Source: Kribbella sp. CA-293567
GTDB lineage: Bacteria > Actinomycetota > Actinomycetes > Propionibacteriales > Kribbellaceae
NCBI RefSeq assembly: GCF_027627575.1
Contig: NZ_CP114065.1
Location: 2,976,001-3,040,000, forward strand
Direction: 5' to 3'
Length of the DNA stretch: 64,000 nucleotides
Shown here: positions 1-64,000 of the stretch, in pieces
Position numbering within the stretch: position 1 is the stretch's first letter
How the letters are laid out: each line of letters starts with the position of its first letter
Program-made: the position numbers and the translations under genes
The notes under the pieces: generated by a model
Told to the model about the DNA's origin: nothing
Seen by the model: the letters and a program-made list of their open reading frames with translations, nothing else
Database searches by the model: none

Positions 1-1119
1 CTCCCGGAGTACATGGTTCCGGCGGAGATCGTGGTTCTCGATCGGATGCCGCTCACGACGAACGGCAAGGTCGACCGAGTCGCGCTGCCGGAGCCGGACT
101 CGGCGGCGGGGGAGTACCGAGCTCCTGGCAGCCCGCGTGAGGAGACTCTGGCGAGTCTGTTCGCTGAAGTGCTGGGCATCGACCGGATCGGTGTGGATGA
201 CGACTTCTTCGCCTTGGGCGGCCACTCCCTGCGCGTGATTCGCCTGATCTGGCGGATTCGGGAGGAACTGGGGGTCGACGTACCGATCCGCTTGGTCTTC
301 CAGCATTCGACAGTGGCGGAGCTGGCCGCACACCTGGCCGGTGACGAGGAGATCGGGTTCGAGGATCCGTTCGCTGTCGTGCTGCCGATCCGCACAGGCG
401 GTGACAAGGCGCCGTTGTGGTGGCTGCATCCAGGCGGTGGCCTGTGCTGGCCGTACATGGGGTTCGCACCTCACTTGGACAAGGCGCACCCGCTGTACGG
501 CGTACAGGCTCGGGGTTTCGACGGGAAGTCGCCGCGGCCGGCCTCGATCGAGGAGATGGTGGCCGACTATCTGGCGCACGTCTTCGAGATCCAGCCGACC
601 GGGCCGTACTACCTGCTCGGCTGGTCCTTCGGGGGCACGATCGCCCACGCCATGGCGGCGGAGCTGCAGCGGCAAGGCCATGAGGTCGCTCTGCTCGCCC
701 TGCTGGACTGTGTTCCGGCCAGCCACTTCGCGCGCTTCGACGCTCCGGACGAGGCAATGGTGCGCGAGTTCCTGGCGAACTACATGGGCCACTTGTCCGG
801 TATGGAGGAGTACCCGTTCCTGGTGGAGACCGCTTCTTCGATCCTGGTCGATCACACCGTTCTGATGCAGCAGTACGACTCGCCCGTCTTCCGTGGCGAT
901 CCGGTGTTCTTCAACGCGCTGCTCGACCCGGCGACGCGGGAGAAGCGTGAGCTCGAGGTCGAGTTCGACGTCCTGTGGCAGGAACACACCGATGGGCGGG
1001 TGCGGCGGATCGACCTGGACTGCACGCACCAGGAAATGTACTGGCCCGACAACGCGGCGGAGATCAGCCGCAACCTCAACCGTCTGATAGCCAATCCCGA
1101 GCTAGGAGCTGACTCATGA
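1..1119 (+). CDS. Non-ribosomal peptide synthetase, C-terminal end (A-domain tail, carrier, thioesterase); 5' partial
   Basis: This is the last part of a peptide synthetase; the reading frame is open to the left edge. Counting from the first Met (base 13), residues 1-30 are the end of an adenylation domain, including the NGKVDR motif (A10) near residue 17. Residues 40-110 are a carrier domain with the phosphopantetheine Ser in GGHSL (Ser72). Residues 120-360 are a type I thioesterase with GWSFGG (Ser205), Asp232 and His339 as a likely catalytic triad. The protein would release the finished peptide by hydrolysis or cyclisation. It overlaps the MbtH gene by ATGA, so the two are co-translated. 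The peptide cannot be predicted because the selectivity part of the A domain lies outside the window. Confidence 0.93.
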
Positions 1120-1337
1120 GCACCAACCCTTTCGATGACGAGAACGGTGAATTCTTCGTACTGGTGAACGACGAGGGTCAGCACTCGCTGTGGCCCACGT
1201 TCAGCGAGATCCCGGCCGGCTGGCAGACCAAGCTGGGTCCGGCGAGCAGGGCGGAGTGCCTCGAGTACATCGAGGAGAACTGGACCGACATGAGGCCGCG
1301 GAGCCTGCAGGAGGCAATGGCCGCTGATGACAGGTGA
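1116..1337 (+). CDS. MbtH family protein
   Basis: The 73-residue protein carries the MbtH signature almost complete: SLWP, then IPAGW, CLEYI and WTDMRPRSL. MbtH proteins bind NRPS adenylation domains and are often needed for their solubility and activity. The ATG overlaps the TGA of the synthetase (ATGA). Length is typical of the family. A gap of about 60 bases follows, so the NRPS transcript may end here. Confidence 0.95.
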
Positions 1338-1397
1338 CACCGGGTACCGGCGGTCAGGAGTTGGATACTGTCGGTCAGTTCCGGTAGAAGTGTGCGC

Positions 1398-1835
1398 ATG
1401 GCGATAGACCTGGAAGACCATCGCTCGTTGGTGATGTGGGCCGCTGTCTGCGCGGAGCACGTCCTGGAGAACTTCGAACGCGCCGGCTCGGCCGACGACC
1501 GGCCTCGGAAGGCTATCGAGGCCGGTCGGGCCTGGGTGCGTGGCGAGCTGAAGATGACAGATGCCCGGAAGGCGGCGTTCGCTGCTCATGCCGCGGCTCG
1601 GGAGGTGGCCGACGCATCCGCGCAGGCCGCGGCCCGGGCGGCCGGGCATGCCGCCGCGACCGCGCATGTGCACACCCATGCGCCGCATGCCGCGAACTAC
1701 GCGGCCAAGTCGGTCGGTAAGGCCGTTCTCGAGGCCAAGGGTTTGAAGGCGTCGGACTTGGCGGCGTTCCAGGAACGTCAGTGGCAGCGCGAGCAACTGC
1801 CGGAGAAGCTGGCAGGGATCGCGTACCCGGCCTGA
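1398..1835 (+). CDS. Putative immunity-like protein (Ala/His-rich helical)
   Basis: A 145-residue protein without signal peptide or membrane segment. It is strongly helical and Ala-rich, with a His-rich stretch (HAAATAHVHTHAPHAA) in the middle and a basic, Gln-rich end. From memory it resembles the actinobacterial family labelled 'putative immunity protein' (Imm5-like), but no toxin gene is adjacent. An in-frame GTG lies at 1392; ATG 1398 is chosen because no good ribosome site separates the two. It ends one base before the 3' end of the convergent TetR gene. Function is not established. Confidence 0.6.
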   Translation: MAIDLEDHRSLVMWAAVCAEHVLENFERAGSADDRPRKAIEAGRAWVRGELKMTDARKAAFAAHAAAREVADASAQAAARAAGHAAATAHVHTHAPHAANYAAKSVGKAVLEAKGLKASDLAAFQERQWQREQLPEKLAGIAYPA

Positions 1836-1836
1836 T

Positions 1837-2538
1837 TCACCGTTCGACGCGGGCCTGCAGTCCGTCGAGCAAGCTGTCGAGGCCGAAGGTGAACGCCTCG
1901 TCCTGCATCGTGTCGAGATCGGTTCCGGAGGGCCACTGCAGGTGGCTCTCCGGAGCTGTGTCGAGGCCGTCGCCGCTCTGGGAAAGCTCGGAGATCTCGC
2001 GGGCCCAGTCTTCCATCGACCGGCCCGTCTCCCCGACCGTCGTCCGGACGGAGACCTCGGAGCTGGCCGAGCCGATCACGTAGGACATCACTGCCCCCAT
2101 CGCGTTGTCGACATCGCGTCCGGTGAAGCCGGCCGCACCGAACAAGACGATCGCTCCCGAGCCGACCGACATCGCGTGGGGGCCGAGTCGCGGTCGGCTG
2201 TAGAGGACCTCCGGCAGCCAAGCGTGACGCAGCACCGTCGCGCGAAGGCTTTCGGCGAAGAGCGTCACGCCGGCACGCCAGCCGGCCGGCTCTGGCTCCG
2301 GCACGTCGATCTCGCCGTAGATCTCGTCGATCACCAGGTCGATCAGGTCGTCCTTGGTCTGCACGTGCCAGTAGAGACTGGTCGCGCCTGAATCGAGTTT
2401 GGCCCCGAGTTTCCGCATGCTCAGCCCGGCCAGGCCTTCAGCGTCCAGCAGGTCCATGGCGCGACGCACGATCTGCTCCCGGCTGAGCGTCTCTCGCGCC
2501 GGTGCTGCCGCCTTCTCCCGAGTCCAGATCGAATCCAT
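1837..2538 (-). CDS. TetR family transcriptional regulator
   Basis: A 233-residue repressor. The N-terminal TetR helix-turn-helix is clear (SREQIVRRAMDLLDAEG, then LSMRKLGAKLDSGATSLYWHV and KDDLIDLVIDEI). The rest fits the TetR class C-terminal ligand domain seen in regulators of drug exporters. ATG 2538 is chosen over an upstream GTG because the longer form would run into the operator-like repeats. The gene is divergent from the ABC exporter at 2635, the usual arrangement for a repressor acting on itself and the transporter. Confidence 0.9.
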   Translation of the reverse strand: MDSIWTREKAAAPARETLSREQIVRRAMDLLDAEGLAGLSMRKLGAKLDSGATSLYWHVQTKDDLIDLVIDEIYGEIDVPEPEPAGWRAGVTLFAESLRATVLRHAWLPEVLYSRPRLGPHAMSVGSGAIVLFGAAGFTGRDVDNAMGAVMSYVIGSASSEVSVRTTVGETGRSMEDWAREISELSQSGDGLDTAPESHLQWPSGTDLDTMQDEAFTFGLDSLLDGLQARVER

Positions 2539-2553
2539 GGTGCATTCTAGCCC

Positions 2554-2592
2554 GACTCGCACAGAGTTCGAGTCTGTCGTACAGTGTTCGAG
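2554..2592. promoter_or_regulatory. Candidate TetR operator (dyad plus 20-bp-spaced direct repeat)
   Basis: Between the divergent TetR and ABC genes there is a dyad GACTCG-N9-CGAGTC (2554-2574). ACAGAGTTCGAG (2561-2572) is repeated as ACAGTGTTCGAG (2581-2592), exactly 20 bp (two helix turns) apart. Its position suggests the binding site of the adjacent repressor; this is inference. Confidence 0.5.
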
Positions 2593-2634
2593 AAGTGAAG
2601 CAGCGTGTGACCACCCTCAGCAGAAGGAGTAATC

Positions 2635-3603
2635 ATGGCGGTGTCGGCAACCCAGGAAGCCGCCCTGCGCGAGGCCGAGCGAGTGGGGACCGAGTTCGTC
2701 ATCGAAACCTCGGATCTGCGGATGCGCTACGGCTCGAAGGACGTACTGCGTGGTGTTGACCTCCAGGTCCGGCGCGGCGAAGTGCTGGCCCTGCTCGGGC
2801 CGAACGGCGCGGGCAAGACCTCGACCATCGAGATCCTCGAAGGCTTTCGGCTCCGTTCAGCAGGAGACGTCAAAGTGCTCGGCGTCGATCCGGCGAACGG
2901 CGACGAGCAGTGGCGTGCTCGGATCGGCATCGTTCTGCAGTCCTGGCGCGACCACGGGACGTGGCAGGTCCGGGAACTTCTGAGTCACCTCGGGCGGTAC
3001 TACGTTCCCTTCTCGACCTCCGACCGAGCGCGACCGTACGGCGCTGACGAGTTGATGGAGCTGGTCGGTCTGCAGAAGCAGGCCACGACGAGGATCGGCA
3101 GCCTTTCCGGCGGTCAGCGGCGCCGGCTCGATGTCGCGGTCGGAATCGTCGGGAAGCCGGAGTTGCTGTTCCTGGACGAGCCGACAGTGGGCTTCGATCC
3201 GCAGGCCCGGCAGGAGTTCCATGAGTTGGTGCATCAGCTGTCGAGCCTGGGGGAGACGTCGATCCTGCTGACGACCCATGATCTGGCCGAGGCGGAGAAA
3301 CTCTCGGATCGGATCGTCATCCTGGCCGGCGGCAGGATCATGGCCGACGGTACGGCGGCGGAGCTGGCGCGGCAGGTCGCTGGGAAGGCAGAGATCAAGT
3401 ACAGCCGGGGCGGTCAGTTCCACGTGGACGCGGCCGACGACGCCACCCGGTACGTTCGCGAACTCTTTGCGCGGTACGGCGAGGAGATCGGCGATCTGGA
3501 GGTGCACAAAGCGAGTCTGGAGGACGTGTACATGACGTTGGTGCGGGAGTTCGAGTCCGGGCAGTGGACGGATGCCTCGACGCTGACGGAGGTGACCCGA
3601 TGA
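2635..3603 (+). CDS. ABC transporter ATP-binding protein (DrrA-like drug exporter)
   Basis: A 322-residue ATPase. Walker A is GPNGAGKTS (about residues 60-68), the signature is LSGGQRRRLD, Walker B is LLFLDEPTVGFD, and the switch His is in TTHD. The C-terminal ~90 residues match the extension of DAN/DrrA-type exporters. With the next gene it should form an ABC-2 type exporter, likely for a drug or lipid. A good ribosome site (AGAAGGAG) precedes ATG 2635. It lies near an NRPS end, so self-resistance or product export is possible but not shown. Confidence 0.93.
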   Translation: MAVSATQEAALREAERVGTEFVIETSDLRMRYGSKDVLRGVDLQVRRGEVLALLGPNGAGKTSTIEILEGFRLRSAGDVKVLGVDPANGDEQWRARIGIVLQSWRDHGTWQVRELLSHLGRYYVPFSTSDRARPYGADELMELVGLQKQATTRIGSLSGGQRRRLDVAVGIVGKPELLFLDEPTVGFDPQARQEFHELVHQLSSLGETSILLTTHDLAEAEKLSDRIVILAGGRIMADGTAAELARQVAGKAEIKYSRGGQFHVDAADDATRYVRELFARYGEEIGDLEVHKASLEDVYMTLVREFESGQWTDASTLTEVTR

Positions 3604-4451
3604 GGCCGACCATGGTGGCCGTCCGCGCGGGCTTCGCGCGCGGATGGATCGAGTTCAGCAAGAAGCTCAAGAGCCCGTGGGAGCTCTCGGGCGAGGTCTG
3701 GCCCTGGATCGTTGCTGTTGGCATCATGTATGCGCTGCGCGACAAGACGGTCCCGGGGACCAGTTTCTCCATCGGTCTGCAGGCCGTCCCCGGCATCCTC
3801 GGTATGACCATCATCTACACCGGGCTGATGGGCCTGGCGCTGGCGTTGACCACCGACAGGGACGACGGCACGCTGCTGCGGATGAAGGCGGTGCCCAACG
3901 GAACGATCGGCTACTTCATCAGCAAGGTCGCGAGCCGGGCGGCGATCACGGTGGCTTCGCTGCTCATCGTGCTCATCCCTTCGGTGCTGCTTTTCAGCGG
4001 ACTTCAGGTCGACAGCGTCGGCTCGTGGATGAAGCTGATCGGCATCATCGCGCTGGGCTTGGTCGCCACGTTGCCCATCGGTGCTGTGATCGGTGCGGTG
4101 TTCAACAGTGCGCAGAGCCTCGGACTGGTGATGCTGCCGATCATGGGCCTCGTCGCGATCTCTGGGATCTTCTACCCGATCACCGCTTTTCCCGAGTGGG
4201 TGCAGTGGATCGGGCAGGTCTTCCCGGTCTACTGGCTCGGGCTGGGGATGCGCGCGGCGTTGCTGCCGGGCGAGATGGCGGTCGCCGAGGTCGGTGAGTC
4301 GTGGCGGCATCTGGAGACCATCGGCGTACTGGGTGTCTGGGCCTTGATCGGGTTCTTCTATGCGCCCGTCGTACTGCGGCGGATGGCTCGCCGCGGGTCC
4401 GGCTCGAGCGTGAAAGAAGCTCTGCCGGAGAAGGCGCCCGCAACTGTCTGA
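3600..4451 (+). CDS. ABC-2 type transporter permease
   Basis: A 283-residue membrane protein with about six hydrophobic helices and no ATPase motifs. It matches ABC-2 permeases (DrrB-like), with the usual PITAFPEWVQWIGQVFPVYW region near the end. Start is ATG 3600, overlapping the TGA of the ATPase gene (ATGA), so the pair is translationally coupled and forms one exporter. The gene is expected to respond to the TetR regulator upstream. Confidence 0.92.
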   Translation: MRPTMVAVRAGFARGWIEFSKKLKSPWELSGEVWPWIVAVGIMYALRDKTVPGTSFSIGLQAVPGILGMTIIYTGLMGLALALTTDRDDGTLLRMKAVPNGTIGYFISKVASRAAITVASLLIVLIPSVLLFSGLQVDSVGSWMKLIGIIALGLVATLPIGAVIGAVFNSAQSLGLVMLPIMGLVAISGIFYPITAFPEWVQWIGQVFPVYWLGLGMRAALLPGEMAVAEVGESWRHLETIGVLGVWALIGFFYAPVVLRRMARRGSGSSVKEALPEKAPATV

Positions 4452-4536
4452 CTCCGGATGACAGAAACGTGATGGAGTTGGAGCGCGCCTGAAGTCACGG
4501 CGATAGCGTGCGGGAAGTCGATGACTCGGAGGAATC

Positions 4537-5223
4537 ATGGCTTCCCGCCCCGCTTCAACCCCATTGCACCGTCGGCTCGTGCCGACCGCTCTACTTCTTC
4601 TTCTCGCCGTTGTCTTTCAGTCGCAGCAGGCGATGCCTGCCGCGGCAGTCAACATCACCGCCGGCGACCTGCTGGCGAGCCTGACAGTTCGAGCAGAGAA
4701 CGGCACGGGTTACGACCGGACGTTGTTCCCCCATTGGGTCGACGCCGACGGTGACACCTGCGATACGCGGGAAGAGGTTCTTATCGCCGAATCCACCACG
4801 ACACCACCGACCGGTGCCGGCTGCAAGGTCCTCTCGGGCACCTGGAACTCGTGGTACGACGGTGCGACCTGGACGAATCCGAGTGACGTCGACATCGACC
4901 ATGTCGTTGCGCTGAAGGAAGCCTGGGACTCGGGCGCACACGCCTGGACGACCGCCAAGCGCCAGCGCTACGCCAACGACCTCGGCTACGCATGGTCCCT
5001 GGACGCGGTGACCGACAACGTGAACCAGTCCAAGAGCGACAAGGACCCGGCCCAGTGGCTCCCGCCGCTCGCATCGGCCCGTTGTGCTTACGCGATTCAC
5101 TGGACCGCGGTGAAGTATCGCTGGAACCTCGCCCTGGACACCACCGAGAAGTCTGCCTTGGCCTCCATCCTCACCGGCTCCTGCGGCAGCACCTCGATCC
5201 CCACCCCGCCGCTAGGCACGTAG
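4537..5223 (+). CDS. Secreted HNH nuclease-like protein (DUF1524 family)
   Basis: A 228-residue protein with a clear Sec signal (basic start, Leu-rich core, cleavage near MPAAAV). The mature part carries the secreted HNH/DUF1524 pattern: DIDHVVALKEAWDSGA, then RYANDL, AVTDNVNQSKSDKDPAQW and WTAVKYRWNLALD. The DH pair and the downstream Asn are the expected HNH metal/catalytic residues. It probably cuts extracellular DNA or RNA. The ribosome site GGAGG sits eight bases before ATG 4537. It is followed by a strong hairpin and stands alone. A fragment of a close paralogue lies at 38868. Confidence 0.88.
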   Translation: MASRPASTPLHRRLVPTALLLLLAVVFQSQQAMPAAAVNITAGDLLASLTVRAENGTGYDRTLFPHWVDADGDTCDTREEVLIAESTTTPPTGAGCKVLSGTWNSWYDGATWTNPSDVDIDHVVALKEAWDSGAHAWTTAKRQRYANDLGYAWSLDAVTDNVNQSKSDKDPAQWLPPLASARCAYAIHWTAVKYRWNLALDTTEKSALASILTGSCGSTSIPTPPLGT

Positions 5224-5242
5224 TCGCCGCAGTCGTTCGCAA

Positions 5243-5292
5243 ACAGGGCCGCCAACGCTTTCCCGACAGGGACAACGCGTCGGCGGCCCTGT
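5243..5292 (+). terminator. Hairpin downstream of the HNH nuclease gene
   Basis: ACAGGGCCGCC (5243-5253) pairs perfectly with GGCGGCCCTGT (5282-5292), an 11-bp stem with a 28-base loop, 19 bases after the stop. There is no T-run, as is common in GC-rich bacteria. Confidence 0.6.
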
Positions 5293-5590
5293 CGATTGAG
5301 GACGCAGCGGATCGACGGTGTAGATCACCAGTCGCAGGCCGCCGCGGACCCAGCAGCGCCGCTGGCTACGCCTCCGCGATGCCCAGCGTTTCGGGTCCGC
5401 TTCTCCGTGGCCCGGCGGTCTCGCGCGGCGCGCCCGTCTGGAGTAGGTCCAGACCGGTGCCTGCGCTGGGCCTCCTGACCGGTCACCACGCCGGGTTGCC
5501 CGCTCTGGGCGCGTGGAGCGCTCTGCGCTTCCGCGGCGACGGCAAGCGAACCCGTCGGTGATGGTGGACAAAACTCCAGTGCATAAGAAT
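5293..5590. other. Intergenic stretch with no recognisable gene
   Basis: About 300 bases between the hairpin and the operator-like repeats. No reading frame shows a familiar motif and there is no convincing start signal. Its small ORFs are Arg/Pro-rich and look non-coding. It may be eroded sequence or a long promoter region. Confidence 0.4.
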
Positions 5591-5653
5591 GTTCACTGAG
5601 ATGAACGCTGACCGGCTGACAGAGCGACAATACGTTCGTTACAGTGAACGCTG
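5591..5653. promoter_or_regulatory. Two operator-like palindromes upstream of aminopeptidase P
   Basis: GTTC-N8-GAAC occurs twice, at 5591-5606 and 5634-5649. Each copy is followed by GCTG, making 20-base units spaced 43 bases apart (about four helix turns). They lie just before the ribosome site of the gene at 5682. The pattern fits a dimeric repressor binding two sites, but no regulator gene is adjacent. Confidence 0.5.
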
Positions 5654-5681
5654 CTAGCTGTGACCGACGAGTGGGGTGGGC

Positions 5682-7106
5682 ATGACTTATCGCAGACCGA
5701 CAGGCCGACGGAACGGGCTGTACGACAAGCCTACGGACGAGCTCGCCGCGCTGATGCAGACGGGATGGGCGGACTCCCGACAGCTCGACCTCGCCCCGAG
5801 CCCCCAGGTGCCGTACGCCGCGGTGCGGCGCGATGCGCTGTCCGCGAGGTTCCCCGGTGAGCGGCTCGTGATCCCGGCCGGCACTTTGAAGATCAGGTCG
5901 AACGACGACCTCTACGCCTTCCGCCCGTCGAGCGCCTACACCCACCTGACCGGTGATCAGACGCCGGAGGCGGCCTTGGTGCTCAACCCTGTTCCGGAAG
6001 GTGGCCATGAGCCGGTCGCGTACCTGCTGCCGCGGTCGAGCCGGGACAACGGCGAGTTCTGGCTGAACGCTGCCACCGGTGAGTTGTGGGTCGGTCGTAG
6101 GCACGCCCTGGAGGAGGCCGAACAGCTGCTCGGCCTGCCGTGCCGCGATATCGGGGACCTCGTTGCCGACCTGACGAGGGCAGCGGTGCCGACCCGGCTG
6201 CACCAGGGCCATGATGCGGCGCTGGATCAGCGACTGGGCACTGCTGCCGATCGTGACGCGGAGCTGGGTGAGTTCCTCGACGAGCTCCGGCTGATCAAGG
6301 ATCCCTGGGAGATCGAGCAGCTTCGGTTCGCCTGCGCCGCCACGACCCGCGGATTCGAGGACGCTGCTCGCGGTCTGACCACCGCGATCGCCACCTCGGA
6401 GCGCTGGATCGAGGGGACCTTCAACCGCCGCGCGCGATTGGAGGGCAACGGAGTCGGGTACGGCACGATCTGCGCTGCCGGCCCGCACGCCACGATCATG
6501 CACTGGGTCCGCAACGACGGCCCGGTCCGGCCGGGCGAACTGTTGTTGCTCGATGCCGGCGTGGAAACCAACGATCTGTACACCGCCGACGTCACCAGGA
6601 CGCTTCCGATCAGTGGCCGCTTCTCGCCTTTGCAGCGCGAGATCTACGACGCTGTCCACGAGGCGCAGGAGGCCGGGATGGCCGCGGTCGGACCTGGCGC
6701 GCGGTACCGGGACTTCCACGAGGCGTCCCAGCGCGTACTGGCCGCTCACCTGGTGAACTGGGGTTTCCTGGACGGTCCTGCTGACCGGGTCTACGAGCTC
6801 GGACTCCAACGGCGCTACACGATGGCGGGCACCGGTCACATGCTCGGGCTCGACGTCCACGACTGCGCCCAGGCCACGACCGCGCAGTACGTCGATGGCC
6901 ACCTCGAGGCCGGCATGGTGCTGACGGTCGAGCCAGGCCTGTACTTCCAGCCCGACGATCTGACGGTCCCGGCGGAGTTCCGCGGCATCGGCGTCCGGAT
7001 CGAAGACGATCTACTGGTCACCGATGCCGGCCACGAGAACCTGTCCGCCGACCTCCCTCGCACCGCCGACGAGGTGGAGTCCTGGATGGCCGCCCTGACC
7101 GGGTGA
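5682..7106 (+). CDS. pepP: Xaa-Pro aminopeptidase (aminopeptidase P, M24B)
   Basis: A 474-residue metallopeptidase that removes an N-terminal residue preceding proline. The first ~200 residues form the AMP_N domain. The C-terminal M24 pita-bread domain shows the metal ligands: the two Asp in LDAGVETNDLYTADVTRT, the His in GTGHMLGLDVHD, and the Glu in TVEPGLYF and RIEDDL. ATG 5682 is chosen over in-frame GTG 5676 because GTGGGGTGGG lies directly before it. The protein is probably cytoplasmic. It is monocistronic and ends at a 17-bp hairpin. Confidence 0.93.
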   Translation: MTYRRPTGRRNGLYDKPTDELAALMQTGWADSRQLDLAPSPQVPYAAVRRDALSARFPGERLVIPAGTLKIRSNDDLYAFRPSSAYTHLTGDQTPEAALVLNPVPEGGHEPVAYLLPRSSRDNGEFWLNAATGELWVGRRHALEEAEQLLGLPCRDIGDLVADLTRAAVPTRLHQGHDAALDQRLGTAADRDAELGEFLDELRLIKDPWEIEQLRFACAATTRGFEDAARGLTTAIATSERWIEGTFNRRARLEGNGVGYGTICAAGPHATIMHWVRNDGPVRPGELLLLDAGVETNDLYTADVTRTLPISGRFSPLQREIYDAVHEAQEAGMAAVGPGARYRDFHEASQRVLAAHLVNWGFLDGPADRVYELGLQRRYTMAGTGHMLGLDVHDCAQATTAQYVDGHLEAGMVLTVEPGLYFQPDDLTVPAEFRGIGVRIEDDLLVTDAGHENLSADLPRTADEVESWMAALTG

Positions 7107-7112
7107 GCCTGC

Positions 7113-7154
7113 GGCGGTACGGCCTTGAGCGCGTGATCAAGGCCGTACCGCCGC
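7113..7154. terminator. Bidirectional terminator hairpin
   Basis: CGGCGGTACGGCCTTGA (7113-7129) pairs perfectly over 17 bp with 7138-7154, leaving an 8-base loop. It lies between two convergent genes (pepP and the ricin-domain protein). Confidence 0.8.
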
Positions 7155-7192
7155 CGTTCAGCTTCGCCGCTGGCACCACACACCTGAAGCGG

Positions 7193-9394
7193 TTAGCTGA
7201 TCGTCCATTGCTGCAGCGCAGTACCGGTGTTCGCCTGCTGCGTGACCGCTGCTCCGTCGGAGGTGGCGGCGGTGGTCAGCAACAGCCCGCTCCTGGCGGA
7301 GGCCAGGGTGTACGCGCCGCTGGCTAGCCGGGTGACATTCCAGCGCTGGTTGGCCGTCTTCGTGCAGGTCCACTGGATCACCTTGGCGCCGGCCGTGGTG
7401 GCGTTGTCGCTGACATCGGCGCAGAGCCCGGACTCACTGTTGACGAGTTCGTAGGAGCCGTCCGTCTGCTGGGTGAACTGCCACTTCTGGTTGGCGCCAC
7501 CGTTGGAGGTCCAGGTGTTGAGTGGGGTGCCGGCCGTCGTGCTGTGATTGGGATTGTCGAGCGCCTTTCCGCCGGTGGAGACCGTACGCAGACCGTTGAG
7601 GTTCTGTGGCGCAGTTCCGACCTGAGTGACGGAGAGGGTCTGCTCGGCCCCGCTGCGGCTGCCGCCGACGGAGTTCCCGGTCGTGTTGGTCCAGTCCCGG
7701 GGCGGGGTGGTTTCGGCGAGCCGCCCAGAATCAGCGGAGAGGCCCAGGACGAGACCGCTGTACCGGTTGACGAGTCGGAGGGTGCCGCCGGTGTTCTTGA
7801 TCAGCCACCACTGCTGGCCGACAGTCGGACCGCCTGCCCCGATCGCGGTGACAGTCGGCTTGGTGCCCCAGGCGCGGCTGGCTGTCGTACCGGCGTCGAC
7901 GCCGAGAGCGTGACCGGTCGAAGAGTTGAGCAGCTGGTAGGAACCGTCGCCGAGGGCAACGAAGTACCAGCTTTCGAGGGCCGAGCCCGAAGCCGAGCCG
8001 ACGGAAGTGGTGCCCGTGCCGGCCGCTTGCTGGGCGAGGATCCGGCCGCCGGCGTTGGCGATCCGGTAGGTCTTGGTGAGGTCGAGCGGCGCGGCGGCCG
8101 GGGAGGTCGAGGTAATGGTCAGATTGACGTACTCACCGGAGGAGCCGCCGGAGCAACCGAAGGAGCAGTACGACCGGAAGTTCTTGCCGATGATGGTGGA
8201 GCTCGTCTTGTTCACGCTGTCGAGAAACCACCGGTACCACGAAGCGGTGGTGTAGCTGCCGGTGTTGCCGATCGAGTACCACTTCTGGCTGGTCAGGTCG
8301 TCGGTGACGTAGAAGTGCTGCGGCTCCTTGCCGTCTTGGCGTACTGCCTGTGGCTCGCCGACGTACAACCCGAGGTAGACGTTGTACGCGATGTCCATCA
8401 CGAACAGCGGCGAGGTCGGCGACAGGGTGCCGGCGGCAACCTGCTGATCCGCCGTGCCTGTGCTGGAAGGCTTGTACTCCTTGGCGAGCGGCGTGTAACC
8501 GTTCGGGTTGCTCGCGTCGACCGGCACCAGGTTGCTCTCGCGGCCGCCGACCCCAGGCTCGGTCCAGGCCCCGTCGTACCACTTCTGCCAGGAACTGGGA
8601 GCCATCTTCGCCGACATCTTGGCCCGGGCGACGTGTTGCCGGAAGTTCTTCCAGCTGCCCGACTTGTCGACGATCCGCGAGCCGTAGTAGACGTAGAAGT
8701 AGCCGGAGGCGGTGTCGACGAACAGCCGCTGGTCGCCGTCGCCGTACGAGTAGGTCTGGTTCGGGAACGCCGCGGTGTCGTTGCGCTTGGTGCTGTACGG
8801 CGAGGTGATCGCATGGTCCTTGATCGTCCAGGTCTTGCCCTGGTTGGTGGACACCGCGTAGTCGATGGCGTCGTAGTGCAACCCGTCGCCGAAGGGTTGC
8901 GGCGTGAACTCGTTGTGCACCAGGCCGTACCAGTCGCCGGTGTCCGGGTCGATCCACACGCCGGCCAGGTCGCAGTAGTTCCTCTGCGAGTAGCCCGACC
9001 CACTCGGCGCGTAGGTCGACTTCAGCCCGGTCGGGCTGTTGTTGCACCGCCAGGTGGTGTCGTTGTTCTTGTCGCTCGCGTTGGCCGGATTGACGGCGTT
9101 GCTGATGGCCGTCGACCTGGTCGCGGTGTCGAAGTTCGTGCCGGTGTAGAAGTCCCACTTGCGCGGGTCGGACGCGCCGTACAGGGCAGCTGACTGCTGG
9201 AAGTAGAACGTCCCGTCCTTGTCGACGAAGGTGCCGGCCGGGGTGTCGGTCGGCGTACTCCAGGTCCCCTTGGCTCCGACGGTGATGGTGTACGACGCGC
9301 CCGCCGGTGGCGCCGACGTGGCGGGGCCGATGCCGCCGAAGGCAAGGCCCAGGCTCAACAGGGCAACTAGAGCTGTCTGGCGGGAAGGTGACAT
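7193..9394 (-). CDS. Secreted Asp-box beta-propeller-like protein with ricin-type lectin domains
   Basis: A 733-residue exported protein (signal peptide ending near PATSAPPAG; GAGGAG before the ATG). Residues ~40-420 look like a sialidase-type propeller: an Asp-box-like STNQGKTW occurs and there are many WYD/WFL strand motifs. Two ricin-B-like lectin modules follow (about 430-590 and 605-733), with QKW, QRW and QQW repeats. The lectin part should bind a polysaccharide. The catalytic activity, if any, is not recognised; a glycoside hydrolase is likely. It is divergent from a LacI regulator with shared operator-like sites, consistent with sugar-induced expression. Confidence 0.8.
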   Translation of the reverse strand: MSPSRQTALVALLSLGLAFGGIGPATSAPPAGASYTITVGAKGTWSTPTDTPAGTFVDKDGTFYFQQSAALYGASDPRKWDFYTGTNFDTATRSTAISNAVNPANASDKNNDTTWRCNNSPTGLKSTYAPSGSGYSQRNYCDLAGVWIDPDTGDWYGLVHNEFTPQPFGDGLHYDAIDYAVSTNQGKTWTIKDHAITSPYSTKRNDTAAFPNQTYSYGDGDQRLFVDTASGYFYVYYGSRIVDKSGSWKNFRQHVARAKMSAKMAPSSWQKWYDGAWTEPGVGGRESNLVPVDASNPNGYTPLAKEYKPSSTGTADQQVAAGTLSPTSPLFVMDIAYNVYLGLYVGEPQAVRQDGKEPQHFYVTDDLTSQKWYSIGNTGSYTTASWYRWFLDSVNKTSSTIIGKNFRSYCSFGCSGGSSGEYVNLTITSTSPAAAPLDLTKTYRIANAGGRILAQQAAGTGTTSVGSASGSALESWYFVALGDGSYQLLNSSTGHALGVDAGTTASRAWGTKPTVTAIGAGGPTVGQQWWLIKNTGGTLRLVNRYSGLVLGLSADSGRLAETTPPRDWTNTTGNSVGGSRSGAEQTLSVTQVGTAPQNLNGLRTVSTGGKALDNPNHSTTAGTPLNTWTSNGGANQKWQFTQQTDGSYELVNSESGLCADVSDNATTAGAKVIQWTCTKTANQRWNVTRLASGAYTLASARSGLLLTTAATSDGAAVTQQANTGTALQQWTIS

Positions 9395-9434
9395 CGGAGC
9401 TCCTCAGGTCTGGTAGCGGAACAGTAGGGCTCAT

Positions 9435-9448
9435 TTGACCGGTAAACA
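9435..9448. promoter_or_regulatory. LacI-type operator candidate (ricin-protein side)
   Basis: TTTGACCGGTAAAC contains a centred ACCGGT with TT/AA flanks, 41 bases upstream of the ricin-protein start. It shares TTGACCGGT with the site at 9536. Confidence 0.5.
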
Positions 9449-9535
9449 AGATCTGCGTCGGCGAGCGATCGCTGCCTGACTGGCGATGTCTGTCTTGACG
9501 ATTCCTTGAAGGGCGACCGATACTCGAGGTAGCTA

Positions 9536-9550
9536 GTTGACCGGTCCAAC
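9536..9550. promoter_or_regulatory. LacI-type operator candidate (regulator side)
   Basis: GTTGACCGGTCCAAC has a GACCGGTC core with GTTG/CAAC ends. It lies 16 bases before the LacI start, where a bound repressor would block its own expression. Confidence 0.5.
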
Positions 9551-9565
9551 AGATGAGGTTCGCCG

Positions 9566-10570
9566 ATGGTGACCATGCAGGACGTGGCCACCTTGGCCGG
9601 CGTCACCAAGCAGACCGTCTCGAACGTGGTCACCGGCCGGGTAGCGGTCCGTCCGGACACCGCCACCCGGGTCCGGGCCGCGATCGCCGATCTGGGGTAC
9701 AAGCCGAACCTGGTGGCGCGGTCGCTGGCGACCGGCACCACCATGACCGTGGGGCTGATCGTGCCGACCGTCGCCAGTCCGTTCTACTCCGAGATCGTCG
9801 AAGAGGTCGAGAACGTCCTGGACCAGCGCGGCTACCACCTCGTACTGGCCACCACCCGCGCCGACGGCGAACGGGCCAAACGGCAACTGGCCGGGCTGTC
9901 CAGCCGGCTGGTCGACGCGCTGCTGATCGCCGGCGATCGCGATCTGACCGATCCGCTCGCCTTGCTGCCGGACCCACGCTTCCCGATCGCCTTATGCGCC
10001 TGGGAAACGCGGATCCCCGACTCCCTCCCGGTTGTCACCATCGACTACGAGCACGCCGGCTTCCTGGCCGGAAAACATCTCCGCAGCCTGGGCCACAAGC
10101 GAGTGGCGGCAGTGGTCGAACTGCCGACCCACGAACGGCGGCTGACCGGGCTACGGTCGGCCTTCGCGCGGCACCGGCTACGAATCGGTGACGACAGGGT
10201 GTTCGCGCCGACGGAGGCCACGTCGGCCGGTGGGTTCGCCGCGGCGCAGGCGGCGTTGGCCGCCGATCCATCGCTGACGGCGATCTTTGCGTCCCATGAC
10301 CTGCTGGCGCTCGGCGTACTCGAGGCGGTGAAGGAGTCAGGCCGGTCAGTGCCCGGTGACGTCTCGGTGATCGGCTTCGACGACACCGCCCCCGTCGGAC
10401 TGACCCACCCGGCACTGACCGCGGTGGCAATCCCCGCCCGGGAGATGGCGCAACAAGCAACCAACCTCCTGCTGCGAGCGATCGCCGAAGGTGCACCCCC
10501 GGTCAACTCCGCCCAGTACCTCCGAACTTCTCTGGTGATCCGTGGCAGCACCGGTCCGGTCCGCCGCTAG
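9566..10570 (+). CDS. LacI family transcriptional regulator
   Basis: A 334-residue regulator. The N-terminal HTH is typical (MQDVATLAGVTKQTVSNVVTGR, then hinge GYKPNLVARSL). The rest is a periplasmic-binding-protein-like sugar sensor (TMTVGLIVPTVASPFYSEIVEEVE; later VIGFDDTAP). Start ATG 9566; an ATG three codons later is possible. It is divergent from the secreted lectin/propeller gene, and both promoters carry ACCGGT-centred sites. The simplest model is a sugar-responsive repressor of that gene and itself. Confidence 0.92.
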   Translation: MVTMQDVATLAGVTKQTVSNVVTGRVAVRPDTATRVRAAIADLGYKPNLVARSLATGTTMTVGLIVPTVASPFYSEIVEEVENVLDQRGYHLVLATTRADGERAKRQLAGLSSRLVDALLIAGDRDLTDPLALLPDPRFPIALCAWETRIPDSLPVVTIDYEHAGFLAGKHLRSLGHKRVAAVVELPTHERRLTGLRSAFARHRLRIGDDRVFAPTEATSAGGFAAAQAALAADPSLTAIFASHDLLALGVLEAVKESGRSVPGDVSVIGFDDTAPVGLTHPALTAVAIPAREMAQQATNLLLRAIAEGAPPVNSAQYLRTSLVIRGSTGPVRR

Positions 10571-10590
10571 GACTCGCTAGAACGAGAGTC

Positions 10591-10608
10591 GTCACAGCCG
10601 GCTGTGAC
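10591..10608. terminator. 18-bp perfect palindrome downstream of the LacI gene
   Basis: GTCACAGCC followed by its exact reverse complement (10591-10608), 20 bases after the LacI stop. It could be a terminator stem without loop spacer or an operator for the next gene. No T-tract follows. Confidence 0.4.
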
Positions 10609-10656
10609 TCTGCGCAGCGCTACCGTTGGGCGACTGCTGGAAAGGGGTGGGGCTCG

Positions 10657-11085
10657 ATGATCATGGGTGAGCTGTCCGCGGCTGAGTGGTCGGCCGAACT
10701 CGAACGCCGTGGGCGGGTGGTGTTCCTGCGGCGCGAACGGCCCAATGTGCGGCGCTCGCTCCCGCTGTTGGCGCTGAGTTCAGGAACCCCTGTGGTCGTA
10801 GCACCTCTGATAATGAACTCGGAGGGTACGGAACGGCTCTTCCTCTCCCTGGGTCTCGGACTGTCCCTGATTTCGTTCGTCTGCCTGCTCGTGGCCGTGA
10901 TGTCCCGCCGGCCCTCCCTCGTCGTCACCCGAGACACCATCCACGTGGGCAAGCAGCCGATGACCTGGCCAAGCGACGTTCGCATCCTCCGTGACTACGT
11001 CACCGACTTGGACACCCTCGAAACCTGGTTGGACGGCCGCCGGCCAGCCTCATCAACCAATTCGACCTCACCGCCGACGGCCTGA
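10657..11085 (+). CDS. Small membrane protein of unknown function, probably frameshifted at the end
   Basis: A 142-residue protein. Two hydrophobic segments (about residues 33-52 and 60-82) are joined by a short loop and followed by a cytoplasmic tail with a PH-like feel (SLVVTRDTIHVGKQPMTW). The last ~17 residues (RPASSTNSTSPPTA) are low-complexity and atypical. In the +2 frame the same DNA reads SLINQFDLTADGLTISAS, which looks like the natural continuation, so a single-base indel near 11040 is likely. The 3' end overlaps the convergent hydrolase gene by 18 bases. Function unknown. Confidence 0.6.
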   Translation: MIMGELSAAEWSAELERRGRVVFLRRERPNVRRSLPLLALSSGTPVVVAPLIMNSEGTERLFLSLGLGLSLISFVCLLVAVMSRRPSLVVTRDTIHVGKQPMTWPSDVRILRDYVTDLDTLETWLDGRRPASSTNSTSPPTA

Positions 11086-12030
11086 CGATCTCCGCTTCTC
11101 GCGCGGCTCCAGCCAGCTCAGGATCGCTTGGTTCACTTCAGCAGGCAGTTCTTGCTGGATCCAGTGGCCGCAGTCGAGGCTGACCGTTTCCACGGTGGGC
11201 ACGAACTTCGCCAGGTTCTCGAATTTCGGAATGACGTCACGGTCGCCGTAGATCATCAGGGCGGGCTGCTGGATGATCGGGTCCACCTCGGCCAGCAGAT
11301 GCCAGTTGCGGTCGAGGTTCCGGTACCAGTTGATGCTCCCGGTGAACCCCGACCTTTCGAAGGCGGAGACGAAGACGGCCAACTCGCTGTCGCTCATCAC
11401 GGGCTCCCCGAGCGGTGCTTCTGCGCTGGCGAGGTTGATCATGGCCATGCCCGGCTCGGGCGCTTTGAGGGGCTCGTTCTTCCGGTACAGGTTGCGCAGG
11501 AAGCGGGCCGTGTTCTCGTCCAGGATGGCGTCCGCGACGCCGGGCTGCCGATTGAAATGGACGAAGTAGAAGTCGCCGCCGAAGATCTGTTCCATGAACT
11601 CGATCCAGGGGAGCTCTCCGCGCTCCTGGTAGGGCAGGCTCAGGTTGATCACCTTGTTCACGCGACCCGGATGCAGCAAGGTCAGCCCCCAGACGACCAT
11701 CGCGCCCCAGTCGTGACCTACGAAGGTGGCATCGTCGTAGCCGTAGTGGTCCAGCAGCGCGACCAGGTCACCTGACAAGTGTTCGACGTCGTACGCGGTG
11801 ACCTCGACCGGGCGAGACGAATTGCCGTACCCCCGCTGGTTCGGGACGATGACGTGGTACCCCGCTGCGACGAGGGCGGGCACCTGATGGCGCCAGGAGA
11901 AGGCGTGCTCCGGCCAGCCGTGACACAGCACGATGGGTTGCCCGGCATTGTGCTGACCTGCTTCGAAGACTTCGAGTTCCACGCCGTTGACCGCGACAAG
12001 GACAGGCTCGGGAAAGTCGGTTGGATTCAC
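11068..12030 (-). CDS. Alpha/beta hydrolase, epoxide-hydrolase-like
   Basis: A 320-residue alpha/beta hydrolase. Epoxide-hydrolase hallmarks are present: HGWPEHAFSWRHQ (oxyanion region), VGHDWGAMVVW with nucleophile Asp107, and a C-terminal DCGHWIQQE His. A cap domain with Tyr residues lies between. No signal peptide, so a cytosolic enzyme opening epoxides or cleaving C-halogen bonds; substrate unknown. It is divergent from the WYL regulator at 12128, which may control it. Confidence 0.88.
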   Translation of the reverse strand: MNPTDFPEPVLVAVNGVELEVFEAGQHNAGQPIVLCHGWPEHAFSWRHQVPALVAAGYHVIVPNQRGYGNSSRPVEVTAYDVEHLSGDLVALLDHYGYDDATFVGHDWGAMVVWGLTLLHPGRVNKVINLSLPYQERGELPWIEFMEQIFGGDFYFVHFNRQPGVADAILDENTARFLRNLYRKNEPLKAPEPGMAMINLASAEAPLGEPVMSDSELAVFVSAFERSGFTGSINWYRNLDRNWHLLAEVDPIIQQPALMIYGDRDVIPKFENLAKFVPTVETVSLDCGHWIQQELPAEVNQAILSWLEPREKRRSSGRRR

Positions 12031-12127
12031 GGATGCTCCTGTGGGTTGAGGGCTGATCGACCGGTTGCCCAGACCCTAGGAAGCATTGCGGACAGCTGAA
12101 GTCCTCGATCGTCGGCAGACTGAAGGA

Positions 12128-13096
12128 ATGCGGAACGATCCCACCAGTAGAGCGCTGCGGCTGCTGTCGCTTCTTCAGACTCATCGTTTCTGGCACGGTG
12201 CCGAGCTCGCCGCACGACTCGAGGTCACCGAGCGCACGGTGCGCCGTGACGTCGACCGCCTGCGCGACCTGGGTTATCTGGTCGATTCCACGTCGGGGAA
12301 GTACGGGGGCTACCGACTGGCGACGGGCGCACAAGTGCCGCCCCTCGTTCTCGACGACGACGAGGCGGTGGCGGTCACCGTCGGGCTCCGGTACGCCGCT
12401 GAGGCTGCCATCGGCGGCATGGAAGAAGCTTCGCTGCGCGCGCTGACGAAGATCGAATCACTCTTGCCTCATCGGCTGCGCAGACGGGTGTCGGCGCTGC
12501 ACTCGAGCGTCACCTCGTTACGCCGGGCAGCCGACGACGATGTCGTCGACCCCGAAGCGCTCAGCGTGTTCGCCGCCGCCTGCCGGGATCAGGAGCACGT
12601 GCGTATCGACTACCGGCGAGGTGACGGCGAGAGCAGCAGACGGCTCGTCGAGCCGCACCAGCTCGTCACCGCAGGACGTCGTTGGTACCTCGTGGCGTGG
12701 GACCAACACCGTCGTGATTGGCGAACGTTTCGTCTGGACCGGCTCCGAAATCCCTGGCCAGCGGGCAGTCACTTCACCCCGCGCGTGATCCCCGGCGGCG
12801 ATGCGGCGGCCTTCGTCGCGAACTCCATCGGCTCGACACCTCGCCACCACGAAGCCAAGCTCGCCGTCCAAGCCGTGTTCGCCGAACTCGAGGGTGTACT
12901 CCGATGGATCGACCACACCCCGATCCAGGTGGACGGGGACTGCTGCCTCATCCAGATCCGCAGCGAGGATCTCGGCCGACTAGTGATGGCTGTTGCTCGC
13001 ATTGCGCTCACCGCGCCGGTGACGGTCAGAGAACCAGCCGAACTCGCCCACGCCGTCAGCCAGCTCGCCACTCACCTCAGCGCCGCGCCATCATGA
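12128..13096 (+). CDS. HTH-11/WYL-domain transcriptional regulator (YafY-like)
   Basis: A 322-residue regulator. Residues 1-60 are a winged HTH of the HTH_11 type (SRALRLLSLLQTHRFWHGAELAARLEVTERTVRRDVDRLRDLGY region). Residues ~140-230 are a WYL domain (VRIDYRRGDG, VEPHQLVTAGRRWYLVAWD), and a WCX-type C-terminal extension follows. Such proteins sense nucleic acid or small ligands. ATG 12128 is chosen because the frame upstream lacks family similarity. It is divergent from the epoxide-hydrolase-like gene, so local control is likely. Confidence 0.9.
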   Translation: MRNDPTSRALRLLSLLQTHRFWHGAELAARLEVTERTVRRDVDRLRDLGYLVDSTSGKYGGYRLATGAQVPPLVLDDDEAVAVTVGLRYAAEAAIGGMEEASLRALTKIESLLPHRLRRRVSALHSSVTSLRRAADDDVVDPEALSVFAAACRDQEHVRIDYRRGDGESSRRLVEPHQLVTAGRRWYLVAWDQHRRDWRTFRLDRLRNPWPAGSHFTPRVIPGGDAAAFVANSIGSTPRHHEAKLAVQAVFAELEGVLRWIDHTPIQVDGDCCLIQIRSEDLGRLVMAVARIALTAPVTVREPAELAHAVSQLATHLSAAPS

Positions 13097-13142
13097 CGAA
13101 CGCTTCGGAGTCATCACCTCCGGCTTTCGCTCTGCCACGTGT

Positions 13143-13853
13143 TCATTCGGTGCGGCGGGTGACGGCGTTGTTGATGACGTCGGTGACGATGCGTTCCGCG
13201 ACCGTCTTCAGTTTGGTGTTGCTGTCCTGGGAGGTCCGGACCAGGAACGCGAAGGCCTGCTCGGGGTTGATCGTGTAGCGCTCCATCACGATTCCGACCG
13301 CCTGGCCGATCACGTTGCGGCTGATCAGCGCCTGGTTCATGGACTCGTCCTGGCGAGCCCAGCCCATCGCGACCGCGACCAGCCCGGCGAACAACGCGCC
13401 CAGCGCCCTGGTCTCGGCATCGAGGGTGGCGGGCTCGTCGGCGTACAGGTTCAGCGCTCCGCGGGTGTGGGGTTCGGCCCGGAACTGGAACGCGATCTGC
13501 GCACCGAATCCCAGACTCGCGGCGGCCGGCCCGTACTGCGGCCAGCGCAGATCGGTGGCCAGGTCGAGCGCCTCGACCACCGGTTCGGTCAATGCTGCTT
13601 CCAGACACGGGCCTTCCAGCAGTTCGTACTGCAGCCGGTCGGCCTGTACGACGCGCTGGTCGGTGGGTGCGAGCGTCTCGATCCGGCCGTCGCGGGTCGT
13701 GATCGACAAGCTCGCCTGGGAGACTCCGGGAACCGTGTCGATCGCGCTGGCCAGGAGCTGCTCGAGCGTCTTGTCCAGATCGATCGGTGCCTGCAGCGCC
13801 GCGGCGGCCGCGGTCATCACCGCGGCCAGGTCATCGGAAGGATCTGGGCTCAT
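13143..13853 (-). CDS. GAF and ANTAR domain protein
   Basis: A 236-residue cytoplasmic regulator. The GAF domain spans about residues 20-165 (GPCLEA motif, then WPQYGPAAASLGFGAQIAF). The C-terminal ANTAR domain is NVIGQAVGIVMERY...QAFAFLVRTSQDSN...VAERIV. ANTAR domains bind paired RNA hairpins and prevent termination; in actinobacteria their targets are mostly unknown. GAGGAG lies seven bases before ATG 13853, which fixes the start. It is divergent from the small ANTAR protein at 14024. Confidence 0.92.
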   Translation of the reverse strand: MSPDPSDDLAAVMTAAAAALQAPIDLDKTLEQLLASAIDTVPGVSQASLSITTRDGRIETLAPTDQRVVQADRLQYELLEGPCLEAALTEPVVEALDLATDLRWPQYGPAAASLGFGAQIAFQFRAEPHTRGALNLYADEPATLDAETRALGALFAGLVAVAMGWARQDESMNQALISRNVIGQAVGIVMERYTINPEQAFAFLVRTSQDSNTKLKTVAERIVTDVINNAVTRRTE

Positions 13854-14023
13854 CAACAACTCCTCGGCAACGTGACAATCTCGGTTCACAATAGGTGAAG
13901 ACGCAACCAGCTGCCGAGCTCAGCCCCGAACTTGTGCGAGGACACGCTGCCCACCCCGGCGGCGCGTGGGCGCCCGGGATCGCTTCGACAGGTGCGTGCC
14001 GTGGATCGCCCGTACGGTAGAGG

Positions 14024-14362
14024 GTGACCGTCGGCTTTTCGGATCGCCAGCAAGGTGTGCCGTCTGCGGTGAACCATCACCCGGCCACCCAGCTACTGGC
14101 CGCGAGAGCAGACGGTGCCGTGGACAACCACGACCACGACCGGCGCAGTCCGTCGCCGGACAGCGACCGAACCGACCAGGCCGACACAGTGTTGATCCTC
14201 GCTGTCGCCGAAGGCATGCTGATCGAGCGCTACAAGATCACCGCGGACCTCGCCCGGGCGCTTCTCGAACACCACGCAGCCACCACCGGCCTGCCGCTCG
14301 TCAAGGTCGCCGCCTGGCTGTCCGCCACCCAGGACCTGCCACAACCAGGCCGCGCCGACTAG
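14024..14362 (+). CDS. Small ANTAR-like protein
   Basis: A 112-residue protein starting at GTG 14024. The first ~55 residues are hydrophilic and disordered (DNHDHDRRSPSPDSDRTD). The rest resembles an ANTAR three-helix unit: AVAEGMLIERYKITADLARALLEHH, then LPLVKVAAWLSATQ, though it is less canonical than the others in the window. There is no sensor domain. The stop codon TAG lies inside the 6-bp target duplication of the IS481 element that follows, so the IS inserted at the very end of the gene without altering the protein. Confidence 0.65.
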   Translation: MTVGFSDRQQGVPSAVNHHPATQLLAARADGAVDNHDHDRRSPSPDSDRTDQADTVLILAVAEGMLIERYKITADLARALLEHHAATTGLPLVKVAAWLSATQDLPQPGRAD

Positions 14363-14363
14363 C
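14358..14363. repeat. Target-site duplication ACTAGC (left copy)
   Basis: ACTAGC directly precedes the left inverted repeat and is repeated at 15471-15476. It fits the NCTAGN target known for IS481 elements. Confidence 0.9.
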
Positions 14364-14383
14364 TGTGATGTCCAGGAAGGTTG
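14364..14383 (+). repeat. IS481 left terminal inverted repeat
   Basis: TGTGATGTCCAGGAAGGTTG, matching 18 of 20 bases with the reverse complement of 15451-15470. Confidence 0.93.
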
Positions 14384-14417
14384 TCCCGTGTTGCGGCGGT
14401 GAGTCGGTGTGACAGGT

Positions 14418-14479
14418 GAAGGCCTCCGGTTGTGAAGTGGAGCTGTCTAGTTCACCGCTTCACCACACCGGAGGCCTTC
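14418..14479 (+). promoter_or_regulatory. Hairpin covering the transposase ribosome-binding site
   Basis: GAAGGCCTCCGGT (14418-14430) pairs perfectly with ACCGGAGGCCTTC (14467-14479), extended by GTGAAG/CTTCAC. The right arm contains the transposase Shine-Dalgarno GGAGG (14470-14474). Transcripts entering from outside the IS would fold it and hide the site; this is inference from similar devices in other IS families. Confidence 0.6.
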
Positions 14480-15475
14480 GTGTCCCACGTTAACGCGACT
14501 TTGACCCCCCGCACCCGGCTACGGCTCGCGCGTCTGATCGTCGATCAAGGCTGGAGCTGTGCCGCGGCGGCGAAAATGTTCATGGTCGCAGCCAAAACGG
14601 CGCGCAAATGGGCCCAGCGGTACCGCGCCGAAGGACCTGCAGGGATGGCTGACCGCAGCTCCCGCCCGCGCCGCAGCCCCTTCAAGACCCCGCCACACCT
14701 GGTACGCCGGATCGTGCGGTTGCGGTGGCGCCACCGGCTCGGCCCGGTACAAATCGCCGGCCGCCTCGGCCTGCCCGCCTCCACCGTCCATGCAGTACTG
14801 GTGCGCTGCCGAATCAACCGGCTGTCCCGGATCGACCGGGTCACCGGCGAACCCCTGCGCCGCTACGAACACGACTATCCCGGATCGCTGATCCATGTCG
14901 ATGTCACCAAATTCGCCAACATTCCCGACGGCGGCGGCTGGCGCTACCTGGGCAAACAACAAGGCGACAAAAACCGTGCCGGCACCGCGCTACGGACCGG
15001 ACGCACCGCCAAAGGCCACCCCAACATCGGTACCGCGTTCGTGCACACCGTCATCGACGACCACTCCCGCCTCGCCTACGCCGAAATCCACACCAACGAG
15101 AAAGCCAGCACCGCCACCGCAGTACTCCAACGCGCCGTCGCCTGGTTCACCCACCACGGCGTCACCGTCGAACGCGTCCTGTCCGACAACGGATCCTGCT
15201 ACCGCTCCCACGCCTGGCACGACACCTGCACAGCACTCGCCATCACCCCGAAACGCACCCGGCCCTACCGGCCACAAACCAACGGCAAAATCGAACGCTT
15301 CCACCGCACCCTGGCCGACGGCTGGGCCTACGCCCGGCTCTACAACTCAACCAACCAACGCAACACAGCCCTACCCGGCTGGCTCCACTTCTACAATCAC
15401 CACCGAGCCCACTCCGCCATCGGAGGCAAACCACCAATCAGCCGACTGACCAACCTCCCTGGACATCACAACTAG
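14480..15475 (+). CDS. IS481 family transposase (DDE)
   Basis: A 331-residue transposase. An N-terminal HTH (LRLARLIVDQGWSCAAAAKMF, then TARKWAQRY) is followed by a second HTH and an rve integrase core. The DDE residues lie in LIHVDVTKF, VLSDNGSCY and QTNGKIERFHRTLADGW. GTG 14480 is chosen: GGAGG is five bases upstream and SHVNATLTPR is the usual family start. The frame runs through the right inverted repeat and ends at TAG 15473-15475, which belongs to the duplicated target and not to the element. Confidence 0.95.
   Translation: MSHVNATLTPRTRLRLARLIVDQGWSCAAAAKMFMVAAKTARKWAQRYRAEGPAGMADRSSRPRRSPFKTPPHLVRRIVRLRWRHRLGPVQIAGRLGLPASTVHAVLVRCRINRLSRIDRVTGEPLRRYEHDYPGSLIHVDVTKFANIPDGGGWRYLGKQQGDKNRAGTALRTGRTAKGHPNIGTAFVHTVIDDHSRLAYAEIHTNEKASTATAVLQRAVAWFTHHGVTVERVLSDNGSCYRSHAWHDTCTALAITPKRTRPYRPQTNGKIERFHRTLADGWAYARLYNSTNQRNTALPGWLHFYNHHRAHSAIGGKPPISRLTNLPGHHN
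15451..15470 (-). repeat. IS481 right terminal inverted repeat
   Basis: CAACCTCCCTGGACATCACA, the reverse complement of the left end with two mismatches. It codes for the last residues of the transposase. Confidence 0.93.
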
Positions 15476-15476
15476 C
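15471..15476. repeat. Target-site duplication ACTAGC (right copy)
   Basis: Exact copy of 14358-14363. Its TAG supplies the transposase stop codon. Confidence 0.9.
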
Positions 15477-15632
15477 TCCCGGCCGACGCACCACCTGGGT
15501 TCACGAACGCGCGGATCTCCGCCGACCGTACGGCGATCGCCGTAGCCGGAGCCTGCGTCTGCACGACGACGCGACCGGGGCCTGGCCGAGAGGCTGAGCG
15601 CAACGTTCGTACGAGAAGTGGAGTGTCGCGTC

Positions 15633-17795
15633 ATGGCAGGCATGCTCAGTCGTCTTGGCCGCTTTTCCTTTCGCCGACGGTGGTTCGTCGTGGCGGTGTG
15701 GCTGCTCGCGCTCGGCGGGACGGTGCTGGTCGCCGTCAACTCCGAAGGCCCGGTCAGTACCCGGGCGACGATGCCCGGGATCGAGTCGCAGCAGGCGTTC
15801 GACCTGATCGCAGAGCGCTTCCCAGGCGCGGCCGCGGACGGCGCGTCGGCGACCATCGTCTTCGTTGCTCCCCCAGGTGAAACTCTGGCGGCGGCGGAGA
15901 ACGCGAAAGCCGTCGACGCGGCGCTGACATCGCTGTCCGGCGGTCGCCAGGTGTCGCGGATCGTCCCACCTTCGGCGGGGAGCAGTATCAGCGCCGACGG
16001 TTCCACCGGCTTCGCGTCGGTGTCGTACGGCGTCCCGTCGTCCGAGGTGACCGAAGAGTCGCGGGCGGCGCTGGCCGGCGCGGTCGAGCAGGCGCGTGAC
16101 GCAGGGCTGACGGCCGAGATGTCCGGCTCGGCGCTCAAGATCGGCACCCGGATGGGCGCGATGGAGCTCGCCGGAGTCGCGATCGCCGCGGTGGTGCTGC
16201 TGATGACGTTCGGATCGATGGTCGCGGCCGGCCTGCCGCTCATCACGGCGATCATCGGGGTGGCGGTCTCGTTCCTCGGTGTCTGGGCGGTGGCCGGCCC
16301 GCTGGAGATGGCGATCACCAGCGGCATCCTCGCCCTGATGCTGGGGCTGGCGGTCGGCATCGACTACGCGATGTTCGTCGTCTCCCGTTTCCGGGAGGAA
16401 CACGACAGCCGCGACGACGCCGAGCAGGCGGCCGGCCGGGCGGTAGGAACGGCCGGTTCGGCGGTGGTCTTCGCCGGGACGACCGTGGTGATCGCGCTCG
16501 CCGGCCTCTCGGTGGTAGGTATCCCGTCGTTGGCGAAGATGGGTCTCGCCGCCGCGGGTGCGGTGATGGTGGCTGTACTGGTGGCGCTGACCCTGGTTCC
16601 GGCGTTGCTGGGTTTCGCCCCGGACCGGGTCCTCGCGCGAGCGCAACGCCGTGGCGGTGTGCAGCTCCCCGCTCGCCGTTCGGTGGCGCGCCCCTGGATG
16701 CGGCTCGTTCTGCGCCGCCCACTCGTGATCACCCTGGCCGGTACCGCGTTGCTGGCCGGGATCGCCGTACCGGCCTTGTCTCTGCAGCTCGGCACGCCCG
16801 GGGACGCGTCGCTGCCGGTGACGGAGACCCAGCGACGCGCGTACGACCTGCGGGCAGCGGCGTTCGGCCCTGGGTTCAACGGTCCGCTGACGGTGGTGGT
16901 CGACGCGCGTGGTGCCGCGGACCCGAAGGCCGCGGTGGCGAGCGTGACGGACAGCATCAGGGCGACCAGCGGCGTGGTGTCGGTGTCGAGACCGACCTTC
17001 AACCAGGCGGGCGACACCGCGATCCTCACCGCGGTCCCGTCGACCGGCCCGACCGACGAACGCACCGAGAACCTGGTCGGAAACCTGCGGACCGCGCGTG
17101 CGGTCGTGGAGGCTGCCGAACAGATCGGCTACGAGATCACCGGCACCACCGCGCTGGACATCGACATGGCGCGCAAGACGAAGTCCGCGCTCGTGCCGTA
17201 CGTGGCGATCGTGATCGGCCTTGCCGTGCTGCTCCTGCTGGTGGTGTTCCGCTCGGTCTGGATTCCGGTCAAGGCGGCGCTCGGCTTCCTGCTGTCGCTG
17301 TTCGCCGCACTGGGAGTGATCGTCGCGGTCTTTCAGTGGGGCTGGGCAGCCGGTCTGCTCGGCGTCGAGCAGACCGGGCCGGTGATGAGCCTGATGCCGA
17401 TCCTGATGGTGGGTATCGTGTTCGGGCTGGCGATGGACTACGAGGTCTTCCTGGTGTCGCGGATGCGTGAGGCGCACCTGAACGGCAGGCCGGCCCACGA
17501 CGCGATCGGCACCGGTTTCCGGCAGAGCTCGAAGGTGGTGGTCGCGGCCGCGGTGATCATGATCGCGGTGTTCGGCGGGTTCGCGGCGGCCGACGAACCG
17601 CTGATCAAGATGGTCGGTCTCGGTCTGGCCTGCGCGGTCTTCTTCGATGCCTTCGTGGTCCGCCTGACGCTGGTGCCCGCCGTTCTGCAGCTGCTCGGCG
17701 AGCGGGCCTGGTGGCTGCCGCGGTGGCTCGACCGGGTGCTGCCCCACGTCGACGTCGAGGGCGGGTCCATCGCCCAGGTAGGGTCGGTCCGGTGA
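15633..17795 (+). CDS. MMPL family transporter (RND superfamily)
   Basis: A 720-residue membrane protein made of two homologous halves. Each half has one N-terminal helix, an extracellular loop domain and about five further helices. The MMPL proton-relay motifs appear in both halves (LAVGIDYAMFVVSRFREEH and LAMDYEVFLVSRMREAH). Members export lipids, siderophores or drugs by proton antiport. ATG 15633 is taken; an in-frame GTG 15618 is possible. The stop overlaps the GTG of the histidine kinase, so it forms an operon with the two-component system, which may sense the cargo or envelope stress. Confidence 0.93.
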   Translation: MAGMLSRLGRFSFRRRWFVVAVWLLALGGTVLVAVNSEGPVSTRATMPGIESQQAFDLIAERFPGAAADGASATIVFVAPPGETLAAAENAKAVDAALTSLSGGRQVSRIVPPSAGSSISADGSTGFASVSYGVPSSEVTEESRAALAGAVEQARDAGLTAEMSGSALKIGTRMGAMELAGVAIAAVVLLMTFGSMVAAGLPLITAIIGVAVSFLGVWAVAGPLEMAITSGILALMLGLAVGIDYAMFVVSRFREEHDSRDDAEQAAGRAVGTAGSAVVFAGTTVVIALAGLSVVGIPSLAKMGLAAAGAVMVAVLVALTLVPALLGFAPDRVLARAQRRGGVQLPARRSVARPWMRLVLRRPLVITLAGTALLAGIAVPALSLQLGTPGDASLPVTETQRRAYDLRAAAFGPGFNGPLTVVVDARGAADPKAAVASVTDSIRATSGVVSVSRPTFNQAGDTAILTAVPSTGPTDERTENLVGNLRTARAVVEAAEQIGYEITGTTALDIDMARKTKSALVPYVAIVIGLAVLLLLVVFRSVWIPVKAALGFLLSLFAALGVIVAVFQWGWAAGLLGVEQTGPVMSLMPILMVGIVFGLAMDYEVFLVSRMREAHLNGRPAHDAIGTGFRQSSKVVVAAAVIMIAVFGGFAAADEPLIKMVGLGLACAVFFDAFVVRLTLVPAVLQLLGERAWWLPRWLDRVLPHVDVEGGSIAQVGSVR

Positions 17796-18949
17796 ACGGG
17801 TTGGCCGCACTGGTCGCGTTCCTCTTCGCTGTCCTCGGTGCCAGCCTCAGCACCGAAGGCATCTTCCGGCCGGACGAACTACTTCCCGGTGCGATGCTGA
17901 GCCTGGTCGCGAGCGGGGCATTGTTCGCGTCCGCCCGCTGTCCTCGCGCCGCCACCGTCGTCGCGATCTGCTGCGAGGCCGCCGCCTGCGCGGCCGGCTA
18001 CCTGCCGACTCCGCTGTTGCTGGCTCCGCTGATCGGGTGCCTGTACCGACTGACGGCTCAGGGCGGCCTGAAGGCGGCCGCCTGGTGGACGGCGGGCGCG
18101 GTGAGCGCGGTGATCGCGGGCGGAGCGGCGAGCGGTGCCAACTCGACGGGAGGCTCGTTGCTGCTGCGAACCGTCGGCGTCGCCCTGTGGCTGCTGCCGG
18201 CGGTGTTCGCCGGCCGGATGACCCATACCCAGCGGGCGTACTTCCGGTTGGTCCAAGCCCGCGCCGAGGACGCCGAACGCAGCCGGGACGACGAGGTGCG
18301 CCGCCGGCTGAGCGAGCAACGCCTGAGCATCGCGCAGGATCTGCACGATGTCGTCGCGCACCACCTTGCCGTCGCCAACGCGCAGGCCGGTACGGCGGCC
18401 CACCTGCTCACCAGGCGTCCGGAGCAGGTGCCCGAGCTGCTCGCCGGGCTGAGCGGTTCCACGTCGGCCGCCTTGCGGGAGCTCAAAGCGACCGTTGGGC
18501 TGCTGCGTGATCCCGGCGACGACTCCTCGACGGGCATCACGCCGGCGCCCGGCCTCGACCAGCTCCCGGAGCTGATCGAGGCCTGCCGAGCGGCCGGAAT
18601 CGACGTTCGGGTGGCCAACGAAGGTACGCCGCGGCGTCTACCGCCGCTGGTCGAACTCACCGCGTTCCGGATCGTCCAGGAAGCCCTGACCAACGTCACG
18701 AAACACGCGACCCGACCGGTCGTCACGATCTCCCTCGCGTACGACGACGACACGTTCTCGGCGCACGTGGTGAACACCTCCACCCGCCCCGGTCCGGCGG
18801 GAACGGAAGGTTTCGGGCTGATCGGCATGCGCGAACGTGCGCTCGCGGTCGGCGGGTCGGTCCGCGCGGGACCGGCCGGCCCAGACCGGTACGTGGTCTC
18901 GCTCACCATCCCGTTGACCCCTTGGCAGGAAGAACAGGTGACCCGATGA
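17792..18949 (+). CDS. Sensor histidine kinase (NarL type, HisKA_3)
   Basis: A 385-residue kinase. The first ~145 residues hold four to six hydrophobic helices with no large extracellular domain, as in DesK-like actinobacterial kinases. The phospho-acceptor is His185 in IAQDLHDVVAHHLA (HisKA_3). The HATPase domain has EALTNVTKHA and GFGLIGMRERA. Start GTG 17792 overlaps the MMPL stop (GTGA). The stop overlaps the response regulator start (ATGA). It likely detects membrane state or an antibiotic and phosphorylates the next gene product. Confidence 0.92.
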   Translation: MNGLAALVAFLFAVLGASLSTEGIFRPDELLPGAMLSLVASGALFASARCPRAATVVAICCEAAACAAGYLPTPLLLAPLIGCLYRLTAQGGLKAAAWWTAGAVSAVIAGGAASGANSTGGSLLLRTVGVALWLLPAVFAGRMTHTQRAYFRLVQARAEDAERSRDDEVRRRLSEQRLSIAQDLHDVVAHHLAVANAQAGTAAHLLTRRPEQVPELLAGLSGSTSAALRELKATVGLLRDPGDDSSTGITPAPGLDQLPELIEACRAAGIDVRVANEGTPRRLPPLVELTAFRIVQEALTNVTKHATRPVVTISLAYDDDTFSAHVVNTSTRPGPAGTEGFGLIGMRERALAVGGSVRAGPAGPDRYVVSLTIPLTPWQEEQVTR

Positions 18950-19608
18950 TCAGGATTCTTCTCGCCGACGACCAGGCGCTGCTGCGTTCGACCTTCCGGA
19001 TGCTGATCGACTCCTGCGACGACCTGACGGTCGTCGCGGAGGCCGCGAACGGCGAGGAAGCCGCCGACCTGGCCAAGCTGCACCGGCCGGACCTGGTGCT
19101 GATGGACATCCGGATGCCGGTCGTCGACGGACTGACCGCGACGCGAAGGATCTGCTCCACACCCGAACTGGCGAGCACCCGCGTGCTGATCCTGACGACG
19201 TTCGAGACCGACGAGCACGTGGCCCGCGCGCTGGAGGCGGGAGCCAGCGGGTTTCTCGGCAAGGACGTCACGTCCGACGCCCTGCTCGCCGGGATCCGGA
19301 CCGTGGTCGGTGGGGAGGCGCTGCTCTCTCCAGGCGCCACCCGCGCGCTCATCGACCGCTTCCTGTCCGGCCCCGGCAGCACCGGCGCGCTGCCTCAAGG
19401 CTCGTTGGCGACCCTGACCGTCCGCGAGCGCGAGCTGACCGCCCTGGCCGCCCACGGGCTGTCGAACCAGGAGATTGCCGAGCGGCTGTTCGTGAGCCCA
19501 CTGACGGTCCGGACGCACATTCACCGGGCGATGCTGAAGGTGCAAGCACGCGACCGCGCCCAGCTGGTCGTCATCGCCTACCAGCAAGGCCTGGTCCGGG
19601 TGCGCTGA
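18946..19608 (+). CDS. Response regulator, NarL/LuxR type
   Basis: A 220-residue regulator. The receiver domain has the acidic pair DD at 8-9, phospho-site Asp54 (LVLMDIRMP) and the conserved Lys in GKDV. The C-terminal LuxR HTH is LTVRERELTALAAHGLSNQEIAERLFVSPLTVRTHIHRAMLK region. The ATG overlaps the kinase stop, so kinase and regulator are made together. It probably controls the mmpL operon itself. Confidence 0.94.
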   Translation: MIRILLADDQALLRSTFRMLIDSCDDLTVVAEAANGEEAADLAKLHRPDLVLMDIRMPVVDGLTATRRICSTPELASTRVLILTTFETDEHVARALEAGASGFLGKDVTSDALLAGIRTVVGGEALLSPGATRALIDRFLSGPGSTGALPQGSLATLTVRERELTALAAHGLSNQEIAERLFVSPLTVRTHIHRAMLKVQARDRAQLVVIAYQQGLVRVR

Positions 19609-19644
19609 ACGGCAGCAACTCGTCGTCGCCCGGCGCAGCAGGGA

Positions 19645-20844
19645 TCAGCGGCTGAGTTTCGCGCCCAGGAAGAAGATGCCTGGTTGGGTTTCGAAGCCGT
19701 CGCTGCGGTTCGACTTCAGGGTCGAACGCGAAAGGGTGAGCGTCCCGGTGCGGTCGTTGCTGACGAAGAAGATCGCGCCGCCGCCTTCGTTGGCTTGGTT
19801 GTCGCGGATCACGCTGCCCTTGATGGTCACGGTGAAGTTGTTGCCGTCGGCATACATCGCGCCGCCCGACCCGCCGCCCGGCGTACCGGTCTTGGCCGGG
19901 TTGGCTCCGCGGCCGATCGCCTGGTTGCCGGTGAAAACGCTGTTGAGGACCGTCCATGAGACACCGATGCTGCTCAACGCGCCGCCGTTGGAACACCGTC
20001 CGCCGGTGAAGGTGCTGTTCACGACGTACACCGGCTGATTCTTCGACTGCGACAGCACCCGGATGGCCGCCCCACCGAGGTCGGGGCCGGTCGGGTCGCA
20101 ACGGTTGGCGTTGAAACGGGAGTTGACCACCTTCAGCCGGCCACCTCGTACGAAGATCGCGCCGCCTCCGCCGCCCTCCGCGGCTTCGCCGGTCGCATCG
20201 CCGCCCGTGAAGGCGAGGTTCTGCACGGTCAGCCGGGGCGTGGGCTGATCCTGACAATGCGAGGTGGTGATGCGCTGCCCCGCGTCGCAGGTGTTCTGGT
20301 AGAGAATGCGACGCTTGTTGCCGCCGCTCAACGTCACCCGGCCGCCGCCGTCCAGTACGACGTCGGGGCCGCGGTCGTTGCGAACTTTGGCGGTGGCTTT
20401 CATGGTGATGGTGACCGGGGCCGGGCCGCAGTCGAAGGTGATCACCCCACCGGAGGCCACCGCCGCGACCACAGCTTCTGAGGTGCAACTCGCCGGGGTG
20501 CCCTTCCCGACGACCCGATCCGGCCGCTCGGCGTCGACCGCCTTCGCGTCGGCCGGGACAGCGGCCTGACCGTTGGGGCTGCCCGGGCTGGGGAGAGTTT
20601 GCGGGGGCTTGGGTTTAGCCGGACTCGTTGTGGGGCTCGGAGCCGGACTCGGAGTACGCGAGGTGCGTGGCGAGGGTGGCGCGGACGTGGAGGGGGTGGC
20701 GGTGATGGGTTGCGAGGGGACGGGTGGCGTGGCGGCCGGCGTCGAGGTGACGGAAGCCGGCTGCTGAGCGGTCGCACCGTTCCCACAGCCGGCCAGCGCG
20801 AGGAGGCCGGTCAGGGAGACAGCCAGAAGATGAGGGAAACGCAC
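19645..20844 (-). CDS. Lipoprotein with right-handed beta-helix (Pmp-like repeats)
   Basis: A 399-residue exported lipoprotein: signal peptide with lipobox LAGC (Cys20), then a ~70-residue Pro/Ser/Thr linker. A parallel beta-helix follows, built of imperfect repeats such as FTGGDATGE, GGGGAIFVRGGRLKVVNSRF and GGALSSIGVSWTVLNSVFTGN. The GGAI/F...N pattern resembles chlamydial Pmp and pectate-lyase-like folds. Two Cys pairs are present. It may bind or cleave a polysaccharide, but no catalytic residues are recognised. It is monocistronic and convergent with the response regulator. Confidence 0.78.
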   Translation of the reverse strand: MRFPHLLAVSLTGLLALAGCGNGATAQQPASVTSTPAATPPVPSQPITATPSTSAPPSPRTSRTPSPAPSPTTSPAKPKPPQTLPSPGSPNGQAAVPADAKAVDAERPDRVVGKGTPASCTSEAVVAAVASGGVITFDCGPAPVTITMKATAKVRNDRGPDVVLDGGGRVTLSGGNKRRILYQNTCDAGQRITTSHCQDQPTPRLTVQNLAFTGGDATGEAAEGGGGGAIFVRGGRLKVVNSRFNANRCDPTGPDLGGAAIRVLSQSKNQPVYVVNSTFTGGRCSNGGALSSIGVSWTVLNSVFTGNQAIGRGANPAKTGTPGGGSGGAMYADGNNFTVTIKGSVIRDNQANEGGGAIFFVSNDRTGTLTLSRSTLKSNRSDGFETQPGIFFLGAKLSR

Positions 20845-20897
20845 CGCCCGATGCTAGGTGGAACCAGCCGTTGGCAACAGCCCAGGAGCCGACGGAA

Positions 20898-20923
20898 AAG
20901 CCCAGGTCGAGTGACCTGGGCTT
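20898..20923 (-). terminator. Intrinsic terminator
   Basis: AAGCCCAGGTC (20898-20908) and GACCTGGGCTT (20913-20923) form a perfect 11-bp stem with a 4-base loop, 46 bases after the minus-strand gene at 20969. On that strand it is followed by TT and CC. Confidence 0.75.
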
Positions 20924-20968
20924 CTGCCGGTACTACGTATTCGTGGTGCTCAGCGCAGCGGGCCGAAG

Positions 20969-21934
20969 TCACTCGCCGATGAGGTTGGTGTTGGTGATGT
21001 ACCGCATGTGGACCGTGGCGTCCTGCGGCAGAGCGACGCTACCGATGGTGTTCACGAGAGTCTGCGCGCCCTTCGCCTTGCTGAGCGCGTACACGGTGGC
21101 CGTGTTGGCCGCGTTGTTGAAGCCGGTCAGCAGCGTGCCGCCGTTGTCGCCGCAGCGCTCGGCGACCAGTTGGTGGTAGGCCGCGAAGCCGGTCGTGCGG
21201 ACCAACTTGAGGGTGCCCTTCAGCAACCGCGTCTTGGGGAGGTGGATGGTGTAGATCCCGCCGGTCTTGGTGACTCCCAGCAGCGTGTCGTAGGTCGGGG
21301 TCTCGGCGATCGTGGTGATCGACTTGAACGACTTGTAGCCGGGCGCGCTACCGGCGGCCGAGACCGGGCCGGTCGGGCCGTTGATGCTGTAGCGGTACAG
21401 CGTGCCGTTCGTGTTCAGGCCGTAGAGAAACATGCTTTCGGCAACGTTCTCCGCGTTGACGTAGCGCGAGCTCGCCAGGGAGAGGAAGCTGCTCCAGCCG
21501 GTGCCGAGCCGCTTCGAGCTGACCACCGGAACTTCCGATTCCGGGGTCTTGTACAACTCGGCGGTGGCGTACAGGCTGCCGCTCACCAGGACGAGCCCCG
21601 AATAGTACTTGGTGGTGCCGGAACCCGACCAGGCGAACCAGGTCGAGCTGGCGCGGACACCGAAGAGCTTGTACGCCGGGTACGGCGACGCGGTCACCGG
21701 CTTGGTCGCGGTGATCAGGTAGCCACCGTTCTGACCGGCGGCGGTCACAGCGCCGGCGAACACCCGGCAGGCTCCCGCGACAGCCTGCGCCTTGGTGTTC
21801 GGCCGCTCCACCGCCAGCTGCTGGCGGCTCGGCTGGGGCTTGCCCTGCACCTCTGCGGTGGCCTGATTGGCCGCCACAGCCCCCGTGACCAGGCTCAGCC
21901 CAGCCACTGCAAGAGCAAAACGACGAATTCTCAT
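20969..21934 (-). CDS. Secreted protein of unknown function (propeller-like repeats)
   Basis: A 321-residue exported protein with a signal peptide (RIRRFALAVAGLSLVTGAVA, cleavage near ANQATA). The mature part has repeated strand-rich units with Tyr/Trp, e.g. TYDTLLGVTKTGGIYTIHLP and SMFLYGLNTNGTLYRYSI, which resemble tachylectin-type beta-propeller blades. Two Cys are present. ATG 21934 is used, with AGGGAG ten bases upstream; TTG 21940 is an alternative. Function is unknown; carbohydrate binding is a guess. Confidence 0.7.
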   Translation of the reverse strand: MRIRRFALAVAGLSLVTGAVAANQATAEVQGKPQPSRQQLAVERPNTKAQAVAGACRVFAGAVTAAGQNGGYLITATKPVTASPYPAYKLFGVRASSTWFAWSGSGTTKYYSGLVLVSGSLYATAELYKTPESEVPVVSSKRLGTGWSSFLSLASSRYVNAENVAESMFLYGLNTNGTLYRYSINGPTGPVSAAGSAPGYKSFKSITTIAETPTYDTLLGVTKTGGIYTIHLPKTRLLKGTLKLVRTTGFAAYHQLVAERCGDNGGTLLTGFNNAANTATVYALSKAKGAQTLVNTIGSVALPQDATVHMRYITNTNLIGE

Positions 21935-22084
21935 GTGCAAGTTTCTCCCTTGGTACTCGATGCCCCCCGAGGGCTTCTCGCACCGGCAAATGTCCGATCA
22001 CCCTAGCGACCCGGAGGTCTGTACCAAGAAGTGATTGCAACAAGCTGCAAATACTCTGCCGGGTCTTGCGGCCGGGCGGGATGG

Positions 22085-22165
22085 ACCGAGCTGGGGCTGG
22101 GCGGCCACCTCGTCTCCACGCCGAGCGACCTCAACACCTTCCTGGGCGCGCTGCGCGCGGACTGA
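22085..22165 (+). pseudogene. C-terminal remnant of a class-C serine hydrolase
   Basis: The frame reads TELGLGGHLVSTPSDLNTF and a few more residues before TGA. This matches the conserved segment of beta-lactamase-family D-Ala-D-Ala carboxypeptidases, and compares with AGQMIATPSDVNKFLLAL in the intact gene at 22309. No start or upstream domain remains. The rest of the 370-base gap (21935-22308) shows nothing else I recognise. Confidence 0.55.
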
Positions 22166-22308
22166 CCCTCGGCTGAGCCCTTGCTGTGTCGTACGCCGGA
22201 GGTAGTGCTGGCTGTACTCCAACCGTGCAGTGCGGGGGATCGTGGGGCGCCGGCGCCGAGACAACACTGAGCGTGTCAGTGCAAACCGTCCATTTTGGAG
22301 AGTGTCCC

Positions 22309-23541
22309 ATGTCGAAAACTCTGAGTCGTGCGACCGAAACCCGCTCGGGTCCCGCGCGCCGCCGGCGTCGCAGTGTGGTCGCCGCCGCGATGGCGTTGGT
22401 GGGAGTCGCCGGATTCGCGGTGACCAACGCGGCGTCGGCGGGTGCGATGGATGGCAGGTCGAGACCGGTTCACGACAAGGCGCTGCAGGCGGACCTGGAG
22501 GCGCTGGTCAAGGACGGAACGTTGCCCGGGGCACTGATGTCGGTACGGAACCGGGACGGGCGGGTGACGAACTACACCGCTGGGGTGGGTGATCTCCGGA
22601 CGGGGTCGAAGGTGCCTTCGGACGGTTACGTGCGGATCGCCAGCATCACCAAGACGTTCACCGCGGTGGCGATCCTGCAGCTGGTCGGCGAGGGCAAGCT
22701 CGCGCTGGACGACACGGTGGAGAAGTTCCTGCCGGGCGTAGTGCGGGGGAGCGGTGAGGGTGCGGCGATCGATGGCCGGAAGATCACTATCAGGCAACTG
22801 CTGAACCACACCAGCGGGATGCCTACCGGAATTTCCGCGATGGACAAGGGAATCCTGCCGATCAAGGACCGGTACTTCGAGACCCGGGAGTTGCTGGACG
22901 CGGCGCTGACGGAGCCACCGACGTTCGCTCCGGGACAGGACAGGGTGTGGGCGTACAGCAACAGCGGATACCTACTGCTGGGTCTGGTGGCGCAGAAGGT
23001 GGCGGGACGACCCTTCGCCGAGGTGGTCACGAACAAGATCGTCAACCGGATCGGGCTGAAGGAGACGTACTACCCGGGGCCGGGCGACCGCGAGCTCCGG
23101 GCGCCGCATCCGCAGGGTTACCTGCCGGCCAAGGACGCAGCGGGCGACCCGATTCCCGGTCAGATGATCGACATCACCCGGTTCGACCCGTCGATCGCCG
23201 GCGCCGCGGGCCAGATGATCGCCACCCCGAGTGACGTGAACAAGTTCCTGCTCGCTCTGCAGAACGGCCGCCTGCTCAAGCCCAGCCTGCTGGCGGAGAT
23301 GCGCCAGTCGGTCCAGACCTCCAACTGGCCCGCCGGGTGGCGCTACGGCCTGGGAGTCATCGAGATGAAGCTCACCTGCGGAATCACCGCCTACGGTCAC
23401 GGCGGCGACGCCGACGGTTTCCAGACCCGCGCCGCGGTCACCCCCGACGGCCGTGCCGTCACCGTCGCCTTCACCAACGACGAAGCCCACCAGTACAAGA
23501 TCCTCGACTTCTTCGACAAGGCCCTGTGCGCCAAGAAGTAG
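22309..23541 (+). CDS. Serine hydrolase, beta-lactamase class C / D-Ala-D-Ala carboxypeptidase family
   Basis: A 410-residue exported enzyme. The signal peptide follows a very basic start (SGPARRRRRSV...AAAMALVGVAGFAV). Catalytic motifs are SITK (Ser112, Lys115), YSNSGY and HGGD. Members act as D,D-peptidases, esterases or beta-lactamases outside the membrane. The start is fixed by GGAGAG shortly before ATG 22309. It is monocistronic and convergent with the LuxR regulator. An eroded relative lies just upstream. Confidence 0.9.
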   Translation: MSKTLSRATETRSGPARRRRRSVVAAAMALVGVAGFAVTNAASAGAMDGRSRPVHDKALQADLEALVKDGTLPGALMSVRNRDGRVTNYTAGVGDLRTGSKVPSDGYVRIASITKTFTAVAILQLVGEGKLALDDTVEKFLPGVVRGSGEGAAIDGRKITIRQLLNHTSGMPTGISAMDKGILPIKDRYFETRELLDAALTEPPTFAPGQDRVWAYSNSGYLLLGLVAQKVAGRPFAEVVTNKIVNRIGLKETYYPGPGDRELRAPHPQGYLPAKDAAGDPIPGQMIDITRFDPSIAGAAGQMIATPSDVNKFLLALQNGRLLKPSLLAEMRQSVQTSNWPAGWRYGLGVIEMKLTCGITAYGHGGDADGFQTRAAVTPDGRAVTVAFTNDEAHQYKILDFFDKALCAKK

Positions 23542-23571
23542 CCGCCGGCGTCCTGGCCCTCTGAAGGCAGC

Positions 23572-24729
23572 TCAAGTTGCCTTGTTGACAACGTGTTTGA
23601 CGTCTTTGCCGTGGAGTCCAGGGGCGTAGTGGACGGCGAAAAGTTTGGCGACGAGTTCGCCTCTGGTGGTGACGTCCAGTTTGGCGAAGACGGCTTTCAG
23701 GTGGTCGCGCACGGTGTGGACGGAGATGTGCAGTTCGGCTGCGATGTCGGCGTTGGCCAGGCCGCGCGCGACCGCGTTGGTGACGTGCTTCTCGCGCAGC
23801 GTCAGTCCGTAGGCCTCGACGGTGATGGGGGCGATCTGGGACGAGTTCGCCGGCGAGATGGTGACGGAGATCAGTCCCGGCCGGCCGCTCATCGCCCGCA
23901 GGGAAGAGGCTTCGAGGATGAGCCAGCGACCGTACGACGTCCGTAGCCGGACGCTGGCCGGGCCATGGTCGTGGCCGGCCTTGATGGTTCGGGCGCGGCT
24001 GAGCAACGCCCAGATGGGGGCCATCAACGGGTGCGGGCCGACCGGTTGGTGCCACGGTGCGCTGGTGAGTTCGTCCAGCCAGCGTTCGGCTTGGTCGTCG
24101 AGCGCGATCAGGGTGCCGGTTTCGTCGTAGATGACGTTGCCGGGGCCGTCCGGAGTACCGGGGACCAGGCTGCGGTCGGGGTGAGTGGCGAGTTCGGCCA
24201 GCGATGAAGCTAGCTCGATCCCTTGGGCCGCGACCAGTTCGACGTCGCGTTCGGAGAAGGGTTCGCGACCGGCGTTGCGGAAGAGGTCGACGACTCCCCA
24301 GGTGTTGTCGCCGACCCGGAGGACGGCGCGCAGGTGGTCGCCGTACCCGCGCGGGGCGAACAGTTCGCGGAACCGGCGGCTGCGGGTCGGCATCCCGTCC
24401 GTGGTGGTGATCAGGCTGCCACCGCCTGTGGGCGACCGGGCGAGGTCGCGGAACATCAGGACGTCCTCGGTGGAGAACTCGGTCTCCCAGTAGGTCTCGC
24501 AGGCGCCGGGTGGAACGTTCTCGATGTGGACCGGGGTGGTCGGCATGATCGTTGCGGGATCGGTGCCGAACCAGCAGGACGCGTCGAAGAGCAGTGACTT
24601 TCCCATCCGGCGCGAGGCCTGCTCGAGAGCGCGCCCGCCGGTGCCCGCGCTGGCGATCTCGGCAGGTTCCAGGATCCCTGTCTCCGGCGTGCCCTCGGCG
24701 GCGGTGGTCGGAGGTTCGGGAGGGATCAC
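23572..24729 (-). CDS. LuxR-type regulator with N-terminal sensor domain
   Basis: A 385-residue regulator. Residues ~30-170 form a GAF-like sensor (FGTDPATIMPTTP, later NTWGVVDLFRNAGREPFSERDVELV). The middle resembles a PAS-like segment (VIYDETGTLIALDDQAERWLDEL). The C-terminal LuxR HTH is LTLREKHVTNAVARGLANADIAAELHISVHTVRDHL region. It starts at GTG 24729 and is divergent from the FAD oxidoreductase/aldehyde dehydrogenase operon, which it probably regulates. Confidence 0.88.
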   Translation of the reverse strand: MIPPEPPTTAAEGTPETGILEPAEIASAGTGGRALEQASRRMGKSLLFDASCWFGTDPATIMPTTPVHIENVPPGACETYWETEFSTEDVLMFRDLARSPTGGGSLITTTDGMPTRSRRFRELFAPRGYGDHLRAVLRVGDNTWGVVDLFRNAGREPFSERDVELVAAQGIELASSLAELATHPDRSLVPGTPDGPGNVIYDETGTLIALDDQAERWLDELTSAPWHQPVGPHPLMAPIWALLSRARTIKAGHDHGPASVRLRTSYGRWLILEASSLRAMSGRPGLISVTISPANSSQIAPITVEAYGLTLREKHVTNAVARGLANADIAAELHISVHTVRDHLKAVFAKLDVTTRGELVAKLFAVHYAPGLHGKDVKHVVNKAT

Positions 24730-24917
24730 GCCTGAAGCGTCCCCCGAACCAGCGTCTCAGAGCAATTCAGGGCGAATCTGTAACTCCAAGTGACAATCTC
24801 GAATCCCTCAATCGGGGGGTGAAGAGGCTGCAGAACCCTCGCTGAGCGGGATAGCTGTCGGGTCGACGCCGATGGATGCTGGTGCTTCGACCACTACCGC
24901 TACAGAAAGTAGTTCTG

Positions 24918-26327
24918 ATGTCTGGCACGACCACGGAGCACCCCGGCCGCATCCAGCCCTTCCGCGAGCTGTACGACGGACTCGTCGTCATCCCGGGCAG
25001 CGAGCTGTACCCGAGTGCCGCCGCAGCCTGGAACCTGGCGGCAGACCAATGCCCCGCCGTTGTCGTCCGGCCGGCCGATGCCCAGCAGGTTCAACTGGCC
25101 GTGACCGCCGCCGCAGCCACCGGTCTTCGCGTTGCTGCCCAGGGCACCGGCCACAACGCGGGCCCGCTGGAGTCGCTGCAGGACGCCGTTCTGCTTCGGA
25201 CCGATTTGATGCGCGACATTCAGATCGATGTGGCCGGGCGCACCGCCACTGTCGGCGCGGGTGTGCTCTGGGAAGACCTCATTCAAGCTGCGGCCAAGCA
25301 CGGATTCACCGCCCCGCACGGCTCGGCACCGAACGTCGGCGTCGTCGGCTACCTGCTCGGCGGCGGCCTGTCGTGGTACGGGCGGTCCCTTGGGCTGGCC
25401 GCCAACACAGTGACGGGTCTGAACATCGTGCTCGCCGACGGTTCACTCGTTCGTGCCGACGCCGCGGAGAACGCCGAGATCTTCTGGGCCGTCCGCGGCG
25501 GCGGCGGGAACTTCGGAGTCGTCACCTCCGTCGAACTCGAACTGATCGAGGTTGAATCCGTCTACGCCGGCATGATGATCTGGGACCAGACCAACGCCGA
25601 GACCGTACTGCGAACCTGGCGGGACTGGACCGCGACCGCGCCGAACAGCGTCACCTCGACGTTCCGGCTGATGAACTTCCCGCCCCTGCCGGAGATCCCC
25701 GAATTCCTTCGCGGCCGTCGAGTCGTCATCATCGACGGTGCCGCAATGACCGCTGCCGCGCTGGGTGCAGAGCTCGTGGCGCCGTTCCGCGCGCTGGCTC
25801 CCGAGCTGGACACGTTCGCCTCAGTTCCTGCCGAGTCCTTGCTGACCCTCCACCTGGATCCCGAAGGTCCGCTGCCCGTGGTCTCCGACTCGGCCGTGCT
25901 CACGACCTTCGGCGACGAGGCACTGGCCGACCTGCTGGCAATCGCCGGACCGTCGGCACCACCCAGCCTGTTCGCGATCGAACTGCGTCAGCTGGGCGGC
26001 GCTCTGGGGGAGCCCGTACGTGGCGGCGGCGCAGTCAACCACCTGCCTGGCGAATACCTGCTCTTCGCCGGCACGGTCGCACCCACGCCGGAGGCCGTCA
26101 TCGAGGCAGCAGCCGCCGCCCACGCGGTAGTCGCCGCAGTAACCCAGCACGGGTCCGAGCAGCCCTACCTCAACTTCGTCGAGCACCCCGTCGACGTCCG
26201 CGAAGCCTTCGATCCCACGACCTGGCGTCAACTCGTCGGCATCAAGTCGGCCGTCGACCCGGACCGGATCTTCATCGCGAACCACCCCATCCCGACCCTC
26301 TTCCAGAACGGCCTGCCGACCTCATGA
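24918..26327 (+). CDS. FAD-binding oxidoreductase (PCMH/BBE type)
   Basis: A 469-residue flavoenzyme of the berberine-bridge/oxygen-dependent family. The PCMH FAD domain covers ~40-215: VVRPADAQQVQLAV, QGTGHNAG (the His normally attached to FAD), LLGGGLSWYGRSLGLAANTV and RGGGGNFGVVTS. The C-terminal BBE-like end has DPDRIF. The usual second attachment Cys is not obvious. It would oxidise an alcohol, sugar or lactone using O2. It has no signal peptide. The stop overlaps the aldehyde dehydrogenase ATG, so the two may act in sequence (alcohol to aldehyde to acid). Confidence 0.9.
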   Translation: MSGTTTEHPGRIQPFRELYDGLVVIPGSELYPSAAAAWNLAADQCPAVVVRPADAQQVQLAVTAAAATGLRVAAQGTGHNAGPLESLQDAVLLRTDLMRDIQIDVAGRTATVGAGVLWEDLIQAAAKHGFTAPHGSAPNVGVVGYLLGGGLSWYGRSLGLAANTVTGLNIVLADGSLVRADAAENAEIFWAVRGGGGNFGVVTSVELELIEVESVYAGMMIWDQTNAETVLRTWRDWTATAPNSVTSTFRLMNFPPLPEIPEFLRGRRVVIIDGAAMTAAALGAELVAPFRALAPELDTFASVPAESLLTLHLDPEGPLPVVSDSAVLTTFGDEALADLLAIAGPSAPPSLFAIELRQLGGALGEPVRGGGAVNHLPGEYLLFAGTVAPTPEAVIEAAAAAHAVVAAVTQHGSEQPYLNFVEHPVDVREAFDPTTWRQLVGIKSAVDPDRIFIANHPIPTLFQNGLPTS

Positions 26328-27802
26328 CTCTCGCTGAGGCCCAAGCCGGCTTCATCCCCAGCCACCTCTACCAGAGCGGCACCCACCTCATCGGCGGCCA
26401 CTGGACGCCCGCCCGCAGCGGCGCGCTGCTCGATGTCCACAATCCCGGTACGAGCGAATGGCTGGCGCAGGTTCCAGCGGGATCCGCCGAGGACGTCGAG
26501 GCCGCCGTCCGGGCCGCGGAGTCTGCTCTCCCGTCCTGGCGCGACACCAGCCCGGGCGTCCGGGCAGAGCTGATCAGGAACTGGGCGGCAAAGGTCGACG
26601 AGTACGCCGCCGAGGTCGACCTGATCGAGTCGATGGACGTCGGCCGCCCGTCCTGGGGACCGTCACAGCTGGCCGGGATCCTGACCTACGTCGCCGGCCA
26701 GGTCGACAAGGTCAACGGCGTCTCGCTGCCGACCCACGCACCCGCCACGCTGGCCATGACCGTGCGCGAACCGTACGGCGTAGTCGGCATCATCCTGCCG
26801 TGGAACGCGCCGGCGCCGATGTTCGTCCACGAAGTCGCACCCGCCATCGGCGCCGGCAACACCGTCGTACTGAAACCGGCCGAAGACGCCCCGCTGGCAC
26901 CGCTCGTCCTGGCGCGGCTGGCCGAGGAGGCCGGCATCCCGGCAGGGGTCATCAACGTCGTCAGCGGCATCGGTACCGAAGCCGGCAGCGCGCTGGCCGC
27001 ACACCCACGGATCGACCGGATGACCTTCACCGGCTCGCAGACAACGGGACGCGCCGTGATGAAGGCCTGCGCGGCGAACCTGACCCCGTTGCAGCTCGAG
27101 CTCGGCGGCAAGTCACCTCAGCTCGTCTTCTCCGACGCCGACCTCGACCAGGCGGTTGCCGGAATCGTCGCCGGTATTACCCTCAACACCGGCCAGATCT
27201 GCGCGGCCGGGTCCAGAGTCGTCGTGGAGCAGTCGGTGCACGACCAACTGGTCGGCAAACTCGCCACGGCGTTCGCGGCGATCACTATCGGCCGGTACGA
27301 CGAACCTGTCCACATGGGCCCGCTGGCCAGCGCCCGCCAGCTCGAGCGGGTACGCGACTACATCAAACTCGGCATCGCCGAGGGCGCCCGCCTCGTGGTG
27401 GGAGGCGCGCACCCGCCGGTAGGTGTGGACAACGAGCACGGCTACTTCGTGGCGCCCACCCTGTTCGCCCAGGTCGACCCCTCGATGCGGATCGCTCAGG
27501 AAGAGATCTTCGGGCCGGTGCTGGCCGTCATCGCAGTGGCCGACGAGGCCGAAGCCATCGCGGTCGCCAACGGAACGGAGTACGGGCTTGCCGCTTGTGT
27601 GTGGACCCGCGACATCGGTCGTGCGCTGAGGATCGCCACCGCGGTACAAGCGGGACAGGTGCACGTCAACACCAGCTTCCCGTTCGGGATCATCGGAGCA
27701 CCCTTCGGCGGCTACAAATCAAGCGGTTTCGGCCGCACGATGGGCGCTGACGCGGTACTCGACTACACCCAGATCAAGGTCATCTCCATCGACGCCTCCT
27801 GA
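26324..27802 (+). CDS. Aldehyde dehydrogenase family protein
   Basis: A 492-residue NAD(P)-dependent dehydrogenase. Key residues are visible: Asn in ILPWNAPAP, Glu in LELGGKSPQ, and catalytic Cys293 in GQICAAGS. GFGRTMG lies near the end. Length is typical. The ATG overlaps the oxidoreductase stop, suggesting the two oxidise one substrate stepwise. The substrate class (betaine, phenylacetaldehyde or other) cannot be told from the sequence. Confidence 0.93.
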   Translation: MTLAEAQAGFIPSHLYQSGTHLIGGHWTPARSGALLDVHNPGTSEWLAQVPAGSAEDVEAAVRAAESALPSWRDTSPGVRAELIRNWAAKVDEYAAEVDLIESMDVGRPSWGPSQLAGILTYVAGQVDKVNGVSLPTHAPATLAMTVREPYGVVGIILPWNAPAPMFVHEVAPAIGAGNTVVLKPAEDAPLAPLVLARLAEEAGIPAGVINVVSGIGTEAGSALAAHPRIDRMTFTGSQTTGRAVMKACAANLTPLQLELGGKSPQLVFSDADLDQAVAGIVAGITLNTGQICAAGSRVVVEQSVHDQLVGKLATAFAAITIGRYDEPVHMGPLASARQLERVRDYIKLGIAEGARLVVGGAHPPVGVDNEHGYFVAPTLFAQVDPSMRIAQEEIFGPVLAVIAVADEAEAIAVANGTEYGLAACVWTRDIGRALRIATAVQAGQVHVNTSFPFGIIGAPFGGYKSSGFGRTMGADAVLDYTQIKVISIDAS

Positions 27803-27867
27803 CCAGAGCGCGCAGTACGGTTCAGGAGTAGCGGCCGAGGAGCCCGGTCCCGGGACGGCTGGTCAGG
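27798..27867. terminator. Possible bidirectional terminator region
   Basis: CCTGACCAG (27798-27806) pairs with CTGGTCAGG (27859-27867), enclosing a second small stem CCCGG-TC-CCGGG (27843-27854). It spans the gap between convergent genes and touches both stop codons. Confidence 0.4.
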
Positions 27868-28552
27868 GTTGCGTTCGGAAGTTGAGTTCGCGGGTCACGA
27901 CCCGGCGGGCGGTTTCGGCCAGCGTGATGCTGTTCGCGTAGGCATGTGCGCGGAGGGTCGCCAGGGCGTCCGCGGGGGAGAGGGCCAGTTGGGCCATGAC
28001 CATGCCGCTGGCTTGTGGGATTTGGATCTGCGCAGCCCAGGGGCCGGTGTCGGGGTCTTCGGCGGCCGGGTCCTGCAGCAAGGCTTCACCTACATAGTCG
28101 GCCAGGATCTGTGCGGCCTCGACCGGTTCAGGGAGATCACGGTCGCCGTCGACGTAGATGCTGATCACGCCGATCGTCTGGCGGCCGGGGCGCATCGGAA
28201 AGGTGTACAGGTGGAACTCTCCGACCGCCTGCTTCGCGGATCGGGTGAACTCGGGCCATCGTGGATCGGGCCAGTTGTTCACCGTCACCTCGAAGTGGGT
28301 CCGGTGCCGGAAGGCGTCGAGGCAGGGGCCTTCGCCGATGACGTCCTGGAGGTCTTCCAAGGTGGTGATCACGCGGTCGGTCGTGACCAGCGTGGTCCGG
28401 TTCGACACGGTGCTCTCCACGGTGATCGCCGCGCCGTCGGCTCCCAGGATCGACTGACAGGCGCTGGCCAGCCGCGATGCCAAACTCGCCTGGGCCTTGC
28501 CGGAGGCGGCCAGCGTGACCAGCCGCACGAGAAGTTTCGCGTGCAGGGTCAT
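27863..28552 (-). CDS. GAF and ANTAR domain protein
   Basis: A 229-residue regulator with the same layout as the gene at 13143. The GAF-like domain (GEGPCLDAFRH, then WPEFTRSAKQAVGEFHLYTFP) leads to a C-terminal ANTAR (IPQASGMVMAQLALSPADALATLRAHAY...ETARRVV). The likely function is RNA-binding antitermination controlled by a ligand. ATG 28552 is preceded by GGAG eight bases away; a longer reading from 28606 has no ribosome site. It is monocistronic. The 245-base gap to the next gene shows no further feature. Confidence 0.9.
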   Translation of the reverse strand: MTLHAKLLVRLVTLAASGKAQASLASRLASACQSILGADGAAITVESTVSNRTTLVTTDRVITTLEDLQDVIGEGPCLDAFRHRTHFEVTVNNWPDPRWPEFTRSAKQAVGEFHLYTFPMRPGRQTIGVISIYVDGDRDLPEPVEAAQILADYVGEALLQDPAAEDPDTGPWAAQIQIPQASGMVMAQLALSPADALATLRAHAYANSITLAETARRVVTRELNFRTQP

Positions 28553-28797
28553 GGATCGAACTCCACCCACAGCTGTCCACACCGAGGTTCGCGCTTCACT
28601 GCACAATCGCAGACGTTCTGTGGTGCCCCTGCCGACTCCCGGTTCGTTGAGATTTCGACCACGACTCCCTCACGGCCGAAGGGTGCTGGACGGGCAGCCG
28701 CTGGCGCACATGGGCCGCGCGTCAGAGGCCTCGATCAGCCCATCCCGGCCGGGACACAGGGATGATCGTGGTGTCTCTGTGACCATCGCGAGAGCGT

Positions 28798-29700
28798 CTA
28801 AACCCGCGAGTTCCCAGCCGTGAGACGGTCCGCTTCGGCCAGCAGCAGCTCACCGAAGGGCTGGAAGCCGATACTGTAGGCGTAGACGCCGCTCATGACG
28901 CGGTGGATGGTTCCCCATTCCCAGATGGCGGTGGCCTCCACGCCTGTACGGCGAGCCAGCCGCTCGGTCCGCGCCCGAAGATCATCGCCGAGGTCCGGGG
29001 TGCAGCGCACGACAGTGCCGAGATCGCACGCCGGTTCGGCCCGCAGTCCGAGTGGGTCGATGAGCTTGTAGCTGCCGTCGTCCGCCTGCAGGGCGTTCAG
29101 TTCGTGGATGTCACCGTGGACCAGGACGGCGGACCGATCGTCGTGAGCAAGGCGCCGACGGTGCATGCAGTCCAGCGCGTCCGCCACAGTGGCCGGCGTA
29201 CACGGTCGTCCTGCCTGCTCCCAGAGTGCCGGCAGCCGATCGGCGTACTGCTCGGCCAACTGCGCGCCGGTTGGAAGGTCGATGTCGGGAGCGAGCGGAC
29301 GCCAAAGGCGAACTGCCATGTCGCACAGCAAGTCGTGGCGCCTTGCCGGGTCGGTCTCCAGGTCGCGCATCGGAGTCCCAAGGCGCTCCAGCAGCAGGGC
29401 TTGTCGATCCAGGTCTTCGCCCAACAGCTTGGCGCATCCGTCTCCGTTCGCCAGGCGTAGCGCCGTGGCCTCCGGCCCGAGGTCCCGGTTCGGGACACCG
29501 ATCTTGAGGATCACCGGAGTTCCGTCGACCAGCGTCGCCTCGACGACCAGGGCGACGTGACCGCCCGCGAAGCTGGACCCGATCGTCAGAGACCAGTCCT
29601 GGGCCAGCGAGTCGACCACACCTGGCAGTTCGTCCAGCCAGCCTTCGTTCCCGTCGGCTATGACCGTCATGCGGAGCTGGTCGGGGATGTCGAGGCTCAC
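28798..29700 (-). CDS. Aminoglycoside phosphotransferase family, streptomycin 6-kinase-like
   Basis: A 300-residue kinase of the APH(6)/hydroxyurea-phosphotransferase type. The catalytic loop is VHGDIHELNAL and the metal Asp is in LIDPLGLRAEPACDLG, a wording typical of streptomycin 6-kinases. An upstream Lys in VILKIG may hold ATP. Such enzymes phosphorylate aminoglycosides or other small hydroxylated compounds. It starts at GTG 29700. An unrelated APH-fold gene follows at 29781 on the same strand. Resistance activity is inferred only from family. Confidence 0.85.
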   Translation of the reverse strand: MSLDIPDQLRMTVIADGNEGWLDELPGVVDSLAQDWSLTIGSSFAGGHVALVVEATLVDGTPVILKIGVPNRDLGPEATALRLANGDGCAKLLGEDLDRQALLLERLGTPMRDLETDPARRHDLLCDMAVRLWRPLAPDIDLPTGAQLAEQYADRLPALWEQAGRPCTPATVADALDCMHRRRLAHDDRSAVLVHGDIHELNALQADDGSYKLIDPLGLRAEPACDLGTVVRCTPDLGDDLRARTERLARRTGVEATAIWEWGTIHRVMSGVYAYSIGFQPFGELLLAEADRLTAGNSRV

Positions 29701-29780
29701 ATTGTCACCCTAGAGCGTTCTGCCACCTCAGCTGTCACAGAAAGGTCGGGCGAGCGCTGGGTCGGCGTCATCTGGACCCG

Positions 29781-30725
29781 CTAGCCGAGGCGCCGTAGCG
29801 CTGTCTCGATGGCGACCTCGACCCGGGAAGTCATGCCGGCCGCATCGACGGGTCGACGCCCGGCGACTTGATCTCGGATCCACTTCGGCGCGTTGTCGTC
29901 ATAGTGCAGCAGGGCGTACAGGTCCCACCACGGGTCGAGAGCCACGCCGGCGGTCGACTCGTAGAGCGACCGAAGCTGTTCTGCCCACTCGGGGGAGTAG
30001 AGCGCCGCCAGGTATCGCCGGCAGTGCCCGATGTCGATCGCACGTGACCCCCGATGGATGGAGTTCCAGTCGGTCAGTCCAGTGATTCGCCCGCGCGACC
30101 ACAGCAGGTTGACGGGCAGGAGATCGCAGTGCAGAAAGACGGCGGTGTCCGCTGGCGGTGGCCCGGACATGGCACCGAACGCCGTTTTCCATACAGCCGG
30201 CTTCTGTGCGTCGGCCGGCACCTGGAACCCGTCCGGAGAAGCGATCCAGGAATCGGTCCAAGGTTTGAAGGTCTTCGCAGGCAGATCGAGGGAATGCAGC
30301 AAGACGGCAAGCTCCGCGATCTTCGTCAGCCACGATCGAGGTTTCGCCGGACTGAGGTCGACGTGCCCCGGCAACCGTGTCATCAGCAACGAAGGCGCGC
30401 CTCTCGTCGAAGCACCAGTGACATCGGCAGCCAGGACGGCCGGTACCGGGAGCCCGCTTCCCGCCACCACACCAAGGTTGGCGATCTCCTGTTCCAAGGG
30501 CTCCTGCAGACCAAGCTCAGCCGGGTACTGCCGCAGTACGACGTACGTCCGCACTCCGCGTCGCTCGACGGTCAGCCGATTCACCGCGGAGCAGACGCCA
30601 CCGGTCATCCGGCGATGGCCAACGACGCGACTGCCCCGGCCCATCGACGCCTCGACCCAGGCGAGAGATTCCGCGGACGGCCGCCGCTGCCTGAACCCGT
30701 TGTCCCTCCAGTCGCCGTCGGTCAT
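29781..30725 (-). CDS. Phosphotransferase family protein (APH fold)
   Basis: A 314-residue APH-fold protein. The catalytic loop is FLHCDLLPVNLLWSRGRITGLTDWNS (HxD...N, then Asp), with an early GHRRMTGGVCSAVNRL ATP-loop region. It is close to many 'phosphotransferase enzyme family' proteins, some of which are macrolide or aminoglycoside kinases. ATG 30725 is taken over an upstream start at 30767 because MTDGDW begins the conserved part. It lies 81 bases upstream of, and is co-directional with, the streptomycin-kinase-like gene. Confidence 0.85.
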   Translation of the reverse strand: MTDGDWRDNGFRQRRPSAESLAWVEASMGRGSRVVGHRRMTGGVCSAVNRLTVERRGVRTYVVLRQYPAELGLQEPLEQEIANLGVVAGSGLPVPAVLAADVTGASTRGAPSLLMTRLPGHVDLSPAKPRSWLTKIAELAVLLHSLDLPAKTFKPWTDSWIASPDGFQVPADAQKPAVWKTAFGAMSGPPPADTAVFLHCDLLPVNLLWSRGRITGLTDWNSIHRGSRAIDIGHCRRYLAALYSPEWAEQLRSLYESTAGVALDPWWDLYALLHYDDNAPKWIRDQVAGRRPVDAAGMTSRVEVAIETALRRLG

Positions 30726-30861
30726 GACCGCGAGCCTATTCGCCGGCAGCCCGCGCCGGCGGTGCACCAGACTGGATCCTGTCTGGTCACGCCGCGGCGC
30801 TGACTGCTGAAGGCGAGAACCACTTGGGTCAAGGAGCGATCCGGAGTTGGTCCTCTCCGCG

Positions 30862-32358
30862 TTATTTCGTCGCCGGGTCGGGTTCGGCGGGGCAGAAGGT
30901 GTCGCCCGGGCGTTTGCCGGTGAGCAGGTAGTTGTTGACGGCGTTGTTGCCGCATTTGTTGCCCTCGAGTGCGTAGGCGCCGTGGCCGCCGCCGTCGATG
31001 GTGATCATTCTGGCGCGGTCGCCGAAGGCCCGGCGCAGCTTGCGCGCGTTCACCAAGGGGGTGCCGGGGTCGCGGGTGTTCTGCAGCATCAGAACGTCGA
31101 CGGTTCCCTGGCTGGAGATGCGTACCTTCGGTCCGGGGTTGGTCGGCCAGTATGCGCAGGCCGAGATGTTCGCCGCGCCTGCTCCGATCAGCGGGTGCCG
31201 GATCCGGTCGACGGCCACATCGATCTGGTAGCTCAGAACCGACGTCGGCCACCTCGAATCTCCGCAGATGACGTGGAACCGGGCCGCGAGGAGATTGTCG
31301 GCCGGGATCGTCGGGTCGGTGGGGAAAGTTGCCGGTGCAGGTGGTTCTTTGCCTTGATCCAATGCCTGCCAGGACTCGACGACGGTTTTTATCTGCCCGT
31401 CTGAGTACAGGTTGCCGAAGATCATTCCACGGAAGATCGAACCGTTGTATGGGCCGACGGGCTTGCGATCGAGCTTGGCGACGGTCGCGTGGTAGTGCGC
31501 GGTGACCTGAGCTGGTGTGGTTCCCAATCCGAGCTCGGGGTGAGCCGCGGCATATTTGGCGAGGTCGGGGAACCTGTCCTGCATGCCGCGACCGAAGCCT
31601 CGCAGGGCTTTGATGTCGTAGCCGTCCGGGCCAAGGTTGCTGTCGAGGACGATCCGGTCACTGCGCTGCGGGAAGAGGGTTGTGTAGACGGCTCCGAGGT
31701 AGGTGCCGTAGGAGACGCCGAGGTAGGAGATCTTGGGCTGGCCCAGCGCCTCGCGGATCCGGTCCATGTCCCGTGCGGTGTTGGCAGTGGTCATGTGCGG
31801 CAGCATGTAGGCGGTGCTGGAGGTTGCGCACTGCTTCGCCTCGGCCTTGGCGATCGCAGCCTGCTTGACCACGTCGGCGGAGTTCTTCGGGTACGGCAGG
31901 TTGCCGATCCCGATCTGCGCCTCGGTCAGGTTGCAGGTCACCGGGGTGCTGTGGCCCACGCCGCGTGGGTCGAAACCGACGACGTCGTAGGCATCCTGAA
32001 CACTCCGCGGCATCGGCGACGGCACGAAGGACGCCGTCAGCAGTCCCGGCATCGACAAGCCTGCGCTTCCTGGCCCGCCTGGGTTGGTCAGCAACACACC
32101 ACGCTTCTTGTCCGGATGTGTGCTCGCGACCCGGGAGATCGCCAGCTCGATCTTCCGCCCGTTGGGGTTCTGATAGTCCAGCGGTACCTGGACAGTGCTG
32201 CATTCGAGACGTTCGAGGCCAGGAACGAAGTAGACATCTGCTGGGCACGGCGCCCAGGCGAGCCCTTTCTCGACGGCCGCCGTACTCGACGATCCCGGCG
32301 CCAGGACAGCCGCCGTCACCGCCAGTGCCGCGACACCGGACAACAAGGCCTTACGCAT
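30862..32358 (-). CDS. Secreted alpha/beta hydrolase, tripeptidyl aminopeptidase (TAP) family
   Basis: A 498-residue exported peptidase. The signal peptide is MRKALLSGVAALAVTAAV and more. The catalytic Ser lies in GVSYGTYLG, the oxyanion loop in TNPGGPGSAG, and the TAP C-terminal domain brings the Asp (NTRDPGTP) and His (DGGGHGAY). Such Streptomyces-type enzymes remove N-terminal tripeptides from extracellular proteins. ATG 32358 is fixed by AAAGGA seven bases upstream. It is divergent from a TetR gene with a 15-bp palindrome in the shared promoter. A paralogue follows that TetR gene. Confidence 0.92.
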   Translation of the reverse strand: MRKALLSGVAALAVTAAVLAPGSSSTAAVEKGLAWAPCPADVYFVPGLERLECSTVQVPLDYQNPNGRKIELAISRVASTHPDKKRGVLLTNPGGPGSAGLSMPGLLTASFVPSPMPRSVQDAYDVVGFDPRGVGHSTPVTCNLTEAQIGIGNLPYPKNSADVVKQAAIAKAEAKQCATSSTAYMLPHMTTANTARDMDRIREALGQPKISYLGVSYGTYLGAVYTTLFPQRSDRIVLDSNLGPDGYDIKALRGFGRGMQDRFPDLAKYAAAHPELGLGTTPAQVTAHYHATVAKLDRKPVGPYNGSIFRGMIFGNLYSDGQIKTVVESWQALDQGKEPPAPATFPTDPTIPADNLLAARFHVICGDSRWPTSVLSYQIDVAVDRIRHPLIGAGAANISACAYWPTNPGPKVRISSQGTVDVLMLQNTRDPGTPLVNARKLRRAFGDRARMITIDGGGHGAYALEGNKCGNNAVNNYLLTGKRPGDTFCPAEPDPATK

Positions 32359-32405
32359 GAAGTTCCTTTCGAAGGTTGTGGGGTCCGGCTCATAGTTGCA
32401 TGCAC

Positions 32406-32420
32406 TGTCACTTAGTGACA
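32406..32420. promoter_or_regulatory. Perfect 15-bp operator palindrome for the TetR gene at 32453
   Basis: TGTCACT-T-AGTGACA is a perfect dyad, with an extra half site AAGTGACA at 32431-32438. It lies in the 94-base gap between the divergent peptidase and TetR genes, so the repressor probably controls both directions. Confidence 0.7.
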
Positions 32421-32452
32421 AACTGGCGGCAAGTGACACGAGAAGGAGTTCG

Positions 32453-33079
32453 ATGAGCGACGAGCGACGGCGGCGGTTACGGCTGGAGGTTTCCCGGGAG
32501 GCGGCTCGCTTGTTCTGGGAGCAGGGCGTGGCGGCGACCAGTGGCGACCAGATCGCCGAGGCGGTCGGGATCTCGACCAGGACGCTGTGGCGGCACTTCC
32601 GCAGCAAGGAAAGTTGCGTCGAGCCGCTCCTGCTGGCGTGCAACGACTGGTTCCTGGAGCTGCTGCGCGACTGGCCCCGGGACAAATCGCTCGGCGAGCA
32701 CTTCACCGAGGCTGTGCCGCGGGTGGTCCGTACTCCGCAGCAGCACGCCGACGACGTGGCCGCGGTGCGAATGACCGCGTTGGGCCAGACCGAGCCGGCC
32801 ATTCGGATCGGCTGGTTGATGGCTTGCGACGAGGTCGAGCGCGAGCTGATCACGCTGCTCGCGAAGCGCCACGACCGGCCGACCGACGACGTCGAGATCC
32901 GCATCCACGCCGCCGCGGCGACCGCGGCAATCCGTGCAGTCAGCGACGCCGCTGACGCGTTCGTTGCCAACGGCCACAAGATTTCCGAGTTCGGCGACCC
33001 CTTCGAGCTGATGGCTCGCGCCGTCCACCAAGTCACCGGAGGCGTCATCGGCGGCCCGGTCGACGCCTTGAAAACCTAG
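32453..33079 (+). CDS. TetR/AcrR family transcriptional regulator
   Basis: A 208-residue repressor. The N-terminal HTH is typical (REAARLFWEQGVAATSGDQIAEAVGISTRTLWRHFRSKE region). The ligand domain matches the MftR-like C-terminal fold loosely. AAGGAG lies before ATG 32453. It is flanked by two TAP-type peptidases: one divergent, and one 11 bases downstream in the same operon. It should repress both through the palindrome at 32406. Confidence 0.92.
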   Translation: MSDERRRRLRLEVSREAARLFWEQGVAATSGDQIAEAVGISTRTLWRHFRSKESCVEPLLLACNDWFLELLRDWPRDKSLGEHFTEAVPRVVRTPQQHADDVAAVRMTALGQTEPAIRIGWLMACDEVERELITLLAKRHDRPTDDVEIRIHAAAATAAIRAVSDAADAFVANGHKISEFGDPFELMARAVHQVTGGVIGGPVDALKT

Positions 33080-33090
33080 AGGAGAAAGCC

Positions 33091-34647
33091 TTGTCAGCAC
33101 GACTACTACGGGCGACGGCAGCGCTGACCGCTGTCGCGATGCTCGTACCAGGGGTCGCGAACGCCACCTCTCGCGGACCAGCGGTACCGAAGATCAACTG
33201 GGGAACCTGCGGGGCCGACCCGCAGCTCGCGCCGTTCCAGTGCGCCACCGTCGAAGTCCCGACCGACTACGACCGGCCGCGGGGAGCGACCACCACCATC
33301 GCGCTGACCCGGTTGCCGGCCGGCGATCCCGCGCGCAAGATCGGCACCCTGTTCACCAACCCGGGCGGACCCGGCGGTTCGGGGGTCGAGTTCGTGCAGA
33401 AGGAAGCCCAGAAGGCGTACCGGGACAAGGTGCGGGCACGGTTCGACATCTTGGGCTTCGACCCTCGGGGCGTCGGCAAGTCGGATCAGGTGACCTGCTT
33501 CCCGACGGCCGCCGAGGAAGCGGCGCTGATCAGCACCGCTCCTCACATCCCGCTGAACAAGACCGAGTTCCAGGCCGGGCTCACGATGGTCAAGAAGCTC
33601 AGCCAGGCGTGCGCGAAGCGCTCAGGCGACCGGATGGCACACTTCTCTACTGCCAACGTCGTACGGGACATGGATCTGCTCCGGCAGGCCGTCGGTGACC
33701 GCAAACTGACCTACGCCGGCTACTCCTACGGCACGTTCCTGGGAGCCACCTACGCGCGGTACTTCCCGAGCCACGTCCGCGGCATGGTGCTCGACGGAAC
33801 CGCCGACCCGGTCGCCTACTCCGATTCCGACGGGGATCCACGCCCGTTCGGGATCCGGTCCGGCCAGGGGCCGGCCGGGGCCGAGGCGTTCGCGCAGTTC
33901 ACCGCAGAGTGCAAGAAGGCCGGCCCGCAAGAGTGCTCGCTCGCGGCCCTTGGCGATCCCGCGGTCGTCGCCGAACGTGTCCTGCAAGGACTGACGAAGA
34001 AGCCCGGCGAGCTGACCGGTCCTGACGGGACGAAGGTGCAGGTCAACTACGGCGAGGTGGTGACCTCGACGTTCCAGAAGCTGTACGACCCCACCAGTTG
34101 GCGCGCCCTCGCGGACCTCTATGCCCAGCTGGCCGGCCCCGCCGGCGCCGCTCCCCGAACGACGGCAGCCGCCGTCCTGCCGTCCAGCGAGGCGTACACG
34201 TCGCACGGCTCCTTCATGCAGACGTGCGTCGACGGCCCGTCGACCGGCCGGCCCCGTGAATACGCCGCCTGGATGGACAAGGAGCACCGGATCGCACCGC
34301 ACTTCGGCCGGTACGCCGCCCTGATCGGCCTGGACTGCGAGTTCTTCCCGATCAAGGACCACGACGCCTACCGCGGCAGCCAATGGCACAACACCGTCCA
34401 GGCACCCGTGATGGTCGTCGGCACGCGCTACGACCCGGCCACGCCCTACAAGAACACCCGCCCGTACGCCGACCTGTTCCCCCGTGGCCGGATGGTCACC
34501 TACGAGGGGTGGGGGCACGTCGCCTCGATGCAGAACACCTGCGTCGACCGGCTGGTCGAGACCTACCTGGTCGACCTCGAAGCGCCTGCCGACAACACCA
34601 CTTGTACTCCCGACCGCCGCCCCTTCGATCCGAAGGGGACGAACTGA
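33091..34647 (+). CDS. Secreted alpha/beta hydrolase, TAP family (paralogue)
   Basis: A 518-residue exported peptidase with the same architecture as the gene at 30862. It has a signal peptide ending near GVANATS, TNPGGPGGSG, nucleophile GYSYGTFLG and the C-terminal TAP domain (GTRYDPATP, GWGHVAS). Start is TTG 33091 with a strong GAGGAG nine bases away. It forms an operon with the TetR gene, so both peptidases probably respond to one signal, perhaps peptide supply. Confidence 0.92.
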   Translation: MSARLLRATAALTAVAMLVPGVANATSRGPAVPKINWGTCGADPQLAPFQCATVEVPTDYDRPRGATTTIALTRLPAGDPARKIGTLFTNPGGPGGSGVEFVQKEAQKAYRDKVRARFDILGFDPRGVGKSDQVTCFPTAAEEAALISTAPHIPLNKTEFQAGLTMVKKLSQACAKRSGDRMAHFSTANVVRDMDLLRQAVGDRKLTYAGYSYGTFLGATYARYFPSHVRGMVLDGTADPVAYSDSDGDPRPFGIRSGQGPAGAEAFAQFTAECKKAGPQECSLAALGDPAVVAERVLQGLTKKPGELTGPDGTKVQVNYGEVVTSTFQKLYDPTSWRALADLYAQLAGPAGAAPRTTAAAVLPSSEAYTSHGSFMQTCVDGPSTGRPREYAAWMDKEHRIAPHFGRYAALIGLDCEFFPIKDHDAYRGSQWHNTVQAPVMVVGTRYDPATPYKNTRPYADLFPRGRMVTYEGWGHVASMQNTCVDRLVETYLVDLEAPADNTTCTPDRRPFDPKGTN

Positions 34648-34747
34648 CATTGCCTTGGTCCTAGTAGCGGCCGCGCGGCTCTGCTGAGGTTGCGCCGCAC
34701 CAGCGCGACGGCGGAGAATGTGGCCGACTACGACCACCCCCCGGGAG

Positions 34748-35638
34748 TCAGTTGACGGCGAGGTACCCCTCGAGTTGAGCGACCGCCGCAGGGACGCGGT
34801 GGCTCTGGATGCGGCACAGATACACGTACCGCGTGAGGGTTTCGCCGAGGAGGGGACGGCCGATGACTCCCGGGGGTGCGTCGGTGAGAGCCAGTTCGGG
34901 CAGGAGTGCGGCGCCGAGCCCTTCGGCGACCAGTTTGAGGGCGGTCCGGAAGTCGTCTCCCCGAAACTCCAGCGAGGGACGGGTGCCCGACGCATCGGCC
35001 GGCGGGTTCAGGTGGGGTGCCGTGACCGGAGTGGTGATCCAGGAGTCCGGATCGACCTCAGCTGGATCGACGGTTTTCTGGCCGGCCAGCGGATGTGAGG
35101 CGGGGAGGGCGATGAGTACTGGATCGGTACGGATGAGCCGACGGACGATTCCTTCCGGCTCTGGCTGCGGGTCGCGGTCGTAGTCGAAGGTCACCGCGAG
35201 GTCGAGGTCGCCGCGGAGCAGCGCCGCGTAGCTGTCGGCCGTCTCGAGTTGCCGGAGTACGACGTGGAGGCCCGGGTTCGACTTTCGCAGTTGGGTCAGT
35301 GCCGCAGGGACGATGGAGACCGCTGCGCTGATGAACGCTCCGAGGCGCACCGTCCCGGTGAGGCCTTCGTCGAGGGCTGCCAGTTCGGCCGCGGTGGTGC
35401 TCATGGTGGCTTGGATGGACGCTTCCGCGGCCAGCAGTACGTCGCCGGCCGCGGTGGGGCGGACCGGGCGGCGGTCGACCACTCTGACCCCGATGCGTCG
35501 TTCGAGTTCGGCGATCTGCTGGGAAACGGCCGACTGTGTGTAACCCAGTTCGTCAGCCGCCGCGGCGAACGAGCCGAGCCTCACGACGGCTTCCAGTGTG
35601 AGTAGGTGGCGGGGATCGAGAAGCCAGGGCACGAACAT
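34748..35638 (-). CDS. LysR family transcriptional regulator
   Basis: A 296-residue regulator. The HTH lies at the start (LLTLEAVVRLGSFAAAADELGYTQSAVSQQIAELER region), followed by a LysR substrate-binding domain (VRLGAFISAAVSIVPAAL, LDLAVTFDYD). The start could be ATG 35638 or GTG 35632; a LysR-box-like dyad overlaps the ATG. It is divergent from the PLP enzyme at 35681, which is its probable target; a LysR regulator next to a desulfhydrase-like gene is a common arrangement. Confidence 0.92.
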   Translation of the reverse strand: MFVPWLLDPRHLLTLEAVVRLGSFAAAADELGYTQSAVSQQIAELERRIGVRVVDRRPVRPTAAGDVLLAAEASIQATMSTTAAELAALDEGLTGTVRLGAFISAAVSIVPAALTQLRKSNPGLHVVLRQLETADSYAALLRGDLDLAVTFDYDRDPQPEPEGIVRRLIRTDPVLIALPASHPLAGQKTVDPAEVDPDSWITTPVTAPHLNPPADASGTRPSLEFRGDDFRTALKLVAEGLGAALLPELALTDAPPGVIGRPLLGETLTRYVYLCRIQSHRVPAAVAQLEGYLAVN

Positions 35639-35651
35639 AAGCCTAGCTAAT
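35637..35651. promoter_or_regulatory. LysR-box-like dyad (T-N11-A)
   Basis: ATAAGC-CTA-GCTAAT, an interrupted dyad containing T-N11-A, lies in the 40-70 base gap between the divergent LysR and PLP genes. Confidence 0.4.
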
Positions 35652-35680
35652 GCGGCGAGCAGGATCGTTCGTTTGATCTG

Positions 35681-36787
35681 ATGATCGCGCGGCTTCAGGC
35701 TGGCCTCATGGACCTTCTTGGACTGGACACCGCCATCGGCAAGCTGCCGCGACAGAGCGTCGGCTTCTACCCCACCCCGTTCCATGCGCTGCGGAACCTT
35801 TCGGCGGCGTACGGGGTGAACTTCTTCCTCAAGCGTGAGGACCTCGCCGGACCCGGAACGATCAGCGGCAGCAAGACCCGGCTGTCGGAGTTCATCCTCG
35901 GCAAGGCGGTCGAGGACGGCGTCACCCACGTCATCACGCAGGGCGTCTACCTCACGAACTCCGGGCTGCAGTTCGCCGCGGCCTGTCGCGTTGCCGGTCT
36001 CACGCCGATCCTCTATCTCACGCGGGACACCACCAGGCACGGGGAGATCGGGGAGTACCGCGGGAACCTGTTGCTGAACAAGACCATGGGCGTCGAGACG
36101 CACTTCCTCGCAACCGACGGTGGCGCGTACTGGGACGCCGAAGAGGACCAAGCCCGTGTGCTCGAAGCGATGCAGGCCCGCCAGGCCGAGCTCGAGGCAG
36201 CGGGGCACCGAGTGCTCGTGGTGCCGACCGGCGGGGCCCACGCCGATGGTTTCGTCGCGCATGCGCTGACGTTCAAGGAGATGCTGGAGCAGTCCGACGC
36301 GCTGGGGGTCTCGCTGGACCTGATCTACCACACCATCGGAACCGGCACCTCGCTGCCGGGAATGCTGGCGGCGAAGCTGATGACCGGGCATCCGGTGCGG
36401 TTCCGGTCGATCGCCATCTGTGCGTACGACGAGGGTGGCTGGATGAGCCCGAGCGTGATCGTCGAGCGGGTGAAGGAGGTGCTCGGAACGCTCGGCGCCG
36501 ACGTCCCGGCCGACGAGGTGATCCGTGCCGAGATCGAGGTCGATCAGCGCTTCATCGGCGAGGACTATGCCGTGCCGTCCGCCGAGAGCATCGCCGCCAT
36601 CCGCGAACTCGCCCGGCACGAGGGCGTCTTCGTCGGGCCCGTCTACACCGGCAAGGGTTTCGCCGGCCTGCTCGACCACGTACGCACCGGCAGGATCGAG
36701 CCCGGCAGCAACATCGCCTTCCTCCACACCGGAGACACCGGCAACCTGTTCGAGATCCCAGCGGTGGTGGGTGACGTCACAAGCTGA
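35681..36787 (+). CDS. PLP-dependent D-cysteine desulfhydrase / ACC deaminase family
   Basis: A 368-residue fold-type II PLP enzyme. The PLP Lys sits in ISGSKTRLSEF, and ligand loops TNSGLQF and TIGTGTSLPG bind the cofactor phosphate. Family members convert D-cysteine to pyruvate, H2S and ammonia, or open aminocyclopropane-carboxylate. The residues that separate the two cannot be judged here. An internal ATG at 35708 (MDLLGLD) is an alternative start and would leave more room for the LysR promoter. It is divergent from its likely regulator. Confidence 0.85.
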   Translation: MIARLQAGLMDLLGLDTAIGKLPRQSVGFYPTPFHALRNLSAAYGVNFFLKREDLAGPGTISGSKTRLSEFILGKAVEDGVTHVITQGVYLTNSGLQFAAACRVAGLTPILYLTRDTTRHGEIGEYRGNLLLNKTMGVETHFLATDGGAYWDAEEDQARVLEAMQARQAELEAAGHRVLVVPTGGAHADGFVAHALTFKEMLEQSDALGVSLDLIYHTIGTGTSLPGMLAAKLMTGHPVRFRSIAICAYDEGGWMSPSVIVERVKEVLGTLGADVPADEVIRAEIEVDQRFIGEDYAVPSAESIAAIRELARHEGVFVGPVYTGKGFAGLLDHVRTGRIEPGSNIAFLHTGDTGNLFEIPAVVGDVTS

Positions 36788-36826
36788 GGCCGCCGTACGC
36801 CGTGCTCGACGTCAGACCCAGGCCGG

Positions 36827-38167
36827 TCACTGACCGAGCTCCCTGACGGCTTCGTAGCGACGCAGTGCTTCGGCTCGCGCGGTGGCGTGGTCGACGATCG
36901 GGGCGGGATAGCCACCGGCGGCGGGGTGTTGCCACGGTTCGTGGATCTGCGGGGCGGGCACCTCGCGCAGCTCGGGGACCCAGCGGCGTACGTAGCTCCC
37001 GTCGGGGTCGAACTTCTTGCCCTGCAGGATCGGATTGAAGATCCGGTAGTACGGGGCCGGGTCGACGCCGCAGCCGGCGACCCACTGCCAGTTGAGACTG
37101 TTCGACGCCAGGTCGCCGTCCCGCAACTGGTTCATGAACCAGCGCGCGCCGTGCTTCCAATGGACGTGCAGGTCTTTGACCAGGAACGAAGCCGTCGTCA
37201 TCCGGGCCCGGTTGTGCATGTAGCCCTCGTGCAGTAGTTGCCGCATGCCCGCATCCACCAGCGGGTAGCCGGTCCGGCCCGCGCACCAGGCGTCGAAGGC
37301 CGCCCCTGGTTCGTCGTACGCCATCGCGGTGAAGGCGGTTCGGATGGGCTCGGTCGCGGCGTCGGGGTAGCGCAACAACAGGTCTGCGCAGAACTCGCGC
37401 CAGGCGAGCTCCCGCACATAGGCCTTCGCGCCGGGGGTGGTCTGACCGGCGAGGTCACGGAGGATGGTCAGTGGATGGATCTCGCCGTACTTCAACGCGG
37501 CCGACAGCCGCGAGGTCGCATCGAGGTCGGGGCGGTTGCGGCGCTGCTTGTAGTCGGTGATGACGGCGCAGTACCGCTGCCAGGTCGCGGTCGCGGCGAC
37601 TTCGCCGGCTGTCTCCGGTGCTCTGCGTTGCAAGGGCGGCTCCGTGGGCGCTTCGGCCCAGCTCACCTCGGGCGTCGATGCGGGAGCCGTCCGGGCCTGC
37701 TGCTGCCAGGCCCGGAAGAACGGGCTGAACACCCCGAACGGCGTACCGTCTTGCTTGACCACCGATCCGGGATCCACCGCGTACGGCGAACCGACCGCGG
37801 TGGCCCGTACTCCGCCTGCGTGCAACGCGTCGGTCACTTCGGCGTCGCGGCGGCCGCCGTACGGTCCGAAGTCGGCGGTGAAGAGGACTTGCGTCGCTGA
37901 TACCTCTTCGGCCAGTTGTGTCAGCACTACGGCGGGATCGCCTGATCTGAGCACCAAACGGCCGCCGAGTTGCTTGTTCAAGGCATCCAAAGACCAGGCC
38001 AGGTAGTTGCGACGTCGTTCGCCCGCGGCCCTCAGCAGCCGCGGATCCAGGACGAAGACGGCGAGCGCCCGCCCGTCGCCGGCAGCGGCCGCCTGCGCGA
38101 CGGCCAGGTTGCCGGCCAACCGCAGATCCCGCCGGAACCACATGATCACTGGACCTGGACTCGTCAT
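36827..38167 (-). CDS. phrB: Deoxyribodipyrimidine photo-lyase (cryptochrome/photolyase family)
   Basis: A 446-residue flavoprotein that splits UV-made cyclobutane pyrimidine dimers with light. The N-terminal Rossmann-like antenna domain begins VIMWFRRDLRL. The C-terminal FAD domain contains GYPLVDAGMRQL, MHNRARM, SFLVKDL, DGDLASNSLNWQWVAG and a final FNPILQGKKFDPDG. ATG 38167 has GAGGTG upstream. It lies 39 bases after the DHFR-like gene on the same strand, probably in one operon. A spore-photoproduct-lyase-like gene is 2.3 kb away. Confidence 0.95.
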   Translation of the reverse strand: MTSPGPVIMWFRRDLRLAGNLAVAQAAAAGDGRALAVFVLDPRLLRAAGERRRNYLAWSLDALNKQLGGRLVLRSGDPAVVLTQLAEEVSATQVLFTADFGPYGGRRDAEVTDALHAGGVRATAVGSPYAVDPGSVVKQDGTPFGVFSPFFRAWQQQARTAPASTPEVSWAEAPTEPPLQRRAPETAGEVAATATWQRYCAVITDYKQRRNRPDLDATSRLSAALKYGEIHPLTILRDLAGQTTPGAKAYVRELAWREFCADLLLRYPDAATEPIRTAFTAMAYDEPGAAFDAWCAGRTGYPLVDAGMRQLLHEGYMHNRARMTTASFLVKDLHVHWKHGARWFMNQLRDGDLASNSLNWQWVAGCGVDPAPYYRIFNPILQGKKFDPDGSYVRRWVPELREVPAPQIHEPWQHPAAGGYPAPIVDHATARAEALRRYEAVRELGQ

Positions 38168-38206
38168 CTCATCACCTCGCACCCTCGGTGCCCCGCGAAA
38201 AGCCCA

Positions 38207-38800
38207 TCAACACCTTCGCGATCGGGTGGCGCGGTACTGGGCGATGACGACACCGGTCGTGGTGGTCACGGATCGTTCGAGCACCAGATCGGTGCGGTCG
38301 TCCGCGCCGAACAGGCGGGTGCCCGATCCGAGCACGATCGGATGGATCTGCAGGACGTACCGGTCGATGAGACCTGCCTTGTGCAGGGCACGGGCCACTT
38401 CGCCGGACCCCATGATGGTCAGATCTTCGGCGGTGTCCTGCTCGACAGCCATCACGGTCTCGGCGGCCTCGCCCGCGAGCAGGACCGAGTTCGGATGGTC
38501 GAGCACGGTGTCCTTCGACCGGGACGCCACGTACTTGCGGGTGTTGACGAGTACGTCGGTGAACGGGTTGGGGTCGGGTGTGGTGGTCCAGAAGCCGAGC
38601 AGATCGTCGTAGGTCCGGCGCCCGAACAGCAAGGCGCCACCCTCGGCCATGCCGTCACTCGCGAACTGCATCGACACCTCGTCCTGGTAGCCGTTGCCCC
38701 ATCCGCCGTGCGTGAAGTCCCCGCGGGTGTCCTCGTCCGGCCGGCCGAGGCCCTGCATGACTCCGTCGAGGGTGACGCTCTGGAACGCGGTGATCGCCAT
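38207..38800 (-). CDS. Dihydrofolate reductase family protein (RibD C-terminal type)
   Basis: A 197-residue reductase-like protein. RibD_C features are visible: TLDGVMQG near the start, LLFGRRTYDDL, LTIMGSGEVARAL and HPIVLGSGTRLFG. Such proteins are common in actinobacteria and their substrate is mostly unknown. GAAGGA lies seven bases before ATG 38800. It is probably co-transcribed with the photolyase that follows, which is notable because photolyases may use a deazaflavin or pterin antenna, but a link is only speculation. Confidence 0.88.
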   Translation of the reverse strand: MAITAFQSVTLDGVMQGLGRPDEDTRGDFTHGGWGNGYQDEVSMQFASDGMAEGGALLFGRRTYDDLLGFWTTTPDPNPFTDVLVNTRKYVASRSKDTVLDHPNSVLLAGEAAETVMAVEQDTAEDLTIMGSGEVARALHKAGLIDRYVLQIHPIVLGSGTRLFGADDRTDLVLERSVTTTTGVVIAQYRATRSRRC

Positions 38801-38867
38801 GGTTCGGTCCTTCTCGTAGCTGCGAGTTCGGGCTGTTTCACCCTCTGAACGAACAGGAGTGCCCTTG

Positions 38868-38924
38868 ATCGACTGGACAGCGGTGAAGTACCGGTGGAAC
38901 CTCGAGCTCGACACCGCGGAGAAC
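38868..38924 (+). pseudogene. Fragment of a secreted HNH (DUF1524) gene
   Basis: The frame reads IDWTAVKYRWNLELDTAEN, matching IHWTAVKYRWNLALDTTEK of the intact gene at 4537 in 15 of 19 residues. No upstream catalytic part remains. It lies in a 570-base gap (38801-39370) without an intact gene. Confidence 0.7.
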
Positions 38925-39035
38925 CCGGTCGTACTCGAGGTAGAGGTCCCGCAGAGCGGTGTCGGTCAGCGCGCTCGCCGAGTTGCCCGAGGTGAAGCTC
39001 CACCTCGTCGGGCAGCAGATGGTTGTGGCCTGAGG

Positions 39036-39160
39036 CAACCGGCGGTAGCCGGAGGCGTCGCGTTCGGGCTCGGCCAGCAGCCCTTTGCTGTGGTAGACGC
39101 GAATGGTCTTCGTCGACACGCCGACGTACCGGGCGATCTCGGCGAACTGAACAACCTGCT
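39036..39160 (-). pseudogene. MerR-type HTH fragment
   Basis: On the minus strand the frame reads VQFAEIARYVGVSTKTIRVYHSKG, then AEPERDASGYRRL, the DNA-binding half of a MerR regulator. The expected second helix and dimer helix are missing; after GYRRL the frame loses family likeness. It appears to be the 5' part of a broken gene. Confidence 0.6.
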
Positions 39161-39370
39161 CGACGAGGGCTGTCAGCACGCGGGCGAACTGCTGACCCGG
39201 CGGGCTGCCGCCGCCCGCGATCTGCCGGAGCTGCAGAGGATCTCGGACGCCGGCTACGACGATGCCTCCGACGTGCTCGACCGGCTCCTGGAGACTCCGG
39301 CGACCTGAGGAACGGGGCGGACCGCCGGACGTCATGACTAGGTCCGGGGCGGGATGGGCACTGGCGACGC

Positions 39371-40363
39371 ATGAGTGTCGTGGCAATTACGGGAGCCAGT
39401 GCGGGGATCGGTCGTGCCGCCGCGCGGATGTTCGCCGAGCGAGGGTACGACGTGGGGCTGGTCGCGCGTGGGGGCGACGGCCTCGACGCCGCCGCTGCCG
39501 AGGTGCGGATGGCCGGGAGCCGGGCGTACGTCGTACAGGCTGATGTGGGGGACGCGGAGGCCCTCGACCGGGCCGCCCAGCAGATCGAGGAAGAGCTCGG
39601 CCCGATCGACGTGTGGATCAACGATGCGATGGCCACCGTCTTCGGGCCGTTCCTGGAGCTGGAGCCGGACGAGTTCCGCCGGGTCACCGAGGTGACGTAC
39701 CTCGGCGTCGTCAACGGGACCCGGGCCGCGCTGCGGCGGATGGTTCCGCGGGACCGCGGCGTGATCATCCAGGTCGGATCGGCCCTGGCGTACCGCGGCA
39801 TCCCGCTGCAGTCGGCGTACTGCGGGGCCAAACACGCGGCGCAGGGGTTCACCGACTCGATCCGCTGCGAGCTGCTCCACGACGAGAGCAACGTGCGGCT
39901 GGCCGAGGTGCAGATGCCGGCGGTGAACACCCCGCAGTTCCGCATCCAGCGCTCCAAGCTGAGCCACCAGGCGCAGCCGGTCCCGCCGATCTTTCAGCCC
40001 GAACTGGCCGCCGAGGCCATCTGGCACGCCGCGCACAACCGGCGCCGGCAGATCTGGGTCGGATTTCCGACGGTCTACACGATCCTGGGCAACCGCCTGG
40101 CCGCGCCGCTGCTGGATGCCTTCCTGGGCAAGACCGGTTACGACAGCCAGCAGGTGGACGAGCCGGAGGTACCCGACCGTCCCGACAACCTGTACGAGCC
40201 GCTGCCCGGGGACCACGGTTCGCACGGCGCCTTCGACTCGGTGGCGAAAACCACCAGCCGCCAGCTGACCCTGCTCCTGTCACCACCTGTCGCGCTCATC
40301 GCCGAGTCACTGGACAGTCTCGGCGCCCGCGCAGGCCGCCTTCTGGCCCGCCTGACCGCCTGA
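39371..40363 (+). CDS. SDR family oxidoreductase
   Basis: A 330-residue short-chain dehydrogenase with an unusual ~80-residue C-terminal tail. The NAD(P) motif is TGASAGIGRA, the catalytic Ser lies in QVGSALAY, and the Tyr/Lys pair is YCGAK. NNAG is replaced by NDAM. The tail ends in a hydrophobic stretch (LTLLLSPPVALIAESL) that may touch the membrane. Substrate unknown. The ATG has only a weak ribosome site. The next gene is co-directional with an 80-base gap. Confidence 0.88.
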   Translation: MSVVAITGASAGIGRAAARMFAERGYDVGLVARGGDGLDAAAAEVRMAGSRAYVVQADVGDAEALDRAAQQIEEELGPIDVWINDAMATVFGPFLELEPDEFRRVTEVTYLGVVNGTRAALRRMVPRDRGVIIQVGSALAYRGIPLQSAYCGAKHAAQGFTDSIRCELLHDESNVRLAEVQMPAVNTPQFRIQRSKLSHQAQPVPPIFQPELAAEAIWHAAHNRRRQIWVGFPTVYTILGNRLAAPLLDAFLGKTGYDSQQVDEPEVPDRPDNLYEPLPGDHGSHGAFDSVAKTTSRQLTLLLSPPVALIAESLDSLGARAGRLLARLTA

Positions 40364-40442
40364 AACCGGCCTCGCGGCAGAGGTGGGTGGCCGAGGTCAC
40401 GGCTCAGAAGGGATCAGCAGCGGCATCTCGGGGGAGTGGCAG

Positions 40443-41546
40443 GTGTTGAAACCAGTAATGGACACAGCAGCCCGTACCCGCCGTCCGAAGCTCTGGACCC
40501 CGAAACATGTCCTGGTCACACGCTCGGCCGCCGAGCGACCGCACACCCGCGAAGTGCTTGCCCGAGTCGAAGCAGCCGGGGTCACCGACGTCACGTTCTT
40601 GCGCTCGGACCGCATCAGCGGGCTCAGCGGCGGCGACGAGCGCGCGGTGTACGCCCGGGCGAAGGCCACGCTCGCCGTGGTGGTCAGTCCGCCGTCGGCG
40701 CGCAAGCTCCAGCCGATCGCTCCGAGCGCCGACTGGCGACTCGATCTGGCTCGCGGATGCCCCGCGCACTGCCAGTACTGCTACCTGGCCGGATCGCTGG
40801 GCGGCCCGCCGATCACCCGCGTGTACGCCGACCTCGACGAGATCCTGGCCGGCATGGATGCGTACGTCGGCCACGGCCGGGTCACCTCCGCCGACGCGGC
40901 ACGCGCTGCTGAGGGTACGACGTTCGAAGCGTCCTGCTACACCGATCCGCTCGGCATCGAGCCCGTGACCGGAAGCCTCGCTGCGGCGATCTCTCATGTC
41001 GGCACGCACTCGTTCGACGGTCCCGTGCAACTGCGGGTCACCACCAAGTTCGGCGCGGTGGACGAGCTTCTGGACCTTCCCCACGGTGGCCGCACACGCA
41101 TCCGCGCCTCGGTGAACGCCGAGGGCGTCGCAGGCCGCTTCGAGGGCGGCACCGATCCGGTCTCCGGCCGTCTCACCGGGTTGGGTGCGCTCGCCCGGGC
41201 CGGTTATCCGGTCGGACTGACGATCGCTCCGATCATGCCGGTGGAGGGTTGGCACGAGCAGTACACGGAGTTGCTCACGGCAGCCGCCGACGCGTTGCCG
41301 GCCGACGCCGACCTCACCGTCGAGTGCATCACGCATCGCTTCACGCCGGGCAGCAAGGAGGTGCTGGAGTCGTGGTACCCGCGGACGAAGCTGGAGATGG
41401 ATCCCGAGCGCCGCAGCCGTAAGTTCGGCAAGTTCGGCGCGGTCAAGTACGTCTACCCGGCCACCGAGATGCGGGAGCTGCGTGCCTGGTTCACCGATGC
41501 CCTGGCCGCGCAGCTCCCGGCCGCCCGCTCTCTGTACTGGACGTAG
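40443..41546 (+). CDS. Spore photoproduct lyase-like radical SAM protein
   Basis: A 367-residue radical SAM enzyme. The iron-sulphur cluster motif is CPAHCQYCYL (CxxxCxxC), preceded by RLDLARG. The surrounding order matches spore photoproduct lyase relatives (KLWTPKHVLVTRSAAERPHT at the start, ITHRFTPGSKEV near the end). True SPL repairs the spore thymine dimer, but this organism type does not make endospores, so the natural lesion is uncertain. GTG 40443 has GGGGAG six bases upstream; ATG 40458 is an alternative. It lies near a photolyase. Confidence 0.88.
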   Translation: MLKPVMDTAARTRRPKLWTPKHVLVTRSAAERPHTREVLARVEAAGVTDVTFLRSDRISGLSGGDERAVYARAKATLAVVVSPPSARKLQPIAPSADWRLDLARGCPAHCQYCYLAGSLGGPPITRVYADLDEILAGMDAYVGHGRVTSADAARAAEGTTFEASCYTDPLGIEPVTGSLAAAISHVGTHSFDGPVQLRVTTKFGAVDELLDLPHGGRTRIRASVNAEGVAGRFEGGTDPVSGRLTGLGALARAGYPVGLTIAPIMPVEGWHEQYTELLTAAADALPADADLTVECITHRFTPGSKEVLESWYPRTKLEMDPERRSRKFGKFGAVKYVYPATEMRELRAWFTDALAAQLPAARSLYWT

Positions 41547-41549
41547 CAG

Positions 41550-42338
41550 CTAGCTGTCCGGCTCGGCCATCTTGCGGTGGACGGCCGCCTTGACCTTGTC
41601 CGGAAGGACCTTGTTGGCCAGTTCCTGTGCCTTCGTCATGATCGACTCGGCGACCACCCGGTCCTTGCCTGCCATCACCGCCGCGTAGGCCTGTTTGGCG
41701 ACCTCGGCCGGATCGTCCTTGCTGGACCTGCCGACCGGGGTGTCGTCCATGCCCGCGCGGTGGAAGAAGTTGGTCTCGGTCGGGCCGGGCATCAGTGAGG
41801 TGACGGTGACCGCGGAGTCGGACAGTTCGTTCTGCAGCGCTTCGGCGAACGACTGCAGAAACGACTTGCTCGCGTTGTAGACGGCCTGGAAGGAGCCGGG
41901 CATCGTGGCGGCGATCGACGAGGTGATCAGGATCCGGCCCTCGTTCCGCGCCACCAGGTCCGGCAGGATCAGCTTCGCGAGATGGACGGTCGACTTCACG
42001 TTGAGGTCGATCAGCTTCAGCTCGGTGGCCAGGTCGTTCTCCGCGAACGCGCCACCCAACCCGACCCCCGCGTTGAGCGCGGCCACGCCGAGTGGCCGCG
42101 CACCGAGGGCGGTGTAAAGGCGCTGTACGCCGTCCGAGGTGGCGAGGTCGACCTGCACCGCTTCGACCTGGACGGGGGCCGGGCCGGCGGTCCGCAGTTC
42201 GACCGCGACAGCCTCGATCGCATCGTTCTCTGCTGCGATGAGCAGATCGTGTCCGTGGGCGGCGAACTGCCTCGCGAGCTCGAGGCCGATGCCGCTGGAG
42301 GCGCCGGTGACCAGCGCGAGGGGCTGATTTTCGCTCAT
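41550..42338 (-). CDS. SDR family NAD(P)-dependent oxidoreductase
   Basis: A 262-residue short-chain dehydrogenase: TGASSGIGLELA cofactor motif, LNAGV, ITSSIA Ser, and YNASK Tyr/Lys. Length is typical. Substrate unknown. It sits 39 bases after the zinc-binding protein at 42378 on the same strand, so an operon is possible. Its 3' end is only three bases from the convergent radical SAM gene. Confidence 0.92.
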   Translation of the reverse strand: MSENQPLALVTGASSGIGLELARQFAAHGHDLLIAAENDAIEAVAVELRTAGPAPVQVEAVQVDLATSDGVQRLYTALGARPLGVAALNAGVGLGGAFAENDLATELKLIDLNVKSTVHLAKLILPDLVARNEGRILITSSIAATMPGSFQAVYNASKSFLQSFAEALQNELSDSAVTVTSLMPGPTETNFFHRAGMDDTPVGRSSKDDPAEVAKQAYAAVMAGKDRVVAESIMTKAQELANKVLPDKVKAAVHRKMAEPDS

Positions 42339-42377
42339 GCGAGCGCGGTACCCACCTCGGACCGGCGTAACCGGTGA

Positions 42378-42665
42378 CTACCGCTGGACGGGCAGTGGGC
42401 AGCGCGGGTCGGTCATCACATCGGGCAGGTCGTAGGCGACGAGCGGACAGAGCCGGCAGTACAGCAGGTCGTCGTCGAGACCTCTGACCAGTTCGTGGCC
42501 GTGCGTCGCGGCGACTCGCGGGCAGGGAATGTCCTCGATGTCGAACCGGTCCTGAAACTGCTCGCCGCAGCGGAAACAGACCGAGGCGCCGTCGAACTGG
42601 GCCTGAGGTACGACCCACGCCAGATCCGCGATTCGATGGCCGTTGATGTCTACTGATTCGGTCAC
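42378..42665 (-). CDS. Small cysteine-rich, probably zinc-binding protein
   Basis: A 95-residue protein with two Cys pairs, CFRC (about residue 30) and CRLC (about residue 70), plus single Cys in PCPR and RCPL and several His. This fits one or two zinc ribbons. Start is GTG 42665 with a very strong GGAGG eight bases upstream. No family name comes to mind. It is probably co-transcribed with the SDR gene that follows. Confidence 0.75.
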   Translation of the reverse strand: MTESVDINGHRIADLAWVVPQAQFDGASVCFRCGEQFQDRFDIEDIPCPRVAATHGHELVRGLDDDLLYCRLCPLVAYDLPDVMTDPRCPLPVQR

Positions 42666-42806
42666 GGCCCCTCCTTCGGTGTCTAGGACTTGATGCCCAA
42701 GTGCCCCTTGCGCGGATTTCTACGCGGTCCGGTCGCCGCGCGGCGCAGAGCAGGCGTGGTAAGAATCACCCACCGCCTCCGTCACCGAGCCCAGGAAGGC
42801 TGAATC

Positions 42807-43421
42807 TTGAACGAACCCGGTGGTCTGCCCTGGCCGACGGCTGCCCGCCAGAGTCCGCAGACACCGCTGGACGGCGACCTGATGGCCCGGGTCGCTCGCG
42901 GGGACACCCAGGCCTACGGGGCGCTGTTCGACCTGCTCTCGCCCCGGGTCCACGGCCTGGTACGCCGGGTGGTGCGCAATCCGGCGTTGTCGGAGGAGGT
43001 CACCCAGGAGGTGATGGTCGAGATCTGGCGGACCGCGAGCCGTTACGACCCGTCGCGGGGTTCGGTCAGTGCCTGGGCGCTGACGATGGCGCACCGGCGC
43101 GCCGTCGACCGGGTCCGCTCGGAACAAGCCGCCAGCGACCGCGACCACGTGGTCGGGAGCCGCTCCGCCGAGATCGACTTCGACCAGGTCACCGACGCGG
43201 TCGTCAGCCGGCTGGAGGTCGAGCAGGTCCGTCGCTGCCTCGGCTCACTGACGGAGCTGCAGCGCGAGTCGATCACGCTGGCGTACTACCAGGGATACAC
43301 CTACAACGAGGTCGCCACGTTGCTCGAGGCAAAGGTGCCGACCGTCAAAGCCCGGATGCGCGACGGCCTGATCCGGCTGCGCGACTGTCTCGGCATCGCG
43401 GGGAGTGATGATCGTGAGTGA
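42807..43421 (+). CDS. sigK: ECF RNA polymerase sigma factor SigK
   Basis: A 204-residue ECF sigma factor. Region 2 contains YGALFDLLSPRVHGLVRRVVRN and the VTQEVMVEIWRTASRYDP core, with WALTMAHRRAVDRVRSEQ. Region 4 is LTELQRESITLAYYQGYTYNEVATLLEAKVPTVKARMRDGL. Start is TTG 42807 with AGGAAGG eight bases upstream. It overlaps the anti-sigma gene by eight bases, the standard sigK-rskA layout, where release from RskA switches on an envelope or redox response. Confidence 0.93.
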   Translation: MNEPGGLPWPTAARQSPQTPLDGDLMARVARGDTQAYGALFDLLSPRVHGLVRRVVRNPALSEEVTQEVMVEIWRTASRYDPSRGSVSAWALTMAHRRAVDRVRSEQAASDRDHVVGSRSAEIDFDQVTDAVVSRLEVEQVRRCLGSLTELQRESITLAYYQGYTYNEVATLLEAKVPTVKARMRDGLIRLRDCLGIAGSDDRE

Positions 43422-44160
43422 AGAGGTCCACACGCTGGCCGGGCCGTACGCGCTGGACGCGCTGGCCGAGGACGAGCGGATCCTGTTCGAGCAGCATCTG
43501 CCGCAGTGCGCGGTCTGCACCGCCGAGGTCGCGGAGTTCCGCGAAGCAGCCGCCAGGCTGAGCGCCGAGATCGCGGTCGCGCCACCCGCGGGCATGAGAG
43601 AAGCGTTGATGGCGTCGATCACGCAGGTCGAGCAGTTGCCGGCCTTGCCGAAGCCCGATGAGAGTGGCGCTGAGCCCGAGTTGTCGAGTCGGCGCCAGAG
43701 GTTCGGACGGCGTTCGCTGCTCGCGCTCGCGGCCGCCCTGGTGATCGTCGCCGGTGCGGGCGGGATCGCCGTCGACCAGTACCGGAAGAACGCCGCGACG
43801 CAGCGCGCCAACGAACAGATCGCGGTCGTGCTCGGTCAGTCCGACGCGCGGACCTTCCACGGCTCCCTGGCCGGCGGCGGCCGGACCACCGTGGTCGCGT
43901 CGGCGAGCCGCGACTCGGCGGTCGTCGTACTGAGTGATCTTCCGGCCCTGTCGTCGGGCAAGACGTACCAGCTCTGGCTCATCGACAGCGCCAAGACCGC
44001 TCATTCGGTCGGCCTGGCGGGAGCCGATGCCTCGAGCCGGACCAGGGTGCTGGCCGGGGGCGTGACCGGCAAGGTCGCCTTCGGCGTCACCGTGGAGCCG
44101 GAGGGCGGTTCGGCCCAGCCGACGATGCCCGCCGCGGTGATCGTCCCGCTCACCGCCTGA
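43414..44160 (+). CDS. rskA: Anti-sigma-K factor RskA family protein
   Basis: A 248-residue membrane protein. The N-terminal anti-sigma zinc motif is HLPQCAVC (His28, Cys32, Cys35; HxxxCxxC), one transmembrane helix lies at about 93-112 (SLLALAAALVIVAGAG), and the extracellular RskA domain (KTYQLWLIDSAKTAHSVG, VEPEGGSAQPT) follows. It binds SigK until regulated proteolysis frees it. GTG 43414 is preferred because GGGGAG is at the right distance; ATG 43408 is possible. Confidence 0.9.
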   Translation: MSEEVHTLAGPYALDALAEDERILFEQHLPQCAVCTAEVAEFREAAARLSAEIAVAPPAGMREALMASITQVEQLPALPKPDESGAEPELSSRRQRFGRRSLLALAAALVIVAGAGGIAVDQYRKNAATQRANEQIAVVLGQSDARTFHGSLAGGGRTTVVASASRDSAVVVLSDLPALSSGKTYQLWLIDSAKTAHSVGLAGADASSRTRVLAGGVTGKVAFGVTVEPEGGSAQPTMPAAVIVPLTA

Positions 44161-44293
44161 TCCCGGGGTCCGGCCGGCCCATTTCGTTGCTGTAGGCATC
44201 CAGTTGGGGCCGGGGCCGGTGATTCGTCCGGTGGGTCGCGGGTACCGGAACCGGCGCAAGGCCGACAGGTTTCCCGATCTTCGAGGAGTTCGC

Positions 44294-44902
44294 ATGACGA
44301 CGCTTCGCGCGCTCGTGCTCGGTTGTTCGCTGAAGAAGTCTCCCGCGCCGTCCAGCTCGGAGTTCCTCGGGCGCGAGGTGCTGACGGCGCTGGCCGATCA
44401 CGACACCGACGGGGAGGTGGTGCGGATCGTCGATCACACCGTGAAGTTCGGCGTGTCCACCGACGAGGGGGACGGGGACGAATGGCCTCGGATCAGGGAG
44501 AAGATGCTGGCGGCGGACATCCTGGTGATCGCGACGCCGATCTGGCTGGGGCAGCCGTCGAGTGTGGCGAAGCTGGTGCTGGAGCGGCTGGACGCCGAGC
44601 TGTCCGAGACCGACGACGAGGGCCGGATGCTGACCTTCGGCAAGGTGGCCGCGGTCGCGGTGGTCGGGAACGAGGACGGCGCGCATCACGTGACCGCGGA
44701 GTTGCTGCAGGCGCTGAACGATGTCGGCTTCAGTGTGGCGGCCAACGGTTCGACGTACTGGGTGGGGGAGGCGATGGGGTCCGTCGACTACAAGGACGCC
44801 GGCCCCAAGCCCGACACCACCGGGGCAGCGACCAAGACGCTCGCCGCGAACTCGGCCCATCTGGCCCGGCTCCTGAAGAACCAGCAGTATCCGCCGAGCT
44901 GA
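44294..44902 (+). CDS. Flavodoxin-fold NAD(P)H-dependent oxidoreductase
   Basis: A 202-residue FMN reductase-like protein. The flavin phosphate loop is LGCSLKKSPAPSSSEFLG, and a second flavin contact is TPIWLGQPSSVAKLVLERLD. The end (AMGSVDYKDAG) is typical of actinobacterial NAD(P)H oxidoreductases of this size. It probably reduces quinones or FMN. AGGAG lies six bases before ATG 44294. Monocistronic. Confidence 0.9.
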   Translation: MTTLRALVLGCSLKKSPAPSSSEFLGREVLTALADHDTDGEVVRIVDHTVKFGVSTDEGDGDEWPRIREKMLAADILVIATPIWLGQPSSVAKLVLERLDAELSETDDEGRMLTFGKVAAVAVVGNEDGAHHVTAELLQALNDVGFSVAANGSTYWVGEAMGSVDYKDAGPKPDTTGAATKTLAANSAHLARLLKNQQYPPS

Positions 44903-45019
44903 CCAGACGGATTCCGGCCGGCTGCCGTCGCTAAAATCGGGGGTACCGGATGAGAGGGTGGACGAGTGCCGACGACCCGTTGGTGATTGGCGTCGGCGTT
45001 GAGGGGTACGGATGACGGA

Positions 45020-46483
45020 ATGCTGGTAGCGGAACGATACAGACTGGGAACTTCTCTGGGCCGGGGTGGCATGGGGGAGGTTTTCCGTGCCGTCGACGAG
45101 CAGCTCGAGCGGCCGGTCGCGGTCAAGCTGATGTTGCCGGCCGACAGCGATCCGAGCGCGGCCGAGCGGTTCCGGCGGGAGGCGCGAGCGGCCGCGAGGC
45201 TGAACGATCCGCATGTGGTCGCCGTCTACGACTTCGGGCAGCAGGGCGACCAGTTCTTCCTGGTGATGGAGCTGGTGGAGGGCCGCACAGTCGGCGCCGA
45301 GCTCGCCGAGCTGGGGCCGCTGCCGATGGCGCGGGCGATCGACATCGTCGAGCAGAGCGCCGCAGGCCTGGCCGCGGCGCACCGGCAAGGCGTGATCCAT
45401 CGCGATGTGAAGCCCGGCAACCTGCTGGTGGCGCCCGGCGGAACGGTGAAGGTGGCGGACTTCGGGATCGCCCAGCTTCCCGGTGAGGCCGGGACGACCC
45501 TCACCGCGGTGGGTCAGATCATCGGCAGCACCCTGTACCTCGCGCCCGAACGCGCCCGCGGCGGTCAGGCAGCCGCTGCGGCGGACGTCTACGCGCTCGG
45601 CTGTGTGCTCTACCAACTGGTCACCGGTCAGCCGCCATTTACCGGCGAGCACCCGACGGCGATTCTCTATCAGCATGTCGACACCGCCCCGGTGCCTCCC
45701 AGCTCGGCTCGTCCGGAGCTGGCTGGTTCGTTCGAGACCGTCTTGCTCTCCATGCTCGCCAAGGATCCGGCTGACCGCCCGACCGCCGAGGCGATCGCGG
45801 CCGGCGCCCTGCGCGCGCAGCCCGCAGGCGGCAGTGTTGCTGTGCCGCCGGCCACACTCGTCGCGGCGCCGGTGGTCGGAGCTGCTGCCGCGCCCGTCGT
45901 CCCGGCCGACACTGCGCCGATGGTCGCGGCTGAGACTCCTGTCGCAGCCGACGCGGCGTTGCAGCCCGCTGCGCACGGTAAGCGGCGAAAAGCGCTGTTG
46001 GCAGGCGGCATTGCCATCGCCGCGACAGCGGCGGCTGTGCTGGCCGGAGTCCTGATGAACGACGACGGCACGAAGCTGCCGGCCACCACGGACGTGGGCC
46101 CCGAACCAAGCATCGTCACCGGTACGCCGGGAGCCGGAACCAGCAGCGTCCCCACGACCGACCCCACGCAGTACGGCACCGAGAGCCAGGCGCCCCAGAG
46201 CACCTCGCCCCAGCCCTCGCAGACAACTTCTCAGCAGCCGTCGGCTACCCCGCCGCCATCGTCGGCCACCCCGTCGCCCGGCACGGAGACCAAGAACACC
46301 CCCACGCCGAGTCCGACGCCGGACCGCACCGCGCCGTCCAGCACACCGACTAAGAGCAGCCCGTCGCCGACCCCGTCGCCGTCCAGTACGCCGGAGCCTG
46401 AGGATCCTCCGACGACTACTCCGCCGGCCGGCACTCCGACGACGCCCGACACTGACGACGTGGCCGACCGGCAAAAGGACTGA
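45020..46483 (+). CDS. Membrane Ser/Thr protein kinase (PknB-like, no PASTA)
   Basis: A 487-residue kinase. The kinase domain covers ~7-270: GRGGMGEVF, Lys36 (VAVKLM), HRD at 127-129 (IHRDVKPGNLL), DFG Asp147 and LAPERA. After an Ala/Pro/Val-rich linker comes one transmembrane helix (ALLAGGIAIAATAAAVLAGV). A ~120-residue outer tail of Ser/Thr/Pro follows, with no PASTA repeat or other sensor. The tail may be glycosylated or span the wall. It is convergent with a small gene. ATG 45020 is chosen; the ribosome site is weak. Confidence 0.93.
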   Translation: MLVAERYRLGTSLGRGGMGEVFRAVDEQLERPVAVKLMLPADSDPSAAERFRREARAAARLNDPHVVAVYDFGQQGDQFFLVMELVEGRTVGAELAELGPLPMARAIDIVEQSAAGLAAAHRQGVIHRDVKPGNLLVAPGGTVKVADFGIAQLPGEAGTTLTAVGQIIGSTLYLAPERARGGQAAAAADVYALGCVLYQLVTGQPPFTGEHPTAILYQHVDTAPVPPSSARPELAGSFETVLLSMLAKDPADRPTAEAIAAGALRAQPAGGSVAVPPATLVAAPVVGAAAAPVVPADTAPMVAAETPVAADAALQPAAHGKRRKALLAGGIAIAATAAAVLAGVLMNDDGTKLPATTDVGPEPSIVTGTPGAGTSSVPTTDPTQYGTESQAPQSTSPQPSQTTSQQPSATPPPSSATPSPGTETKNTPTPSPTPDRTAPSSTPTKSSPSPTPSPSSTPEPEDPPTTTPPAGTPTTPDTDDVADRQKD

Positions 46484-46495
46484 GGTGCTCGGCGG

Positions 46496-46744
46496 TCAGG
46501 ACCTGCTGTCCGGATCGTCGTTCACGCCGGCCCGGGCGGCAGCGCCGGTCTGCCCGTCGGTCTCGTCACCGGAAACCCGGCCGACGAACTCACCGTTCGA
46601 GGCGGTGCCGGTGGTCGCGGCGGCTCCGCCGGTCCCGTCACCGCTCTGCGCGCGCGTCATCGCCGTGTCGGTGTCCGAGGGCGCATCGTTCTCGTTCAGC
46701 TGGTGCGACAGGCGCCAACGCTTGAACCGGTCGAGGATCGACAT
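46496..46744 (-). CDS. Small hydrophilic protein of unknown function
   Basis: An 82-residue protein. It begins with a basic amphipathic helix (MSILDRFKRWRLSHQL) and continues as a low-complexity, acidic Gly/Ala/Thr-rich tail that is probably disordered. GGAG lies five bases before ATG 46744, supporting translation. No family is recognised. It is convergent with the kinase gene and divergent from the GAF-ANTAR gene at 46946. Confidence 0.6.
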   Translation of the reverse strand: MSILDRFKRWRLSHQLNENDAPSDTDTAMTRAQSGDGTGGAAATTGTASNGEFVGRVSGDETDGQTGAAARAGVNDDPDSRS

Positions 46745-46945
46745 GTTTGCTCCAGATCTTCGGTGCAGGATTGCCGGCCGCCGGCGTCGCGCCGATCGGG
46801 CCGGGCCGGCTCCGACCCGGCCGGCTGACCGTCCGGTGCCCTCGCGCGGTGGCTTCAACCCTCGGAGACGCGCTACCGCGACGCCGTCCGGGCGATCATG
46901 GAGGGACCGGGCGACGGCCCGTCCAGTGGAGAAAGGCTGCACGGA

Positions 46946-47674
46946 ATGAGCAGGGAGCAACGCCTGGCGGAGGTCTTCGTCGAACTCGCCGACACCCTGG
47001 TCGACGATTTCGACGTCATCGAGCTTCTGCAGACCTTGTGCGAGCGCAGTACCGAACTGCTGCCGGCCGACGCGGCCGGCCTGATTCTGGCCGACCAGCA
47101 AGCGGCGCTTCGGGTAATGGCGTCCACCAGCGAGGAAGCCCAGCTGCTGGAGCTGTTCGTGCTCCAGACCGACGAGGGTCCCTGCCTGGACTGCTACTCG
47201 ACCGGCGAACGGACGGTCAACGTCGACCTCACGACCACCGCCGATCGCTGGCCCCGCTTCCAGGCGGCGGCGACCTCGCTGGGCTTCCGGTCGACCCACG
47301 CCCTCCCGCTGCGGCTCCGCGGCGAGGTGATCGGCGTGCTGAACCTGTTCTGCCGGGAACAACTCACCCTCACCGACGCCGAGATCGCCCTCGGACAAGC
47401 GCTCTGCGACATCGCCACCGTCGGCCTGCTGCAGGAACGTGCTGTTCGCGAGCGCCAACTCCTGGCCGAGCAGCTCCAGTCCGCTCTCACCAGCCGAATC
47501 CTGCTGGAACAAGCCAAGGGGATGCTGTCCGAGCGAGCCAGGATCGAGGTCGACGAGGCCTTCGCCCTGATGCGCTCCTACGCCCGCCGCCACCAGAAAC
47601 CCCTCCGCGCCGTCGCCAGCGCGGTCATCGACGGCACCATCGCCCCCGCCACCCTCCGCGCCACCTCCACCTGA
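46946..47674 (+). CDS. GAF and ANTAR domain protein
   Basis: A 242-residue regulator. The GAF domain covers ~10-165 (TDEGPCLDCY, RSTHALPLRLRGEVIGVLNLF). It is followed by a helix and a canonical C-terminal ANTAR domain (LEQAKGMLSERARIEVDEAFALMRSYARRH...VASAVIDG). It resembles the proteins at 13143 and 27863. Likely RNA-binding antiterminator. GAAAGG lies before ATG 46946. It is monocistronic. Confidence 0.92.
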   Translation: MSREQRLAEVFVELADTLVDDFDVIELLQTLCERSTELLPADAAGLILADQQAALRVMASTSEEAQLLELFVLQTDEGPCLDCYSTGERTVNVDLTTTADRWPRFQAAATSLGFRSTHALPLRLRGEVIGVLNLFCREQLTLTDAEIALGQALCDIATVGLLQERAVRERQLLAEQLQSALTSRILLEQAKGMLSERARIEVDEAFALMRSYARRHQKPLRAVASAVIDGTIAPATLRATST

Positions 47675-47730
47675 CCAGTTCCTCGGTAGCATGCGGGGCC
47701 CAACGGGGTGGTCGAGGGACGGAGCTTTTG

Positions 47731-48297
47731 ATGGTTGGCGGTTCTCCTTTCGTGATGCCCTCCGAGGAAGTGCTCAGGGCGCGGCAGCGGGTGGTGCTGG
47801 ATCACTTCCGGGACCAGGTGCGGCAGGAGTGGGACGACGTACTGGCGACGTTTCCGCATCCGCGGTACGAACTGATCGCGCAGATGACGGTGCACGACGG
47901 GGACGGGCCGGTTCGGTCCTACTACCAGGACACCCGGGTCGCGTTTCCGGATCAGGATCACGAGATCATCGCGTTGCGGCACAGTCATGACGCGGTGATC
48001 GTGGAGTTCTGGCTGCGCGGGACGCAGCTGGGGCCGTTGGGCAAGGTGCCGGCGACGGGTGGGCGGCACCGGACCCGGATGACGGCGTTCTTCGTCTTCG
48101 ACGAGCAGAACAACCTGGTCACCGAGCGGATCTACTTCGATCAGCTGACCATCCTGAAGCAGCTGGTGAGCGGGCTGAACAGGAAAAACCCGCGGGATCT
48201 GCTGAAGCTCGGCCGGGCGGTCATCGGCCTGTTGTCGATGAGCGGCAACGAGCCTGATCCCCGCCTGCGGGACACCATTCCTCCCACGTTTGCTTAG
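47731..48297 (+). CDS. SnoaL/ester-cyclase-like protein
   Basis: A 188-residue protein with an NTF2-like fold pattern (YYQDTRVAFPDQDHEIIAL, VEFWLRGTQLGPLG, RMTAFFVFDEQNNLVTERIYFDQLTIL). The last motif is the usual end of SnoaL-like ester cyclases/hydratases. The C-terminal ~35 residues are hydrophobic-basic and extra. Substrate unknown. GGAG lies six bases before ATG 47731. It ends just before the putative operator of the LacI gene. Confidence 0.8.
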   Translation: MVGGSPFVMPSEEVLRARQRVVLDHFRDQVRQEWDDVLATFPHPRYELIAQMTVHDGDGPVRSYYQDTRVAFPDQDHEIIALRHSHDAVIVEFWLRGTQLGPLGKVPATGGRHRTRMTAFFVFDEQNNLVTERIYFDQLTILKQLVSGLNRKNPRDLLKLGRAVIGLLSMSGNEPDPRLRDTIPPTFA

Positions 48298-48370
48298 TGT
48301 TAAAAGTCAGTAGGCGGCGTCTGCGGTCTTGACGGCCTCAGCGCGGCTCAGTAGCGTGCGGCGCATCGTT

Positions 48371-48380
48371 TTAACGTTAA
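48371..48380. promoter_or_regulatory. LacI-type operator candidate TTAACGTTAA
   Basis: A perfect 10-bp palindrome with central CG, 24 bases before the LacI start. A weaker copy, TTAGTGTTAA, lies at 48294-48303. Confidence 0.5.
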
Positions 48381-48404
48381 TAATCGGCCGTGGTGAGGGG
48401 CAGG

Positions 48405-49469
48405 ATGGCGCCGCAAGAGACCAGCCGGGGGCCGGTGCCGCACGGGCACGTGACTCTGGCGCAGGTGGCCCGCTGGGCCGGGGTGTCGGCGCAGACGGTC
48501 TCCAACGCGGTCAACAACCCCGAGCGGGTGGCCCCGGAGACGCGGACGCGGATCCTGGCGGCGGTGGAGGAGCTGGGCTACGAGCCGAACCTGTCGGCGC
48601 GGGCGCTGCGGAACCGGAGCTCGTCGCTGATCGCCTTCAAGACGCGACCGGCCCGGCCGGACAAGGCCTCGTTGCTGATGGACGAGTTCCTGTACGCACT
48701 GAACGCCGCTGCGGCCGCGGCCGGCTACCACCTGATCCTGTGTCACGCCGAGGACGGCTCGGCGGACGAGATCAAGGCCTACCGTGACCTGCTGAAGAAG
48801 ACCTCGGTGGACGCCTTCGTGCTGGCCGAGACGCATCGCAACGACGACCGGGTCGCGGCGCTGCGGTCCTGGGGCGTTCCGTTCGCGACCTTCGGACGGT
48901 CCTGGGACGGCGACGACAGCACCGCCTGGGTCGACGTCGACGGCCGGGCTGGGACGCGCGCCGCCACCGAACACGTCGCGGCCCAGGGACACCGCCGGAT
49001 CGGTCACATCGGCTGGCCGGCCGACTCCGAGATCGGGGCCGAGCGCCGCGAGGGCTGGCTGGAGAGTTGCCGGGACCGCGGCCTGGAGACGGACCTCCAG
49101 GCCGCGGTCGTGGACACGCTCGATGCCGGCCGTCAGGCCGCGCACCGGATGCTCGACGCCTCCCGCCCGGCCACCGCGCTCGTCTGCGCCTCCGACACCC
49201 TCGCGCTCGGCGTCTTCCGGGCGCTGCACGAGCGGGGAATGCGTCCAGGGGCCGAGGTCGCGGTCACCGGATTCGACGACTCACCTACCGCCGCCCTGGT
49301 CAGCCCCGGGCTGACCACTCTGCACCAACCGATCGACGTCGTCGGCCGGCAGTTGATCCAGTCGATCGACAACCTGCTCGCCGGGCAGCTCCGGCAGCCG
49401 AACCACGTCTTGCTCGAGCCGGAACTGATCGTCCGCGGCTCCAGCCTTCCAGGACCACCGAGGCAGTGA
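48405..49469 (+). CDS. LacI family transcriptional regulator
   Basis: A 354-residue regulator. The HTH is VTLAQVARWAGVSAQTVSNAVNNPERV with hinge GYEPNLSARALR, and the sugar-binding core is typical (YHLILCHAEDGS, AVTGFDDSPTAALVSPGLTT). ATG 48405 follows GAGGGG; GTG 48390 is possible. The glycosidase gene starts eight bases after its stop, so the two form an operon, a common layout for a sugar-released repressor of a polysaccharide-degrading enzyme. Confidence 0.92.
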   Translation: MAPQETSRGPVPHGHVTLAQVARWAGVSAQTVSNAVNNPERVAPETRTRILAAVEELGYEPNLSARALRNRSSSLIAFKTRPARPDKASLLMDEFLYALNAAAAAAGYHLILCHAEDGSADEIKAYRDLLKKTSVDAFVLAETHRNDDRVAALRSWGVPFATFGRSWDGDDSTAWVDVDGRAGTRAATEHVAAQGHRRIGHIGWPADSEIGAERREGWLESCRDRGLETDLQAAVVDTLDAGRQAAHRMLDASRPATALVCASDTLALGVFRALHERGMRPGAEVAVTGFDDSPTAALVSPGLTTLHQPIDVVGRQLIQSIDNLLAGQLRQPNHVLLEPELIVRGSSLPGPPRQ

Positions 49470-49477
49470 GGACACCG

Positions 49478-52400
49478 ATGAGGACCCGAATCAAGTTGCT
49501 TGCGGCAATCACCGCCGGGGCGCTGCTGTTACCCGCCCTGACGTCGTTGCCGGCAGCATCGGCGCCGCCGTCCAACCCGTTCGTGGTGAACGCCGAGACC
49601 CTCCCGAACGGTACCGGGGCGGCCGGCGCGATGGACCTGACCACGTACGGCGAGCTCGACTGGGTCCACCTGACCGGGACGGCCACCGAACGCAAGGCGG
49701 CAGTGACTCCGTCGATCACGGTCGACAATCTCTATCCCGCGGCCGGGCAGACCACTCTGGGCGACAGCCCGGTGGCCTTCCGCTGGTCGGACGGAACCGC
49801 CACCCCGTCGGCCTCCGGGATCACCACCGGGGGAGTTTTCAACTACGACAACTCCACGGTCGGCGACGCCACCGCACACGAAGCGGGCTACCGGATCACT
49901 GTCGCGCCTGCCGACTCGCCCCGACGACTGGTGTTCGTCGGTGGTGTCTGGCAAGCACGCGGCACCGTGACCGTTGCGGCGGCGGACGGCGGCGGTACGG
50001 CGTACACGACGAAGATCAGCGCGAGTGACAGCCCTGCCGTGAAGCGTTACACCGTGACGATCCGTCCCGGTGAGGGCGTTGTCGTCACCACCAGGTTCAC
50101 CGAGAAGCTCCAAGCGGCCGGAAACGTGTCGTTGTCCGCTGTCGCACTCTCACGGATGGCACCGGTGGACGGGCCGGGCTTCACCGCGACAGCGCCACCG
50201 GTCTCGATGGATCTCGCCGCCGAAGGGCCGAGCGACTGGCTGCATCTCGACGGATCGACGATCAACCGTCGCGCCGTCGTACCGGCTGGAACTCCTCGTC
50301 TCGCGGTCGCGAACCGGCAGGCAGGCGCCGCCATCGGAGCACAGAACGACAACCCGGTGACCTACTCGTGGACCAAGGGAACGCCAACCGACACCCAGTC
50401 GGGCAGCCGCCAGGGTGGCATCTTCTTCGTCGACGGCTCCAACCCGGCGATGGTCGGCGTGGATCTCACGGCACCCTACGGCTACGACCTCACCGTTCCC
50501 GCGGCGCCGAGCGGCCGTACGGTCCGCTTCGTGTCCGGCGCCTGGCGCTCGACCGCGACGGTCTCCGTCTACCTGAACGGCGCCTCGGCCCCGGCGTACG
50601 TGAGCAGCGATCTGGTCAGCACCGGTGGATCGGTCACCAGGCTGTTCGAACTCACCCTCGGCGCCGGCGACTCGGCGCGGATCACCGCCCAGGTGCAGCG
50701 CAAGATCGATGCCTCCGGCAACGTCACGCTGGCCGGCGTGACCCAGGCGGAGACCTCGGCGACGGCGTACCGCGACCTGACGCGAGCGCTGCTGGACCAG
50801 ATCGGGGCAGCGGACCTGAACGCCGCCAGCGAGGCCGCGCGGCAGCAGCTGGACGCTGAGATCGCTTCCGCGACGGCGCTGATCGCGGACGGTACGGCGG
50901 ACCGCAACGAGTTGCGGCTGACTCACCTGCTCCTCAAGGCAGCTTTCGACGAGGCCCAGGCCTCGGCGGCCGGCGCGGAGTACACGAACGTGACCTATCC
51001 CGGTCTCACCTCGTCGTTCGGCTGGGAAGGCGACCTGAACGCGCCGATCGCCTTCATCGACGGCAGCTACCGGCTCCGCAGCCGGGGGAACGCGCTGATC
51101 ACGTTCGGCGTCCCGAACGTTCCCGGCAAGATCAAGTGGTCGAACGCCGAGGGGTACCTGCCCGCCTTCGTCAGCGAGTACGCCAAGGACGGCCTGCAGA
51201 CCAAGGTCGAGAACTTCGCGGATCTGGTCGTGATCGGCGGCAACCGCTTCGAGGTCGCCTACTCGCGGATGACCGTCACGAACACGACGACGGCCGAGGG
51301 GCGCCTGCCGCGGGTGTCGAACCTGCTGACCCCGCTCAACGCCGCGGCAGCTCCGGCCGTGACCACCATCGGTGCCGGCCAGACCGTCGTCCGCGACTAC
51401 GCGGTCGCCGCCGACCGGTTCGGTGCCGCCTACGACTGGCCCTCCGCGCAGCAACTGCAGCAGGCCGGCGCATTGAACAAGCACTACAAGAACATGCGCA
51501 GCTACTGGAACAACCGGCTGGCGGCGATCGCCCAGATCACCAAGCTGCCGGACGAGCGGCTCGTCAACGCCTACAAGGCGGGCTACATCTACACCCTGAT
51601 CATCCGCGACGACATCGACGGCGCGAAGCGGCTGCACGTGGGCGAGAACGGCTACGACGAGATGTTCGACCACGACACGATCGGGATCGTCGCCACCCTG
51701 CTGACGATCGGCGACTTCAGCTACGCGCAGGAGTACCTCGCCACGTTGCCGGCCCAGCTCCAGTACGACGACGCCAAGTGGAAGTACAGCTGGCCGTACG
51801 CCCTGTACCTGCAGCGCACCGGCGACAAGGAGTTCGTCCGGAGCAAGTTCGAGACGATCAAGAAGAACACCCACATGATCGAGACCGACCGGATCGACGG
51901 CGGCAAGGGCATCATCAAGCAGACCTTCGCGATCGACTCGCTCGGCTACTGGACGATCGACAACTGGTCCGCGCTGGCCGGGCTGACCACCTATCGCTAC
52001 CTGGCCACCGCCCTCGGCGAGACGCAGGAAGCGGCCTGGGCCAAGGCGGAGTACGACGACCTGCTCCGGGTGGCGACCGCCCGGATCGACCAGACGATGC
52101 AGCAGTACGACCTGGACTACCTGCCGATCTCGATGATCGAACCGAACGAGACCGGGCCGCGCAAGGACCCCCGGGACGCGAACTGGGCCTCGATGTTCCT
52201 GTTCGGCCGCTGGGCCTGGGACGGCTACCTGTTCGGCGCCGAGCAGACCGGCACGATGTTCGACAAGATCGACGACACCTACACCCACGGGTTCGACCGC
52301 CGCAAGGACGTCTCCGACACCATCTACAACTTCGGTGGCTACCCGCACGGCTACTTCTCCAGCGCCTACAACGCCGGCTACGGCAGCGCGGCCCTGCGGG

Positions 52401-52945
52401 GCGAGAAGTACCGCGACCTGGGGATCAAGGGCTACCAGTTCATGATCGACCAGGCGATGAGCGGACCCTTCGGCTGGTGGGAAGGTGTCGACTACCCGGA
52501 CGCGAAGTCGCCGTGGGACGTCGGCCACGCCCGCGGTGGCGGTGGTTCGAACCAGCACATGTGGGGCCAGTCCACCAACACGAAGGTGCTGTTCGACTCG
52601 CTGATCGCGGCCAAGGCCGACGGCTCGCTGGTGATCGGCCGCGGCGTACCGGACGAGTGGGTCCGCAAGAACGAGAAGATTGCCATTGACAACTATCCGG
52701 TTGCCGATGGCAAGCGGGTCGGCTACCGGCTGACCACCTCGGGCAGGACGGTGTCGATCGAGCTGACCGGCGATCGGGTGCCAGGGCACAGCATCGAGCT
52801 CCCGGCACTGAAGAACAACGTCGCAGGAGTCTCGGTCAAGGACGCACAAGTCGACGAGGCGGCCGGCACGGTCTTCGTGCCGACCGGCACCACCCGGGTG
52901 ACCATCACCCTGCGCAAAGAGATGCCGGCAGCCGCCACTCGCTGA
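49478..52945 (+). CDS. Very large secreted glycoside hydrolase-like protein
   Basis: A 1155-residue exported protein (signal peptide TRIKLLAAITAGALLLPALT...SLPAASA). Residues ~35-215 and ~225-415 are two copies of one beta-sandwich module (each begins MDL-W-HL and ends with a GNVSL/GNVTL strand), probably carbohydrate-binding. Residues ~420-490 are a helical linker. The rest looks like an (alpha/alpha)6 six-hairpin glycosidase: NYKxY-type Tyr/Trp helices, EMFDHDTIGIV, YWTIDNWSALAG, NWASMFLFGRWAWDG, WWEGVDYPD. A small beta domain ends it. The GH family and substrate are not recognised. Confidence 0.8.
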   Translation: MRTRIKLLAAITAGALLLPALTSLPAASAPPSNPFVVNAETLPNGTGAAGAMDLTTYGELDWVHLTGTATERKAAVTPSITVDNLYPAAGQTTLGDSPVAFRWSDGTATPSASGITTGGVFNYDNSTVGDATAHEAGYRITVAPADSPRRLVFVGGVWQARGTVTVAAADGGGTAYTTKISASDSPAVKRYTVTIRPGEGVVVTTRFTEKLQAAGNVSLSAVALSRMAPVDGPGFTATAPPVSMDLAAEGPSDWLHLDGSTINRRAVVPAGTPRLAVANRQAGAAIGAQNDNPVTYSWTKGTPTDTQSGSRQGGIFFVDGSNPAMVGVDLTAPYGYDLTVPAAPSGRTVRFVSGAWRSTATVSVYLNGASAPAYVSSDLVSTGGSVTRLFELTLGAGDSARITAQVQRKIDASGNVTLAGVTQAETSATAYRDLTRALLDQIGAADLNAASEAARQQLDAEIASATALIADGTADRNELRLTHLLLKAAFDEAQASAAGAEYTNVTYPGLTSSFGWEGDLNAPIAFIDGSYRLRSRGNALITFGVPNVPGKIKWSNAEGYLPAFVSEYAKDGLQTKVENFADLVVIGGNRFEVAYSRMTVTNTTTAEGRLPRVSNLLTPLNAAAAPAVTTIGAGQTVVRDYAVAADRFGAAYDWPSAQQLQQAGALNKHYKNMRSYWNNRLAAIAQITKLPDERLVNAYKAGYIYTLIIRDDIDGAKRLHVGENGYDEMFDHDTIGIVATLLTIGDFSYAQEYLATLPAQLQYDDAKWKYSWPYALYLQRTGDKEFVRSKFETIKKNTHMIETDRIDGGKGIIKQTFAIDSLGYWTIDNWSALAGLTTYRYLATALGETQEAAWAKAEYDDLLRVATARIDQTMQQYDLDYLPISMIEPNETGPRKDPRDANWASMFLFGRWAWDGYLFGAEQTGTMFDKIDDTYTHGFDRRKDVSDTIYNFGGYPHGYFSSAYNAGYGSAALRGEKYRDLGIKGYQFMIDQAMSGPFGWWEGVDYPDAKSPWDVGHARGGGGSNQHMWGQSTNTKVLFDSLIAAKADGSLVIGRGVPDEWVRKNEKIAIDNYPVADGKRVGYRLTTSGRTVSIELTGDRVPGHSIELPALKNNVAGVSVKDAQVDEAAGTVFVPTGTTRVTITLRKEMPAAATR

Positions 52946-52952
52946 GCCATTC

Positions 52953-52993
52953 GGACCTGCGCTGCCGTCCGATCAAGTCGGCAGCGCAGGTCC
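52953..52993. terminator. Bidirectional terminator hairpin
   Basis: GGACCTGCGCTGCCG (52953-52967) pairs perfectly with 52979-52993, a 15-bp stem with an 11-base loop, between the convergent glycosidase and ABC ATPase genes. Confidence 0.8.
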
Positions 52994-53005
52994 GGCACGT
53001 CGTGG

Positions 53006-53602
53006 CTACCCGTCGAGCAGGATCACGCGATCAGTGACAGCCGCCAGGAGGTCCTGGTCGTGCGAGATAGCCAGTACGCCGATGTCACCGGTGCGGGCTT
53101 GCTCGAGCAGGAGGTGCCAGATGCGGGCCTGGGTGATCGGGTCGAGGCTGGCGCTGATCTCGTCGGCGACGAGGTAGGCCGGGTCGGTGAGCAGAGCGCG
53201 GGCGAGGTTGACGCGCTGGAGTTCGCCGCCGCTGATCTCGTGCGGGAAGCGGCCGAGCCACTCGGGACGGACCAGTTCGGGATCGACGGCCTCGAGCTCG
53301 GCCGGCTCGGCGCCGCTCTCGGCGAGGATGTCGCGGACCCGCCACTGCGGGTTCATCGCGCGTTCGGGGTGTTGCAGAACCAGTTGGACGGGATGGGGGC
53401 CGACGCGGTCGGCGTCCAGCAGGATCTCGCCCCGGTCCGGAGTTAGCAGGCCCGCGAGCAGGCGGCCGATGGTGCTCTTGCCGGAGCCGCTCGGGCCGCA
53501 GAGGCCGACGATCTCGCCGGGAGCGACGGACAGGGAGATGTCCTGGACGATCCACGGTCGGCGACGGTCGTAGCGGAACCAGAGGTCCTTGGCGGTCAGC
53601 AC
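53006..53602 (-). CDS. ABC transporter ATP-binding protein (peptide/nickel type, second ATPase)
   Basis: A 198-residue short ATPase. Walker A is GPSGSGKST, signature ISGGELQRVNLARAL, Walker B YLVADEISASLD, switch ISHD. It lacks the C-terminal oligopeptide-transporter domain, making it shorter than DppF/NikE. GTG 53602 overlaps the TGC-TGA end of the first ATPase gene, with GGAGGAG upstream. It is the last gene of a five-gene importer operon (57834 down to 53006). Confidence 0.9.
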   Translation of the reverse strand: MLTAKDLWFRYDRRRPWIVQDISLSVAPGEIVGLCGPSGSGKSTIGRLLAGLLTPDRGEILLDADRVGPHPVQLVLQHPERAMNPQWRVRDILAESGAEPAELEAVDPELVRPEWLGRFPHEISGGELQRVNLARALLTDPAYLVADEISASLDPITQARIWHLLLEQARTGDIGVLAISHDQDLLAAVTDRVILLDG

Positions 53603-54402
53603 GGTTGCTCCTCCGGCAGCTTGAAGCCGTTTCCTGGTAGGGCCCGCCACAACGCTCTTGTGTACGGGTTGAGCAGACCATCGCCGTCACCGGTGAAGGC
53701 TGACGGAGCGGCGGTGTCGATCGTCCTGCCTTCCCGGCAGATCACCACCTTGTCGGCGACTTCGAGGGCGCCTCGAAGCTCATGAGTGATCAGTACGACG
53801 GCCCGCCCGCCGTCCGCCAGCCCCCGAAACTCCTGCAGCACGCCGGCCACATCGGCCGGAGGCAAACCCGGGGTCGGCTCGTCGGCAATGACCAGGTGCG
53901 GGTCACCCATAGTGGCCATCGACACCAGCACCCGGCGGATCATGCCGCCCGACAACTCGTGGGGATAGCGGTCGAGCACCTCAGGCCCGAGGCCGCGGCC
54001 CGCCAACGCTGTCGCGGCCACTCGACGGGCGTCCGCATGCCCCGCGAGCTGAGCCGAACGGCGTACCTGCCGGCCGATCTTCGCCACCGGATCCAAGTAG
54101 TCGACAGACTGAGGCAGCAGCGCGATCTCACGACCGGCAAGCTTCTTTCGGGCAGCCGAATCGAGCGGTACGCCGTCGTACGTGATCGTCCCGGTCTCGG
54201 CGGCGTTCGGCGGCAGCATCCCCAGTACTGCGTGTGCCAGCAACGTCTTGCCCGCGCCGGAAGCGCCGACCAGTGCCACCACTTCGCCCCGCTCGGCCGT
54301 CAGGTCCATTCCCGCCAGCGCGACGACCTCGCGTCGCCGCAGGCCGCGCTCGTACTGGACGAACGAGACGGTCAGCTCCTTGATGCTCAGCAGCGGGCTC
54401 AC
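53596..54402 (-). CDS. ABC transporter ATP-binding protein (peptide/nickel type, first ATPase)
   Basis: A 268-residue ATPase. Walker A GASGAGKTL, signature LSGGMIRRVLVSMA, Walker B LVIADEPTPGLP, switch THEL. The Walker B neighbourhood (PGLPP) differs from the usual PTTALD. Start GTG 54402 overlaps the permease stop. It pairs with the ATPase at 53006 to power the two permeases. Confidence 0.9.
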   Translation of the reverse strand: MSPLLSIKELTVSFVQYERGLRRREVVALAGMDLTAERGEVVALVGASGAGKTLLAHAVLGMLPPNAAETGTITYDGVPLDSAARKKLAGREIALLPQSVDYLDPVAKIGRQVRRSAQLAGHADARRVAATALAGRGLGPEVLDRYPHELSGGMIRRVLVSMATMGDPHLVIADEPTPGLPPADVAGVLQEFRGLADGGRAVVLITHELRGALEVADKVVICREGRTIDTAAPSAFTGDGDGLLNPYTRALWRALPGNGFKLPEEQPC

Positions 54403-55259
54403 AGGTGATGACTCCGGGGATCGAGGAGGGCCCTGGTGTTCTCACCGATGGCGTCGACCAGCTTGACGATCACCAGCAGACAAAGACCGGGCAGTACGGC
54501 GAGCCACCAGGCTCCGGCCGACAGGAAGCGCATCGACTCCGCCAGCAGTACGCCGATCGACGGCTCGGCAGGGTCCACGCCGAGGCCGAGGAACGACAGG
54601 GCGGCCTCGTGCAGAATCGCGTGCGGGAACAACAGGACGGTACCGACCAGGAAGTGGCCGACCAGCTGCGGCGCCACGTGCCGGCGGGCGATCCACCAAC
54701 GGCCGCGACCGAGTTGCCGCGACATCGCGACGTAGTCCGACGAGACGAGCTGGCGGGCATGCCCACGCAGTACGCGGGTCAGGGTCGGCCAGTGCGTGAC
54801 AGCCACCGCGATGACGACCGCTCGGGTGCCGCCGCCCAGCGCGAAGGCGAGCAGGATCAGCAGGACCAGGTGCGGAAGCGCCAGGAAGAGGTCGACCAGC
54901 CAGGTGACCGCGCGATCCACCACCCGCCCGCCGACCGCCGCGGCACAGGCCATCACCATGGCCAGCACGCCGGACACCAGTGCGGCGGAGACCCCGACGA
55001 CAAGGCTGAGTCGCAAGCCGGACAGGACGCGGGCGAACATGTCGCGGCCGAGGCGGTCGGTGCCGAAGAGATGCTGCCACGACGGCCTCAGGTTGCGCGC
55101 GGCAAGCTCGGTGCCGCCCGCCGCGTCGACCGACAGAGTGCCCGCTATCGCGACCCCGACGACGACGGTCAGCGAGAGCCCGAGGTAGCCGAGAGTGCGG
55201 CGTCGCCGGTCGCCGAACCAGCCGCGCCGTTCGACCTCACCGACCACCAGATCGGTCAT
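54399..55259 (-). CDS. ABC transporter permease (DppC/NikC-like)
   Basis: A 286-residue membrane protein with about six helices. The N-terminal region and the LFGTDRLGRDMFARVLSGLRLSLVVG motif are diagnostic of the DppC family. Stop and start overlap both neighbours (ATGA-type), so translation is coupled through the operon. It forms the channel with the DppB-like partner. Confidence 0.92.
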   Translation of the reverse strand: MTDLVVGEVERRGWFGDRRRRTLGYLGLSLTVVVGVAIAGTLSVDAAGGTELAARNLRPSWQHLFGTDRLGRDMFARVLSGLRLSLVVGVSAALVSGVLAMVMACAAAVGGRVVDRAVTWLVDLFLALPHLVLLILLAFALGGGTRAVVIAVAVTHWPTLTRVLRGHARQLVSSDYVAMSRQLGRGRWWIARRHVAPQLVGHFLVGTVLLFPHAILHEAALSFLGLGVDPAEPSIGVLLAESMRFLSAGAWWLAVLPGLCLLVIVKLVDAIGENTRALLDPRSHHL

Positions 55260-56242
55260 CGGGCCACCTCCAGTTGCCGCGTGCGCGGATCCAGCAGTCC
55301 GTGCAGAACATCACCCAGCTGGTTGCCCGTGTAGACGAACACGGTGGTGAACAAAGCGATCCCGAGCAGGAGCGGGACGTCCTGCCCGAGGGCCGCTGCC
55401 GTGGTCGCCGCGCCGAGGCCGGGGTACGAGAAGACCTGCTCGGCGAGCAGCGATCCGCCGAAGAGTTCACCCAGCGAGCTGAACTGAAGCAGCAAGGCGG
55501 GGCCGGCGGCGTTGCGGAGTACGCGGTGGACGACCAGGCCGGTGGTGCTCTCACCCTGGGCCCGGGCGAAGGCGATGTAGTCGCTCGACATCGCGACGGC
55601 GACGGCCTGCCGGGTGTGCAACACCACCGGCGCGATACCGACCAGGCTCAGCGTGACAGCCGGGAGCAGCAAGTGGTGCAGCCGGTCGAGGATGCCGACC
55701 TCGCCGGCAAGCTGACCGACCGGTACGGCGCAGCACACCGGCATCCACTGCAACGACACCGAGAACGCGTAGAGCAGCAGCAGCCCGACCCAGAAGGTCG
55801 GCGCCGACGCCAGCGTGTACGCCCACCAGGTGATGGCTCGGTCGGCCCACCGGCCCCGTTGCAGACCGGCGACGAGACCGAGGCCGAAACCGATCACTCC
55901 CGACAGGCACCAGGCGACCGCCATCAGGGCGAGGCTGGTCAGGAACTTGCCGGCGATCACGTCGGCGACGGGTTGGTTGAAGGTGTGCGACTGGCCGAGA
56001 TCGCCGCGGACGACCTGCGACAGCCAGCTGCCGAACCGTTCGAGTGGCGGGTCGTTCAAACCCCAGCGCTCGGCGATCTGGGCGCGCTGCTCGGGCCCGA
56101 TCGCGGCGATGTCCGCGCCGACGTAGGCGTCCACCGGATCGACCGGGGAGCCCATCATCAGCGCGAACGACGCCGCGGCCACGGCCGCCAGGAGGAACAA
56201 CAGCCTGACCAGCCGGCCCACAACGTTGGTCAGCAAGTCCAT
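55256..56242 (-). CDS. ABC transporter permease (DppB/NikB-like)
   Basis: A 328-residue permease with six helices. The DppB pattern is seen: LGQSHTFNQPVADVI, the inner-loop VLLHTRQAVAVAMSSDYIAFARAQG (EAA region) and FSYPGLGAATTAAALGQDVPLLLG. The start ATG 56242 lies inside the end of the substrate-binding protein gene, overlapping by 13 bases. Confidence 0.92.
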   Translation of the reverse strand: MDLLTNVVGRLVRLLFLLAAVAAASFALMMGSPVDPVDAYVGADIAAIGPEQRAQIAERWGLNDPPLERFGSWLSQVVRGDLGQSHTFNQPVADVIAGKFLTSLALMAVAWCLSGVIGFGLGLVAGLQRGRWADRAITWWAYTLASAPTFWVGLLLLYAFSVSLQWMPVCCAVPVGQLAGEVGILDRLHHLLLPAVTLSLVGIAPVVLHTRQAVAVAMSSDYIAFARAQGESTTGLVVHRVLRNAAGPALLLQFSSLGELFGGSLLAEQVFSYPGLGAATTAAALGQDVPLLLGIALFTTVFVYTGNQLGDVLHGLLDPRTRQLEVAR

Positions 56243-57834
56243 CGCCAGCCGGTGATGCCGGCCGTGACCGGCCAGCCGTGGCCGTGCGGCTCGATCTGCG
56301 GCTTGCCGATGTCCAGGCAGTCGCTGACGAAGTAGGTGTGCTGGAGATTGACCAGCCAGGCCCAGGCGGCATCGCCGGACGGACCGAACCCGTTGCCGTC
56401 GGCATCGCGCTGCGCGGCCTTCCAGTACTTCGTCGCGGCGTCCTGGGTGGTCGCCGCCATCGCCGCGTCGAGGTTCTTCTGCACTACGGGGTTCGAGTAG
56501 AAGCCGGTGTTCCAGTACTCCGTACCGGCCTGCGCCGACGAGTAGAGGTTGTACATCTCACTCGGGTCGTGGCTGCCCCAGCCGAACAGTACGGCGTCGA
56601 CGTGTTTGCGCTTGTCGATCACGTCCCAGGCCACGCCCTGCGCCTTGATCTGAATGCCGACAGGCTTGAGCATGTCGGCCACACTCAGCGCGAGTCCCTG
56701 CCGCAGTGTGTCGTCGGCCGGGTAGAGCAAGGCGAAAGCCGCCTTGACGCCGTTGCGCTCGCGGACGCCGTCGCGGTCGATCCAGCCCGCCGCGTCCAGG
56801 ATCGCCTTCGCCTTTGCCGGGTCGTTGTCCTGGATCGCCGAGGCCGGCTCGTACCACGGCATGCCGTCGACCGGCCCGGTCGCGGGGGAGCCGTAGCCCT
56901 CCAGGACGCCTTCCACCAGAGCGTCGCGGTCGACCGCGTAGTTGACCGCCTGCCGGATCGCTTGGTCGGAGGTGACGTCGTTGCCGATCGGCAGACCGGC
57001 CTTCGACTTCTGGCCGGTGTCCGGAACGGTGGGGAACATCAGGCCCCGGTTGTCGACCGACTGCACCGGAACCAGCCTCATCCCCGGCGCTGTGGTCCTG
57101 GCCAGCCCCGACGGGACGGCGGCCATCGCCACCTGACCCGCCTTCGCGGCCGCCAGGGTGGCGTCCTCCGCGGTGAAGGTGAACACGACCCGCTGGAAGG
57201 CCGGCTTGGTGCCGTAGTAGGCGTCGTTGCGCTGGACGATCAGCTGCTGGCCCTCGTCCCACTGGACGAAGGTGAACGGCCCGGAGCCGATCGGCTTGCG
57301 GGCATAATCCTTGCCATGGGCATGTTTCGGCACGATGCCCAGGGAGATCAGCCGGTTGACGAAGGTGCTCTGCGGTCGGCTGAGCCGCAGCTCGACGGTG
57401 TCGTTGTCAAGGGCAACTGCCTTCGCGAGCGCGGTGACATCGGTCAGCCCGCCGCTTCTGGCCGCGGTGCTGAAGGTGTACGCGACGTCCTCGGCGGTCA
57501 CCGGCCGGCCGTCGCTGAACTCGGCGTCGTTGCGCAGGTCAACGGTCCAGACCAGCCCGTCGGCGCTGACCGAGTGCTTGGTGGCGAGATCGTTGACGAC
57601 CTTGAGCTCGGCGTCCCGGGCGAGCAGCGTCGACTGGAACAACGGTGATCCGTACCGGCCCCAGCCGAGAGTCGGGTCATAGCCGTCCTCCGACTCACCG
57701 CCGATCGCCAGCCGGAGCTCGTCCGCCGTACCGCCGGAACTGCTGCCGGAATCGGCACCGGACATGCAGGCGGTCAGCACCGCCGACGCAGCCAGTACCG
57801 CCACCGCTGCAGACCACTTCCTGCCCCCACTCAC
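56230..57834 (-). CDS. ABC transporter substrate-binding lipoprotein (family 5)
   Basis: A 534-residue lipoprotein anchored outside the membrane. Signal peptide with lipobox LTAC (Cys23) and a Ser/Gly linker. The mature protein matches SBP family 5 (peptide/nickel/opine): VWTVDLRNDAEFSDGRPVTAEDVAYTF region, later PIGSGPFTF and VDRDALVEGVL. GTG 57834 has GGAGG seven bases upstream; GTG 57837 is equally possible. The ligand (dipeptide, nickel or a metal-chelate) is not clear. It is divergent from the valine operon; the shared gap is highly structured. Confidence 0.92.
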   Translation of the reverse strand: MSGGRKWSAAVAVLAASAVLTACMSGADSGSSSGGTADELRLAIGGESEDGYDPTLGWGRYGSPLFQSTLLARDAELKVVNDLATKHSVSADGLVWTVDLRNDAEFSDGRPVTAEDVAYTFSTAARSGGLTDVTALAKAVALDNDTVELRLSRPQSTFVNRLISLGIVPKHAHGKDYARKPIGSGPFTFVQWDEGQQLIVQRNDAYYGTKPAFQRVVFTFTAEDATLAAAKAGQVAMAAVPSGLARTTAPGMRLVPVQSVDNRGLMFPTVPDTGQKSKAGLPIGNDVTSDQAIRQAVNYAVDRDALVEGVLEGYGSPATGPVDGMPWYEPASAIQDNDPAKAKAILDAAGWIDRDGVRERNGVKAAFALLYPADDTLRQGLALSVADMLKPVGIQIKAQGVAWDVIDKRKHVDAVLFGWGSHDPSEMYNLYSSAQAGTEYWNTGFYSNPVVQKNLDAAMAATTQDAATKYWKAAQRDADGNGFGPSGDAAWAWLVNLQHTYFVSDCLDIGKPQIEPHGHGWPVTAGITGWRWTC

Positions 57835-57932
57835 CACGGACCCTCCAGCCGCTCGCACCGACCGGTAAACCTACTTCTAGATGCGACTCGATCGCAACTG
57901 CCAATCCACCCCTCAGCCCCCCGCCGCAGACC

Positions 57933-57996
57933 TACCCCAGCGGGTAGTGGGTTACCCCCGGTTCGAACCGGGGGTAACCATCCACTCGCTGGGGTA
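57933..57996. repeat. 64-bp near-perfect palindrome
   Basis: The core (57950-57979) is a perfect 30-bp palindrome centred on TTC|GAA. Outer arms TACCCCAGCG (57933-57942) and CGCTGGGGTA (57987-57996) match perfectly around the same centre. Only the 7-base connectors are imperfect. It lies in the divergent gap before the SBP gene. Confidence 0.9.
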
Positions 57997-58008
57997 ACTC
58001 TGCGACGT

Positions 58009-58047
58009 GGGGAGGGCGGGCAGGGGAGGGGGTGGGCTGGGGAGGGG
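58009..58047 (+). other. G-tract cluster (possible tandem G-quadruplex)
   Basis: Eight runs of three to five G within 39 bases, separated by one or two bases. This satisfies the G3+N1-7 rule twice over on the plus strand. Confidence 0.7.
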
Positions 58048-58067
58048 TGCGGTAGATCACGGAGATT

Positions 58068-58105
58068 TAGTAGGACGTCCAGCTATATAGTCGGCCGTCC
58101 TAGTA
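58068..58105. promoter_or_regulatory. 38-bp dyad, candidate operator of the valine operon
   Basis: TAGTAGGACG (58068-58077) and CGTCCTAGTA (58096-58105) are inverted with one mismatch. The centre CTATATAG (58083-58090) is itself palindromic about the same point. It lies 30 bases before the mmsA start and could be a repressor site over the -10 region. Confidence 0.6.
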
Positions 58106-58134
58106 GTTGAGCCCTGACGTACGGGAGAGACACG

Positions 58135-59634
58135 TTGAGTAACGAGCTGAGCCATTTCGTGGCCGGGCAGCACGCGGCGGGGACCTCGGGGCGGTTCGCC
58201 GACGTCTTCGATCCCAATACCGGAGCCGTGCAGGCGCGGGTGCCGTTGGCGAGCAAGGCCGAGGTCGTGGCAGCGATCGACGACGCCGAGCGGGCTCAGC
58301 TGGAGTGGGCCGCGTGGAACCCGCAGCGGCGGGCACGGGTGCTGCTGCGGTTCCTCGACCTGGTCAACCGCGACCTGGAGTCGCTGGCGCGGACCCTGTC
58401 GAGTGAGCACGGCAAGACCGTTCCCGACGCCAAGGGCGACATCCAGCGCGGCCTCGAGGTGATCGAGTTCGCCGCCGGGGGACCGCACCTGCTGAAGGGG
58501 GAGTTCACCAGCGGCGCCGGAACGGGGATCGACGTCTACTCGCTGCGCCAGCCGCTCGGGGTGGTGGCCGGCATCACGCCGTTCAACTTCCCGGCGATGA
58601 TTCCGCTGTGGAAGGCCGGACCTGCTTTGGCGGCCGGCAACTCCTTCATCCTCAAGCCGTCCGAGCGGGACCCCTCGGTGCCGTTGCGGATCGCCGAACT
58701 GTTCCTCGAAGCGGGTCTGCCGGCCGGGGTGTTCAACGTCGTCAACGGGGACAAGGAAGCCGTCGACACGCTGCTGGAGGACGAGCGCGTCCGGGCGGTC
58801 GGCTTCGTCGGGTCGACCCCGATCGCGCAGTACATCTACGAGACCGCGGCCGCGAACGGCAAGCGGGCCCAGTGCTTCGGTGGCGCCAAGAACCACATGA
58901 TCGTGATGCCCGACGCCGATCTCGACGACGTCGCCGACGCGCTGATCGGGGCCGGTTACGGCTCGGCCGGTGAGCGTTGTATGGCGATCTCGGTCGCCGT
59001 ACCGGTCGGGCAGGAGACCGCCGACGCCCTGGTGGCGAAGCTCAAGGAGCGGATCGCCGACCTGACGGTCGGCCACAGCCTGGACGAGAAGGCCGACTAC
59101 GGTCCGCTGGTCACCGCGGAGGCCCGGCAACGGGTGATCGACTACATCGCCGCCGGTGTCGAGGAGGGCGCCGAGCTGCTGGTCGACGGCCGCAACTTCG
59201 TGCTGGCCGGCCACGAGTCGGGCTTCTTCCTCGGTCCGACGCTCTTCGACCGGGTCGGGCCCGGCATGCGGATCTACGACGAGGAGATCTTCGGGCCGGT
59301 CCTGGTGGTGGCGCGCGCCGACACCTACGAGGACGCGCTGCGGCTGCCGAGCGAGCACGAGTACGGCAACGGCGTCTCGATCTTCACCCGCGACGGCGAC
59401 ACCGCCCGCGACTTCACCGCCCGGGTCAACGTCGGCATGGTCGGGGTCAACGTGCCGATCCCGGTGCCGATCGCGTACCACACCTTCGGCGGCTGGAAGC
59501 GGTCCGGTTTCGGTGACCTGAACCAGCACGGTCCCGACTCGTTCCGCTTCTACACCAAGACCAAGACGGTCACGTCGCGGTGGCCGTCCGGCGCCAAAGA
59601 GGGTGCCAGCTTCGTCATCCCGACGATGAGCTGA
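58135..59634 (+). CDS. mmsA: CoA-acylating methylmalonate-semialdehyde dehydrogenase
   Basis: A 499-residue dehydrogenase that turns methylmalonate semialdehyde into propionyl-CoA. The catalytic Cys282 lies in AGERCMAIS, the hallmark of the CoA-dependent family, with Asn in ITPFNFPAM. The start is TTG 58135 with GGGAGAG upstream. It begins a five-gene operon for valine breakdown. The promoter region carries a 38-bp dyad. Confidence 0.95.
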   Translation: MSNELSHFVAGQHAAGTSGRFADVFDPNTGAVQARVPLASKAEVVAAIDDAERAQLEWAAWNPQRRARVLLRFLDLVNRDLESLARTLSSEHGKTVPDAKGDIQRGLEVIEFAAGGPHLLKGEFTSGAGTGIDVYSLRQPLGVVAGITPFNFPAMIPLWKAGPALAAGNSFILKPSERDPSVPLRIAELFLEAGLPAGVFNVVNGDKEAVDTLLEDERVRAVGFVGSTPIAQYIYETAAANGKRAQCFGGAKNHMIVMPDADLDDVADALIGAGYGSAGERCMAISVAVPVGQETADALVAKLKERIADLTVGHSLDEKADYGPLVTAEARQRVIDYIAAGVEEGAELLVDGRNFVLAGHESGFFLGPTLFDRVGPGMRIYDEEIFGPVLVVARADTYEDALRLPSEHEYGNGVSIFTRDGDTARDFTARVNVGMVGVNVPIPVPIAYHTFGGWKRSGFGDLNQHGPDSFRFYTKTKTVTSRWPSGAKEGASFVIPTMS

Positions 59635-59638
59635 CCCG

Positions 59639-60781
59639 ATGGCCACGGACAACGAGGAACTGCAGGCGATCGCGCGGGAGGTCCGCAAGTTCGCCGAGAG
59701 CGAGCTCGCGCCGCACGCGGTCGAGTGGGACCGGACCAAGCACTTCCCGGTCGACGTACTGCGGCGGGCGGGTGACCTCGGACTGGGCGGCATCTGTGTC
59801 GGTGAGGACGTCGGTGGGTCCGGTCTCGGCCGGCTCGACGCGGTCACCATCTTCGAGGAGCTGGCCCGCGGCGACACCACGATCGCGGCGTACGTCTCGA
59901 TCCACAACATGGTGACGGCGATGATCGACCAGGCCGGTACCGGCGAACAGCGGCGGCGCTGGGTGCCGACCCTGGCCGGTATGGAGGGGCTGGGCAGCTA
60001 CTGCCTGACCGAGCCCGACGCGGGATCCGATGCCGGAGCTCTGCGCACGACCGCTCGGCGCGACGGTGACGGGTACGTGCTCGACGGGGTCAAGCAGTTC
60101 ATCTCCGGCGCCGGCGCCTCCAGCGTGTACGTCGTGATGGCGCGCACCGGCGTACCGGGGCCGCGCGGGATCACCGCGTTCATCGTGCCCGGCGATGCCG
60201 CGGGCCTGTCGTTCGGCGCCAACGAACACAAGATGGGCTGGCACGCGCAGCCGACCCGCCAGGTGATCCTCGACGGGGTCCGGGTGCCTGCCGAGCAGCG
60301 CCTGGGCGCCGAGGGGGACGGCTTCGGGATCGCGATGCGCGGGCTCAACGGCGGCCGGCTCAACATCGCCGCCTGCTCGCTGGGCGGGGCGCAGTGGGCG
60401 CTCGAACAGGCGATCCGGCACCTGCAGACCCGGACGGCGTTCGGTGCGCCGTTGATCACCCAGCAGGCGTTGCTGTTCCGGCTGGCCGACATGGAGACCG
60501 AGTTGCAGGCCTCGCGGTGCCTGTTGCACCACGCGGCCAAGGCGCTCGACGAGGGCGCCGCGGATGCTGTGAAGCTGTGTGCCATGGCCAAGCAGTTCGT
60601 CACCGACGCGGCGTTCACCGTCGCCAACACCGCTCTGCAACTGCACGGCGGGTACGGCTACCTCAGTGAGTACGGCATCGAGAAGGTGGTCCGCGACCTG
60701 CGGGTGCACCAGATCCTGGAAGGAACCAACGAGATCATGCGGATGATCGTCGGACGAGCCCTGGTCGAGGAGGCCGCATGA
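59639..60781 (+). CDS. Acyl-CoA dehydrogenase (probable isobutyryl-CoA dehydrogenase)
   Basis: A 380-residue flavoenzyme. Family motifs: YCLTEPDAGSDAG, the middle FAD domain with KQFISGAGASSVYVVMA, and the C-terminal QLHGGYGYLSEYGIEKVVRDLR region. Glu in ILEGTNEIMR is the likely C-terminal contact. The substrate is inferred from the operon: isobutyryl-CoA to methacrylyl-CoA. It starts four bases after mmsA, and its stop overlaps the next start. Confidence 0.92.
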   Translation: MATDNEELQAIAREVRKFAESELAPHAVEWDRTKHFPVDVLRRAGDLGLGGICVGEDVGGSGLGRLDAVTIFEELARGDTTIAAYVSIHNMVTAMIDQAGTGEQRRRWVPTLAGMEGLGSYCLTEPDAGSDAGALRTTARRDGDGYVLDGVKQFISGAGASSVYVVMARTGVPGPRGITAFIVPGDAAGLSFGANEHKMGWHAQPTRQVILDGVRVPAEQRLGAEGDGFGIAMRGLNGGRLNIAACSLGGAQWALEQAIRHLQTRTAFGAPLITQQALLFRLADMETELQASRCLLHHAAKALDEGAADAVKLCAMAKQFVTDAAFTVANTALQLHGGYGYLSEYGIEKVVRDLRVHQILEGTNEIMRMIVGRALVEEAA

Positions 60782-61821
60782 ACGACGAAGCTCCGGTGCT
60801 GTTCGATCGGGTCGGGCGGGCCGGGCACATCGTGCTCAACCGGCCGCGGGCGATCAACGCGCTGACCCACGAGATGGTGAAGCTGATCCAGTCGACGCTG
60901 GGCTCCTGGGCCGATGACGCGGAGGTGCGGACCGTCGTACTGACCGGGAGTGGTGAACGCGGTCTGTGCGCGGGCGGCGACATCGTCTCCCTCTATCGGG
61001 ACGGCCTGGCCGGTGGGACCGCGTCGCTGGACTTCTGGGCCGACGAGTACCGGCTGGACGCGACGATCGCGGACTATCCGAAGCCGTTCGTCGCGATCAT
61101 GGACGGCATCGTGCTGGGTGGCGGGATCGGGCTGTCGGCGCACGCCGACGTGCGGGTGGTCACCGAGCGGTCGAAGATCGGGATGCCGGAGACGGGGATC
61201 GGCTTCTTCCCCGATGTCGGTGGCACCTATCTGCTGTCGCGCGCGCCGGGTGAGCTCGGTACGCATCTGGCGTTGACGGCCGGTTCGGTGCGGGCGGGTG
61301 ACGCGATCGCCGTGGGGCTGGCCGACTGGTACGTGCCCAGCGACCGGTTGCCTGCCTTGATCGCCGAGCTGGCCACGAAGGCGCCGGCCGACGCGCTCGC
61401 CGCCGTCGCCGAACCGGCACCGGAGTCGGCGCTGCTCGCGGATCGTGACTGGATCGACGCTGCCTACGAAGGTGACGACGCGTCCAAGATCCTTGCCCGG
61501 CTGGAGTCCTCGGAGTCCGGGGCGGCGAGGGACACGGCCGGAGTGATCGCCGCCAAGTCGCCGACGTCGGTGAAGGTGACGCTGCGGGCGTTGCGGAGCG
61601 CGGCGGATCTCCCGACGCTGCGCGAGGCGCTGGACCAGGAGTACCGGCTGTCGGCGCGCTTCCACGGATCGCACGACTTCCTCGAAGGCGTGCGGGCGCA
61701 GGTGATCGACAAGGACCGCAATCCGCAGTGGGTGCCTTCGAGTATCGACGAGGTACCGGAGGAAGCGGTGGCCGCGTACTTCGTTTCGCTGGGTGACGAC
61801 GAGCTGGGGAGTGCGCTGTGA
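60778..61821 (+). CDS. 3-hydroxyisobutyryl-CoA hydrolase (enoyl-CoA hydratase fold)
   Basis: A 347-residue crotonase-fold protein. The oxyanion loop is GLCAGGDIVSLYRDG and the family pattern MDGIVLGGGIGLS plus PETGIGFFPDVGGTYLLSR is that of HIBCH hydrolases rather than hydratases. It releases CoA from 3-hydroxyisobutyryl-CoA. The C-terminal extension (about residues 210-347) is typical. ATG overlaps the previous stop. Confidence 0.92.
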   Translation: MNDEAPVLFDRVGRAGHIVLNRPRAINALTHEMVKLIQSTLGSWADDAEVRTVVLTGSGERGLCAGGDIVSLYRDGLAGGTASLDFWADEYRLDATIADYPKPFVAIMDGIVLGGGIGLSAHADVRVVTERSKIGMPETGIGFFPDVGGTYLLSRAPGELGTHLALTAGSVRAGDAIAVGLADWYVPSDRLPALIAELATKAPADALAAVAEPAPESALLADRDWIDAAYEGDDASKILARLESSESGAARDTAGVIAAKSPTSVKVTLRALRSAADLPTLREALDQEYRLSARFHGSHDFLEGVRAQVIDKDRNPQWVPSSIDEVPEEAVAAYFVSLGDDELGSAL

Positions 61822-62726
61822 GCATCACGGGGACGGCGGTCGGTTTCATCGGACTGGGCAACATGGGCGGCCCGATGGCCGCGAATCTGGTCAAGGCGGG
61901 GTTCACTGTCACCGGCTACGATCCGCTCGACTCTGCTCGGTCGGCGGCAGCCGCAGCGGGCGTAGTACTCACCGCGACTCCGGCGGAGGCGGTGGCCGAG
62001 GCCGACGTGGTCATCACGATGCTGCCGAGCGGGCGGCACGTGCTTGAGGTCTACCAGGGCGATGACGGTCTGCTGGCGGCGGCGCCGGCTGGTGCGTTCT
62101 TCGTCGACTGCTCGACGATCGCCGTGTCCGACGCGCGGGAGGCGGCCGCGCTGGTGGTGAAGGCCGGCCACCGCGCACTCGACGCGCCGGTGTCCGGTGG
62201 AGTCGTCGGCGCGACGGCGGGCACGCTGACGCTGATGGTCGGCGCGCTGGCCGACGACCTGGCCGCGGTCCGGCGGATCCTCGAGCCGATGGCCGGCCGC
62301 ATCGTGCACTGCGGTGAGCCGGGGGCCGGGCAGGCCGCGAAGATCTGCAACAACCTGATCCTCGGCATCTCGATGATCGGCGTGAGCGAGGCCTTCGTCC
62401 TCGGCGAGAAGCTGGGACTCACCCATCAGGCCTTGTACGACGTGACTTCGACCGCGTCCGGCCAGTGCTGGGCGCTGACCACCAACTGCCCGGTGCCGGG
62501 CCCGGTGCCGACCAGCCCGGCCAACCGCGACTACCAGCCGGGCTTCGCCGCGCCGTTGATGGCGAAGGACCTCGGCCTCGCCGTACAGGCTGCCGAGAGC
62601 ACCGGTACGACGTCCAACCTCGGCGCGCTGGCGGCCGCCCTCTACCGGGAGTTTGCCGACGGCAACGGATCGGCACTGGACTTCTCGGCCATCGTGAACG
62701 AGATCCGTGACGGGAGCACAGCATGA
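61818..62726 (+). CDS. mmsB: 3-hydroxyisobutyrate dehydrogenase
   Basis: A 302-residue NAD enzyme. N-terminal [16 protein letters not shown] is the diagnostic motif, [17 protein letters not shown] the substrate loop, and the catalytic Lys lies in [12 protein letters not shown]. It oxidises 3-hydroxyisobutyrate to methylmalonate semialdehyde, the substrate of MmsA. Start GTG 61818 overlaps the hydrolase stop (GTGA). Confidence 0.94.
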
Positions 62727-63499
62727 GCGACCACCAGAACATCGTCGTCACCCGCGACGGGCGGACCGCGACGATCACGCTGAACCGGCCGAAGGCGCTG
62801 AACGCGCTGAACGAGGCGCTGATGCACGAGGTGGTGGCCGCCGCCACCGAACTCGACGCCGACCGCGGGGTCGGTGCGATCGTGATCACCGGGTCCGAGC
62901 GCGCGTTCGCCGCGGGCGCCGACATCAAGGAGATGCAGGCGCAGTCCTACCAGGACATGTACCTGTCGGACTGGTTCACCGCCTGGGACCGGCTCGCCGC
63001 CGTCCGGACGCCGCTGATCGCGGCGGTCGGTGGGTACGCGCTGGGCGGCGGGTGCGAGCTGGCGATGATCTGCGATCTGCTGATCGCCGCCGACACGGCG
63101 AAGTTCGGCCAGCCCGAGATCACCCTCGGCGTCATCCCGGGGATCGGCGGCTCGCAACGGCTCACCCGGGCGATCGGCAAGGCGAAGGCGATGGATCTGA
63201 TCCTGACCGGTCGCACCATCGGCGCCGAGGAGGCCGAGCGGGCGGGGCTGGTGTCCCGCGTCGTACCGGCGGACGCGCTGCTGGCCGAGGCGGCCGAGGT
63301 GGCGCACAAGATCGCCGGGATGTCGTTGCCGGCGGTCTATGTGGCGAAGGAGGCAGTCAACCGGTCCTTCGAGTCGTCACTTGCCGAAGGCATCCTGTTC
63401 GAGCGCCGTACCTTCCATGCGACCTTCGCGCTGGACGACCGCACGGAGGGGATGACGGCCTTCGTGGAGAAGCGGAAGCCGGACTTCACCCACCGCTGA
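62723..63499 (+). CDS. Enoyl-CoA hydratase
   Basis: A 258-residue crotonase-type hydratase. The oxyanion loop [11 protein letters not shown] and catalytic Glu region [20 protein letters not shown] match EchA/PaaF-type hydratases (both catalytic Glu positions appear conserved). In this operon it would hydrate methacrylyl-CoA. ATG 62723 overlaps the mmsB stop. It is the last gene, ending at a strong hairpin. Confidence 0.94.
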
Positions 63500-63511
63500 G
63501 CTCAGCCGCAG

Positions 63512-63551
63512 CACGACGGCGGACGGCCGGCTCGGCCGTCCGCCGGTCGTG
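63512..63551. terminator. Bidirectional terminator hairpin
   Basis: CGGCGGACGGCCG (63517-63529) pairs perfectly with 63533-63545 (3-base loop). With a 1-base bulge it extends by CACGA/TCGTG. It lies between the convergent valine operon and metalloprotease gene. Confidence 0.85.
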
Positions 63552-63553
63552 GA

Positions 63554-64000
63554 TCAGCGGGTGGTGGTCTTCAGGTTGTCGTACTCCTGCTGGGTCATTT
63601 CCTTCAGCTCGTGCGCCGGGGTGCTGGTCTTCGACTGCGAGCTGCCGCCACCGACGTCGCCGCCACCGAACTTGATGTTGGCCCAGTTGTTCTGAGCCGA
63701 CAGCGTCGTCTTGCTGGTGTCGCCGTTGATGCTGGTGGAGGTGGTGTCCACGGTGTCGCCGTCGCAGTTCCAGTCGATGCCGGCGTTGGCGGCGCCCGAC
63801 GTCCGGGTGCTGCCGTTCGGGCACTTCCACTTGGTCTTCCAGGTCGAGGCGGTAGCGGTGTTCAGGCCGACCGACTCGCGCAGGCTGGTCTCGTTCAGCG
63901 CGGGCGGGGCGAAGCTGGAGTAGCTGAACCAGTTGCTGCCGCTGGTGCGCGGTACGCCGTCGAACTGGAAGAAGTAGTTCATCACGCTGAGGTAGTTCGG
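63554..64000 (-). CDS. C-terminal end of a secreted zinc metalloprotease-like protein; 5' partial
   Basis: The frame is open to the right edge, so the N-terminus lies outside. The visible 149 residues begin PNYLSVMNYFFQFDG, which resembles the Met-turn region (SVMNY) of secreted zinc metalloproteases. They continue with WKCPNGSTRTSGAANAGIDWNCDGDTVDTT region, TTLSAQNNWANIKFGGG and a hydrophilic tail. Cys in CPNG and CDGD may form a disulphide. The zinc motif itself is not in the window, so the call rests on the tail only. Confidence 0.7.
   Translation of the reverse strand, partial: PNYLSVMNYFFQFDGVPRTSGSNWFSYSSFAPPALNETSLRESVGLNTATASTWKTKWKCPNGSTRTSGAANAGIDWNCDGDTVDTTSTSINGDTSKTTLSAQNNWANIKFGGGDVGGGSSQSKTSTPAHELKEMTQQEYDNLKTTTR

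Follow-up and report, generated by a model that had tools for sequence, protein, structure and literature searches.

A genus-restricted, REP-like palindrome family at gene ends in Kribbella, with a possible role as a two-way 3′ hairpin

The long palindrome that separates an importer operon from a valine operon in our window (the whole 64,000-nucleotide stretch of Kribbella sp. CA-293567 DNA analyzed here) is one of about 21 copies of a dispersed, noncoding, near-perfect palindrome in that genome (G000). The family is restricted to the genus Kribbella among the genomes sampled. On balance we favor, with somewhat better than even confidence, reading it as a REP-like family of gene-end palindromes that likely works as a bidirectional 3′ hairpin without a U-tract.

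The palindrome itself is real and far beyond chance. Its 30-bp core (GGTTACCCCCGGTTCGAACCGGGGGTAACC; 57950 to 57979, unstranded) is perfect, the pattern matching both strands with 0 mismatches, and its left 10-bp outer arm (TACCCCAGCG; 57934 to 57943, plus strand) pairs perfectly about the same center with the right one (57986 to 57995, minus strand), exactly as the first-pass annotation had described. The 64-bp length given there does enclose a dyad but falls short of its extent: the imperfect stem reaches about 57917 to 58012, with arms of 48 to 50 nt and 83 to 84% complementarity, and a covariance model made from other species only (R2) matches at 57915 to 58014 (50.9 bits, E = 4e-8). In the 88-bp frame of the family, the unstranded element occupies 57921 to 58008. 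Among the 11 inverted repeats found in the window at the settings used, none is longer, and the dyad is indeed, as had been claimed, longer than an ordinary operator or terminator requires. Positions 57920 to 58010 fold as single-strand DNA to -37 kcal/mol, versus -16.6 kcal/mol for shuffles (z = -8.3), and as RNA, the two strands fold to -65.6 and -74.3 kcal/mol (z = -9.5 and -10.2 against shuffles). Four short units are laid out along the element: unit 1 (57931 to 57938, plus strand) reads CCTACCCC in this copy, where the family form is GTTACCCC; unit 2 (57951 to 57958, plus strand) reads GTTACCCC; and units 3 (57971 to 57978) and 4 (57991 to 57998), both on the minus strand, read GGGGTAAC on the plus strand.

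The first-pass annotation had advised looking in related genomes for the dyad, in this gap or others, and comparing its arms for compensatory changes. The dyad does recur in other gaps, and its arms do show such changes. A search of the single G000 contig (7,611,196 bases) returned 27 matches at 16 places, and the core pattern, allowing 3 mismatches or fewer, occurs at 9 places on both strands (reversed control, 0). Covariance model R1 finds 21 places in this 7.6-Mb genome at E < 0.001 (42 strand rows, with two further rows marginal). Sixteen copies align gap-free over 88 columns with a mean column identity of 75%, and the element measures 88 to 89 bp without gaps in G000 copies and sister elements together. 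Under the symmetric structure, 26 of 42 pairs in the 16-copy alignment have changed on both sides (19.5 in shuffles, with 26 reached by 1 of 500), in a family where some copies come in pairs and are not independent (3095771/3095900, 7358187/7359288, and two pairs in G030). In the same alignment, 74.0% of pairing cells pair, versus 38 to 51% with the partner slid, and the covariation score was reached by 0 of 500 shuffles. Counts of further pair types are a weak control, matched in 35 of 500 shuffles for the 16-copy alignment and in 36 of 500 for alignment A3, which enters each element on both strands and is fitted to the structure; alignments A1 and A2 are preferred as support. Two of the G000 copies (3095771 and 3095900) lie 129 bp apart, and beside some copies extra units stand in tandem, about 20 to 23 bp apart by eye (L015 after 4081, L144 after 4091, and L016 at 4121 to 4208).

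We then followed the family through the genus. The genus is taken as Kribbella because the best named relative of the protein next to the element belongs to K. antibiotica, at 93%, and the next follows at 80%. R1 matches 29 of 38 Kribbella genomes, G000 included. R2 matches 35 of the 38 and none of 109 genomes sampled elsewhere in the order, under stricter filters that lose weak matches. The per-genome R2 counts are lower bounds, with 150 candidates scored per genome: at least 114 strand rows in G028 and at least 87 in G030, places being roughly half as many. In all, R2 finds 17 of the 21 G000 copies at E up to 0.01; this recovery by a model from sister species alone indicates that the two letter sets belong to one family. 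Nine sister-species elements align gap-free, mostly with GGGGTTAACCCC or close to it outside and GGGTTGCCCC or close to it inside, and in them 22 of 38 pairs have changed on both sides, with 89.8% pairing versus 39 to 53% with the partner slid. In the sister elements inspected, which carry GGGTTAACCC outside and GGGTTGCCC inside, the outer-to-inner spacing is also 20. One of them (L053) has its outer and inner units 20 apart and its inner pair 22 to 23 apart by the GGTTGCCC match, and the inner-to-inner spacing is not fixed, ranging from 20 to 23 between species. The pattern across genomes is that each species amplifies its own letter set. No description of this family was found among the open-access papers searched.

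Of the 21 copies in G000, 11 stand in convergent gaps, 9 in codirectional gaps, and the window copy alone in a divergent one; copy 818002, printed as codirectional by the gene caller (10/10/1), has a minus-strand gene against its right edge and is for that reason placed with the convergent ones. The window copy does have divergent neighbors, the importer operon and the presumed mmsA operon, as first noted, and a terminator would be odd there; that objection applies to this copy and not to the other 20 of 21. Genes at the copies were called by a purpose-made script rather than a published gene finder; since the script places start codons only roughly, distances to starts are approximations. Element-free gaps in the window and in the other loci examined amount to 3,451 bp convergent, 14,765 bp codirectional, and 8,668 bp divergent (13, 55, and 32% by bp), and against these shares the 21 copies show a convergent excess (binomial p = 1.6e-5) and a divergent lack (p = 0.003). 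G028 and G030 together carry roughly 100 copies; of the 42 that score best, 40 could be classed, as 17 convergent, 18 codirectional, and 5 divergent (two of the 5 in one gap, and L221 with a further predicted gene at its edge), and 2 more lie at contig edges. Codirectional copies are closer to the upstream stop than to the downstream start in 8 of 9 cases in G000 and 15 of 18 in G028 and G030. At least one adjoining gene 3′ end is found at 20 of the 21 G000 copies, the nearer end lying anywhere from overlap to 180 nt away, and stem and stop codon are often only a few bases apart. Ordinary hairpins (score of at least 12) in element-free gaps of the same genome obey the same placement rule and fill the same niche: 6 of the 16 convergent gaps have one, as do 5 of the 57 codirectional gaps and none of the 29 divergent gaps.

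This placement suggests how the family may act. Transcription running through a convergent or just-behind-stop copy from either side would produce an RNA hairpin of about 35 to 40 pairs, predicted at about -65 to -75 kcal/mol in four folds from G000, and this hairpin would probably pause or end transcription and shield 3′ ends. Its effect would be equal on both strands because the element is symmetric. As in an intrinsic terminator, the hairpin sits at a gene 3′ end in 20 of 21 copies; there is no U-tract after the stem, with 0 to 5 T in 15 nt over the copies and no T-tract on either strand, and no terminator-like site was found in the window gap. Streptomyces terminators mapped by Term-seq also contain little U, and their hairpins are the longest (PMC12207403); the long, stable 3′-end hairpins of high-GC actinobacterial intrinsic terminators, with few U and with covariation, resemble the Kribbella elements (PMC12207403). 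Unlike those Streptomyces terminators, the Kribbella elements are repeats that share their letters and a single length, and many orthologous gaps lack them. The missing T-tract speaks against the hairpin reading, as do other observations. Over 28 codirectional copies read on the transcribed strand (by the other edge rule, under which the G000 copies divide 10/10/1), G-T and A-C mismatches number 44 and 50 (p = 0.30), and this near equality bears no mark of selection acting on RNA pairing specifically or, through wobble pairs, on the RNA strand. Many orthologous gaps manage without a strong hairpin, as described below, and the window copy is itself divergent.

The closest likeness among known repeats is to REP elements, especially the CGTC REPs, which have no known transposase: these too are dispersed palindromes found mostly behind coding regions (PMC3733652), likewise convergent or codirectional and adjoining both stops in convergent gaps (PMC3733652), and likewise organized in species-specific families, several per organism (PMC3733652). 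In the REP survey, REPs in convergent gaps mostly lie no more than 20 bp from the 3′ end of each of the two genes, and those in codirectional gaps lie near the upstream 3′ end (PMC3733652); the Kribbella element shares this location behind genes in convergent and codirectional gaps. It differs in length (88 to 89 bp, against a REP unit of 20 to 40 bp [PMC3733652]), in its four units 20 bp apart, and in lacking the REP tags, with GTAG/CTAC near the ends in just 3 of 21 copies and CGTC/GACG in 4 of 21. The survey read the high frequency of GT pairs in stems as indicating transcription (PMC3733652); in the Kribbella elements, GT and AC are about equal. The words Kribbella, Actinobacteria, and Nocardioides are absent from the main text of that survey (PMC3733652). 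The Y1 (RAYT) transposase domain PF01797 was found in 1 of 38 genomes of the genus (G008) and not in G000, with 5 of 14 controls positive, and RAYT mobilization is thus rejected for G000. Its length, lack of tags, and lack of a Y1 transposase place the Kribbella element outside the tagged REP superfamilies. ERIC sequences are long, imperfect intergenic palindromes of 127 bp in enterobacteria; set beside them by description, the Kribbella element is similarly intergenic, about a hundred bases long, and confined to one group, and differs from ERIC in length and host. No known Rfam family was recovered at gathering score: Rfam 15 gave no match in L024, L011, L204, or L211, and around the window copy it gave miRNA hairpin matches only, all below gathering.

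The gaps themselves turn over rapidly between species. We searched for the flanks of 18 copies (the last one in part) in three relatives, which yielded 22 orthologous gaps, at 10 sites, readable from both sides. One holds the family (L193), 4 hold an unrelated hairpin scoring at least 13, 2 hold a marginal one, and 15 score below 10, by a scorer that misses wide loops (for certain in L195, one of the 15, and by eye in L182 and L183); the 15 low-scoring gaps count against any need for a hairpin. Seven of the 22 are no longer than 41 bp. The family is also present in L203, a gap anchored on one side only, and thus in 2 of 26 relative loci at E < 0.001 (weaker rows in L198, L201, and L194, at E of 0.018 to 0.09, were left uncounted), and strict orthologous conservation is rejected. 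In one convergent gap, two species carry this family, each with its own letters, and the third (G030) carries a dispersed hairpin unrelated to it. The 846-bp gap L183 in G030 contains several copies of a motif like GCGAGGTGACGCGAAGCGTCACGAGC, another palindromic repeat.

Two further palindrome families emerged from these comparisons. One, in G028, is represented by 22 rows at 9 places, with none in G030 or G000; its 5 examined copies (L263 to L267) are 94 to 100% identical, with identical 30-bp ends and a variable middle, and lie in 2 convergent, 1 codirectional, and 2 divergent gaps. The other, in G030 (L184 and L268 to L282), has a near-perfect long stem at gene ends and is represented by 82 strand rows at 42 places in G030 and 6 rows in G028, with 8 convergent, 7 codirectional, and 1 divergent among 16 copies examined. 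Several palindrome families therefore occupy one gene-end niche, which can also be empty, and the pattern is one of gaps that gain, lose, and swap such hairpins. MITEs are short, noncoding, dispersed elements with inverted ends, and the G028 family looks like a recently active one; copies so nearly identical indicate that hairpins of this class moved recently. In the case of the window family, the whole element is an inverted repeat, and short orthologous gaps exist, with flanks too different to define a target-site duplication; PF01797, the one domain looked for as a parent transposase, is missing from G000.

This turnover could also mean that the palindromes are selfish or passive MITE- or REP-like repeats of no benefit to the host, spread by some enzyme and left behind genes as insertions into promoters and coding sequences are lost. 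We regard this as unlikely, though a serious alternative. Species-specific amplification, the many empty orthologous gaps, the near-identical G028 copies (2 of 5 of them divergent), and the position of the window copy in a divergent gap at a derived junction are all in keeping with it. Loss from promoters alone, however, hardly explains why codirectional copies crowd up to the stop codon (30 of 34 in three sets together) or why copies concentrate in short convergent gaps, and conserved letters and covarying arms persist among copies only about 75% alike; the lack of a Y1 transposase in G000 also weighs against it. Across species, one gap can hold this family or an unrelated hairpin, and other gaps that carry the element are empty in relatives, which makes termination and mobility testable by comparison. 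Kribbella thus offers natural replicates for termination without a U-tract and for RAYT-less repeat spread in high-GC actinobacteria, and the elements could be of use in marking species and as symmetric parts for terminators.

The regular spacing of the units raises a different possibility, namely, a site read in DNA. Over the 21 G000 copies, the GTTACCCC unit begins every 20 bp, at -34, -14, +6, and +26 relative to the center, and is present with at most 1 mismatch in 10, 19, 19, and 12 of them, respectively. E. coli REPs are targeted by gyrase, and four units spaced about two helical turns apart might similarly bind a Kribbella topology, nucleoid, or roadblock protein at gene ends. The near-invariant unit letters, the 20-bp outer-to-inner spacing retained in the sister elements inspected, and the symmetry of G-T and A-C mismatches, which reveals no RNA-strand preference, would all fit such a site. 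We nevertheless think it improbable: a protein that reads double-stranded DNA needs no compensatory changes between the units, the inner-to-inner spacing varies between species, and conservation is poorer in the outer units than in the inner pair. A more elaborate proposal, which we put forward as a long shot, is a Kribbella-specific gene-end system read by sequence, in which four putative protein-binding units, 20 bp apart on an 80-bp palindrome, would form a two-way DNA- or cruciform-level barrier, the arms would be kept symmetric by DNA-level correction, unrelated families would compete for the niche, and spread would be by a non-RAYT route. If true, converging transcription units in this genus would be separated by a barrier specific to it.

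We next considered the window locus itself. To the left of the element, the first gene of the importer operon encodes an ABC importer solute-binding protein (SBP_bac_5; 56230 to 57858, minus strand, start codon not fixed), and to the right, the first gene of the valine operon encodes an aldehyde dehydrogenase (Aldedh by Pfam; 58135 to 59634, plus strand), which we take to be methylmalonate-semialdehyde dehydrogenase (mmsA). Each has its own promoter dyad outside the element. The importer dyad (ATGCGACTCGATCGCA; 57881 to 57896, unstranded) is kept in outline in G033, G009, G020, and G023, a comparison that uses the sequences of L257, L258, and L261 plus a 20-base match in L262 and leaves out L259 and L260; it is likely the operator of the importer. 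The mmsA dyad (TAGTAGGACG..CGTCCTAGTA; 58068 to 58106, unstranded), with TAGGACG/CGTCCTA half-sites, looks much the same in G028, G030, G004, and K. antibiotica, where L142 (G004) and L059 (K. antibiotica) look like one species and are to be counted once; it is likely the operator of the valine operon. Relatives of mmsA at E up to 1e-80 were found in 5 of 38 genomes; for the importer 5′ region, with E no higher than 1e-40, the number was 7 of 38, G000 being counted in each. G000 and G020 alone carry both at these strict thresholds for DNA matches; the two lie on separate contigs in G020, and none of the relatives searched showed them side by side.

Neither R1 nor R2 matches before mmsA in 5 relative loci or around the first gene of the importer in 6. 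The first-pass annotation had proposed checking relatives for the same dyad at this site or in other gaps: at this site it is absent, and it occurs in many other gaps, with compensatory changes in its arms. We infer that the window copy occupies a derived junction, with a separately conserved promoter on each side, and probably arrived there as the two units were joined, which would make it most likely a passenger of the rearrangement, at most insulating both promoters. The position of this copy between the divergent importer and valine operons had suggested that it might be the operator of a large regulator of both, or be left over from integration or replication; we now consider either highly improbable. 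The remaining 20 of the 21 copies are found elsewhere in the genome, at gene ends, and the relatives lack the element at either operon yet keep the other dyads there, which speaks against an operator conserved at the promoter. An attachment relic fares no better: no tRNA was found, and no plasmid or phage matched at blastn sensitivity, so an origin in either is rejected. The center of the palindrome, GGTTCGAACC, resembles a tRNA T-arm, which had pointed to such a site; it varies among copies, and a tRNA or attachment site is rejected on this ground as well. The neighbor of mmsA differs between species: a cobalamin riboswitch (Rfam RF00174) lies divergent from mmsA in K. antibiotica and G020 (L059, 3674 to 3886, minus strand; L143, 1099 to 1308, minus strand).
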